A DNA stretch of 64,000 nt from assembly GCA_032768795.1 (NCBI GenBank), contig CP136490.1:4588001-4652000 (forward strand), written 5' to 3'. Below the pieces are notes generated by a model. It was not told the origin of the DNA. It made no database searches and saw only the letters and a list, made by a program, of their open reading frames with translations. This DNA comes from Tremella fuciformis. Taxonomy: Eukaryota > Basidiomycota > Tremellomycetes > Tremellales > Tremellaceae. Each line of letters opens with the position of its first letter. Position 1 is the stretch's first letter. This document shows, one piece after another, positions 1-64,000 of the stretch. A program made the position numbers and the translations under genes.

Positions 1-3000
1 TAGCGAGGATTTTGTATGGTCCCCCCCATTTGATGTCGAGCTTCTTCGAGGGTCGACGAGTCTTGATGTTCTCCATCGACAGCATGACCATATCATCCAC
101 CTTCAACACTGGCGCATCCCTTCTCCTTGCATCGTAATACTTGGCGTACCGCTCATTGGCTTGCTGTATGGCTTGTTGGCAAGATCGGTGCACCTCGTCG
201 AGGGACCCAAGCTTTTCCTTGACCGACGGTATCTCCGCTCGCTCGGCGCTCTCTCTCAAGTCATCAGTCCATCGCGGCGAGTACCCAAAGTTCGCCTCGA
301 ACGGGCTCATCTTGATCGCCGAGTGCTGGGTATTGTTATAGGCGAAGGCTGCTCTCTGCAGCAGACTCGACCAATTGTCTTGTCTGTGATCGCAGAATAC
401 CCGTAGGTACTGCTCGAGGACCTGATTGACTCGCTCTGTCTGCCCGTCGGTTTGGGGATGGAAGGCTGTCGACAGGCTGATCTTGATCCCCAGGGCCCCA
501 CACAGTGCTCCCCATAGTCGACTAGTGAACTTGCTCCCTCGATCAGATACGATGGATCTTGGCAACCCATGCTGCGCCACGACATTGTCGATGATGAGGT
601 CGACGAGTCCCGCCGTTGTGAGGCGAGTCGTTGTCGGCACGAAGATAGCCCACTTCGTCAGGCGGTCTACCACGACGAGGATGGAGTTGAAGCCCTGGCT
701 GCCGGGGAGCTCCTCGATGAAGTCCATGGAAATTGCTTGCCACGGGCCTTCCGGGACTTCGAGACTCTGGAGGAGACCATGAGGGCGCTGCCTGCTTGTC
801 TTTGTCCTCTGGCAGATGGCACAACCCTGTACGTAGGCCTCAACATCGCGCCGCAGCCCCAGCCAACAGACGTCCCTCCTGAGCAACTCCAACATCTTGG
901 TGATTCCCGGATGTCCCGCTAGGATCCCCTCATGTCGATCCCTCATGGCTCGGAGCCGCCCATCGCCCTTGCCAGTGAGGTATAGCCGCCCATTGAGTCG
1001 CAGGGCCCCGCCAGGCTCTACCTTGGCTCGTGTGGGCTCGTCGAGGCCCATCCTTTGAACCAACCCAAACAGCTTGGGGAATCCCGCCGCATCAATCACC
1101 ACTCCGTTCTCCTCCTTCTTGATCCTCTCCAACTCTTCTCCAGCGTGCTCGAACTCCTCATCCTCCTCCCAGGTGCTCCGAGTACCCGTCTGCGGATCCT
1201 CTCTTGCCTCTGGATCTGGACTCGACGAGCCTCGTCGAGGCTCCTCGATGAGTGCCCGAAGCATGTACCCCAGCGACGTCTCGACCTTGCTTTCTTGGTC
1301 AAACCCAGGTAAGGCCTGCACTCGTTGCTCCTCCAGGTCCAATCCATCAGGCTTGTAGTCGGGCCTCCTCGACAGAGCGTCTGGGTAAGCCGCTTTGAGC
1401 CCGGGACGATACACGATTCGGAAGGAGAATCCTGCCAGGGCGTCGACCCATCGCGCAACCCGCCCACTCAGTTTCCTCGGCTCCATCCAATAGCTGAGGT
1501 TGTGGTGATCCGTGAGGACCGTGCAGCTTACTTGCAGAAGGAGATGTCGCTTCCGCTTGAACGCCATCACTATCGCCAGGAACTCCTTCTCTGTAGTCGT
1601 CCAGTTCAGCTCTGCCCCCGAAAACGACCCAGACTCTATGGCCACCGGGTGCTCGAGGCTCGTCGAGGGGTTAATCTGTGATATCACAAATCCCCACCCG
1701 TAGAGCGAAGCGTCGGTCTGCACGATGGTCTCGAATGCAGGGTCGAAATGGGCTAATACAGGGGGCTCGCTCATTCGCCTCTTGATCTCTTCGAAGGCTC
1801 TTGCCTGCGCGTCTCCCCAACCAAACGGGACTCCCTTCTTTGTCAGCAACACTAGGGGGAGCGCTAACTTGGCAAAGTTGGGTACGAAGCGGCGGTAATA
1901 GTTTGCCAGACCCAAGAACCGGCGTACTTCGAGGAGGTTGCTTGGTGCTGGGAAGTCGACGACGCCTTTCACGTACTCCGGATTCGCTTCCACGCCTTCT
2001 CGGGAGATGACAAAGCCCAGAAAGTCGACCTTCCTCTTCTCGAACTCGGATTTCGACGCTTTCACATACAGTCCCGCCTTCCGCAACGCCTCGAGTACCG
2101 CCTTTGTGAGGGAACGAAGCTCGTCGAGGCTCTTGGCGTGGACCAAAATGTCGTCGATGTAGATCACCACTCCCCGCCCAACGAACTCTCTGAGCACCTC
2201 GTTGAGGAAGTGCTGGAAGACTGCTGGCGCGTTCTTCAAGCCATCTCGCACTACCAGGGACTCGAACATCCCCAGAGGCGTCCTAAAGGCGGTATAGGCT
2301 TCGTGTCCTGGCGCCATGCGAAGAAGCTGGTAGGCTCCCGGTAGGTCGAACTTGGTGTACCACTCTGACTCCGCCAGATCAGCCGTGACTTGGGAAATCA
2401 ACGGCAAGGGGTACGCGTCCGACACTGTTGCCTCGTTGAGCTTCCGGTAATCGACCACCATTCGCCATTCGCCGGCAACCTTCTTAGGGACGAAAAAGCT
2501 CGGCGACCCATACGCCGCGTTCGATGGCCTGATCTTGCCCGCTGCTTGCTCTTTGGCGAGGAGCTCCCTGAGTGCTTTCATTTGATCCGGCGACAGTTGG
2601 TAAAGCGGTGCGACCCGTAGTTCTGCGCCCTCCTTCAGTCTGATCCGCAGGTCGTATTCTCTACTCGGCGGAAGCGTGTCGGCGGGTCGACGAGGGTGGA
2701 ACACATCGAGGAACTCATGGTAGTACTCCGGAACGATCCTTCGCACCGCCTGGGACTCCTCCTCTGACAGAGTGTACTCGTCAAACCCAAGATGCCCGTC
2801 CAAACGCCCCACCACTTCCTCGAGCTCGTCGGTGACAGTCCCTCGCAGCCGCTCTGCGGCGAGCCTGTTCTGCTCCCACCGATTGATCCGCAAGGGGATA
2901 TGGTTCGGGGAGCTCCTACGGGACTGCCCCGCGTGTTTTCCTCTCTCTCTTCTTGCTCTGGTAGCCAAAATGGCCAGATCACTTGAAGCAGCCTCGACGA

Positions 3001-3766
3001 CCGTCGACGAGGCCACCTTTTCTTCTCCACGGGTGACTTCCATAGCTCCCATGTCCATGACTACTCTCTTCTCTTGCATCCAGTCGTACCCTAGCACGAC
3101 GTCTGCACCTGCGAGCCGCGTAACCGCTAGCCGTTCTTCACTTGTTTCCCCAAGCGTCTCCACCGGGGCCACCACTTCGTGGGTGATTTCGCCCGCGGAT
3201 GACGGTTCGCCGTCGAACAGGAGGACATTCCTGGGTCGCTCCAACTTCTGTTGGGTCAAGCCCTGGCCTTCGGCGTAGTCCTGATCAATGAAGGTCCCGC
3301 CTGCGCCTGTATCTAACAGTATGCAAGCGGCCGTCCCGTCCACTTTTCCTGCTACGACAGCTTGATGCCTTCCCAGCCTGCAAGCCTCACCGCTCATGCA
3401 TTCCTCGGCATCACTAGCACTCTGTACAGACTCCTTCTCGGACTCCAGGTCCTCTGCTTCTTCTTCATGTTGATCTTCCTCGACGAGGGAAGCGGACCCC
3501 GTCGGTGGGTGAGTGGGCGTCGGATTAGAGGATTTGAGAGGTGAAGTCGGTTGTTCAGGAGGCGTGAGGGCGGAGAGTGTGTATGGAGCGGGGCCTCGAG
3601 TTTCTCCTTGTAGCTCGGGACCCCTCAGGCTTCCCCCTGCGGCTCCTGCTTCACGCGTTGGCCGGGGTTGAACGAGCCTGGGCAGTCGCGCGCAAGATGC
3701 CCAGCGTTTCCGCACTTGAAGCAAAGGCCCTGGCTGCCTCGCCTCTCGTGCTCGTCCGGAGTGAGC
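1..3766 (-). CDS. pol: Gypsy Pol polyprotein (protease-RT-RNase H-integrase), truncated by the window edge
   Basis: This frame opens after a stop at 3767-3769, overlaps the end of gag by about 140 nt in the -1 frame, and runs off the left edge. In order it shows an aspartic protease with LLDTGAGGTF near 3300, reverse transcriptase with YIDDILVHA near 2150 followed by DFLGFVIS, an RNase H TDAS motif near 1710, an integrase zinc finger of HHCC type (RHEG, GHPG, CAIC) around 820-940, and an integrase core with MDFIEELP, SDRGSKF and HPQTDGQTERVNQ. Near base 30 a KWGGPYKI stretch matches the GPY/F region near the integrase C terminus. There is no stop between the checked segments. Expression probably needs a -1 ribosomal frameshift from gag. 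Whether a chromodomain follows cannot be seen. Confidence 0.9.
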
Positions 3767-4767
3767 CTAGGGCGAGGAGGGTAGACTCGTCGAGGGGCTG
3801 CAGCGGAGTTGAGGCTCGACGAGGTTGTCGGGCCAGGTGAGGGTCTGGGGTTCGTCGCCGCCGCTCCAACCTCTGACGTAACCGCTGTAGATCCGCCGTT
3901 GTTGCCGCCCAGGACAGTCTTCTTCTTCTCTCGCCTGTTCTCCGCCTTGTTCTTCTCTGCCTCCCTTGCTCGCAGACTGTTGTCGAGGCGGACCACAAAC
4001 GCCTGCAGCTCGGCAAAGGTCTCGAACTCTTTGGGGTGCCTGGCCACCTCGTCCTGAAGCACGTCGGAGAGCCCTTCCTTGGCACGAGCCGTTGCTTGCT
4101 CGTCGAGCTCCCATGAGAGGACTGACGTGTACTCCCGAATCTTGGCGAAGTATTCGGCTGCCGATCCCGTCTGCCGCAGCGAGAAGTACTTGCGTCGAGC
4201 AGTCCCCTTCGCGTCGGGATCCCCAAAGTTCTCGCGCAGGTAGCGACGAAGCCCAGCGTAAGTCCGAATTTTCTCGTCGAGGTAGTCGCCAGCCTCGACA
4301 TGCTCTCCGTTCTCGTTCAAATCGCTGTCTCGCCCTGTCGCCAAGGGCTGAATCGCGTCGAGCACGAATCCCCTGAGGAACGAGATCACATACATGACCT
4401 TGTGCGTGTCGCCAGAGAACTTCGACGGCTGCAGCTTGAAGACCGTCTCGCACTGCATGATGAACCGCTCCAAAGCGGCTGGGTCCTTGCCGTTAAACGT
4501 GTCAGGCGGGTTCGCCTTCGGCTCGGACGGGTTCCCAACGCCTGGCGAGCCCTGTCGTTGCTGCGCCTGCTGCTCGACGAGGGCCGCCTGAAGCTGCACG
4601 ATCTGCGCGAGCAACTGCTGCACAGACGGCTGATCACCCAATGGTTGGGCCATGTTGGTCGCGGCGGCTCTCAGTCGAGTGTCCACCGGTAGTCGTAGGT
4701 TTGTGGGTAGAGCAATGTGCTGATGCTCAGGATCTGTCGACGTGGTTCGTCGAGTCGATGGTGCCAT
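3625..4767 (-). CDS. gag: Gypsy Gag capsid/nucleocapsid protein
   Basis: A complete 380-residue ORF from ATG at 4767 to TGA at 3625. A long central retrotransposon Gag region (PADTFNGKDPAALERF-like start, then a helical capsid domain) is followed by a basic KNKAENRREKKK stretch. A single CCHC zinc knuckle (CFKCGNAGHLARDC) lies about 30 residues before the C terminus. It forms the virus-like particle and binds element RNA. The ORF is undamaged. It ends with a run of five G (minus strand; 3633-3637) just upstream of the stop, inside the overlap with pol. Confidence 0.92.
   Translation of the reverse strand: MAPSTRRTTSTDPEHQHIALPTNLRLPVDTRLRAAATNMAQPLGDQPSVQQLLAQIVQLQAALVEQQAQQRQGSPGVGNPSEPKANPPDTFNGKDPAALERFIMQCETVFKLQPSKFSGDTHKVMYVISFLRGFVLDAIQPLATGRDSDLNENGEHVEAGDYLDEKIRTYAGLRRYLRENFGDPDAKGTARRKYFSLRQTGSAAEYFAKIREYTSVLSWELDEQATARAKEGLSDVLQDEVARHPKEFETFAELQAFVVRLDNSLRAREAEKNKAENRREKKKTVLGGNNGGSTAVTSEVGAAATNPRPSPGPTTSSSLNSAAAPRRVYPPRPRLTPDEHERRGSQGLCFKCGNAGHLARDCPGSFNPGQRVKQEPQGEA
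3628..3766 (-). other. gag/pol overlap, probable -1 frameshift window
   Basis: The pol frame has no stop from 3766 onward, and gag stops at 3625, so the two overlap by about 140 nt with pol in the -1 frame. The zinc knuckle of gag lies within the overlap. A GGGGG run followed by AA sits two codons before the gag stop and would allow P-site re-pairing of GGG, but it is not a perfect X-XXY-YYZ heptamer. The slip position is therefore inferred. Confidence 0.6.
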
Positions 4768-4805
4768 GAACTAGTCGTGTGAGAGGTAGCTGCACCGTGG
4801 TATAC

Positions 4806-5209
4806 TGTCACGGGGCCAGGCCGGTCGTCGACTGATAGGCCCTCTCACACGTGCTATCTGTTGATCTGTCTCTGTCCTCCACGAGAAGGTGTGTCCTACA
4901 GCCTCTCGTGCGTCGACAACACGGCTGCGCCGTTACCTTCTATCCATGGGACTCAATACCACGGTGCTAAGGACGGTCTACGGGTGAGGACTTGTATATA
5001 TATCACCCGTGCCCTCCTCTGCACCGCCTTGGGCTTTCTCCTTGAAACACCATCGACGAGGCTCGAGCTCTAAAGTCGTCGAGGCTACTCGAGCGTCGTC
5101 GAGGCTACTCGAGGATCGACGATAGGCTCACGTGTTTGACAGGCGTGCTGGGCTGGAACGAGGCTCGTAGGCGTGCTTTGGTGATCATGGAGGCGTGGCC
5201 GACGTGACA
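4806..5209 (-). repeat. Gypsy 5' LTR (404 bp)
   Basis: The boundaries are set by perfect inverted ends, TGTCACG at 4806-4812 and CGTGACA at 5203-5209, and by the abrupt start of copia coding sequence at 5210/5211. Between them is non-coding sequence with several TCGTCGAGGCTACTCGAG-like direct repeats (about 5072-5125). A TATATATAT stretch at 4995-5003 could serve as the U3 TATA element for minus-strand transcription. Confidence 0.88.
4995..5003 (-). promoter_or_regulatory. TATA-like element in the gypsy LTR
   Basis: A 9-bp alternating TA run lies in the LTR upstream of gag in the minus orientation, at a sensible place for an LTR promoter. No experimental support is possible from sequence. 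Confidence 0.45.
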
Positions 5210-8078
5210 GTCAGGTTCCTTCGTCACGACCATCAACAAAAGGGTACCATTCACTCTCAAAGAGGTGTACTATCTACCGAATGGACGACTCAACCTACTC
5301 TCAATGCCAACTTTGGCTAAGCGGGGCTGGAAGTTCAACATTGAAGCAAGTCGAGCCGGGATGACACACATCGAGCATGGTGTCACTGTCGAGTTCACCC
5401 ATAGGGGAGGCTTGTGGACGATAGAGCTACCGCGGGGCAGGGGAGCTAAAGGGAGTCAGCAAGGAGAAAGTACGAGAGGACTGGTGATGGCAGCAACGAG
5501 AGGAAGAACGTTGAAGGAGTGGCATGAGGCGCTGGGGCACTTGGGAGTGACCACCATCAAGGATTTGGCACGGGATGAGAGAGTAATTGGACTCACCATC
5601 ACGGGAGGCCTCGAGTTCAAGACAAGCGACTGCGAGAGCTGCCAAATCAGCAAAGCGACCCGACTCACGTTCAACGACGTGTCCATCAGAGGCAAAACAC
5701 CATTGGAGATTGTTCACTCCGACGTCGCTGGTCCAGTGAGGCCAAGCACAAGCGGCATGCGGTACTATGTTACGATCATAGACGACTTCACCCAGATCAC
5801 TCTGCTCCGAGCAATGGAGAAGAAGAGCGAGGTACTTGGGCACTTGCAGAAGTGCATCGCCCTCCTCGAGAACGCTCTCAGCACCACAATCAAAGTCATC
5901 AGGACTGATGGCGGAGGGGAGTACTCGGGAGAGAGGTGGGATAGGTGGACGCAGGAGAAAGGTCTGGTACACCAGATCACCCCGGCGTACACGCCTCAGC
6001 TCAACGGAGTAGCAGAGAGGATGAACAGGACGGTGAAGGAGATGATAGCTGCAAATCTCATCGGAGCAAAGATGGGAGGAGAACATTGGGTGTTTGCAAT
6101 GAAGTGGACGGAAGCCATGCTCATGAGGACAAGAGTAGGCTCGGACGGGAAGATGCCCTGGGAAGTGCTGTGGAAGCGCAAACCAAGCATGGAGGACGTA
6201 CATCCTTTTGGGTGCGAGGCATGGGTAAGGATCCCAGATGCCAACAGAGAGAAAGGGGATATGACACAGGCGAGAGCGGAGAAGGGACGACTGGTGGGAC
6301 TGCCAGCGGGCACAAGTGGATGGGCAATATGGCTTCCACTCACGCAAAAGGTGATCTTCAGCCGGGACGTTACTTTCAGGACAACAAGTCAAGCCGACGT
6401 CAATCCACCTGCAAGAGAAGAGGTAACCGAGCAAGTCGAGCAAGTGCCGGTACCGATAGAATCTTTGGACGATCAGCCAAGCTCAGGGGAGCAAGTCACC
6501 GAGGAGGTGGAAGAGAGGGCAGAGCCCGAGGCGGTAGCAGAGGAACGGGGAGCCGGGCAAGAGGATGCTCAGGCAGACCAACCTGCACCGGTGCCTGCGG
6601 AGCCAGTACCATTCCAACCTCGACGCAGTGAAAGAGTCCGGGCGCCACGAGTAATGATTGCCGATGGCGAGGTCAACATTGCAAGCAACGACGAGATATT
6701 TGGCTGGATGCTGTCAGCAACGGCAGCATTGGACAACGACCCAAAGACGTATGAGCAGGCCATGGCGTCACCCCTCAAGAAACAATGGGAAGAGGCGGTG
6801 AGCGCAGAGCTGCGCGTGATTGAGAAAGCTGGGACATGGGAAGAAGCAGTGTTGCCCGAGGGCAGAAGGATAGTGGGGTGCAAGTGGGTATTCAAGACAA
6901 AGCGAGATCAGGACGGAGCAATCATCAAGCACAAGGCTCGGATTGTTGCCAAAGGATACTCGCAGGTCCCCGGACAAGACTTCGAGGAGACCTACTCACC
7001 GGTTGCACGCCTCACATCACTTCGAATATTCTTCACCATTGTGGCGACAGATGGCCTAGCAACAGGTCAGGTTGATGTCATTTCAGCATTTCTCAATGGA
7101 GAACTCACGACACCGATCTACATGGAGATACCCCTTGGCTATCAAGCGACCAACAGGAAGGCAAACTGCGTGAAACTGCTCAAGGCCCTTTACGGATTGA
7201 AGCAAGCAGGTCGGACCTGGTGGGAGGCTTTGGATAAGCAACTGGCAAAGCTCGGGTTCAAGCGGTGTGCACAGGACTGGGGAGTGTACGTGAGAAAAGG
7301 AGGCAAGACGGCGTACCTGGTGGTGTACGTGGACGACATGCTGGTAGCAGCAAAGGACAAGGCAACGGTTGATGAGATCAAGAGGGAATTAGCGAGGCGG
7401 TGGGAGATGACGGATGCCGGAGAGGTGACGTTCATGCTCGGACTGAAGGTCAGCCGAGACACGGAGGAGCGCACCATCCATCTCAGTCAAACGGCTTACA
7501 TCGACACCATCCTTGACCGATTCAATATGACAAACGCCAAGCCTGTCACTACCCCATGGGTAGCGGGTGTCCACCTCCAACCACACGGAGAGCCGTGTCA
7601 CGAGGGCGTGGCAAGATACCAGCAGCTTGTCGGGAGCTTAATGTGGGCAGCAATGGCGACGCGACCGGACATAACCTTCACGGTCAGCGCACTGGCAAGA
7701 CATTGCTCAGCTCCGACACAAGAGCACTGGGAGATGGGGAAAAGGGCGTTGAAGTACTTGAAGGGTACACGCACCTTAGGATTGATGCTTGGCGGCAAAC
7801 GGAGAATGCCCGTGCTGGAAGCCTGGAGCGATGCCGACCACGCTGGGGACTTGTCCGACAGAAAGTCAACAAGTGGCTTCATTGTCAAGTTCCGAGGATC
7901 TACTGTCAGCTGGGCGACACAAAAGCAGAAGAGTCGAGCGCTATCAACAGCAGAAGCCGAGTATTACGCCCTCACGGAGACCTGGAAGGACGTGGAATGG
8001 GTGAAGAAGGCGTTGATGGAGTACGGAGTGGAGAGCACGGAAAGGGTGATGATATGGTGCGACAACCAGTCGGCCATT

Positions 8079-8535
8079 TGTCATGACTCGTGATAAGGAA
8101 AAGGAGAAAACATGACTCATGGAATGATGTGTTATTTGGAGAACATTTATCAGTTGATTAGTCAGCCTCCACCTTGCTTAGTAAGCCTCCACCTCTGAGG
8201 CATTTTTCCTATTGGCTAGCTTGTAGTTTCCCACGGTGGTCTAAGTGAGGCATTTATCTGATTGGTCAGTAAATCCCTCACGACACCTCTTTAATTAGTC
8301 CTACCTTTTAGATGTGAAGGGTATAAAAGGAGGCCTCATCTGGCCCTTCCCCCCTTCTTCTTCAGCAATGGATCTTGTGTCTTCTCTTCACACAAAGTCA
8401 CTCAGTTGGTCTTAACCCAACACTTCAGTCACCTCAGTACCTAAGGCAGTCATCAAGCTCTACGAGCCAGAGACTAAACCCCTTCAGTACCCAAGGCAGA
8501 CCTCTCGCTACCGCAGACTACCCGCAGGCGTGACA
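8079..8535 (+). repeat. Solo LTR (457 bp) inserted in copia RNase H
   Basis: It starts TGTCATGAC and ends GGCGTGACA, giving TGTCA/TGACA inverted ends. It is flanked by a perfect 5-bp duplication, CCATT at 8074-8078 and 8536-8540. No internal element sequence is present, so it arose by LTR-LTR recombination after insertion. Inside are two similar blocks around GAGGCATTT...ATTGG (about 8197-8217 and 8248-8268), a TATAAAA box at 8322, and a repeated CAGTACC(T/C)AAGGCAG motif near 8437 and 8484. It differs from the gypsy LTR at 4806, so a second LTR family is represented. Confidence 0.9.
8322..8328 (+). promoter_or_regulatory. TATA box of the solo LTR
   Basis: TATAAAA follows two ATTGG (inverse CCAAT) sites within the LTR and gives the LTR its plus orientation. 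A pyrimidine-rich stretch follows within 40 bp, as expected for a transcription start. Confidence 0.6.
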
Positions 8536-9205
8536 CCATTGCCCTGGTAGAGAATCCGGCTCACCATCGTTCAACCAAGCACATCGCCATATACTGGCAT
8601 CAGATCCGAGACGTCAAGAAGAGCGGCAAATATGATCTGGAATACGTCAGAACAGACGATCAACTGGCCGACATCTTCACAAAGGGTTTGGCGGGACCGG
8701 CGCATCAGCGACACCGAGAGGGATTGGGAGTAGTGGATGGCGGAGCAAGAAAGGACGACTCACGCATGATCCATACTCCGGACAATGGCAGGAAACATCG
8801 AGTCGAGAGATCCCCGATTGCGTCAAGCGTGTACTTCGTCGCTAAGCGGGAATCTGTTGAAGACTCTGAAACCGCCGCGTTCGCCCCGGGTGCTGACCCG
8901 CACGCAACCAAGGTCCCGACCGATAGGATCCCGCCTCCGAAAGACCATTGCAGGCCGGCGGGTGAGGCCTAGGACACTGCTCCTCACCCGGGGGAACCGG
9001 GAGTTCACTGGACTCACCCCGGGATCACTGGACGGTAGAGAGGAGAAAGAGAGAGCGGCGGCAACGAGCAGTCGTGCGTGTTGACGCCAGTCAGGGACTG
9101 GAGTTATGAGGGATTATGAGATGGGTGGCAAATGTGGCACAGTGAGCAAGGCTACTCCGACGGCGTGCACGCATGCTTGGATGGGCAGTGACGTCTAAAG
9201 GGGAG

Positions 9206-9330
9206 TGTTGAAGGTTAGCCGCCACTGCGGGGTTATAGGAATTACCGTAGATAGACGAAACTACATATAGCCACCACTCATAGAGATAGTACGATGAATT
9301 CTCTCTTCCCAGCTCGTCCGCGATACAACA
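9206..9330 (+). repeat. Copia 3' LTR (about 125 bp)
   Basis: TGTTG at 9206 immediately follows the polypurine tract, and CAACA at 9326-9330 closes a perfect 5-bp inverted pair. 125 bp is short for a copia LTR, so the right boundary is the least certain; GAGTC at 9331 would be the target duplication. The LTR ends about 110 bp before the VTI1 start codon. Confidence 0.65.
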
Positions 9331-9439
9331 GAGTCCGGATATTCAGGGTACCGTTACGTAAATCGGATTCCCTTTGACGACGAAGCTGCAGTGCTCAGCG
9401 TTGCATCTTGACTGCGCCGAGCATCAAACGACGAGCAGC

Positions 9440-10442
9440 ATGGACAACTCACCGACGTGAGTACAGATGGCCCGGAGAGTCGTATCGAGTAGCTGACGCT
9501 GTGTTTCTTGCTTCAAACGCTCTTCTGTTCCCCATGCTGCGCATTCCAGAGCCCTATTCGAGAATTACGATGAGGACTTCAAGCAGCTTCTGGCAAGCCT
9601 CAAGGGCAAGCTGGACGGCGACGTGAAGCAGCTCAAGGGCGGTCAGTAGCTGAGAACCGCTCAGAGAGGCACAGCTGACAGACTTAGAGCAGAAAAAGTC
9701 GGCATTGAAAAAGGTGTCGGACGAGTTGGATGAAGCCGAAGAGATCGTGAGATCCCTCATCGGTCCACATGTGACGACTGAGCCTATAGATCGCTCAAAT
9801 GGAAGTGGAGTTGCCATCCATGCCTGTGTCTATCCGGCAAACATATCAACAGCGTCTCCAGACGTCCAAGCAGGGCTTGGCCAAGGTCAAAAAGTCATTG
9901 GTCGGTGCACGTTCTTGATCGCTGCGCACATCGTGCTAACGCGCAGCGGGAGGTACGGGAGGAGGGCCAGCGTAGCGAGCTACTGGAGGGATTCCCGAAT
10001 CCTGACGATCCTTACTCGGATGAGCCGGAAAGCTATTCGACCCGAACACGACTTTTGGCAGGAACAGAGCGACTGGCAGATGGGACGAACCGCTTGGAGA
10101 ATGCCCACCGCATTGCTCTTGAAACCGAGGATGTCGGTGCAGACATCCTGCGGAATCTGCGAGGCCAGCGCGAGCAGATTGAGCACACAAGAGACACTGT
10201 TAGCTGCCCCTTTGCTCTGACGAGCATCCGAGCTGATCACTAGCTGGTACAGGCCGACTCCTCCATCGACCGCGCTGCGGGAACACTCAAGAAGATGATA
10301 TTCAAGTGAGTTGCCACTGTCGCTGCGACACGATTCTGATGCAGACGATAGGATGTATCAACAAAAGTTCCTATCTGCCGCCATTATCGCCGTCCTTGTC
10401 ATCCTGATCATTATCGTCCTATGGTCAAAAATACGAGGTTGA
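9440..10442 (+). CDS. VTI1: Vti1-type SNARE protein
   Basis: A tail-anchored Qb-SNARE that drives fusion in Golgi-endosome-vacuole traffic. The start ATG at 9440 opens a 17-nt first exon; six introns are removed (first GTGAGT at 9457). The spliced protein is about 227 residues. The N-terminal three-helix domain starts FENYDEDFKQLLASLK and includes EVELPSMPVSIRQTYQQRL. The SNARE helix has the zero-layer glutamine in NLRGQREQIEHTRDT. A C-terminal membrane anchor (about 18 hydrophobic residues) ends in WSKIRG. The fourth intron separates the N-terminal domain from the linker, and the last separates the SNARE helix from the anchor. Its promoter region is compressed against a copia LTR to the left. 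Confidence 0.93.
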
Positions 10443-10757
10443 CCGCGCGAGGGATCGGGCGGAGAAAGGAAGTGAAGAGATTGGGCTAGACGTTTCCAGG
10501 ACTGTTTTTCGTTGTATCGTATGTTACCGCTGCTTTCAGATTCCGAGCCTCGTCTGGCTGATCATCTGACGTGCATCATCGCATCGCTGACACAGCTGAC
10601 CTCCTTTGTCGAACGCCTTCCGTTGGTTTTGACTGATCCGTTGTTCTCGGGAGGACCGCGTCCAGCGCGACACAGTACAAATGGCTCCCAGCGCGCTCCC
10701 AAGCTTCAAGCTCCAACCACTTGCATCTCGACCCACTTTTTGACGACCACCAGCGCC
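10443..10757. other. Intergenic region VTI1-PA28 with a short upstream ORF
   Basis: This 315-bp gap holds the VTI1 3' end and the PA28 leader. An upstream ATG at 10681 opens a 20-codon ORF that stops at 10743, 14 bp before the PA28 start. If the transcript starts upstream of 10681 this uORF could lower PA28 translation. I see no other gene. Confidence 0.5.
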
Positions 10758-11919
10758 ATGCCTAGCTTTGCCAACCCCAACGGCGACTCGATGCCCAACA
10801 TGGCGGACGTTTTCAAGACGCATCCCTCCCCAGAGGTGCTCACCGTGTGTCCCATAGCGTTATCCGTCCGTCATTCCATCGTCTGACTTACAGGACCTGC
10901 TCGCCAGGTCGCGCGCCCGAGCAAGGGACATCCTCCAGGTCGACATGCCCGGCAAGATCACCCACCTGACCAAGCTCCTCGAGGGGGAGAACGACCCCTC
11001 CTCCTGCCTGTGGGTCGGCCATCTCGACACGGACGCCTACAAGCCCAAGCTGTACCAGCCCAACGCGCCCGAGCTCCAGCAGCTGAACGTCGGGCCGCTC
11101 GTCCGGCCCGCCGATGTCCTGCACGGTATGGGCGGCGTCGTCGGCGTCGACGATGCCGCCTCGGACGCTAGTGGGTGTGGCGGCTGCTGCGCCAGCGGGC
11201 CCAATGGGTGCAAGCCCAATGAGGTCGCGGGTGAAGTTGGGGTCGCCGTCAAGGGCCTGCGCAACGGCATGCACTGGTACGAGGTTCTCGTCGGAAACGA
11301 TATCCAGCGCGAGCTGTGCCAGCTGGTCATCCGGTGAGTCACCCCTTGTGCCCCGAGTCTCCACGCGGCAGGCTGACGCCGGCGCGCAGAGAGCAGGAAG
11401 ACCTCAACTTGATGGCGCAGGACCTGAAAGTGTGGCTGGACCTCGAGATCCCCATCATTGAAGACGGCAACTCGTTTGGTCGGTCCTGCTTCGCAGCCGG
11501 GCGAGTGCTGCAGAGCTGATCTCCAGGCGCCGATGTTCAGGCCTCACTCATACGCGATCTCGAAGCGACGTACAAGAAGACCAACGCGATGCAGAACGGG
11601 TGTCGTGCGCACTTTAACGACCGCGTTCGCATCGCACAGGAATGGGCCAAGTTCCCAAACATGCTGGTGAGTGTCGCAGAATGAGTGGATCTGCGCGAAA
11701 CGCAGAGAACGAATGGGCGGTCTGAATTGGGAGTGGAGCTGATCCCAGGACTACCCCGCCTCGCTCGCCGCCAACGACCGATTCGACCACTGTCTCATGC
11801 GTACCTACATCCGGTCCTTGCTTTTCACCTACGGCGGGCTCTTGACCAAGTTTGAGAAGAACTGGGCCAAGGTCATCAGCCCCAAGGGCAACGCCGGTGG
11901 CAACGGCGGCATGTACTGA
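10758..11919 (+). CDS. PA28/REG-type 11S proteasome activator
   Basis: Homologue of the PA28 (REG gamma-like) ring that caps the 20S proteasome and opens its gate independently of ATP. About 290 residues after removal of four introns; the first donor (10834 or 10846) is ambiguous but keeps frame. The C-terminal helical bundle is clear: DLKVWLDLEIPIIEDGNSFG corresponds to the activation-loop region of the family, followed by DVQASLIRDLE and a final helix ending in GMY. The usual variable insert is replaced by a cysteine-rich stretch (SGCGGCCASGPNGC; about 11173-11213) followed by the paralogue-like segment. The ATG at 10758 is chosen because it opens the exon that splices to DLLARSRARARDI. S. 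cerevisiae lacks this gene. Confidence 0.85.
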
Positions 11920-12277
11920 GCGTCTCGCCCATCGCCTCGCCCGATAGCTGCCAGTGACTGTATGTCTTGACGCCACTAGGCCATGTGTCATGCTTCACCA
12001 TGTATGCATATACGTACTCCTGCCAATGTCCTTGTTGCCCGCTGCACCCCGTGTCTGTCACTGCTGTTCTCACGACCGCCGACGACAATGAGGGACTGCA
12101 GTCGGGGTAGCAGACTGGCTTGATACGATAAGATCCTGAGTTTTGTCCGCCAAGTCTGCATGGCTCGAGCTCGTTGCAGACTGCTTGGTTGAGGTCGCGG
12201 CCACCTTAGTGGATGATGCGGGTCCAGCAGATGAGCTGGTCACCGTTGATACCCTGGATGTCGTTGTATCGCCTTGC
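11920..12277. other. Convergent intergenic region
   Basis: A 358-bp gap between the stops of the PA28 gene (+) and the GH43 gene (-). It should hold both 3' UTRs. A Ser/Thr-rich minus-strand reading continues beyond the GH43 stop codon, but nothing ties it to a gene. Confidence 0.5.
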
Positions 12278-13836
12278 TCACCCGAAGGCCCCGGGAAAGT
12301 CGAGTTGAAGCTGATACGTGAGCGCCACGCCCGGCTCCCTGCTTGCAATGGACGTACGCTGCCGGCTGACCAAATTGCGGGCCTTGAGTGTCCACTTCGG
12401 ACATATCGACCTTTTTCACGAACGTCGCACGGGTCTGATCGCTGATCATCAGTAGGGCGACGGATTGTTCCTCATACAAAGACAGACCAGGCCCCACTGG
12501 GATTACGGACAGCATGATAGGCATTCCAGATCTCCGTCCCATCAGGACTTTTGAAGATGCTGTGACGGTCAGCGCACGGTCGACTATAGCATCACCCAAT
12601 TACCCGTTGTGTCCTGTTCCGTATTCCCCGTTGCCTGAGGACAAGACGGGGCCAGCTGTGTGCTTCTTCCAGTTGGACACATCGAGGGGATCGCCCCCAA
12701 GGAAAGTCAGCAGGCCGAGCGAGTCTGCCTGTGAGCGTCAGATAACGATAAAAGCGGATGACAAGACAATTTGGACTGCCACAAAAGCAGGCAGAGTAGG
12801 TCAAAAAGATGTCGTCTTTCCAATACAGCGGCTGCGGGCCCCTGTTATTTCAGCACAGTTCTCCTGGACCTCGCAGGAATATTGGAGACTTGCTCGTTGA
12901 TCCCCGATAGTTCCCAGGGCTGGTCTGGCTGGCTCAGAATACCGATTACGCTCGTGTCCAGCTTGGTAGGGCTCGACATCCGGGCTATGCAGATTGACTG
13001 AACGACCTGGTCTTTCGAAGCCAAGTTCCGCCGGCATGACCAAACGAAGTAGTTGTTGTTGTTGACGATGAGCACAGTGCCATCGACACTTGTCGTCAAC
13101 GCCACGATCTTATGACCCTGTGCACAGTGACATACCCATAACCATCGTACAGCTGGACGGGATCGGAATACGTATCCAACGGCGTCGCGCCGCCCTTGAC
13201 TACGTACGGACGGGCGTCATGCGCGTAGTAGATGTACCACGACCCCCCGAGATTGTGGAGCTCTTCATGTCAGCTATGTGGCCAACCGAAGTTTTGAGCT
13301 GACCGGGAGCCCAGACGGTAGGATGATCGATCATTGTCTGGTTCTGGTAAACGGTCCTATCGATCAGCGATGAGCGCGTCATGTATGGATCCTTCGCTCA
13401 CTCTCTTTTCGGGTCTACTCGTAATCCCCTTGTACGTCAACAGCTGTCAGTACAGTGTTTAGTGAGACGGCTGACTCAATTGTCGTGGCGGTGGAGACTT
13501 GCAGCTGATTGGCCATCGTGGTCATGAAGTAGTAAGCACTTCATGTCAGTCATCATTCAACCATAATTCGAGATGTTACGAGGTGGGATGGTCCCATACT
13601 TCATCTCAGCTCTGTCTCTCGAATAAACCCAGCTGCTCACCTATGAACGGGTCTGCACCTGCCGAAGCCCTGCGTAGTCAGTCCAAGTACTCCTTTCATC
13701 AGCTGCCTTGGCGCCTCACTTGATCGGCTTCCTGTCAGCCGAAGATGCTCATAGGGCTGTGACTCACATTGGTAAACTCGACAGCACGAGTGCCACCGAC
13801 CAGACCGAGAGCAGCGAGAGCAATGGCTTTGCGCAT
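12278..13836 (-). CDS. Secreted glycoside hydrolase family 43 enzyme (arabinanase/arabinofuranosidase-like)
   Basis: The protein begins with a signal peptide (MRKAIALAALGLVGGTRA). Spliced family motifs are NPIKASAGADPFI with the catalytic-base Asp, AYYFMTTMANQLQVS, VWAPELHNLGGSWYIYYAHD, YGVDGTVL with the pKa-modulating Asp, INEGPQPLYW with the catalytic-acid Glu, FLTYSACFCGSP, and GTGHNGIFKSPDGTEIWNAYHA. It ends LQLDFPGAFG. These fit the five-bladed GH43 propeller acting on arabinan or xylan side chains outside the cell. About ten introns chop the first third into exons of 8, 29 and 19 nt, and the intron splitting the catalytic Glu codon (12842-12893) uses a GC donor. The exact substrate cannot be set from sequence. 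Confidence 0.87.
13580..13727 (-). other. Micro-exon cluster in the GH43 gene
   Basis: Three consecutive exons are required to keep the GH43 reading frame: 13720-13727 (8 nt, coding PIK with its neighbours), 13641-13669 (29 nt, the ADPFI catalytic segment) and 13580-13598 (19 nt, WDHPT). Each is flanked by GT-AG introns, with AAG used as acceptor before the 8-nt and 19-nt exons. The spliced result, NPIKASAGADPFIVWDHPTS, matches the family pattern, which supports the assignment. Confidence 0.75.
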
Positions 13837-14795
13837 GCTGAGTGGAGGGAAGAAAAGGAGATGTCAGATGTCGGAGTCCAGCTGAGATGGCGTGAGTACT
13901 TTGTCATTGTCATGAGCCGGCCAGGAGCACAGCCCATCATGGTGGGAAGGAGTGAGTCATCGCCTATGATCCTTTGACACACTCGTTGCTCCTGGCTCTC
14001 ACAGCGCCTCAAAGGCATATCTTGCATGCTTGGCGTCCCACGCTCGTTAGCCGCCGGTTTGCCGGTGCTGAGGCGCACAGCATGATGTCCCAGATCTCGG
14101 GTAGTAGCTCCGTCAGTGAGCGGCCATCGTGTCGAAGTCGGGAGGAGACACTGGTCTGTAGTCGCAGCGATGACATGTGACCTCAGGGGTCATCTCCGAA
14201 ACGAGCTGAAATTGCCCGAAAGGGCAATGAACCACCTTGCGCCGCGACGCGTCTTGGTTTTTTTTCGGATTGCCCAGTCGCGTCGATTAACCTCTTTATG
14301 TGACAAGGTGCACAATGTGAGGCGTATGTACGCGACTAACCCCTATGTCAATGTCCGCGAGGACCCCATGACGTCCCTTGCAGGTTGTTGTGAGATGCGC
14401 CTCGTCTCGCAACACATCAGGGCCACGGACAAGCTCACCTGCAGGTCAGGCAACCGGCACGAGTGTATAGCGTATCTCTGAGAGCGTGCTCGTCAAAGGT
14501 TTCCGGCAGGGCGTGCGTGCTTGGCCGTCACTCGCCGCACCGCTCTCGCTGCTCACTGCTCACTGTCACGCTTCTCGTTTCTGTCACTCTTTCGTTCACT
14601 TTCGTTTGGGACATTCGTTTTTTTCTCTCTGTTCGGTCCGGCGGTCGCTAGACGACTCGACGAGACGACATTTCACGATAAAGCGCTCAGAGAGCGCCAG
14701 CGTCGGCTGTTGAACAGCCGCCAGCGTCTGCACATCGACAGCGCGAGCGTGCGACTCTGCAAAACTGGATTAGAAACAGCGCAGTCGCTGGAGCG
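13837..14795. promoter_or_regulatory. Divergent promoter region, GH43 and Axl2-like genes
   Basis: A 959-bp region upstream of both genes, with no convincing ORF. It contains one ACGCGT (MluI cell-cycle box sequence) at 14247-14252 and a pyrimidine-rich, CTCTCT/TTTCGTT-containing stretch near 14560-14640 close to the Axl2-like start. Both observations are weak evidence of regulation. Confidence 0.4.
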
Positions 14796-17742
14796 ATGTC
14801 GCCCACAGCACTGTTCGCCCTAGCGGCGACAGCTGCCTCGGCCTGGGCGGCACCGCAACTCGTCTACCCGTTGATGAGCCAAGAGCCACCCGTCGCGCGG
14901 GTCGGCAAAGAATTCATATTCGACCTCTTCCCTGGCACATTCTCCACGACTTCCAATATCACCTACAGCACGAGCTCCCTGCCCTCTTGGTTGAGCTTCA
15001 ACGAAGGCGTCCAGACGTTCTACGGAACACCGACAGCGGCGGATGAGGGAGAGCAGAGTGTGACTCTCACCGCCACCGACTCGTCGGGCGCTCAGTCGGA
15101 CACTTGGACGCTCATCACCACCAACTACTCCTCCCCCAGCGTGCATTACGGCTTCACCACCCAGCTGGCCGATACAAAGCTGGCCAAAATCGCGTCCGCG
15201 ACGACCCTGTCCAATGCCACCGGTGTCGCCATCCCACCGTACTGGTCGTTCTCCCTAGGCTTCCAGTACGACACTTTCCGCACCTCGAGGGACGATAACA
15301 ACAACGGACGACTCTTCTTTGAAGCACGACAGAGGGGCAACACGTCTCTCCCGAGCTGGCTCACCTTTGACAACACCTCGATGACATTCACGGGTGTCGC
15401 TCCGGCAGAAGGAACTTTCAATATCGTGGCAACGGGGACTGATTTCTGGGGATATACAGCTGCTCAGAGCAGCTTTATCATTGAGATTGGGACGGGAGAG
15501 GGGATAGAGCTGGTCAAGGGATACAACTTCACCGACATTGAGACAATGTCGAGAGCTGCCGTCAGCTACAAAGTGGATCTTACGGGATTGCTGGTCGGTG
15601 GCGAGCCCGCGGAAGATGTGGTTCTGACAATCGACAATACCAACTTCCCTTGGTTGTCGGTTGACAGGTGAGCTAGCGTCGCGATGTCATCGCCAAGATA
15701 CTGACGGCAGCTCGTCGAGGACAATCAGCGGCACCACACCCGACACATACATCAATGGCACCGTTTCACCACTCTCTCTTCCCCTCACAATCGCCTCGAC
15801 CAACACTTCAAGCACGCTCGAGCTTACAACCTACATCTCCATCGACATCAGCCCGTACTTCTTCAACACCTTCTCCCTTCCGACAGCAACTGTCACTCCA
15901 GGGAAGAGCTTCAGCTTTGATGTTGCCCCATATATTGCCAACAAGACAGCTACAGTCTCCGCGACCATCCCGTCCGGGTCTACCTGGTTGTCTTACGCCG
16001 GCACGACGCTCAGTGGCGATGTGCCCAGCTCCTTCAAGGAGTCGACCGATGTCACTTTCTCCGCTGTTGCAGGCGGACAGACAGCCACAGCCACTTTGTT
16101 GCTAGCCACGGAGGGTGCCACCACCACCGGAGCAGGGTCGACCGGATCAAGCAGTGCAAGTGCTGCTTCCGCCTCGCATCACGGTCTTTCGAAAGCTGCC
16201 AAGATTGCACTAGGCGTTGTCTTTGGGCTGCTGGGATTGATCTTGCTCCTGTTGCTGCTATTTTGCTGCGTGCGCAGACGAAGGGCTCGTCACGATGAGG
16301 ACAAGGACGTGGACGACAAGGACGATGCTAGCTTCGTAGCCGCCTCGCCGCGCTCGCCCGTCGACCCATTCCGACGCAGTGCGGGGCTCGAGCCGCCACG
16401 GAATCTGCTCGGTGAGATCTCGAAGATTTCGATGTTCAACATGGGCAATACCAACGAGCCGAGGTCGCCAGAAAGGCCGTCACGTATGGAGGGATTGAAA
16501 GGAATCTTCGGGTGGAACGGCCAGGAGAGGGAAGAAGAGAAGAAGCCCGTCGAGGAAGAAGAGAATGACAGCTCTTTCCGCGGATCGGGCGATGTTATTG
16601 GGGTGAATGACCCGGTCGAAAGACCGTCGCAGGACGCGTCGTCGTTCACACAATCATTCACCTCTGGCTCGCGAGCCAGCTGGGAGAGCCGAGAATCTTT
16701 CCAATGGTCAATGGAGGACGACACAAATCGCCTGTCTGCTGCACCGAGCATCCCGCGCCCACGACCCGATTTCACGCCGAGATATCCTCGAAACAACTCG
16801 CCGAGCAAGCTTGCGCAACTCACCTCACAGCACACGTTGGGTTCGCCGGAGTTCTCGGAATTCCATTCGAGCGAAGAAGACGGCTCACACTTTCAGTCTG
16901 GATCGTTTTCCAGTATGCACGGACCAGCCACCAGCCGATTCGGCGAATCTGGATTCCACTCGATCGACGAGGAGGATGAGACTTCCGGTGAGGATGCGGT
17001 TGTCGCCATGGCCGAACGACAATCGTTTGAAACACGTCAACCCCAGACCACTTCCACGCCCCGACTACGGCCCAGTGCAGAGAAGATAGCCTCGCCCGAA
17101 GGTGGTCGTCAATACGGCTCGAGAAGATCCTTCGCCGCCGAAGGAGCCTTTGACGATGCGGAGGAAGCACGCCGATCAACGTACACCGCATACAGCGACG
17201 CTTCCGCTCTGGGATATCCAGCTTCGGAAATCATCTTCGGTTCGCCCAATACTGACGCACGGTCTTCCGTTCAGCCAGGAAACAGGACATCCACCATACG
17301 CGCCATCCCAGCACACGAGACTCCCCTATCACCGCCCTTGCCCCAGGTAGGATCGTTCGTCCGACATCGCCGGAACCACTCCCAGCCCTCGAGACCGGTC
17401 TCGACAGACGGCCGGATACTGGCCTGTGCCAATGAGACGTTCTCGATTCACCCGCCAATCCACCCACCACCTACCGTCTCTCTCTCTGCCGCCACCTGGT
17501 CTTCTAACCCGCCATCCACCTACCGTGCCGAGGTAGAAGGCGGCGGGGCCTTGCCGAGCTGGCTGCACTTCGACGCACGGGAGCTCGAGCTCTGGGGTGT
17601 ACCTCCATTGAAAAACTCAGGAGAGGTCACCGTGATCAGAATCTTGGAGAAGATGCCGAGAGATAAGCGAAGGTCAGACCCCATGGCTTTCGGGTACCAA
17701 CCGCAGCAAGAGCGGGAGGTGGGCAAGATCGTGATTGAGTGA
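14796..17742 (+). CDS. AXL2: Axl2-like type I membrane protein with cadherin-like ectodomain
   Basis: Related to the fungal axial bud-site selection protein Axl2 (Bud10), a plasma-membrane landmark. A signal peptide (MSPTALFALAATAASAWA) is followed by dystroglycan-type cadherin-like repeats recognisable by LPSWLSFN...YGTP and LPSWLTFD...FTGVAP. After one intron (about 15668-15711) come further beta-rich repeats, a Ser/Thr/Gly stalk, one transmembrane helix (IALGVVFGLLGLILLLLLLF) and an RRRR stop-transfer signal. The long cytoplasmic tail is rich in Ser, Arg and acidic residues, as expected of a phosphorylated tail. Near the C terminus another LPSWLHFD...LWGVPP block appears. The spliced length is about 970 residues. 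Orthology is by architecture, not by a full alignment. Confidence 0.8.
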
Positions 17743-18175
17743 GTCGGCATATCCTTGTCTTTCCGGGTGTAGCTGAAGGGCCAGGGTCGTCGACAGGATG
17801 AGGAGCCCGCAATTTGCATTGGAGAATTCGCCGCACGCTCTTTAGATGGTGACTACCTGTTGTTTTGGTATATAATGACGCACGACAAACGAAAGCATGC
17901 AACGATGAGAGTCATCTTGAGAGTGACTCACCAGCGATGCCTCGCTGCCACGTGATTGGCGGTGATGGCCGCCTGTGAATTTCGGTTTTCCTGGTCTGTG
18001 GAACGGATTGTGCCGGGTACTGCTTGCTTGCTCTCGTTGCATCTGCTAGCAACATCCAAAACAGCGGTCGAGATGATCAGGACAAGAGTATCGAACCGCG
18101 TCTTGTCGGCCGTACGAGGCTCTGAGGGCGTCGCGAGGGGTGCGCCGCTCCCATCGTACCGGAGTTGTCCAGCTG
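17743..18175. other. Intergenic region before mitochondrial EF-Tu
   Basis: A 433-bp gap holding the Axl2-like 3' UTR and the EF-Tu promoter. There is a TATATAATG-like stretch near 17870. I see no gene. Confidence 0.4.
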
Positions 18176-19754
18176 ATGACCATAGCACCTTTGCGTCCTC
18201 TTGCCGGCCCTTCGACCTTGAACGCCCAGCGGTCTTTCTCGTCCAAAACCCTTCCTGGTGCCTTCAGGACCCCTCGGTCGGCACTTTCACCTCGCTCGCT
18301 GCTCTTCGCGCGAGGCTATGCAGCCGAGGCGGGCGGCAAATTCAGCAGAAGCAAGCCGCACTTCAAGTGAGCCCCTTTGCGCATCATTCGAAGTCACGCT
18401 GACATCTGTAGCATCGGCACCATCGGCGTAAGCGACAAGCGAGGGTGTTTAAGGGAGCGGAGCTGATCAGTAGCATGTCGACCACGGCAAAACCACCTTA
18501 ACGGCTGCCATCACCAAGCTCATGTCAGAGCAGGGCGGTGGCAAGTTCATGGACTACTCGCAGATCGACAAGGCGCCCGAAGAGAAGGCCCGCGGTATCA
18601 CCATCTCCACTGCCCACGTCGAGTACGAGACCCCCAACCGCCACTATGCACACATCGACTGTCCCGGTCACGCGGATTACATCAAGAACATGATCACGGG
18701 TGCCGCGCAGCTCGACGGGGCCATCATCGTTGTCTCTGCGACCGACGGTCAAATGCCGCAGACCCGCGAGCACCTGCTCCTTGCCCGTCAGGTCGGCATC
18801 AAGAAGCTCGTGGTGTTCATCAACAAGGTCGACCAGGTCGACGACCCCGAGATGCTCGAGCTGGTCGAGATGGAGATGCGCGAGCTGTTGGGCCAGTACG
18901 GGTTCGATGGAGAGCAGACCCCGATCGTCATGGGCACTGCGCTGGCTGCGCTTGAAGGCCGAGATCCTGAACGAGGTGCCAAGAAGATCCAGGAGCTCAT
19001 GCAGGCCGCCGATGAGTGGCTGGATGTGCCTTCGCGTGCGTTGCCATCCGGCCTCTGCAGCGTGTGTAGCTGATTCGCAGGTGACCTCGACAAACCATTC
19101 TTGATGTATGTCGAGGACGTCTTCTCCATCTCAGGTCGTGGTACCGTCGCCACCGGCAAGGTCGAGCGTGGTACCATCACCAAGGGTGCCGAAATTGAGA
19201 TCGTCGGTATGGGTGCGCCCATCAAGACCACCCTGACTGGTATCGGTCAGTCTCACTCGGTTTGGCACGCGACACGGACTGACTCATTAGAGATGTTCCA
19301 CAAGGAGCTCGAGCGTGGCGAGGCCGGAGACAACATGGGCGCTCTCCTTCGTGGTGTCAAGCGCGAGCAGGTCCGCCGAGGACAGGTGCTCGTCGCCCCG
19401 GGATCCATCAAGAGCGTCAAGAAGTTCAAGGCCCAGATCTACGTCAGCTTGTGCATCCTCCTCAGTCTCAGAGCTGACAAGTAGGTTTTGACCAAAGATG
19501 AAGGCGGCCGATACACCCCCTTCATGTCCAACTACCGCCCGCAACTCTTCATCCGCACCACCGACGTGACCGTCGCCCTCACCTTCCCTGAGGGCACTGA
19601 GAACCCTCACGAGCGCCTCGTCATGCCCGGCGACAACGTCGAGATGATCGGCGAGCTCGTCCACGACATCGCCATGGAGCCCGGATCGCGCTTCACCCTG
19701 CGTGAGGGCGGCAAGACCATCGGAACGGGTATTGTCTCGGAAGTCTACGTGTAG
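18176..19754 (+). CDS. TUF1: Mitochondrial translation elongation factor Tu
   Basis: Delivers aminoacyl-tRNA to the mitochondrial ribosome. A basic, Ser-rich presequence (about 60 residues, ending [20 protein letters not shown]) precedes the GTPase domain. All GTP motifs are present: GHVDHGKTT (P loop), the DCPGHADY switch II and NKVDQVDD. Domains 2 and 3 follow with [18 protein letters not shown] and VMPGDNVEM. Five introns are visible. Intron 1 and intron 2 enclose a 16-nt exon at 18412-18427 that encodes IGTIG just before the P loop. Full length is about 450 residues. An in-frame GTG lies upstream, but the ATG at 18176 gives a normal presequence. Confidence 0.97.
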
Positions 19755-19873
19755 GTGGTATGTATCTTTGCATGGACTCGGAATACCGCATCTGTCATTC
19801 TTTGCCACATATATGACATGCATCACTCCACTCCACTGCCATGTCGTTCAGCTTTATGCTAGGTAATCAGATG

Positions 19874-21075
19874 CTACAATGCTGATGATAATGATGATAG
19901 GTCCAGCTTTCTCTCGTTCCACTTGGTCGTCTCTGCCTCTAGCCGCGCCGTCCACTTATCCAGTGATTGGCGGAATGCCTGGCATTTCCCTCCACTCCCG
20001 CTGTCCGAGCTGCTCATCTCTACCTCGTCTAGCCGCCTGATCAGCTCCTCGACCATAGCGCTGGACCGCTTAGCCAGTTCCGCCAGGCCAGTGTCGACCT
20101 CTGCCACGTCTTGCTCGGGGTATAAGGCTGACACGGCCGTGTCGAAAGCGGCCAGGAAGTCGGACGAGGTATCTAGTAATGGGCGGAACGATCGTTGAGG
20201 TTGCGAGGAAAGTAAGGGGATGTGTCGCGGTACGGTCGCATGTAGGATGTGATGCAACCCTAGGAGAGGTTTGGCCTGAAGTCAGCGATTGCAGGCAGTT
20301 GACGAATGAGGGTAGGTACAGCTTCCGCTCTCGCTCTTTCTTCAGGAGACACCTTGCTCCCACCGAGACCTTTCTCCAGATCTCCCCATTCCGCATCGTC
20401 GTCACCAAGATTCAGCCCGCCCTCCCCTTCTTCATCCCCGTCTTGAGCGTCCTCGAGGAACTCCTTGAACTCGTCCCAAGCGTCCCGCACCACCTCGCCG
20501 TGCTTCTTCCACACCTTGACCACTGCCCCGACCTCGTCCGTCGACATGCCATCCGTCATGCGATCCGCTGCATCCCAGACCAAGCCAGTGTGCACGAGGT
20601 ACGCTCCCTCCCCTTCGCCCTTCGCTTCTTCCACCTCATCGGGTGACGCAGCGGAGGCAGCCTTCTGCAACGTGACCAGCAGCTTCTCCAGCTCGGTCGA
20701 GAGTCCCAGCACGCCCTCGCGCCATTCTTCAACCAGCGCCGAGCGGTCCCACGGTCCCCCAGCAGCGGCAGCAATCACGCACGCGATGAGCCGCCCGACC
20801 TGGTCAGACAGCTTGTCGAGCTGCACGACAGCCGCATCGGTGGTGATGGGCGGCTTGAATGATAAGGCCAGCGAGGTGGTGGTCTGCTTCAAGGTCGCGC
20901 TGAGTTGCGCAACGATCTCCGGTAGACCGGGTAGGAGAGGAGGTATGACGGAGTCGGAGGTCGAGCTCGAGGGGGCCGATGTTTGCAGTGCTCTGACGGA
21001 TGTGCGTAGCAATGATATGGCCTGTGTGAGGCTCAGAGGGAGTGAAGACTCGGCAGGCGTCTGCTGGGCGGCCAT
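19874..21075 (-). CDS. Cyclin-D1-binding protein 1 (GCIP)-like protein
   Basis: A helical protein of about 385 residues from ATG at 21075 with one intron (donor GTACCT, acceptor CTTCAG; about 20267-20310). The N-terminal half has long amphipathic helices including LDKLSDQVGRLIACVIAA and WREGVLGLSTELEKLL. The centre carries LVWDAADRMTDGMSTDEVGAVVKVW, then an acidic DAQDGDEEGEGG patch. This layout resembles the CCNDBP1/GCIP family, whose human member binds cyclin D1 and Grap2. The identification rests on pattern resemblance. It is convergent with TUF1, 119 bp between stops. Confidence 0.6.
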
Positions 21076-21363
21076 CCTCGCGCTGCTGCCCTCTATTTCT
21101 GGCTTGGCGGTCGGGTAGATAGTTACAAAGCAGGCATGACGACTGAAATTCTAGCCAGGTGATCATATGCTTTACGTAAGTCTTCCCACGTGACGCCCGA
21201 AAGATACGTTGGACGCGACTGGCTTTTCGCTGAACATCGTCATCTTTGTCTCGCACATCGAGTACGACGAGAGTATGAGCGAGGAGATTCGAACAAGATA
21301 GGTGCGTAGCACCCATTCCAGTTGATTGATCATGATTGACCTCCAGTACGGCCAGCAGCGACA

Positions 21364-24348
21364 ATGGCGGACCCGCCGCCACCAAGCGAAGTCCAGCCAG
21401 TTGATCCGCCCGCCTTGCCTAACGATGGCATCGATGATCTGCTCTTCGGTCTCGATGCCGATGACCTGAACGACTTTGATGGACTGGATGACTTTGGAGA
21501 TGGTCTCATACCTGAAGCTGTGCAACGTGAGTCAGCTGCTTACAGAGTGGATTGATTCCCCAGCTGATCCATCCAGAGCCATTAGGAGGTTTCACGACTG
21601 GGCGCATGAAGAACTTGCCGCCACCCTCGTCCGCCTCCCTAGCCCGGGTCAGAAAGCTGTTCGAAGACGATGCGATCGCAACAGAAGATGGGCCATCATC
21701 CACTGTATCGCCTGGATCGAGCAAGCGGCCCAAATTTAATGACTCGTCATCGTCTTTCTCTGGCATACACCCCGTCCCCCCTTTGCCGTCGATATCAATG
21801 TTCAAGACAGCCAGCGATAAATCTATTCCGCCACCATCAGCGACTGTTCTCAACAGAATCTCAGCAATCTTCGACGAGTTCCCAAGTTCCCAAACAGGAA
21901 TGGACGGTGCTTCAGCATCACGAACCGTTCCGGCTTTCACCTCGCCTTTCAAGACAGCCAGTGGCGCACAGGGCCCCTCTCTGTCAGCTGAAGCTAAGAG
22001 CAAGGCCATGAGCTTGTTCGATGAAGCCCCGTTCCTAGCCTCGGAGTCGATAGGGTCGGCCATGCCGTCCTTTACCACCGCCGCGGGCAAAGCAACTCCT
22101 GCCGTCAGTGCGGCCAGTCTCGCGCGTGCCAAGGCCATCCTCAATGACAATGATGATGACACGTTCTTTCCAGTGAATGTCGCCGGCGGCCCTGCACTAG
22201 GTCTTACGAGCGCGACTTCGCATGTGTCGAAATCGTCGGCTTTCGTATCACCGATGTTGCGGACGGGCAATCTGTCTAGTGAGGGATCTGCTCCTGCCCA
22301 TCATCAATGGCCGAAGGAGATTCAACCTACGGCTTCTGCATCTTTCGCCACGCCCTCTAGGACCCCTTTACGAACGACAACAAATACATTTGCGAATCGT
22401 GTGGAAGTGACACCGACACCAGCCAAACCCGTGCAGCCAATACAGATTCATACGCCGTCAGCACCGGTTCGGCGCATCGGTATGGGTGGAACCCCTGTCG
22501 TAGCTGGACGCCCAAAGAGGCCATACGTCACACCATTCAAAGCGCCATCATGCGTGACTGCACAACCTTCTCATACCCCTGCGACCCGCGTGCCAATCGC
22601 TGGTGCAGTACCTCGTCTCCTGGTCAAAGAGACCGTGACGCAAATATACCCACCGATATTTGATCTCGATCCAGGCCCGTCTCGGCGCAGAACCATGCGA
22701 GAGGCCTTTCTGAAGCCCCAATATTACTCGCATGCCGAATTGACAGAGATGAGCATGTGAGTACAAACATTCCGGGACTCGAATCATGGCTGACAGCACA
22801 GCCCATCCGCAATATTGCAAATGACCCTCGACAAGGCTGCAATTTACCATTTCGTCGAGCCTGAACGTGGTACCAGCTCGGCTTCCCAAGCTGTTCCAAT
22901 ATTGAAGCGGGATGGCTGCCATTTAGTTACTGCAAAATGGGTCCAAAACCATTGGGCCCACATCGTCTGGAAGTTGGCTGGACAGATTCAGGCTCGACCA
23001 GAGCTTCTCACTGATAAATGGACATCTACGGAGATCCTGAACCAGCTCAGATATCGGTCAATAGCAGATTCGCATCGTGTATGGGGCTGACCCTTTCAGC
23101 TATGAGCGAGAGTACAATCGAGCTCAGCGACCTGTAGTCCGACGCATACACGAGCACGATTCGCCTGCAGGTCTGCCGATAATATTGGTTGTGACTGCTA
23201 TACACTACGCAGCGGGCGATCAAGATGAGGCTGATCGAGCATCGGCATCACGCGCGTCCCTCGAGCTCAGTGACGGGTGGTATCGTATCCGAGCAGAATT
23301 GGACCAGTGCCTCACGCGAGCAGCCAGAAAGGGGCGGATTGCAGTGGGAAGAAAGCTGGCCATTATGGGTGCCAAGGTGAGTGACAAGACTGCTGCGTAT
23401 ACGTATCCTAATTAGTAGCTGGAGTCAAGCGGCGAAGGAAGCGAGGCCTTGGAGGGCCTTGACAAGTCTCGTCTACTTCTATCCGGAAACGGCACATCGC
23501 TCGCTCGATGGGACGCGACTTTGGGTCTGCAAGATACGCCTTTCATTGCTGGGTTATCAAGCTTGTCAGTTGACGGTGGCGTCATCCCTCTGGTGGATGT
23601 GGTCATCGAAAAGCTCTTCCCGCTCGCGTTCATGTACGCCGACAAGAGTAATCGAGAACCGCCGTGGAATGAGGAAGAAGAGGCTAGGCGGGCCGATGAG
23701 TGGAGCAGTAGGCGGGAAGGGGAGGCGACGAGACTTCAAGACGAAATACGCAAACGAATTGAGCCATACGAGGATCTGGTTGCGACCCTTGCGGCCGCAG
23801 CAGAAGAAGCGGAGGGGCCATACGACGGTGAGTGAAACCCTCATGAGGCATGAGCTGACGCGCACAGACTCTCCGCCAGATGACATTGAGAGCAGCGTCG
23901 ATACCCTACTCCGAGCCCACAACCCTTCTTTGGCACTCAGGAGTGTGCCTTCCGGCCACATTCCTCACCTCGCACGCGAAGCTCAGCTGCGATTAGGCCA
24001 AGAGATGCAGGATGCCCAGGTCGAAATGACCTCCCAGCTCAACGATCTCGTCCCTGCGCGACAGATCAGAGATTTCCGAATGGCCCGCGTGGTCGATGCA
24101 AGAGAAGGCAGAAAGGAGCGGGCGAGGGCGGGTATGGTGAATGTGTGGGAGGCCAAGGCTCTCGACGGGGTCCTGCAAGAGGGTGGACGGTATTTGGTGA
24201 GCTCATTGGATCGCTGCGATCTGAGCTGACGTGGCGGATCACGAACATCATGCCTGGTCGAAATGGCGATTGGAGCGTACCCAGACCTGGTAGGGCCGAG
24301 ATATACCTTCACACACGCCGAGACACCCGGTGGAGACTGGTCGAGTGA
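21364..24348 (+). CDS. BRH2: BRCA2/Brh2 homologous recombination mediator
   Basis: Loads Rad51 on single-stranded DNA during recombinational repair. After an acidic N terminus (DDLLFGLDADDLNDFDGLDD) there are four BRC-like repeats: a degenerate GGFTTGRMKNLPPPSSASL, then FKTASDKSIPPPS...FDE, FKTASGAQGPSLS...FDE and FTTAAGKATPAVS. These are the Rad51-binding units. The C-terminal half is the DSS1/DNA-binding domain: a helical part with WVQNHWAHIVWKLAG, then OB-fold sequence (GWYRIRAELDQCL, GRKLAIMGAK, PLAFMYAD). About seven short introns. The first intron most likely ends at CATCCAG just before GCCATTAGG. The last one (donor 24197) has no comfortable AG, so the C-terminal ~35 residues are less sure. 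The compact size matches Ustilago Brh2 rather than animal BRCA2. Confidence 0.92.
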
Positions 24349-24648
24349 CAGTGTTGTATGTGACATAGCTGTATCGTATCGCGACCGCTGCAAGCGTATA
24401 TATATCATCGATCCGCCATTTCATTGCATTCCATGTTATGTGTATGAGCTGCATCCCTTGTTCGCTGTCATACCCGCTGACATTGCATCTTGGACGCCCA
24501 AACTACACGGAAAGGGGAGAGAGGACGAGAAGACACCCTGAGATCTGGCCAGATCTCTTTTGACGATAAACCACCACAGATCCAGCCGATAGCCACACAC
24601 TATGTACAGTACGAGTACAATTGACAATTTCCAATGTCCATATGCGCC
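24349..24648. other. Convergent intergenic region
   Basis: A 300-bp gap between the stop codons of BRH2 (+) and the RFX gene (-). It should contain both 3' UTRs. I see no further gene or clear structure. Confidence 0.4.
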
Positions 24649-24689
24649 TCACATCTCGTGCCCTTCTTGTATTGGTTGTGTCTGCTGAG

Positions 24690-24720
<31 letters not shown>

Positions 24721-27700
24721 GACGCCAAACATCGCTCGGGGAGTAATGGCAGCCCCGTCACCGGTCATGTTTGGCAGGGTCAGAAACTGCGCCCCGCCAT
24801 CGAAAATCGTCGTTGTCGCCGCTTGAGATGCTGGCTGTGCTGGCCCCTGCGACTGGCTCTGCTGGGCGAAAGTTGGGACGGCCGTGTTGAGATCGGTGAT
24901 GGTGAACTCGGGCGCGGCCTGCGGAGGTATCATAACGCTCATCCCCGCTTGAAGTTGCGGCTGCGGGACTGGTTGTTGCACCGACGACATGGAAAGCGCC
25001 GTTTGGCGGAGGACGGCGATGGTGATCCAGTCGTCGATCCACGTCTTGACAAGCTGGAACAGCCCAAATGACGGGTCAGACTTCAGCGTCTGAGCGTCAG
25101 CTTCTCTCTCAGAAAGCATGAATCAGCTAACGAAGTCCCGCATGATCTGCGAGGTGATGAAGCCCGACCGGATTGACAGCCTGCTGATCAGCCCAGACAA
25201 TCTTGACTGTCAAGGTGAAGGGCAGAGCTTACGCGCGCAGAGGGATGCCTGGACCGGTCTCTCCATCCTGCTGCAGGTCATGCATGAGGCAATCGACCCA
25301 CTGCCCGAGCCGCTGGACAGCTTTCCCACCGCGGTTCGGCGCACCCTCCGTCTCGTCGAGCCAACGGTGAAAGTCGAGCAGTACGGCCTCCAGGACGCCC
25401 TGCTGGCAATTGGCAGAGAGCGCGCATTGATCGGCGATGACTGGGAGGTCCAGGCGATCCCATGCACCGAGCATTGACCGCACCTTGCCTTGGTCGGACA
25501 GGATCGGCGCGAGGGCCGTAGTCAGCTGATGCAAGTCAATGAAGCGGACTTGAGGATCAGCTGCGAACCCGTGGCATAGACCAGAGACGCACTGAATAGG
25601 TGGGCGGCGCGGACGGTCAGCTCCAGCTTGTCTCCGCAGAGGTCTCGCGGGAGATTGCGGAAGGCCTCCTCCATGATGCTCTCGAGGTTTAGCGACAGTT
25701 GGCGCAGGGACACCTGGGCACTGGCCACCAGCGGACTGAGAAGCCGGTCAAGCAGGATGGACACCATGTGCTTTTCATCAGCGAGCTGTATGACTGGCCG
25801 CTAACGCTGAGGCTCACGTCATACGCGACAGCGAAGCCAGAGGTAATGCAGCCTGAAACCGCCGGATCCTGTGCGGCCTCGATGCTCGGCGCTGGCAGCG
25901 CAGTCCAGAACGTGCGGCACTGTTCTTCAGCTCGGGTCGGGCTTGCTCGATGAACTTGACTCACATTCAACTCATACCGGTCGAAGTGCAGCCCTCGCAC
26001 ACAGCCGACGAGAATATCGAGGTGATGGCAGAAGGCGTTCCAGAACGTCTGCACGTTCTCGTACGACGTGCACTGCGCCAGCGTGGCGACCTCTTGCAGC
26101 ACCGGGAACCCAGGCAGGGAGTAGACGGGCGCATGTGACGTTGCATTGTCCCCAGACGCCCCGAAGCTGCCCACGGCGGAGGTCGTGTGTCGGCGCTGGA
26201 AGGCGGCGCGGGGTTTCTGCTGCTGCGAGACCTCCAGCGAGGTCGGTCGTGTGGTGCGGGAGGCCCAGAAACTGCCGGACATGTCGGAGGCGGGCGGCGA
26301 GCGATTTGGTCTATCTCATATCAGCTTGTTCCGCATCGACTCGAGCCTGACTGACGTGAACATGTCCCCTTCGTCGTCCGAGTCCTCGACATCCTCCCCG
26401 TCCATATCCTCATCAACGCCCCCGGCAGCGGTGTAGGCCATAGTTCCGTCCTCCGGAGCGACGTGCCATTGTCTAAAGGTCAGCTGCGAGTCAAGGAAGA
26501 GAGACGACAAGCTGACCCGCTCGAGTCTCCATATGAGTTAAGACGCTCAGCCTCGATCTTGATAGCTGGACGCAGGGCGGTGTAGTGGTACTTGCTGCCT
26601 ATCAGCATTGTAGATAGCATCAGGAGTAGCTTTGCGCACCTATTTCCTCGGACACCCAACCGACGCGTCTTGATTCCTGGAAAAGCCGAACGGACGGCCT
26701 TTCCAAACGACGCCGCGTTGATCGGCTTGATGTGATACTCTTCGCACGAGAGCGTGTACGAGTGGTACAGACCTTGCCGTGGAACGCTGTACCCAGTGGC
26801 TAGAGTATAACTCATTTGGAGCCTGCTCATCAGCAAGCAGTCACTGAGAAGGACTCAGCACGGACCATCTCCTCACCCAAGCCGCCCGCGCCTTATCCTG
26901 CTGATTGGTGGTCTGGATTGAGTTGACCTGCTCAGCTTGGGCCGTGAGCTCTTTGCGGACGGTCTCCTGGCGCTCGGCAGCGGTGCCATGCAGTTTGACC
27001 GATCCCGAGGCGAGCATGTCGAACGAAGCGTGCTTTTTGAGACTCATGGTCGAGCTGCGTCGCGCACGAGACAGCATTGGTCGTGGGGCGGGACTGGCCT
27101 GGAAACGAGATAGAGTGGATGCGTTTGAGGAAGTTCGGCGGTGATGCAGCGACATGCGGTTGAAGCCGCCAGTAAGAGCCTGCGAGGTGGACCACGGGGT
27201 CGGCTGGGTACTGTACGAGGTTGAGGCCGATACCAGATCGGCGAGGTCTTCGTCCTCGGACCTAAAAATGAGCTACATATCAAGAGAGAAGGGCAAACTG
27301 ACTTGACGGACACCGAGACGGATCGGCCGCGCTGGTAGGGCATCACTCGGCTTGCGCTGCGTGTCCGACTAATGGCCCGGCCAAGCCCCTGGGTGTCGAC
27401 CTCGAGCTTTGGTGCCACATAGCGGAAGGGGGTGGTATTTTCGCCGTAAGATTGGAAATTTGGCTGTGTCATGGTGAAAGAGCCGGCAGAGGTGTCATAC
27501 CCTTGAGCATTGTAAGTGGGCATGGCATTGAAGGTAGATGTTGGGAGGGGGTACTTCGTATCAAATTCCTGGAGAGAGGAAAAGGATGAGGTCCGAGAGT
27601 GGGAGTGTCCTGCGGGTTGGCTGAGGGGGAGAGTAAATTGCTCCGGTGGGTAAGAATGGACGAGCAATCCAGACGAGGCGGGGCCAGTAGCCGAGAAAGA

Positions 27701-28086
27701 CGAGAGGGAGTTCAGGGAGGATGTAGACGAGACATGTGACAGCATAGACGGGTGGGTGTGGGCGTTGGCGTCAAAGACGCCGGTCTGGAAAGCGGGCTGC
27801 AGGTGGGCATTGTCGGGGGAGCCTGGGGATCAGACCAGAAAAGGGTATAAGAGGGAGGCTTACCAGTCCCCGTAGTATTAAAAGCCTCAAAATCCCGTGG
27901 GGAGAAAGACGGCAGCCCAGACGAGTTGTCGTTGGTCAACGAGGAGGCCCACGACGCAGCGAGGTCATGCTCTGTGGGAAGACCACCGTCAACAGCGGGC
28001 GGGTGCTCGCCGAGGGGGCTCGTGCGCGACGTCGAAGAGGGGTCGGCGAATGAGAAGCCCAGTTGGTCGAACGAGTCAGCCATCAT
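24649..28086 (-). CDS. RFX-family winged-helix transcription factor
   Basis: Binds X-box DNA and regulates transcription in the nucleus. The RFX DNA-binding domain is unmistakable at about 26520-26800: ATGYSVPRQGLYHSYTLSCE, INAASFGKAVRSAFPGIKTR, RLGVRGN, and after an intron SKYHYTALRP. Upstream is a long Ser/Thr/Pro-rich N terminus (MMADSFDQLGFSFADPSSTS). Downstream lies the conserved RFX extension (VIADQCALSANCQQGVLEAV, LLDFHRWLDE). The C terminus is Gln/Pro-rich with a pure Q tract and ends PIQEGHEM. About eight to ten introns. Fungal relatives are Crt1/Rfx1, repressors of DNA-damage-inducible genes; whether that role holds here is inference. The next gene to the left is BRH2. Confidence 0.88.
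24691..24720 (-). repeat. CAG/CTG trinucleotide tract encoding poly-Q
   Basis: Ten CTG-type units on the plus strand (one variant TTG) encode a run of glutamines in the RFX C terminus. Such tracts vary in length between strains. Confidence 0.85.
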
Positions 28087-29393
28087 GGTGACGGCTTACA
28101 GGTGATGAGGCTGCAAAGCGACTGGATGGATGGACTTGAACGAGGGTCTCCTGGATCCTCCTGGTAGGTGCAGAGATGATAGGGTGTATCTCTGCGAGGG
28201 AGAAGAAACGTTGTCAGCGGGGTGTCATCAAGGTGATATGAGCGATGGTGAGATGGTGGGGTGGCTCACCGTATGAGACGACAGTCGAGTCGTCGCGTTC
28301 GAGGCGTGGGATCGTCGACGGCGCCGGGAGACGAGCGCGAGCTACTGGGGTGGGGCTGACGAGAGGAGGGAGCCGGCAGCAGGCGGCAGGTAGCGGAGGC
28401 GAGGAGTGAGCAAGGTTTAGCCCGGGTGGCTGGGGGCAAGGGGGGATCGTTGTCAGGTGTGAAGTAGAGCTGAAGCAGAGGTGTCGCGAGGAGATGGAGG
28501 ATGGAGGGAGTCGGGTCTGGGAGAGGGGGGTTATAAGAGCGAACGAGGGAGATCTCTCGTCATCTGCCAGTCCGCTGCTCCGGTCGCGGCGCGGCTTTGA
28601 CCATGTGCTGACGACGGACGAGACGGACGGACCTAAGGATGGATAGGATGGAGCACGGGGCGAGGGACCAGGGGCACGGGGCAGGCGGCGGGATTGACAT
28701 CGACCGAGGCTCGAGGGCGGGGGTACGAGCGTGGTGCGGCGTGTTGGCGTTCGAGTAGACGGAGCGAGTGTGAGGAACATTCCATATGCGGCGGCGTCGT
28801 GATCGTGATCGTGATGGGGGTGGTCCTGATGCTGATGCTGATTCAGTACTAGCGGACGCTCGGCTCGCGGTGCGCCTAGAGCAGGGGGGAGGAGAGACGG
28901 TCCGAGCGCAGAGGCACCCGTAAGTTGTCGGAACGTAGCTGTAAGTGATGATGCAGGAGTCAGTACAACTCTAACGAGCAGCAGTCAGCAGTCAGACCTC
29001 GAGCAGAGGCTGATCACGAGTGAGCAGTGAGCGTGACAGATGACGAGAGAATGATAAGGTGCAGTCGAAAGTCAGCGAACAGTGATCGATCTGAGCTGTA
29101 ATCGTGAAAGACGAAACGTGTGATTTGGCCAAGGAGCGATCTGCCTCGGGATCCCCTCGGTGTACCTGTTCGCAGTGTCCAGTGCCGCGTGCCGGCGGGG
29201 TAAAGGAGGGGGGAGAGGGCAAGGGCGAGTCTAGACGTATGAGGTAAAGATGAGGCAAGGAGAAGGATGAAACGTCACATGTGGGGTGTCAGGGGAAGGG
29301 GCAAGAAGAACGGGGTCGAGGCGTTCCTGTTCCGATCAGTATCAAGTCTTTGCAACTGGGGCAAGGGTGCATCGTCTCGTATCGTCTATGCGG
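28087..29393 (-). promoter_or_regulatory. Long RFX upstream region / probable 5' leader
   Basis: 1.3 kb between the RFX start and the thioredoxin stop, with no confident gene. The minus strand is C/T-rich (runs of CTCCCC, CCTCC). Short repeats include GATCGTGATCGTGATCGTGATG at about 28800-28822 and a GCTGAT repeat just after. A 188-codon minus ORF (28214-28780) is extremely Pro/Ser/Arg-rich and looks like compositional read-through. A long promoter plus leader, perhaps with an intron, fits a regulatory gene. Confidence 0.45.
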
Positions 29394-29907
29394 CTATGCG
29401 GCCGGTGCGGCGTCGCCACCCTCGACCTTGGCGTGGGCCTCCTTGACGAGGGCCTCGAGTTTCGCGGGGATGGCGCCGGTCACGACGCCAAGCTCCTTGC
29501 CGTTCTGGTACGCCTTGAACGTGGGCATCGCGCGGATGTCCTGCTCCTTTGCGACGTCCTGTCTGTCAGCGTCACCCACCCCACAGACATCACGCAATGC
29601 AGGTTGAGAGCAAGACATGTCGGGTGGGAAAGTAGGTTGGGGAAAGTGGTGTCAGACGAGGAAGGACCCACGGCAAGAGCATCCACGTCGACCTTGGCAA
29701 ATACGACACCAGGGAATTTGGGCTCGAGCTTGGAAAACACTGGGCCGATGACCTTACAAGGCCCACACCATGTGGCCCAGTAATCCACGACGACCGGCTC
29801 GGAGCCGTTGATCTGCCCCACATCAGCCTCGTCCTCCTATTTACTATAAAAGGCAGGCGACTCACGAGGGCTTGGAACTCGTCGATGGACTCGATGGTCT
29901 TGACCAT
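29394..29907 (-). CDS. TRX1: Thioredoxin
   Basis: A small disulfide reductase of about 110 residues, cytosolic as no presequence is seen. It begins [15 protein letters not shown]. After a first intron (GTGAGT donor) it carries [20 protein letters not shown] with the WCGPC active site. After a second intron come the cis-proline segment [12 protein letters not shown] and the C terminus [11 protein letters not shown]. All catalytic features are intact. Its partner thioredoxin reductase is not in the window. Confidence 0.96.
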
Positions 29908-30399
29908 TGTGACTGCTGGTTTCTGTGGCGAGGTAAGTAGAATGGGCTGCGCTAGGCGTTTCAGCGGAGATACCTTTCGATTGGCACGATGCGCAAGCGG
30001 AGGTTGTCTAGTCGATCGTTGATGAATGGCAACAAGACCACTCGCCGCTTCGACGCGCATATATACCCCTCGCTATGCTTCGAGTGGGAGCTGGCTGACT
30101 CACACTTCGGTGTCTGTACAGAGGGCTGTGTATGCAGTCGAGAATGCGCTGGAGGAACAGAGATTCACGACCAAGGCTTATCAATCAGTCACCCCATCAC
30201 CCGGCGTCACGTCACCTCTGGAATGCCACTTTCCACTTTCACACTTGGCATTTTATACGGCCGTTTCGGCCGGTCCGTCGGGACAAGTGTGTCACTGCAG
30301 CTCATGCATCACCATATGCACAGTCAACCGATCTTTCTATCTCGCATATCTCTCTCCTTGTCGGATCCCCATGCACATCTCACGCCGCACTTGACTGCC
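29908..30399. other. Intergenic region thioredoxin-MDH
   Basis: 492 bp upstream of thioredoxin and downstream of malate dehydrogenase, both minus strand. It includes the thioredoxin promoter, with a TATATA-like stretch near 30059-30064. No ORF has coding character. Confidence 0.4.
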
Positions 30400-31931
30400 C
30401 TACAGCTTTGGGGGAGCAGGCTGGAAGGTCGCACCCTTCTCAATGCTGGGCCCGAGCTCCTTGACAGCCGCAGACAACAAGCCCTTCTCGTAGTCGTCCA
30501 GGTTGCCGAGGGGAAGGACCTTCTCGATACCAGATGGCTACAAGTCAGCGAACAGATCTCACACATCCTCGTCAACCTACTCCGAGCTCCACGTTGACCG
30601 AGAAGTAGTCGAGGTCGGCACCAATCTCCTTCTGGATGGCCTGGCCCTCGGAGCTGCCGCCGAGGTAGATGTAAGACTGGACGACCTTGCCCTTCTTGCC
30701 ACCGAAAGCGGCCTCCAAGACGAATGTAGCGAACTCGGCACCGGCTGCTGGTCAGTCATGCTACCAGCGACAGTACCTGGACGTACCCTGAGCCATCGAG
30801 AGGGTGGCAGATCCGGCACCGTCTTCCAATCAGCATCCACGAGATCCAAGGCTTTGCCTACTGACCCTTGGCCTTGACAACTTCATCACCGCCGAATTGG
30901 ATGCGGTTGACGAGAGCATCCCGTTTCTCCTTGTCGCCGAGGATCTCCGCGGGCTGCTCATAAGCTGCTGTATCATGAATGCGACTGCAGCTCACGATGG
31001 AAGGCTTGCTCTGGCTGAGGACAGGCAGGATGGTCACACCAGCGTGACCGCCAATGACCGGGATGCTGTACTTGGACGCCTCGGTCGGCTTGCCGACGAC
31101 ACCTGCAACAAAGGTCGAGGCGCGGACAATGTCGAGGTGGGTGACACCGAACAACCTATCATTGTCAGCCGGGAGTCGAGCACGCCCTGAGGCAGGGCGC
31201 ACTTCTTGGGGTCAAAGACGCCAGCCTTCTTGAGCACCTCGGCAAAGACCGGGACGGTCGAGTTGACGGGGTTGGATATCACAAGAATGAACGCCTTGGG
31301 GCATGCGTTGGCGATGGACTGGGCGAGGGTTGCACAGATGCCAGCGTTGATCTGAAGTCAGACGCGTGCGAGTCGACGAGTGAAAGGGACTCACTTTCTG
31401 AGTGTGGAATGCAAGTGGGGCAGTACATATATACCAGAGAAAGCACAGATCAGCATGAGATTGACGCGTTTTGAGGAGAACCCACGAAGAGGTCGTCGCG
31501 GGTCATGCCGGGCTTGCGGGGGACACCGGCAGGAATGATGACAATGTCGGCATCCTTCAAGGCCCTCTCGGCGCCGTTGTCAGGCGGCAGGAAGCCGGTG
31601 ACCTGGGCAGGGGAGGCGATGTGCGAGAGATCGGCGGCGACCTGCCAGTGAGCCCCCCACAAACATAGCGCGAGCAGCAAATTCCGCGGGCGGGGATAAG
31701 CGTTGACAAAGGGATTCATTGGGTCATTGGGAGGAGGGGGGAACACTCACACCAAGCGCGTTGACCACATCGTAGAGGGAGAGCTCGGTGATGAGGGGGT
31801 TGAGCTTGAGAAGCAGGGAGAGAGGCTGGCCAATCCCACCTGCACGCCGAGTCAGCTCTCTGTGTCTCGTCGGGTCAGTGGGGAAGGCGCTCGGGCTCAC
31901 CGGCGGCACCACAGACGACGGCCTTGACCAT
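30400..31931 (-). CDS. MDH: Malate dehydrogenase (NAD-dependent)
   Basis: Interconverts malate and oxaloacetate. The protein starts [11 protein letters not shown] and continues [20 protein letters not shown] after an intron, giving the Rossmann GAAGGIGQP loop. Substrate residues sit in [16 protein letters not shown] and the catalytic His in [12 protein letters not shown]. The C terminus reads [18 protein letters not shown]. There is no N-terminal presequence, so the product is probably cytosolic or peroxisomal. The last three residues, PKL, are only a poor match to a PTS1 signal. About six introns; one falls after DPKK, and the next exon begins LFGVTHLD. About 335 residues. Confidence 0.94.
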
Positions 31932-32293
31932 TTTCTCGCCGTCAGCTCGGAGCGTGTACTGAATGGGTGGGACGTACGATGATGTTTGGATGTTTCGAGG
32001 TACGAGACGACAAGAGATGTAGAGGTAGAGTCTACGCAGACGTCGGTGTTACTCGACTGTGAATCAACGTCGGCTAATTGGTTGCAAAGGGAAAGGGGGT
32101 CTGAGCGTGGGATGTGGGGGCGGACATCGGGGCACCGGTTATACGGCTACTCTATAGCTCTATCGTTTGGGTCGGTACGATAGGCGGCGATCACCGCTAT
32201 GTTCGGCGAAGGTGAATGGTAATTTTCCAGCTCCAGTCGTAGCTGTCGCTGCTAGTGACGACATTAAAACGGTCGACACGTCTACAAGCCAAC
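31932..32293. promoter_or_regulatory. Divergent promoter region MDH / ADE13
   Basis: A 362-bp region shared by the minus-strand MDH gene and the plus-strand ADE13 gene. I see no ORF with coding features and no clear TATA box. Confidence 0.45.
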
Positions 32294-34067
32294 ATGGACA
32301 CGTACCAGACTCCCCTCGCCTCGTCAGCCTACACGACTTGATTACAGCTGGGGCGTGGAAGCTGACATCCCAGGCGATATGCGTCCAAGGAGATGTCCAA
32401 GCTATTCTCCAATGCCGTTCGTCCTCGCTCCCCTTTGGCTCGAGGTGACAGCTGATGAGCAGACTCGGTTTGGCACTTGGAGACAGCTCTGGCTCAACCT
32501 CGCCATTGCCGAGAAAGAGCTCGGACTGCCCATCTCGGACACGGCTATCGAGCAGATGAAGGCGCACCTCGAGCTGGACGAGCACCAGATGCGCATCGCT
32601 GTGGAAGAGGAGAAGAAGCGCAGGCGTGAGTCGGAGCGCTCACCAGCGTATCACGGTGCGGCGCTGATAGCAGACGATGTCATGGCTCACGTGCACACCT
32701 TTGGCGTCGTCGCGCCCGAAGCAGCGGGCATTATCCAGTACGCTTGCCCTTAGACGAGCAGAACCAAAACTGACCGCAGCCTCGGCGCCACCTCGTGCTA
32801 CGTGACCGAGTGAGCGAGCTCACTTATTGTCGCCTGGTCGAGCTGACAGACAGCAACGCCGACCTCATCTTCCTCCGCCAAGGCCTGTCCATCCTCCTGC
32901 CCAAACTCGCCATCGTCATCTCCCGCCTGTCCGCCTTCGCAGAGAAGTACCGCGATCTGCCCGCACTGGGCTTCACGCACTTCCAGCCGGCACAACTAAC
33001 GACCGTTGGCAAGCGCGCCACGCTCTGGATCCAAGAGCTGCTTTGGGATCTACGCAACCTCGAGCGCGCTCGGGACGACTTGGGCTTCCGCGGGGTGAAG
33101 GGTACGACCGGGACGCAGGCGAGCTTCCTCGCTCTCTTCGACGGGGACCACTCCAAAGTGCGTCAAGCCATACGAATCTGATCATCGTGTGAGGTGTGCT
33201 GAGACCAGGTCGAAGCGCTCGACAAGCGTGTGACCGAGCTGTTCGGCTTCCCCTACGCCTACCCCGTCACCGGCCAGACCTACTCGCGGAAAATCGACAT
33301 TGATGTACTTGGCCCGCTGAGCAGCTTTGGCGCGTCGGTGCACAAGATCTGCACGGACATCCGGCTGCTGGCGAATCTGAAAGAGCTCGAGGAGCCATTC
33401 GAGAAGGACCAGATCGGATCGTCGGCCATGGCCTACAAGGTAAGTCATCCATTGCCAAACTGGGTAGTGCCAGAGAAGGGGCTGACCCCAGCGCAACCCC
33501 ATGCGATGCGAGCGCGCATGTTCCCTCTCCCGACACCTGATGGCAATCTACCAAAACACCCTGATGACATCTTCGGTCCAATGGCTCGAACGCACGCTCG
33601 ACGACTCCGCCAACCGCCGCGTCACGCTGCCCGAGGCGTTCCTCACTGCCGACATCCTCCTCACGACACTGCAGAACATCTCCGAGGGCCTGGTGGTGTA
33701 CCCGCGCGTCATCGCCCGGCGTATCGGCCAGGAGCTGCCGTTCATGGCAACGGAGAACATCATCATGGCCATGGTCAAGGCGGGCGGGGACCGACAAGAG
33801 TGCCACGAGAAGATCAGGGTGCTGTCGCACCAGGCGGGCGCGGTCGTCAAGGAGCAAGGCGGCGAGAACGACCTGATCGACCGCGTCAAGGCGGACGAGT
33901 ACTTCAGGCCGATCTGGGGCCAGCTGGACGAGCTCCTCGAGCCCAGCACGTTTGTCGGCCGGGCGCCCGAGCAGGTCGACGGGTTCGTGCGCGACTGGGT
34001 CACGCCCGCGCTGAGCAAGTATAAGGACGACCTCAAGGACGTCAAGACGGCCGAACTCAGTGTTTAG
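32294..34067 (+). CDS. ADE13: Adenylosuccinate lyase
   Basis: Catalyses two steps of purine synthesis: cleavage of SAICAR and of adenylosuccinate, each releasing fumarate. The ATG at 32294 opens [10 protein letters not shown], and after a short intron [14 protein letters not shown]. Family motifs include [66 protein letters not shown] and the fumarate-lyase signature [11 protein letters not shown]. It ends [11 protein letters not shown]. Six or so introns, all with typical donors. About 480 residues, normal for the family. Active as a cytosolic homotetramer. Confidence 0.96.
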
Positions 34068-34124
34068 ATCTTATCCGATTCATCTGCCAATATAACCGGT
34101 GTATGTCGTATGCATATAGACATC

Positions 34125-35800
34125 TTAGCTCTGCTCAGAGTACACCTTGACGGTCTTGTCCGCGCCGCCAGTGATCAGTCTCGTGCCGGTCTTGTCGAAC
34201 GCCGAGCAGAAAACGCCGGCCTCCGCGTCGAGCGATCCGGGTTGGGGGATATCTTTGAGATGCTGGAAAGGCAGGCCGGTTGCATAGTCCCACATGGTCA
34301 GGGTACCGTTGTCCGCTGTCCATCAACGATAACTCTTTCGATCCTGATCAAGAACTGACCTCCCGAGAACATGACACCCTCCTGGTTGACCGAGAGCGTG
34401 TTGATGATCGCCTCGTGTCCGACAAAGTTGTGAACGAATGTCCCTTCGGGGCACTTCCACTTTTTGATGTTGTTCCCGCCAGCAGAGGCGGAAGCGAACG
34501 AGTACTCGGTAGGGTGGATAGCCAACGCCCGTACCGACTTTTTGTGATGCGTCAAAGTCGTCATGCACTTGCCCGCAGCGAGATCCCATAGACTGACCAT
34601 CAGCTTACTTCGCGAAGATACAGCTGGACGGACCGAACAGTGCTGTCCATGCTGCCTGAGATAATCTGCGGGTCCGAGTCCTGGGTCTTGACGTCTGCTA
34701 CTGTGCTCTGATGGCCGGTCAAGGTGAAAATATTCGCACGTGTTCGCATGTCCCACACGCGTACGGCGGCATCACGTCCACCAGTGCAGAGGATATCCAA
34801 GGTGGGGTGCACCCTTTTCGTCAACTCGACTCACTTCAGAAATGGATTAGACGAACGACAAGGTGTAGACGCCGGAGAAGTGGCCGTGATAATGGCGAAT
34901 GACCTTGTTCACCTCTAGATCCCAGCACTTGACCATCTGCAGGATGAGCTAGTCCTGTCCGTCGGTTCGGTAGCTCACCTTGTCCTCCGCACACGAGAAC
35001 AGATATGGGTGCCGATCGGACACTGCCAAGCCCCGAATAGTCGAAATATGACCAGTCAGAGAGAGCTTGAGTTCGCCAGATGCCAAGTCCCAGATTTTGA
35101 TCACTCGATCGCCCGCACCCGTCGCAAACCACTGATTTCCGGGATCCACAGTGATCGCCCGTACCCAGCCCATGTGACCAGAAACGACCCGAGTGAGTTT
35201 CCCTGGACGTCAGTGGAATCTCTCAGATGCAAGCCGATACGCACATTGCGGGTGGTATTCTGGCTTGACCTCCCTTGCCTCTTTCTTCCGCATGAGCGCC
35301 TGGGATAATCGCGATGCGGCCTGCCCTCCCTCGGCGGCGAATCCTTGCTGGTGCCGATACTTGACAAGACTCCGAGGCACAGCCTCTGCCGCGGATGTTC
35401 CATTTCTATAAACTCAGCTATGAAGGCCGACAACGGCATGGAAGCTGACGTAGAAGCTGAAGGTGCCTCTGGGCCTCCTATCAATTTGACACCTGGTCCT
35501 GCGCCTCCCACTGTCGGCCCGCCGTTTCCCTGAGCAGGCCGTTTCGGGCCTGCTGGACCTGCTTGCTGGCTCTGCAGTACTGGCGGCAGTGTCTGGACGT
35601 CCTTGTACTCTGCCGCAAGCTTAGTGGCGAGCTTGATCTTGTGAGCGCGAGCGAGTCCATCGTCCACCGAGGGTATGTCGGCCGTGTAGATCGCTCGTGT
35701 CCGCTTGACAGACCGCTTGACCAGGTCGGCCAGTGGAGGTAGAGTCGAGGGCGTCGATGGGCCCGCTTCTGCCGGGGGAGCCGCTACTGCTGCTGACATG
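34125..35800 (-). CDS. PRP46: Prp46/PLRG1-type WD40 splicing factor
   Basis: A component of the Prp19-associated (NTC) complex in the activated spliceosome, nuclear. The N terminus ([18 protein letters not shown], then [14 protein letters not shown]) is followed by a seven-bladed WD40 propeller: [100 protein letters not shown] and two more, ending [28 protein letters not shown] is typical of PLRG1/Prp46. Several short introns interrupt the repeats. Confidence 0.94.
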
Positions 35801-36432
35801 TCTAGAGATTGGTAGGTGAGTGAATACACTGTGTTACGAGCTATCCATCCTGCATCGTAGGGGGGAATATCCGACTACCTGTATCTTTTTCCAATTTATC
35901 CCGGCATTCACCGATCAGCCATGGTGATGGCAGATGATAGTTGGTGTCTTTCAACACGATCAATGCACGCCACCCTCCGTTCAAACGATCAAGGCATAGA
36001 GACGCCATCACAACCCCAGCCCTCGCCGCCATGACTGCCTTTGTCGCGACGCTCGCTTTGGGCTGACGGCCAGCGCAGCTGACGCCCTGAATGCCTGACG
36101 TCCCAGGGCAGCTAGCCCCGCTCCAGAAATGAGAATGCTGACCAATCGTTCCCCCGTGTCGACATGTCGGCGCGCGAGGGCCAAAGAAGCAAGAAGACAT
36201 ACGCAACGATCCGATCGTCTTGACGACAGCCGGAGTTGAGAGATGAGGGCCGGCGCTAGGCTGATCAATCAATCCCATCTCCATCCATCACCGTCCTCAT
36301 CCATGAGTGCACACGGCTAGTCGCCGCTGATACCGATGCGCGTCTCCGTCTCCATGGATACTTAAGCCGTACCCAGAGGCCGGTCCCCTCTTATCTCGCT
36401 TGACCATCTAGCTTCTGACTGCCGGATCAGCC
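35801..36432. promoter_or_regulatory. Divergent promoter region PRP46 / SDR
   Basis: 632 bp between PRP46 (-) and the SDR gene (+). Minus-strand ORFs here (up to 147 codons) show no domain and are read-through of promoter sequence. A TACTTAAG stretch at about 36359 lies 70 bp before the SDR start and could be TATA-like. Confidence 0.4.
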
Positions 36433-37582
36433 ATGTCGTTCAAGGATTTTGAAAATGCCAACCTCTTCTCGGTCAAGGGCAAAGTCGCCATCGTCACCGG
36501 CGGCGGGACCGGGATCGGCAAGGGTATGGCCGTCGCCCTCGCACTGAACGGCGCCAGAGTCATCATCACTGGCCGCAGATTCGAGGTCATCGAGGCTACC
36601 GCGCTCGAGATCAATGCCGCATGTTCCGCCAACGGGCAGGGAGGGGAGGTGATCGCTATCCAGGGGGACGTGGCGACCAAGGCGGGTGTCGAGAAGCTCT
36701 ACGATGCCGTGTCGAAGGTCGTGGATAAGGTAAACCTACTTCTGCCCCATTATGCAGACAAGCTAAGCGCAGGTGGACCTGCTTGTCAACAATGCTGGCT
36801 TTTCGTCCAACTGGAAAGTCGACGGCGACTTGGTATGTTTCACACACAGTGACGTTGCTACAGTTTTCACAGCAGGACGACCCCGCCCAGGCGCCAGCCA
36901 AGCTGTGGTCCATCGAAGAGTACATCCTCATCTCCATGTAGGAACGTGAGGCGGGGCCTGACTCTCAGTATCGACTTTGCCAATATGACCGCCGTGCACG
37001 TCAGCGGGCCCTACTTCATGGGCGTCAAGTTCATCCCGCTCTTTCAGAAATCCACCGATCCAGTCATAGTCAACATCACCTCGCTCGGCGCATTCTTCCT
37101 CAACAAGTGAGTCTAGCCTCCCGGCGCAGCAGCGAGACTTTGGGGTGCTAACAATACAGAGAAGTGCTCGAATACTCGTACGCCCAGTCCAAAGCGGCCG
37201 GTGAGGCCTTCAGAACGGGAGGCAGCCCGAATGCGATCTGATGTGCAGAGCAACACCTCACGAGGCTCATGGCTGTCGCCCTGGGCCCCTTTAAGATCCG
37301 CGTCAACGCCGTCGTGCCCGGACTCTTCCCTACGCAGCTCACGACCGGCCTCAAAGACGACTCGGGCGAGTTCTGGCCGCCCCAGCAGAAAGCCATCAAG
37401 ACGGAGATCCCGCTGAGGCGAGCCGGGACTTGGGCTGAGATCGCCGGACCGGTCATGATGATGACCACGCCTGCGGGGGCCTACCTCAACGGTGCCAGCT
37501 TGACTGTCGATGGCGGCTGGAGCATGGTGAGGTCCGCCCTCCGGGTCGATAAGCCTTGCTGACTTGTCGCTAGTACGCTTAG
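36433..37582 (+). CDS. Short-chain dehydrogenase/reductase
   Basis: An NAD(P)-dependent oxidoreductase of about 300 residues. The Rossmann glycine motif TGGGTGIGKGMA follows GKVAIV. NNAGFSSNWKVDGD carries the conserved Asn, VNITSLGAFF the catalytic Ser and YSYAQSKAAGE the catalytic YxxxK. VNAVVPGLFPTQLT and NGASLTVDGGWSM close the fold. About five introns; the final one (37527-37573) leads to a two-codon last exon ending at 37582. ITGRR after strand beta-2 favours NADP. It resembles RhlG-like reductases, but the substrate is unknown. Confidence 0.85.
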
Positions 37583-37687
37583 GGAATCACCGCCTAATGA
37601 ATGAGGGTGCTGCGGCCACAACGCCCGAGTTGGAAAACATTGTAAGGAAAGTGAACAACAGCATGCCATGCATGAATCGACTCATCT

Positions 37688-40600
37688 TCACACGTCGGCC
37701 TTGGCGCGCTGCGCCTCCCACCAGTCCGCAAACTTGTTCGCCTCGTCCGTCACATAGCCCGGACCATTGAACATTCTCGCGTTGTCCAACATGAGCTCGA
37801 TATCCGTATTGACATCGTCAACCGAGCTATATTGCCCCTTGTCTAGCTTGGACTTGATGAGCGACAAGTCTCGCGCATCCTCCTGGGGGATGATCTCGAA
37901 ATATTGAGGAATATTTAGGGCAACGGGATCGACTTCACATCAGCTGCGTCGCCTTGATATGCCCTTGACTCACCCGGCTCGCGAAACAAGAAGCCAACGG
38001 CTTCCTTGAGGCTCCGGCTGAGGATCCCCGAAACTATCTTTCTTTCCTCCGGCGTCATCTTTGGACTGACAGCCTTTGGCCATTCTTGCCAGAAGACCTT
38101 CTCAAGGGAGTCCGCACAAGCTGTGATGGGGCCGGGAGGGTTGAAAGCCCAGCAGTTACTGACCACTAGCTCCACATCATGAGCGAATGCGCCCATTGTT
38201 GAATATCGCTTAAGCTCCATCTTCTTCCCGATGGTGCCGAGATCCATTGGCTCCTTAATCTCATCCAAGTAGGTGGGACAGCCATCGGCAACTGGATCGA
38301 CAGGACGCAGGAAAATGCCCGCTCCCGGCAGCTTCCTGAGCGTGGCAAGAACGACTTTGGCTCGTCGCGTCCGGAACGGCATAGGGTTGCTTCCCGTCGG
38401 TGGCAAATTCTGTGGCGGCTTTGCGCGAGTCAGACTGTACTGAAGAGGCTCCAATGCTGGAGGCGGTGGGGTGAATGTGACGTTGGGAACGACAGGTGCC
38501 GCGGGGATTGGTGGCGTCCGACCGCTACTTGCTGTGCTGGGCGAGCTTTTTGCGACAACCTTCTCAGGAGACAGTCTTGACACCACTTTCGGCTTCTTCG
38601 CTTTCGGCTCATCGGCCTTTGGCATTGCCCAGAAGGTCGGTTTCTTCGGATGCGATTGGGCCGCGCCGATGGCATCCACCTCTTCACCCAGCAGATCATC
38701 GACCTCATTTGAGAGTGAATTCGCTCGCGCCTTTGCGCTGGAGGTGCTGGCAGAAGGCTTCTCGATTTTGATCGGAGGACTCTCTGCAAAAGACGCTCGC
38801 TTCTTTGGTGGCACAGGAGGAGGGGCCATTGGCGGGACGATTGGAGTCTTTGGCACGTCGGCTGGTCTAGACGGAGCAATCGTAAATTTGATCGGATTCG
38901 GTCGAGCTGGTGCAGGAGGCGTGGCCGCTGGTTCGATGAAGCGGGAAGGCAGTGGCAGAGGAGCAGACGGGCCAGCGGTAGCCTTGCTGGCGGCAGATAG
39001 GGTAGCTTCGGTCTTCGACCACACTGAGGAGCTCAGCAAACACTACGCTTCCGCCTCCATGAACTTACATTTCTCGAAATAGCTCTCGAAATCAGCTCCA
39101 ACTCTCCCAATCTGACTGTCGCGCCCATTAAATGTATAGCAATTGGTGACAATCAGTCGAACATCGTCGACGAACTCCTGGCGACTAGAGTAATGCCCAT
39201 TGTCGATCCTTGCGCCGATCGTCTGCAAATCCATCGGATGTTTGATGATGACAGGATAGCTGTGTGGTCAGAAGTGAACAGGCTGATGCAGGACACTTGC
39301 TCTGGAGCATTGTCTCGGATTGGATCGACTGGCTGACGGAAAAGATAGCTTGACCTGTGGGCAAGCTAGGTGTCAGCACCGGCGGAATCATTGCGAAAGA
39401 CCACTTACAAGCTTCTGCAGAGCATTTTGGATTGCCTTGAGATCAACATCCGGCAGGCCTGCTCGCTGAGACTTCTGGACAGGCTTGTCCTTCTTCTTTT
39501 TCGGCGGCTGTATAGGAGGCGCGGGAATCGGCACGACAGCTCTTGAGAAGTAATCTGAGCTCAGTCAACAACTTATGGGCAAAAGGCGGGACAATAACGG
39601 ACCTTCCGCTTTGGGTTCCTGCGTTTGGCCACCAAGGCTCAGGCGGATTCGAGGCGTGCTAACTGCAGGAGTCTCCACAATCGGAGTATGTATGACTAGC
39701 GTCGGGCCTGGCGGGCGCTCCTTGACGCTTGTGGCAATGACCTCCGATAGCTTGAGTAGGGCGAACCGCATGTTCTGATCAAGACTGGCGAAATCGCCCC
39801 TGCGGGTCAGTCATCGAAAGAAAACATGTTGAGAGCAGAGACCACTTACACCAGTACCTCCCGTATCCTGCCCTTGATGTCGTCCCGGGATGCATATTCG
39901 TTGCGGATAGCCTCAACCAGCGATTTGTCCGCTTTATCGTTACTCTGTTCTCTGACATGATCACCGTTCATCTCGATGATTCCCGCTTGAAAGTCGCCTC
40001 GAGGTTTGATGTCGCCGAGAGCGAGCGACATGACAATGGACTCGGATAGGCTGCGGGCCACATGCCGCCGTACTGTCAAAGACGGATCCGTTCGAATGAC
40101 TTTGATGAGATAGTCAAAGACAGCTACGCTTCGACCAGGGGGTTTACACAGAAGTAGGCAGTCGAATGCAGCTAGTCGCACACCTTCGTAATTTCCCTCT
40201 CTGAACCGTTAGGACATTTGACGGGAAGATCGTGAACTGACCTCGTGTAACTGAGAAATGTCCGCGAATCGTTGAACCGCCTGCCTCCAAGAACGAGTTT
40301 GGCATGTGTCTAAACGTCAGCTGCAGCTTCCGCTTGGATCTTCAGCCCACCAGCAATCCCGCCACGGTGACTGAGTTATGGAAACTCGGCACGAGTCGAT
40401 CCATGGTCACCGCTCGGTCGAGCGCTTGAATGGCCTCCTCGAACATAGCCCGATCAGTCTCGTCTGGCTGCCAGGAAGGCAGACTAAACGCATTCCCGAT
40501 GGCACCCAGTATCGTGGCTTTGTACATTGAGTCATCGAACTGCGGTCAGCTGCAGTGTCACGATAAGGAAATTGGAACGAACCTGGTTGGAGGTGTTATC

Positions 40601-43301
40601 ATTGAATTTGAATATGTCCAGCAATAGCCTTCTGACGTCTTTCCAGGTGTTTCGCGTCCCAGGGTCGCGAAGATCGGCCATCCCTCCAACAATAGCCTGC
40701 GGGTCAGAGACGTCACTGGCGTTGTCCAACTCACCTTTTGGACCATGTACTCAGCAAGGGAGCTGAAGTCATTAGGCTTCGGCGAAGGGTTGTCGGCAGT
40801 TTGCTCCACGCAGAAGAGCGTTTGATAGAGTTTGACAAGCAAGAAATGCCCAATATAATCGCAGTCCGCCGTATTGAACTGAGATCAGCTTTTTCCGAGT
40901 TCATGAAAAGGATGCTCACTCTGAAGAGCTCTTTGGCTGCCTCCATTCTCACGCGGTAAAAGTAGTTCTTGACCAACACGGTTCTAGCAAGCTCGTTCGC
41001 AACGACGGGAGACGGGTAGTTGACCATATGCTGTATCGCCTGGATCTGTGCGACCACATCCCGGTCTCCTTGCAGCTGGGAGATCCAATACCACGGCTTC
41101 TCGGAGAAGTCGAATGAAGCGATCCACTCGCACTCTGGGTCGATCCGAATCCACTCGTACCCGCCACCCTCGCCCATCATCGCCTCGACCTCGTCGTCCG
41201 TCCACTCGGACACTCTCCATCGCTCGCGCTCCGTCTCGTCGTCCCAAGGAGGATAAGCAAACACCTCGGCCCGGTCTACATCCCTCAGATGAGCTTCGTC
41301 CGCATCGGGCTCAGCGCTGTCTGCCGCCAGATCTTCTCGAAGATTCCGAAATCGAGCGGCGATATGACCAGATCGTCGTGTCCGCTTATATTTAGTGTTG
41401 AAAGGCAGGTTGAATGTCTTTGAAGCCGTCTTGATGTCGACGAGATGTTCAAACGGTGCGCCGTCCGCCTCATGGATTCTGACGGCAAGGCTGCCATCGA
41501 AGAGCTGGACCGCCCGCTTCTCGAGTTTGCGCGTCGACGTAGCCGCAGAGTGTATCTGATTGACGGTGAGTTCCACGAGGAATTTCTTGCGTATGAAGTT
41601 GGTTCGCAGGGTGAAGTGAGGGCAGCCACTCCCATAGACCCATTGGTCCTGAAATAGCTGCAGATCAATGCCGGCCACCTTCCGGCATGTGCGGAAGAAG
41701 AGCGATGTCGAAAGCATATTGCCTGGCAGATCATCGGAGAAAGCATTGAGGAAGATCCGAGGTATAACACGTGTCAAGCCAACAGAAGTGCCGGCCTTGA
41801 CCAGGTTGCGGTCCAAGATGTGCAAGACCAAAGGGGCTTTGAGGTTGATGAAAGAGATGTCGTATAGCTCGAGGGCTCCCGGGACGCAAAGCGGCCAGTA
41901 GTCTCCCTGATCAAGCTTGGCGCATTTGTCAATGTCCTTTTTCAGACGATATCGATACTCGTTGTTTCCGAGCAAATGACGCAAAAACAAACCTCGTAGG
42001 TACAGGGCCAACCCGTTGATGAGCCAGGTATCCGATAGAGTCTTGGGGATAATGTTGATGCCGACCCACTGCTGTATGAGGGCTAGTGACAAGACCTCCC
42101 GAGTCGTGATGGCCTGGTCGATCACCTCAGGCGGGTAGAGCAAGTCCGACGATGCTATCGCTATGGTCGCTGCTGTGCTGCACTCCGAGCGAGCGCCATT
42201 GACGAAGACGAGCTTGAAGTCCGACAGCGGATATGTTCCGAACTCGGAGGTGTAGAACGTCATTGCCCGTGACATGAAGTCAGTGGAATTGAGCATGAGT
42301 TCCGTATCTCCGGGTAAGCAGAAACCGAGGATGGGTCGTTGGCCTGTCACGATGGTCTCAACTTCGAAAGGACCTGCGGCGAATGATATCTGCTGAACAG
42401 AGCAAGGGTTGGTCTGCAGGTAATGGAAAATAGTCTTGTGCGGATTGTTCGGATGTGTCACCTGCTCGTGAGCCCGTCATCTCGGATCATTCTACCCGCT
42501 TTACCTGCTCTTGCAATTCGCCGCTGCTGACGACCATGACAGGTACGTCTTCTCCCCCTTCTAGGAAAGACGGGACGATGAACTCGAACTCCCATGTGGA
42601 TCTCTCCCAAAGATTGTCAACACATGGCGTCCAGATCCGCGCCGCATCGTATGTAGTTGGTGAGAGAAACATGTGCGGTACCTAGATTGAGCTTCTTGAG
42701 CAGTCGACCACATTGACTCTCACATTCTCGCGCTCAAAAACGATGCCCTCGGTGATCTTCCCACCCAAGGTCAGGCTATAGTCCACCCGAATGTCGATAG
42801 GCGCCAATTCCTGATGTGTCTCCGTTTGCAAAATGCGAATCCACCCTCCCGTACAGGATATCGCCAGCTCTCCTTGATCCGCTTCTCCAGTTGATGCCCA
42901 TGTCTTCCGCTTGATCTCGGGATGCGATGTTATATCCACCGGTGGTTCTCGGACGGGCAAGGGTTGAAACGTATCACACAGAGCGTACGTCGCGGTCGTG
43001 GGCAACAACGGGTCCTTGTCCGTCGGCGAGGAAAGCGTGACGGCCGAGACGTCGAGGAGAGGCGATGCATTGAGATATATAGTCCTTAAAGCGACATTCG
43101 TGGGGCGGATGGTCAGATACGCCGTGCCCTACGGGTCAGCCAGAAGGTGATACGTCGGTGAGCAGCTGACTCGAAGGACACCCGAGAAGTCAATGTCCAG
43201 TACGACCTTTTGGTGAATCCTGGCGGATCAGTCCCGTTCTTCGAATGTGAGGGAGCTCACAGATGGAACCCCCGGTTCGGGGCGAACGGCTCCTCTGACA
43301 T
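37688..43301 (-). CDS. TAF2: TAF2 subunit of TFIID with three C-terminal bromodomains
   Basis: The TFIID subunit that contacts core promoter DNA. The N terminus (MSEEPFAPNRGFH, HQKVVLDIDFSGVLRGTAYL) and long body match the M1-aminopeptidase-like fold. The zinc-binding HExxH is lost (LSLALIQQWVGINIIPKTLS), as in TAF2 proteins, so there is no peptidase activity. C-terminal to a Pro/Lys-rich region come three bromodomain-like modules: YPVIIKHPMDLQTIGARI...NCYTFNG, YLDEIKEPMDLGTIGKKM...NCWAFNP, and a divergent FREPVDPVALNIPQYFEIIP...NARMFNG. Each keeps the Asn that binds acetyl-lysine. More than a dozen introns; one (donor near 39300) is GC-AG. It is one continuous gene because the exons link in frame. 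Human and budding-yeast TAF2 lack bromodomains. Confidence 0.88.
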
Positions 43302-43505
43302 GACGCGGAACCCGTTCGCCCTTGCGGAAGAAGCAATGTGAAGAGGTCAATTGCTGATCCGGACATGCTTCGCGGTGGCCAATCTAGCGGTGATCGCCGA
43401 CAGATCCGTCACTATCAGTGATCAGTGATCACTGGCATTTGGGCATCGCGGGCAAAGCTCGCAACGTTCTCTCTGTGTATACATGCATGCTAGTATCACA
43501 ATGAC

Positions 43506-44786
43506 CTATATAAAGTCGGCTGCTGCTTTCCGCTTGATGCCCGCTGCAATCGCATCACCGTCTGGGGACGGAGATGTGTAGCGATATCTGCCCTGCAAGG
43601 CTCTCTTCTCGGCCTGCTCATGAGCTTCTCGACTAGTGAGCATGCACAGCAACTCACCGGCGATGCCTCGGCATCTGGCCACATGACACCGTCTTTGGGA
43701 GGCTGTACTTTTGCTTCACCTGTGATAGCTGCGGGAGCGGGCGAAATACCGAGCGAGGGTTTGCTTTCGGCGACGAATGAGGGTGGTGGCCGTATAGGTG
43801 GGGCTGGCGAAGGGGAGGCAAAGCCGCCGACTCCGGGCGGGGTCGCACCTGGAGGGAAGGGCGAGGCTGAGGGGTCGAAACCCGGCGGTCTAGTGGCGGG
43901 GAAGGGCGGCATGAAGCCCGGAGGACTGTTTGTCAGACCGTGATCCATCATTTCAGCTATGGCTCACGGAGGAAAGCCAGGCATGCCTTGTACAGGCAAT
44001 GTAGGTGGGGGCATTCCGGGTGGTAATCTGATAGTCAGCTAACACAGGCGAGTAACACGTGTCAGCTCACGACATCGGGAAGGGAATCGGTGCCCCGTTG
44101 GGCGGCATGGACATCGGCGCTACGCCAGGTGGGAGAGCTCCAGGACCGCCTTTCTTGTTTCGCGATGCCATGAGGATCTTGTGTTGCGCCAGAGCAGCCA
44201 TCAAGTCGGCTTCCGGAATGACATTGTACGATATTCGAGGTCGTTTCGCCGCAGCTGCAGCTGCCAAGGCGGCGGTACCGAACTCTGCTTCCTTCCTCGC
44301 TTTCCATTCTGCCTGCGCATTTCCTGGCACACCCTCCATCCCAAAGATCTCAATGTCATAGCCATCTCTCCCTGGAAGTGTGTTGGTCAGGCTAGCCTGT
44401 TAGCTCGATGACGGATGCGGTAGAGAGCTAACGGTTCTGGCTCGCACTTGTGCACCTGTTGCGAGTGGACCATGAGACCACCGGCGGTGTTGAGCTTTCG
44501 TGGACACAGGGTACATTTGAAGTGCTTCGACTTTTGATGTTGCAGCAAAACTGCCTGTCAGCCCTTGGCCATGATATCCTCTCGACCGTGACTGCACTCC
44601 AACTTCATGTCCCATCCGTGACTGCACTCCGACTTCAGATGAATCAGCCGAGACATACCTTTCTCATCTTCAAACTCTCGCTCGCAGTACCAGCACCACG
44701 GCTTGAGCACCTGCGTGTCATTAGGACGCTACAGCTCAGGCTTGACAGCTACTCACAAATACTTGGGTACGCTTCTTCTTGCCCAT
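43506..44786 (-). CDS. BuGZ/ZNF207-like C2H2 zinc-finger protein
   Basis: It starts MGKKKRTQVF, then WCWYCEREFEDEKVLLQHQK and KHFKCTLCPRKLNTAGGLMV, with the HSQQVHKCEPEP segment following. This tandem finger arrangement and the DGYDIEIFGMEGVPG block match ZNF207/BuGZ, which in animals stabilises Bub3, promotes spindle assembly and takes part in splicing. The rest is Pro/Gly/Met-rich (LPPGMPPPTLPVQGMPGFPP), as in BuGZ. The final exon ends YTSPSPDGDAIAAGIKRKAA then ADFI, with stop at 43506. No clear Bub3-binding GLEBS motif could be read. About five introns. Confidence 0.83.
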
Positions 44787-44971
44787 TCTGTTGGCTGTTC
44801 TCGTCCGTCAAGGTGTCGTTCACCTCGAATTCTGTAGCCATTACAGACCGGTCAAGTGCCGGGGAAATATATATGGGAGACATTTTCCCTATTTTCTCCC
44901 GAAATGTCGAGGACCGGTGAGCATCGAGCCTCGGATGGCGTCGAACAACGTCTTTGAGCTCGACCAGTAAC
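44787..44971. promoter_or_regulatory. Compact bidirectional promoter
   Basis: Only 185 bp separate the BuGZ-like (-) and mitochondrial uL6 (+) start codons, so the two transcripts must share a promoter. An AATATATATGG stretch at about 44866-44876 is the one TATA-like element. Confidence 0.55.
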
Positions 44972-45818
44972 ATGGAGTCGTCGGCAAGACACGCACTGAG
45001 GCTCGCCTTGGGCCTCCGTCAGGCTTCGAGATCCCTTCACACAAGCTCAGCACGGCGATCCCACATCGGCTCGTTGCCCATCCCCATACCACCCACTGTG
45101 ACCGTCACCCTCCCCACCTCATCCATCTCGCCTTCCCTGCCGCTCGCCTCGCCGTCAGCACAGCGCTTCATTACCATATCAGGTCCACTAGGCTCGCAAA
45201 CAGTACCAGTGACGCCGCCCATCATCCTCTCCGACCCGTCTGCCTCAACATCATCCAGCACACAACCGACCCTGTCGCTGACGATTCACGATGCGTCCAA
45301 CAAGAAGCAGCGCTCGCTCTGGGGTCTGACGCGCTCGCTCATCCACAACGCTATCAAAGGCGTATCTGAGGGGTACTCTCTGGAGCTGCGGCTGGTCGGT
45401 GTGGGTTATAGGGCCGCAGTCGAGCCGATTCCGCCAGTCTTCCTCGCGCTACAAGCTCAGATGCCGCGCGTAGCTCGACCCGCTAAGCCCGGTGCTCCAC
45501 CATACGTCCTACCGCCTCTGCCGAAAGATCGATTGAACCTGAAGCTTGGATATGCTCATCCTGTACTGGTGGATATACCGGCAGGCATCACCGTCGAGAC
45601 ACCTCAGCCGACAAAGGTTGTATTGAAGGGAAGCGACAAGCAGAAGCTGGGGCTGTTCGCGGCCAAGATCAGGCGATGGAGGAAGCCGGAACCGTATAGA
45701 GGCAAGGTGAGCGTCGTTGCTGCTATGATGGAGAGTTACAAGGGACCCTTGACTGACTGAACAGGGTATTTTCGTTGGCGACGAAACCATCAAGCTCAAG
45801 GAGATCAAGAAGAAGTAG
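44972..45818 (+). CDS. MRPL6: Mitochondrial large-subunit ribosomal protein uL6m
   Basis: A structural protein of the mitochondrial 54S ribosomal subunit. ATG at 44972 begins MESSARHALRLALGLRQASR, a typical mitochondrial presequence. The uL6 fold shows LTRSLIHNAIKGVSEGYSLE, LRLVGVGYRAAVE, LNLKLGYAHPVLVDIPAGI and KQKLGLFAAKIRRWRKPEPY. A single intron after RGK leads to the last exon GIFVGDETIKLKEIKKK. About 265 residues. Confidence 0.93.
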
Positions 45819-45881
45819 TCTCTTTCCTTATGCGGTGCTTGACGAGCATATGCATGGTGGCAACCGCGGTGCCGAAGCACC

Positions 45882-47771
45882 TCAATCGTTATTGACCTGA
45901 AGCCTCTCCTCCCAGCCGGCGAAGAAGTCTACGCAAATTTTCGGATCTCTTCTACCTCGTTCGTCGCATCCTAGCAGGCCTTGCCAGAGCGGTACAACAC
46001 CGCCATCCTCCTCTCCAATCACTTGTCCCGTCTCACGCAATACAATGTCTGTATGGCCGCTCGAGCGATGAACGTACGCTACCGCGTCGTGGGTTGGTGC
46101 TGGAGGGAAATGAACCGAGTCGACTTGTTCTGACCTGTTTGTCAGCTTCCCGGCCCGTGAATAGTCAATTGCGCGCACTCCGGCAGATACAGTTCAGGAA
46201 GCTTGTTCGGCGCCGCTTCCGAGGATGGCGCGCCTCGTCCTGCTAACTCGGCTTCAATCTGCCAAGCAGCCATCTGTGACCCCGAGAAGCTGATTTTCAG
46301 CTGTCCCTCGTCTTCGCCTGAGCTTCACTGACCTATTTGAGGCGCATGCGGTATATACAGCACGCCTTGCTACAGCTAACAAGTCCGAGCCGTCCGCAAG
46401 GTCTGATATACTCTGTGCCCATCGTTTTGAGATTCCACCGGGCGAATCAGAAGAGTTCTTCGTCCGAAGGCGATCGATCAATCTGGGTACCCCCGAAGGC
46501 TTACTTTGCTCTTTGATGAATGCTTGCCAATCTTGACGCACATTCGCTTTTTCAAGTCGTTCGGGAGCGAGGGGTAAGACTGCTAGCTGTGGGGAAGATG
46601 CGATAAGCTCTCCGGTCTGTCCGATGACGAGAGAGCCTAAAAGCGGTATCGATGAGGCGTTCGAGTCGTGTTTAGGGTGCGTGAGTGATTGCGTGGTCGT
46701 CACTACCCGCCACAGGTCTGCTGAAATCTGATCGACGTTCGTGACCTTGGGCCAGGTTGTGAGATCTGATCCCAAGATTCCTGGATCATCGCCTTCGGCC
46801 GTCTGATGTTGACCGCAGCCAAGCTGCATGTTGGTGTGTAAGCGGGTGATCCAGAAGCGTATGGCTACCATGAAACCCTCGGGACAATTAACAGAATACA
46901 ACTTGAGGTCAAAACCGTCGAAAGCAAGCGATGACAGGTCCGATGGGTCTACTGAGGGTCGCGGTGCAGAGCGTGATGCGTTCAAGTGCTTGAACATCTC
47001 ATTGAGGAAATGCGACCGCATGTAGGCCGTTCTTTCTGCAGGCGTATTGAGCTTGATTGCATCGGGGCGTGTTAGTGCTGCAACCGATGCGGGTTGCGGT
47101 GATGGCTTGGCCGTGACCTGAGGCGGCGGCACGAAACGAGCTCGCAGGACGCCTGTAGCTTTTTCGGGTGCATTTGAGACGATTCGAGCTGCTTTTGTCT
47201 GCTTCTGAACCTGACGTTTGACGATTGCTGTGTGTTCGGCGGGGGTGAGAGCGATAGTCGAGCCTGCGGTGGACTCTGGCAGAGGAGACCGTTTGAGCTG
47301 CAGTCCCGACGCGGGAGTACACGGTGCCACGTTTGCGGATCGACCTGCGCGAGGATCAGTCAGGGCTGGGGGCCGCTTTTTGGCAGAGTCGGACAGCGAG
47401 GTTGTCGAGAGGACTGCTGTCGATGTGGCCTCTCTCGGCTCGGCCACGACTTTTCTCTTCTTGGTCTGCAGACTGTCCGCTGTATCTTGCGCTCGTGAGG
47501 GATGTGTGGATGTAACTTGAGCATCAGAAGTCGGCAGAACCCTCGTAGACGAGACAGATGGTGAGCGTTGATCAGCTTGTGCAATCGGAGTACCCGATGC
47601 GGCCAGTATGCGACTGATCAGATCCGCTTTCGACAACTTGGAGTAACCGGTGATCTTCAGCTGCGACTGTTCAGCGGCTGTGCGGTCTCACTGTCGAACC
47701 CAGCCCACCTCCTTGCATCGCTTCTTGAGCTCAGGAAGCTTGAACTTCTCCAGCTCTGCTGTAGTCATCAT
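45882..47771 (-). CDS. SAP-domain protein of unknown function
   Basis: The N terminus MMTTAELEKFKLPELKKRCK, and after a short intron LKITGYSKLSKADLISRIL, forms a SAP helix-turn-helix, a DNA/RNA-binding motif. A Ser/Thr/Ala-rich linker with a basic stretch follows (QTKKRKVVAEPRE). Then comes a folded region with LNEMFKHLNASR, LKLYSVNCPEGFMVAIRFWI and DQISADLWRVVTTTQS. Two more introns lead to the C terminus VDFFAGWEERLQVNND; the last (donor GTATCT, acceptor AAACAG, near 46136-46193) bypasses a stop at 46142. I do not recognise the family beyond SAP. A nuclear role is inferred. Confidence 0.65.
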
Positions 47772-47947
47772 CCGTTGAACTCGCCCCCGTCGCAGTGAGG
47801 ATACAAGACCACTCTCGTGTGGCCTTGCCAGCCATAGCGCTTGGACCTCTCCGGAGAAAATGCAAAATCAAAACGAATATCTCTCGACGCGTCTGTCTTT
47901 GGAACAGCACTGAGCTCGTCCTCCTTTTCAACATATCCCATGATGCC
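47772..47947. promoter_or_regulatory. Compact bidirectional promoter
   Basis: About 176 bp between the SAP-protein start (-) and the kinase start (+). No TATA box is evident. Confidence 0.45.
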
Positions 47948-50242
47948 ATGAACCCACCGAGCTACGCCCAGCGTCGGCGCAGACTTCACCAGTGTCTCAG
48001 CACGGCACCCTCAGGCCACGCCCAAAGCGCTTTCCAAGTCGCAGGGCGGACAGACGGATCCGAGTCTGCTCGCAAAGACGCCCAGCTGGACGAGCTTCTT
48101 CTGCAGAGTTGGACAGGTCGGAAGAACGAAAGATCGCCGGGAGAGCACGGTAGGTCTACTCGGTCGCGATGGAACAAAGCTGATCTCAGCCCTTGACGGC
48201 ATCAACCACCTCCGCCTGCAAACCACTGATTTCTCGATCATCGGACGAGCTGGAGATGGTCAATTCGGGACGGTGGGTGGCGGCGGTGAAGCCAATCTTG
48301 CTCATTTGTCCAGGTAGATGCAGCCAGGTGTTCCATCAACAATGGGATATATGCTATCAAGACGATATCTAAGATTGCTGCTGTGCGAGCAGGGCCAGTG
48401 CGCCAGATCCTCGTGCAATTGCTCCTCTCTAAAAAACAGCAACTGGCATTAGCGCACGAACGGCACCTCCACATCTTAGCTACGGTACAGACCAGCCAAG
48501 GCAAAGAAGTCCCGGCTCCACGCCTGATCGCTGCCTTCCAAGACGAGGAAACGTTTTGTGCCGTGCTCGACTATGCGCCCTGTGGGACGCTGTGGGACAG
48601 GTTGTGCAGTGACCCAGCAAGCCTCACGAATAACGTCTCGATGAGCGACACGGAGACAATACGGCCCCTACCCATCGAGGAGCTGCGGTGGTGCGGGTCT
48701 CAGATGGTCCAAGCAATTGCTTGGGTCCACTCGGCAGGCTTTGCGCATCGGTAAGCTCCCAACCAGACGGAAACCATTGCTGATGCAGCAGTGATATTAA
48801 GCCTCACAACTTTCTCATCACGCCTCCATATCGGATTCTTCTCACAGATTTTGGGTCTGCATGCCCTCTTCTCTCCACCACGCACCCTCATATCAAGTTT
48901 CGACCTGGGGCGATTCATAAAGATCATTGCGCTCTAGCTGCAGGTACGCCCGACTACGTCTCGCCCGAAGTATTGCAAATGGCGGAAGATGCCGCACTCG
49001 AGGCATTCATGGGCGGCGAAGATGATCCTGACCAGACCGTCAAGGCCTCAGCTGCACAGCACAACCGTGAAGGCTACGACTGGGGAGTGGACTGGTGGAG
49101 TTTGGGTTCAACATTGTTCGAGATGGCGACGGGACAAGCGCCTTTCTGGGCACGGACCGTGGAGCAAACTTATCGCAAGATTTCCAATCACCAGGTGGAG
49201 GAAGCATCACAAGCCACAAACATTTTGCTGAGAACAGGCTCATCTGCACTTTCCAGCGTCTGTGCCGGCTGACTTGCGATCTCTGCTGCAGAGGTGGGTT
49301 GGTATTGGCAACCTCCTAGCTGACTTGATAGTTTGCTACAACCTGCTAGTGACCGATTGGGCCGTGACGCCGCAGCGGCAGTCTCGAGCCATCTTTTCTT
49401 CGACTTACACGGCACTCCAGAGGGTGACATTACTCTTCCAAAATCCATGGAACCATTCAAGCTGACAGTCGCAGCCTTGATGAAAGGGATCTCCCCTCCT
49501 CCTATTCGAGAACTGGCAGATCCGAAATCCAAGCTCGATCTCACGTTAGCAGGAACGGGATCATTTGGAGAATTGACCTTCTCGCACTTCTTCCAACAAT
49601 CTTCGATCATCACCGCAGATTCGCGCTCAGAGCCCAGCGATGGCATATCAGGTCACGAATATCGAGGGGACTGGCACCGATGGGTCGGCTGGACTTGGCA
49701 CCCGCCGCCGTCAGTATTCGAAGATCCTCCCGACTTCGATATCCCCCTCGTGTCGATATCCCGCCGTGAAACTCCGTCGCATGTTACACCGGTGCGCCCC
49801 AGCAGCAGGCCCACGTTGTACGCCACGCCAATTCCCGGCTCAGCCGCCCGCACTCGACCGATATCGGAACGAAGGGCATTCGCAGAGCTGCTCGAATGTG
49901 TACAATCAAGCGCGAAGAAACGCGCATCCGTGAAACGACCGAGCGTTGGAGATTCGCCCTTCCCTCGTCAGGCGCGAGTCGTCATGCCGACTCCCACCCC
50001 GGCCACCCGACTACAGAGACCTCTTTCGCGTCAATCCACAATGCTGCTCGAATCGCCACCTCAGGCATCCAGGCCGCTGTCGGACGTGACAAATCTCTCT
50101 GATTTGGAACAGTGGCACGAAAACCTTGAATCGAGTCTAAAGGTCAGTAGCTTCAGTGCGTCACGTAGCGATCGCTGATTCGCAGGACCTTGATGACCGC
50201 TTCAGCCGTCTTTCGGCGAGGTTCAGTTCGCCAGCGCCATGA
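47948..50242 (+). CDS. AGC-type serine/threonine protein kinase (DMPK/MRCK-like)
   Basis: The kinase domain has the Gly loop GRAGDGQFGTV, the ATP-binding Lys in YAIKTISK, the catalytic loop HRDIKPHNFL, DFGSA, and the activation/P+1 segment AGTPDYVSPEVL. It then has DWWSLGSTLFEMATGQAPF, which is characteristic of AGC kinases. The hinge is DYAPCGTLWDRL. An acidic insert (GGEDDPDQTV) sits in the activation region. After the kinase comes WHRWVGWTWHPP, a possible hydrophobic motif, then a Pro/Arg/Ser-rich tail ending LKDLDDRFSRLSARF. About eight introns. An N-terminal segment starts MNPPSYAQRRRRLHQCL. The specific subfamily is uncertain. Confidence 0.8.
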
Positions 50243-50689
50243 TGGATTCATGGACAGTCTTGTTGTATGATTCTGCCGGTAGTGTTGCTTTCCATACAGA
50301 TAATGGACACACCTTATCGAGGATATAATGCTTTTTAGCCCCGCCCCCCTCTCATCCACGGCCATAGAACGCGAAAAATGCCCCATCCCGTCTGCTCTGG
50401 GAAGCCAAATCGTGTATCGCCTAGTCAGTACCACCGTGGGGGACCAGGTGGGAATCCTGGGTGCTGTGGTTTTTGCCGGCGCGCAGGTCACCAAGCAACG
50501 TGAGGCGATGCTCGATGCATGGGGCAGCCAGACACGCCTTTGCATTTTTAGGAGGCAACGACAGAAGCAGATAATTACGAAAATCCGCCACTTGGTACCT
50601 GGATGGTAGTCGCCACCTTTGACCACCGCCAAAAAGTCGGACATCCTCCTTGCCTCGCTTCGCTCATATACACCTTGTGAACACCCAAG
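50243..50689. other. Intergenic region kinase-COX20
   Basis: A 447-bp gap with the kinase 3' UTR and COX20 promoter. Minus-strand ORFs here lack any domain. I see no RNA gene. Confidence 0.4.
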
Positions 50690-51303
50690 ATGACCCGCGC
50701 CGAACGCCCACCGCTCAATATCCCATCTGGCAACTCGCCCATCTCGCCCGATCCATCGCCCGAGGTCCCGCCAGACGAACGGCGGACGGGGGATACCGTC
50801 AAAGACCTCAAGACGGCCGTATCGGTGGGTTCGCTCCGTCCATTCTCCTGCCTAGCCCGAGCCTGCACTGTGGTCGTGGTCGTATGAAGGCAGGAGAGAG
50901 AGGAAGGGAGGAGCTGACGGTATCGCAGCGGATAGACGTGGTGCACGATTTCGAGAATATTGGCTCTATACCTTGTGCACGGACGAGCTTGCTGTATGGT
51001 ATCGCCGGCGGGAGTGGAGTGGGCGCGATACGCTACCTCGGCTCGAGACGGCCTGGGCTGGCTGCAAATTGGGCCATGGCGGGATTCGTGGTGATTTCCA
51101 TCATGCAGTGGTGAGCTCCTTTTCTGGACCGCTCGCAGTCTCAGCTGAGCGGCAGGGAGCTGTGTACGCGAGCTAGAGCAAAAGAGCTGCAGCAGATGCG
51201 CCTGATCCAGGAGCGATTCCCACATCGGCACATCTCCAATCTGAAGAAGAGGGGAGAAGATCCACCGGGAACCGCCAGCAGCACAACAAATGACCCATCA
51301 TAA
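50690..51303 (+). CDS. COX20: Cox20 cytochrome c oxidase assembly chaperone
   Basis: A mitochondrial inner-membrane chaperone of newly made Cox2. Spliced from three exons: the N-terminal MTRAERPPLNIPSGNSPISP, then after an intron IGSIPCARTSLLYGIAGGSG and RYLGSRRPGLAANWAMAGFV, giving two membrane segments. A last exon starts ELCTRARAKELQQMRLIQER. The IPCARxSLLYGIAGG and ANWA motifs are diagnostic of the COX20/FAM36A family. About 155 residues, stop TAA at 51301. Confidence 0.92.
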
Positions 51304-51483
51304 TGTCCTTACGAGCAGCTTAGCATAGCACAGCGACGAGCAGGGCCCCTGCCAAGCATTTGTAACGATTCATGCACATCTCATCCATCTACCAACACAT
51401 ACGAGGGGGTCGTCAACAGCCGGGTGGGAAGTGCGTCAAGGCGGATGAGGTTTCGCAGGGGTGCAAGGTTGTCGATGAGTCGA

Positions 51484-52584
51484 TTACAGGTCGGCGTCGT
51501 CCTAACGGCGTCAGCACACTGCTTTGGCACATTTCGCAGGACACTCACCTCATCGGGAAGAGGGGCGGCAGCAGCGGCGGCGAAGTCTTGCTCGATCTTC
51601 GCGCGGGTGGCGTCGTCGATGACGACTTCCGGAGGGAGAAGAGCAGGGGCGGCGACAAACTCAAGGGTGGGGTTACCAACGAGCTTCCTCGCGAGCCACA
51701 GGAACGGCTTCTCGAAGTTGTACTGCGGGTCAGACAAATCACCGCTCAGCGAAGGACCCAGCGCACGTTGGACTTTGCCGAGATCTCAAAGTATTGCAAG
51801 TTCTCTGATTCCGTCAGCTGATGCATGGGGTCCGTGCAGATCAGACGCACTCTTGCGGTGGAAGGTGACGTTGCCGGTCTTGACTTTACGCTCCTAGCAC
51901 ATCAGCTAGTCTCTGAGAGCATATGTAACGCCTAGGCGCACTTTTACGTCGACCTTGTTGCCGCACAGAACGATGGGGATGTTCTCGCACACGCGCTCCA
52001 AGTCACGGTGCCAGTTCGGCACGTTCTTGTAGGTGATGCGAGAAGTGACGTCGAACATGATGATACCGCATTGACCCTGGATGTAGTAGCCGTCTCGGAG
52101 ACCACCAAACTTCTCCTGGCCGGCCGTGTCCCAGACGTTGAAGCAGATGGTACCGAAGTTGGTGTGGAAGGTGAGTGGGTGGACCTCGACACCGAGGGTG
52201 GCTTGATGTCAGTCCGCATGCGGCGTTGGCGGTGGCGACAGTTGTCAGATCACATACCAATGTACTTCTTCTCGAATTCACCTGCAAGTCAGCGGTAAAT
52301 CACAAGGAGTGGAATAGGGTCGCGTACCAGTCAAGTGGCGCTTGACAAAGGTGGTCTGCGCACTGTCAGCTCGTGGTCAGCATAACAAATGACGGGGAGC
52401 TGACTTTGCCTGGTGGCGAGAAGGAAAGAAAGGCGTTAGCACCCAGTCCCTTGTCTTTGCCTTGCTCCTACATACCCTGAGCACGATCAGCCGGCCGCTT
52501 GCAATAGTCAGAGATGAGAGAACTCACGGTACCACCGTCGCCACACAGCACCATTTTAAAAGTCGCGGAAGGCTGCTCGGACAT
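51484..52584 (-). CDS. GSP1: Ran/Gsp1 nuclear GTPase
   Basis: The GTPase that gives direction to nuclear transport and organises the spindle. [19 protein letters not shown] is followed, after removal of three introns, by [12 protein letters not shown] and [20 protein letters not shown]. Other motifs are [32 protein letters not shown] and [20 protein letters not shown]. The C terminus is PLPDE then, after an intron, DDADL, the acidic Ran tail. Stop TAA at 51484. About nine introns for roughly 215 residues. The P loop can be made only with a one-nucleotide exon (52476) and a five-nucleotide exon (52405-52409). Confidence 0.96.
52405..52409 (-). other. Five-nucleotide exon (GCAAA) of the Ran gene
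   Basis: It lies between intron 2 (acceptor CCAG) and intron 3 (52356-52404, 49 nt; GTCAGC donor, GCTGAC branch, GCGCAG acceptor). Together with the single G before it, it supplies the Gly-Lys codons of the P loop. Confidence 0.8.
52476..52476 (-). other. Candidate single-nucleotide exon (G) of the Ran gene
   Basis: Exon 1 ends with the codon ACC at 52528. Intron 1 (52477-52527, 51 nt) has a GTGAGT donor, a GCTGAT branch and a CTCAG acceptor. The single G at 52476 is followed at once by a GTATGT donor. Intron 2 (52410-52475, 66 nt) has a GCTAAC branch and a CACCAG acceptor. Without this G the joined exons are one base short and the invariant TGK of the P loop cannot be encoded. With it the codons read ACC GGC AAA ACC. 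Confidence 0.72.
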
Positions 52585-52869
52585 TTTGATGGTCGTCTCT
52601 AGGTCGTTTTCCGAATCTGTCGTGCGCGGCGAGAAAGAGAGAGAGACAAGGTATACAAGCCGAGTCTTTTGCGAGGTCAGAAAAAGTGTGAAGAGTAAGA
52701 GAATGTGAACCGTGTCTTTGCTGGTGCAAGGTGGCTCTGCGAGATCAACCAACGGGTCAATTTTAATTTCGCGATTTTTATCATTTTCTCCGAAGTCCAC
52801 ACGAGTGGCGAACGAACCGACGTCAGAGCACAAGAAGCGTGTTCAACGACTCGTATCGGCGTGCAGAGT
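52585..52869. promoter_or_regulatory. Divergent promoter region Ran / UPF3
   Basis: About 285 bp shared by Ran (-) and UPF3 (+). Ran's side is rich in CT/GA repeats (GAAAGAGAGAGAGA at about 52634). No other feature is seen. Confidence 0.45.
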
Positions 52870-54282
52870 ATGTCGACGACAGACATGGTCGAGGGGGATG
52901 GCCAGGGCGAAGCGTCAACATCCGCCGCCCAGCAGACCGGGCCGACGAGTCGGGTAAAGCTCGTTGTCCGGCGATTGCCCCCTACGCTACCGGAAGACAT
53001 CTTCTGGACGTCCGTCTCGACGTGGGTGACGCCGGCGTGTCAATGGAAGCGATACATCAGGGGTCGGGCTGCCGAAGGGTGAGTACCCGTAAGGCTCGAC
53101 AGCGTTCCGCGTGGCTGAATGGCAGAGCGGAGCGGGCGCGCTTCTCTCGCGCATACTGCTCGTTGATGCCGGACGAGGCGACGGCATTTCGCACTTCCTT
53201 TCACGGACACGTGTACCGGTCCAAAGCGGGTCAGCAGCTCTGAAATTCTGGTAATGATGAGAGAGCTGATGGAAAGGCGACGAGTTCCAGGTGCTGATCG
53301 AGCCTGCACCACTGCAGAAGGTGCCCGCGAAGGGCAAGAAACGGCCAGACAAGCACCTGGGCACAATAGATGATGGCGAGCCAGCTACGAAGGTCACGAC
53401 TCGAGCTGACGTACAGATCCCGACTACAAGCATTTCCTCGAACATGGCACGCTGGTGCCCAAGCCTCAGGCTGCTTCCGCCGCACCGGCGCCTCCTGTAG
53501 CACTGGCAGCAGAGGGCTCTACGCCCATTATCGACGCGATCAGGGAGAAGAAAGAAGCGAAGAAGGCTGCGAAGAAAGCAGCGTCCGCCGCGTCTATCGC
53601 GTCCGACCCGGCAGGACAACGATCAGGCGCCCAGGGAGGCAGGGGGGATAAAGCTCCAAAAGGGTCGAAGACATCTAAACCGCCTAAAGAGCCAAAACAG
53701 CCGAAGCAGCCAAAGGTCAAGCCACTCTCTGGGACCAGTCTCGGCGGCAGAGCCGACAATAGCGGCGGGACGACTGACGCGCGCAAGCAGGCGGCGCTGG
53801 CGAGTGTCTCGGCAGCCACGGCGGCGAGGCAGACGGGTGCAGATACCGGTCCCATCCTCGTTGCGGGTCGAGGCAGGGAGACTACGGTCGCTCCTTCAGC
53901 TGCGGCGGCACCGGCAACTGACACAGCTGGCGGAGGACCTGAGGCAGTCGGGGCCACTGGAGGGAAGAAGAAGGGTTCTGGGAAGAAGAAAGCGCCGGAT
54001 GGCGTGTCGGGCTCTTCGGCTTCGATAGCTGCTACCGTTGCAGGTGCTGCGAGTGCAACGCCCGATGCGCACGGGGATGCTGGTAGGGGCCGACGGCGAG
54101 GCGGCGCAAGCGGAAGAGGTGGAGGTGCCGAGCGAGGTCGTTCGGCGCACGGAGCAGTGGTACAAATCTTACAGCAGAATTCGGAAGCGGCCCGTGGTGG
54201 ACCCCCAGGTGGTCGTGGTCGAGGGAGAGGCAGAGGTGGTGCGCCAGGAGCGACCTCATTTGCGGCTCGTATCGACGATTGA
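52870..54282 (+). CDS. UPF3: Upf3 nonsense-mediated decay factor
   Basis: Bridges exon-junction complexes or terminating ribosomes to Upf2 in mRNA surveillance. The Smg4/UPF3 domain reads RVKLVVRRLPPTLPEDIFW, then AERARFSRAYCSLMPDEATA, FHGHVYRSKAGDEFQVLIEP, APLQKVPAKGKKRPDKHLG and TIDDDPDYKHFLE. The TIDDDPDY junction requires a GC-AG intron at 53376-53416. After it comes a low-complexity Ala/Lys/Gly tail with KEAKKAAKKAAS, a PKEPKQPKQPKVK stretch and an RGG-type RGRGRGRGG C terminus, likely RNA-binding. Four introns. Confidence 0.9.
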
Positions 54283-54382
54283 CGTATTGCACATGCATCG
54301 TCGGTAATCCGCACAGCAAGGGATTGCACGATTGGCAGTTATGCATGGATGTAACTGATACAGGTCTGATCGACTATCGGTC

Positions 54383-60058
<5,676 letters not shown>

Positions 60059-60721
60059 GCTGGCGCTGTGAGGATCGGTCCGTGGCCGGGCGAGAGCAGA
60101 TTGAGCACGGGTCGGTGTCAAGACCTGAGAGTCATATGACCTGCGAGATGGTGGGAATCGAAGGCAAGTTGTGAGACGAAGCTGGGCCCAACTCGGTGAT
60201 CATGAGAGTTGACCCTTGTGTGGGCATGGACAGTCTGAAAGGACCGATTATTGGGACGGTGAGATCCTCCCGTTGGCTTCTTTTGTACGTGACTTCCGAT
60301 CGCCTGCTGCGCACTGCCTGTGAAATCGCGAGCTGCTCCAGACACCAGTGAAGGACAGCAAGACAGAGGAGTGGGTTGTTAAGATTTCCTCTGTACAAAA
60401 GCGCTCACATGACCCATGCGAGTCCACTTCCTGTTCGCTCGGATCCGAATGCGACTCGGCTGATCTTGGAACCACGTGCCCCTAAACTCAGGGGTGACTG
60501 CCCGGGAGTATATCTATCATTGAGCGTGTGTTACGTCATTCCGGATTGGGACGAATCCACTCCGTCCCATTAACCGACCAACTGGGGCACCTCTTGCATT
60601 CGTCTCTCTCCTTCTCTCTAGCTCTCATATCCGCATATCTCTGGAAAGGAGACAGCAGGAAGCCCGTGATATCCTATTGAGCCAGAGACGGCCCACTCGC
60701 ACATCGATCCCATCACTCAAC
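60059..60721. promoter_or_regulatory. Divergent promoter region ABCC / GST-like
   Basis: 663 bp upstream of both the ABC transporter (-) and the GST-like gene (+), two detoxification-type genes that might be co-regulated (inference). A pyrimidine-rich CTCTCTCCTTCTCTCT block at about 60603-60618 precedes the GST-like start. No ORF with coding character. Confidence 0.4.
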
Positions 60722-62150
60722 ATGACAGCTGAAGTTCCCAAGGCCATAATCTACTCGTGAGCATCCGGCGAGCTCGCGTGACGGGGCATGTGACATACGG
60801 TCTATGAGCCCTGCAGATCAGACGCAGGGGCTGATGGCAGATGGCATACCTCGGTGTGGGGTACGGTGCCACTGCTCTGCTTGCACGAGAAGGGATACTC
60901 AGAGGACGAGTATGTGACGAGGCAGGTGGACATCAGTGAGTAATGGCATCGATGTCAAGGAGATGCGCTGACTCTGCAGCTAAGGGAGAGGTACGCTATG
61001 TCCGATCATACCCTCGAATGGAGAATGCTGACCTCTTGTAGAACTTCTCTCCCGCCTACTTGAAGTCCGTTGCCGATGAACTCCCCATCCATGCTGACAG
61101 GCAGAATCAATATGAATGGCACGATTCCCACACTGGTAGTGCCGATGCTAGAGACCACCACATCAGATGTAGACAGTCGGTACAGGTCTCTCCGGGACAC
61201 GATTGTGCGTCCCTCTCGCGGATAAATGGGCATCACTGATTCGCAGACCATTTGTGACTTTCTCGATTCCGCCCGAAACCCCAACACCCACAACACGACA
61301 TCACATCGGCCGGCTCCGACTCTGGCACCAGCTACCATCGAGGGTTGGATCCTGTTTTCAGGTAGTCGGACATTCTCGCTGATTGAGGACAGGCAAAGCG
61401 ACCAGCGATCAGCTCATCGCGCTTTGCCACGAGCCTTCCGTTGACCCAAACTTCCTGGCCATGGCTTGCCGAAGTAAGGAGGAGCTCAAGGAGAAAGCCA
61501 AGGGCGCCCAGGGGACTATTGTGAGACAGCGCAGGGCAGCACTGGAGAAGTACATCAAAGAAGCGGAAAAGATTGCGCAGGAGGCCAGCGGCGGGGGCTC
61601 GAGCACGAACGGCAAAGCTTTGACGTACGAGCAGAAGGTTGTCGCGTTCCTCGAGGAGAAGTACTCGTCAAACCAGATCGTCTACGAGGTCTACAGCGAA
61701 AATGTTGGACCCGAAGAGGAGAAGGCGTTCTTTGACGCAAGCATCCGGGGGTGGACTCAGGCCTTGCCAGAAGTCTTGGGCAAGATGGAGACCATCATCA
61801 AAGGCCCCTTCGCTCTAGGGGACCAGGTCGTGCGTACCCTTGGGGTTGAAGTATTGATCTCGTCTGATGATAGTGCCTGGCCGACCTGCACATGATCGCC
61901 TGGCTCGCTCGTCTGATCGGTATTGCAGGTGGCAAGGTGGAGCCGAACGATTACGAGAAGCTGGAGGCTGCTATCAATGGGAAGATTGGCGAGAAGCTGC
62001 GGACGTTCTGGAAGACATGGCTCGAACGAGAGAGCTTCAAGAAGACGTACGTTCCCTGCTAGGATAATCAATTCTATGCTGACGTCCAGCATTTCGGCAT
62101 GGCCTGACCTCGTGTCTGACCTTCCCGCCAGCGAGGTAAACATTCTTTGA
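60722..62150 (+). CDS. Glutathione S-transferase-like protein
   Basis: MTAEVPKAIIYSSDAGADGR opens the protein after a first intron. The N-terminal thioredoxin-like part has LLCLHEKGYSEDEYVTRQVD and ENFSPAYLKINMNGTIPTLV, the last being the typical GST pattern with the cis-Pro. The C-terminal helical half includes KYIKEAEKIAQEASGGGSS, EKYSSNQIVYEVYSE and DLHMIAWLARLIGIAGGKVE, ending near SEVNIL. No typical catalytic Ser/Cys stands out near the N terminus, so activity may differ. Eight or more introns. Next to an ABCC transporter, which in general exports glutathione conjugates. Confidence 0.78.
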
Positions 62151-62288
62151 ACATAGGTATCGGGGCGGCAGTCTGATCGTCCAGGAATGAGGTAGAGCAA
62201 GGGGACAAAGGGTCCATCAGCCATGAGATGGGGACCGAGAGAAGGTGTATACATCCAAAACTATGCATGGTGCTTCATTGCTGCTTCC

Positions 62289-64000
62289 TCATCGCTTCGA
62301 GTCGTCAGAGGAAGGATCCCGACCCTGTCCCTGGAATGCTGAAGCGCCTTTGCCCCATCTACCTGCCTTGGGTCCCCAGGTGTCCTCGACGCCCCATACG
62401 TGCTGCGAGCGAATGACGGGCGCGTCTTCCCGAGGACCGCCTTCGCCCATATGAGCCGGCCGCGAGTACCCCGCCTCGACAGCAAAATCGTCGTGGGTCT
62501 GCTGCAAGCCGGCTTCGCCTGGCCGACCTGCTAGTCTGTTCGAGGGAGATGCGCTCGTGCCAGCTGCGAGAGACGGCGGGGGCACGAACGCTTCCCACGT
62601 CCTGCCTTCAGGGGTCAGTGGCAGCCAAGCTTCTTTACGATAGGCAGGACTCCGCGTCATCTCTACCAATCGCGACACGGCGCGTTTCTGTCATCAGCTA
62701 CACACACCTCAAAACGTGAGAGACGCGCATATGCGAATCGCTCGTCCTCGCCTGTGAAGATGCTGAGGACGGAGAAGCTCGTGGCGCGTTTCTCGGCCTC
62801 TTTGACCATTTTCTCCCGTTGCGTTGAAGAGAGTGGATTGTACACCGAGATGTTGGGCCGGTAAGGCGCATGGAGAGTCTCGGAGAGGGACTCGGCAGTA
62901 AGTGGGTCAGAGGTGTCGGGTTTCCCTGACATAGAGGCAGGAGAGGGGTCGAGCGCGTCGGGAAAGAAGAGTTCTTCAGGAGGGGCTGAAGCACGCACGA
63001 ATACTTGACATCGCGCCTCGTCTGCGATGAGTCTACATCGAGATATCGTTTGGAGTGGACTCACACAAGGCATCGACGAGGTTGATAAATCGTCTCGCTT
63101 CATTTTTCTTTTTCAGAGGGAGCGACGGGACTTCGTCGATGAAGATGGCGGGGTATCTCGCGGAGAGAGTGATGTAGTCGGCAGGACCGAGCGTCTGTAC
63201 TCGATGAGCGACCTGTACTTGGTGCCGAGACTGACTGGCTCACCGCCTCGCAGAGATCCTCAAAGGTAAAGCGGCACGCAGTCGGAGTCGACAGGGGGAC
63301 CCGGAGTCGTCTAGAGTAGACCGACAGCTCTGCTGGCTCCGCATGGCCCTGGCCAACTATTGCTTCCCAAGCATCATCGAACGAACGCTCGGTCAAGTTG
63401 AACCAGCTCGGCGAGACACCGGCTTCGCCTAGCGTGCGCCAGTCTCTTCCGCCATCGAGCTCGTATACCTCGCAACGGGTCTTGAGGGCGTCCAGGAAGC
63501 CTGCCATGCGTTCTTTCTGCACGCCATGGTGGTACAGGTCATCGGGGACTCGGTTCTGCTCTTAGCTTTGACTAGGGAAGGTAGCGAGTACTCACCGAGC
63601 AAGAGACGACCACGCCGCCAAGTCGCCAGTACCACGAGAGAACATCCCTCAGCAACGCAGCAGCCGAAGCATCCAAAAGCTGCAACTCGTCAAAGCTGAG
63701 CGTGAGCAGTGACCCCTCAATGGGATACGGGACGTACTAGAGGATGTGATACTCCATGATCATACTCCTCGCAACTTCTTATCAGCCCTTATCTGAGGTG
63801 AATCGGGAGGCTGGGATTCACTCGCAAATGGGATCGTCTCCTCCTGCACCTGACCCTCTCCCTCGCCCTCATTCTCCCATCTCCCACCCGCAAAGACCGC
63901 CTTCCACCCTCTGCGCGCAGCAAGGTCCATCCTCTTCCCGTGCACCTCGGCATTCAGGCCCTCTCGCCGCCGCTGCATCTCGACAAACACCTGGCGGTAC
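62289..64000 (-). CDS. AFG1: Afg1/LACE1-type mitochondrial AAA ATPase, N terminus beyond the window
   Basis: The visible part begins at the right edge with YRQVFVEMQRRREGLNAEVH, then the Walker B region LLTLSFDELQLLDASAAALL and VVVSCSRVPDDLYHHGVQKE, RFTFEDLCEALGPADYITLS, YPAIFIDEVPSLPLKKKNEA and RRFINLVDALYEARCQVFV. These are hallmark AFG1 motifs. The Walker A part lies outside. FAY then KRAVSRLVEMTRSPAYRKEA requires removal of a 41-nt intron at 62688-62728 that starts with GC. The C terminus is Gly/Pro/Ser-rich, stop at 62289. Afg1 helps degrade mitochondrially encoded subunits. Convergent with the GST-like gene. Confidence 0.88.

Follow-up and report, generated by a model that had tools for sequence, protein, structure and literature searches.

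The window, by which we mean the whole stretch of 64,000 nt that was analysed, carries on its minus strand a Ran gene of a yeast-like fungus, which runs from 52584 to 51484 and comprises 10 exons of 57, 1, 5, 28, 24, 260, 43, 38, 174, and 18 nt, in this order. All nine introns have GT-AG ends, and splicing yields an uninterrupted product of 215 residues. Exon 1 (52528..52584) extends from the ATG to GGTGGTACC and is followed by the phase 0 intron 1 (52477..52527; 51 nt), which starts with GTGAGT, ends with CTCAG, and contains two branch motifs, CTGAC with its A at 52508 and CTGAT with its A at 52487. Exon 2 is a single G (52476..52476), the first base of the P-loop Gly codon. Intron 2 (52410..52475; 66 nt, phase 1) extends from GTATGT to CACCAG and has the A of a CTAAC motif at 52436. 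The sequence of exon 3 (52405..52409), GCAAA, completes the Gly codon and provides the Lys codon of the P-loop, so that the Gly-Lys of the GDGGTGKTT P-loop is made up of exon 2 (1 nt) and exon 3 (5 nt). Intron 3 (52356..52404; 49 nt, phase 0; GTCAGC...GCGCAG) precedes exon 4 (52328..52355), which begins with ACCACC. The remaining minus-strand exons are exon 5 (52258..52281), exon 6 (51942..52201), exon 7 (51851..51893), exon 8 (51767..51804), exon 9 (51549..51722), and exon 10 (51484..51501), the last of which contains the stop codon.

The original prediction, made from the DNA letters alone, had proposed a single-nucleotide exon followed by a 5-nt exon at this place. Its coordinates proved exact throughout (exon 1 end at 52528, G at 52476, GCAAA at 52409-52405, ACCACC at 52355), and we found the predicted flanks of G52476 (CTCAG before, GTATGT after), the predicted intron lengths of 51 and 66 nt, and branch motifs in both introns. 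The gap in the reading frame on which it was built is likewise real: exon 1 joined straight to GCAAA is one base short. Only with G52476 do the exons on either side join in frame, and this base lies between an AG and a GT that belong to ordinary introns.

The spliced product combines the GDGGTGKTT P-loop with a full-length match to the solved chain of yeast Gsp1 (394.9 bits), as expected of a Ran GTPase, and scores 160.9 bits against PF00071. A protein search of the genome (28.1 Mb, 11 contigs) found no second Ran gene: three matches are exons of the minus-strand gene described here, and six others lie elsewhere with 30-37% identity. The 202-nt Ran region occurs there once, and a 14-base pattern for the P-loop matches at two additional places, on contigs C2 and C9. 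We therefore rejected a pseudogene accompanied by a functional second Ran copy, since no other copy was found in the genome. The only Ran gene found is broken unless the 1-nt and 5-nt exons are spliced in.

Ran is not alone in this genome in having tiny exons: the malate dehydrogenase gene in the window has a 3-nt exon, AAA (31397-31395, minus strand), between CTCAG and GTGAGT. It encodes the Lys of RDDLFKINAGI, a segment that is identical in the solved glyoxysomal enzyme 1smk. As to the assembly, contig C1 is exactly 8,650,000 bases long; so round a figure suggests that the contig was trimmed or edited.

Splice solutions and splice signals at the P-loop

A brute-force search over GT/GC-AG introns of at least 25 nt each, with up to three introns, returned the layout with a 1-nt and a 5-nt exon as its sole P-loop-restoring solution; no other canonical combination within these bounds restores the P-loop. 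A two-intron search to the end of exon 3, in which AT starts and AC ends were also allowed, gave the identical single solution.

We also used a gene finder without protein data, trained on the window and 20 stretches of 10 kb from the same genome (264 kb). It yielded 411 introns with an exon of at least 25 nt on both sides, with a median length of 45 nt. The program returned the full ten-exon Ran model including the 1-nt and 5-nt exons, and did so again, with a score of 71.3, after retraining without Ran. When 1-nt exons were forbidden, the Ran score fell to 67.1 (4.2 natural-log units lower), and the best remaining model put 19 residues into the P-loop; it was rejected. The program is too ready to call tiny exons: 36 of its 488 internal exons are at most 15 nt long, and two are 1 nt. 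The other 1-nt call, in stretch L034, seems in our judgement to fuse two genes. On the minus strand of stretch L022, the model at 68-3732 has consecutive exons of 13, 6, and 2 nt and may be a false prediction; presumably it resembles a disintegrin-type region.

Compared with 408 introns of other genes, intron 1 has a donor at the 83rd percentile and an acceptor at the 81st, and intron 3 a donor at the 56th and an acceptor at the 96th. For intron 2, the acceptor reaches the 73rd percentile and the donor only the 29th; this merely average donor counts against the 1-nt reading. So does the branch distance of intron 2, whose CTAAC A lies 26 nt from the intron end (set median 8, 5-95% range 6-37). 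The corresponding distances in intron 1 are 31 nt (CTGAC) and 10 nt (CTGAT).

How often such a site arises by chance was estimated by dinucleotide-shuffling the 118-nt stretch 20,000 times, with the site placed at least 36 nt from both ends. AG-N-GT appeared in 11.3% of the shuffles and AG-G-GT of any strength in 5.8%, and an AG-G-GT scoring at least as high as the observed one (summed donor and acceptor/branch scores) in three of the 20,000 (0.015%).

Ran models of related fungi

Three protein searches, taking the best 120 of 7865, 7940, and 2511 matches, provided 244 distinct proteins. The database was clustered at 90% identity, so that Cryptococcus and others may hide behind representatives. 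Among these best matches, 239 of the 244 contain the Walker A pattern. Of the five others, that from Vigna mungo (P0011) is missing its N-terminal part, and four come from Tremellomycetes. The public Ran models of Apiotrichum porosum (P0008), Trichosporon asahii (P0025), and Kwoniella bestiolae (P0012) are short by exactly Gly-Lys, that is, by the six bases of exons 2 and 3. In the model of Cutaneotrichosporon cavernicola (P0035), Gly-Lys is replaced and the segment reads GDGGT-SYNWIKADRAQ-TTF. The Naganishia (P0009) and Phaffia (P0010) models retain GK. Further insertions occur in the Kwoniella model (ASNLWPL, at the position of Ran intron 6) and in that of Cutaneotrichosporon (VPARVLTNQ).

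The simplest reading is that gene prediction in these relatives joined the same outer sites, ACC to ACCACC, and missed six bases lying on one or more exons too small to be called. Because six bases keep the frame, the models would have lost Gly-Lys silently. In the three relatives, the protein models directly support both the positions of the outer introns and a tiny size for the GK exon or exons; in Cutaneotrichosporon they do so by inference. The insert SYNWIKADRAQ resembles the in-frame 3' end of both intron 3 (...RADSAQ, by eye) and intron 1 (...RPADRAQ) of our gene; it would fit an exon 4 extended into intron 3 and decides nothing. Across these fungi, Gly-Lys probably lies on a tiny exon or exons, a pattern that a 1+5 pair and a single 6-nt exon fit alike.

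A FastTree tree of those proteins that are 195-310 residues long, with the root as written by the program, joins the Ran gene to Apiotrichum (support 0.945). This gene and the four Tremellomycete models that lack or replace Gly-Lys form one group of five (0.801), and Naganishia comes next (0.75). Apiotrichum, Trichosporon, and Cutaneotrichosporon belong to the Trichosporonales, Kwoniella to the Tremellales, Naganishia to the Filobasidiales, and Phaffia to the Cystofilobasidiales. Because Kwoniella is placed inside the Trichosporonales, against taxonomy, the tree is only a rough guide.

A scan of viral contigs for the relatives' Ran DNA gave no match. Among GTDB genomes there was one match, L009:5001-5633, a Ran-like frame without interruption (69% identity); its contig is filed under the bacterium Endozoicomonas sp. 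ISHI1, and contamination or transfer may account for it.

Proposed stepwise splicing and competing explanations

We consider it very likely that the locus specifies an ordinary Ran GTPase and that two exons, a constitutive one of 1 nt and one of 5 nt, share the coding of its P-loop Gly-Lys. Judged from the sequence, the 1-nt exon is with high probability by far the best reading of the locus, and the original proposal gains support from three sides: the 1-nt plus 5-nt layout is the only canonical solution found, the gene finder retrained without Ran agrees with it, and the models of the relatives fit.

With this arrangement, introns 1, 2, and 3 would be removed successively and not simultaneously, because a single base separates the CTCAG acceptor from the GTATGT donor and splicing factors could not occupy both sites together. 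Sequential splicing had been predicted before, on the grounds that a 1-nt exon is beyond the reach of exon-bridging factors; the stepwise order stands, with the one-base spacing between acceptor and donor as the simpler reason. Given the median intron length of 45 nt, recognition probably proceeds by intron and not by exon bridging. Removal of intron 1 first would place GTATGT directly behind ACC-G, a recursive-like splice site that leaves one coding base, and if introns 1 and 3 were removed first, the exons flanking intron 2 would measure 58 and 33 nt.

Loss of only exon 2 shortens the protein to 28 residues and loss of only exon 3 to 29, by an early stop in each case; with intron 2 retained the reading stops at 21, and with intron 3 retained at 33. 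Intron 1 (51 nt) is a multiple of three with no in-frame stop, and its retention adds 17 residues, which is unusual for a policed intron. Skipping both tiny exons keeps the frame and loses Gly-Lys, and a P-loop without Gly-Lys should abolish nucleotide binding. That double skipping keeps the frame would explain why the relatives' models look plausible and yet lack the P-loop Gly-Lys. One could go further and suppose that the 1+5 pair is old and common to the Ran genes of Trichosporonales and Tremellales, that double skipping switches between active Ran and a P-loop-less form, and that the relatives' models partly reflect a real isoform; we regard this extension as very doubtful. A P-loop-less Ran without nucleotide binding might, if such a switch existed, block its partners.

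Among the explanations that dispense with a 1-nt exon, one assumes an assembly error in which a G was lost next to 52410. The true sequence would then read CACCAG followed by GGCAAA, with one 118-nt intron and a 6-nt exon, and CAG-G-GTATGT would have arisen by chance. The relatives' models without Gly-Lys fit a 6-nt exon equally well, and introns of at least 110 nt make up 12% of the gene-finder set, which weakens any argument from intron length. This account nevertheless needs an error at one place together with a chance splice-site pair in the same intron, for which only three of the 20,000 shuffles were as good, and it appears unlikely to a high degree. Rather less probable still is a single 117-nt intron with non-canonical ends that is removed in one step. 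Introns of this length with GT-CA or TG-AG ends produce an mRNA that is identical letter for letter, and two other single introns, with CC-AC and CG-CC ends, produce the same peptide. Therefore, a cDNA alone is no proof of the 1-nt exon, and the junction ACC-G-GCAAA-ACC, which had been put forward as confirmation, would be insufficient by itself. Such an intron requires odd ends in a gene whose other introns are GT-AG, and it leaves the CTCAG-G-GTATGT site without explanation.

Finally, the gene could be decayed, or its main product could be P-loop-less, with the tiny exons unused. Double skipping does keep the frame, and the public models of three relatives show exactly that form. Against this stand the intact and conserved other exons of what is the only Ran gene found, as well as the further insertions that the Kwoniella and Cutaneotrichosporon models carry elsewhere, as annotation faults do; we find this explanation scarcely credible.

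If the reading with the 1-nt exon is true, one of the most conserved eukaryotic genes contains a single-nucleotide exon at its P-loop, and nuclear transport would hinge on accurate stepwise splicing at this place. The locus would then offer a natural test of how the spliceosome copes when a single base separates acceptor and donor and a 5-nt exon adjoins them, in an organism whose introns measure ~45 nt. The three public Ran models that silently lack the nucleotide-binding Gly-Lys indicate a repeated annotation fault.

Comparison with known tiny exons and sequential splicing

A search of open-licence PubMed Central papers found no Ran or basidiomycete nuclear single-nucleotide exon. In recursive splicing, the joined exon is immediately followed by a 5' splice site once the first step is complete (PMC6224609), as it would be at the Ran locus; unlike in that process, one coding base would be kept in Ran and is needed for the frame. 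[D]-type stwintrons similarly require consecutive splicing reactions, with an inner intron that splits the donor of an outer one (PMC9024468, PMC12403724). The Ran layout, which would keep a coding base instead, differs from these because nothing interrupts the GTATGT donor of intron 2 (52475-52470). Between mitochondrial introns, too, single-nucleotide exons have been reported (PMC12308204, PMC5436844).

In plants, a 1-nt exon has been described in Arabidopsis APC11 (PMC4674806), and the 1-nt microexons of plant APC11 and VPS55 are supported by RNA (PMC8831610), that of APC11 also by base substitution (PMC4674806). They resemble the Ran exon in being constitutive, flanked by ordinary introns, needed for the frame, and absent from reference annotations, and they are conserved in many species (PMC4674806, PMC8831610). 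The Ran case differs in concerning a fungus and another gene, and the plant exons were proven by RNA. Rice provides an example of adjacent microexons, of 5 and 12 nt (PMC8831610); as in Ran, two tiny exons are consecutive and the smaller one is absent from the annotation, but neither rice exon is 1 nt long.

The original prediction referred to Arabidopsis and knew of no fungal Ran case; the kind as such is not new to fungi, as a single-nucleotide exon in Fusarium CYP621A was published in February 2026 and called the first for a fungal gene (PMC12940212). That gene encodes an ascomycete P450, and its exon has RNA support in two species and lies in a 139-nt stretch in F. graminearum (PMC12940212). 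In both cases, a lone G flanked by AG and GT in a nuclear gene of a fungus forms part of a Gly codon in a conserved motif, is required for the frame, and was missed by annotation (PMC12940212). In contrast to the RNA-supported Fusarium exon, the one described here is read from DNA, lies in Ran of a basidiomycete, provides the first base of its Gly codon, and is followed by a 5-nt exon. Single-nucleotide exons were thus already known from plants and Fusarium; what is new is that the Ran models of relatives lack or replace exactly Gly-Lys, and the case stands out for the gene concerned, for where in the protein the exon falls, for the 5-nt exon next to it, and for a fault that recurs silently in the relatives' models.
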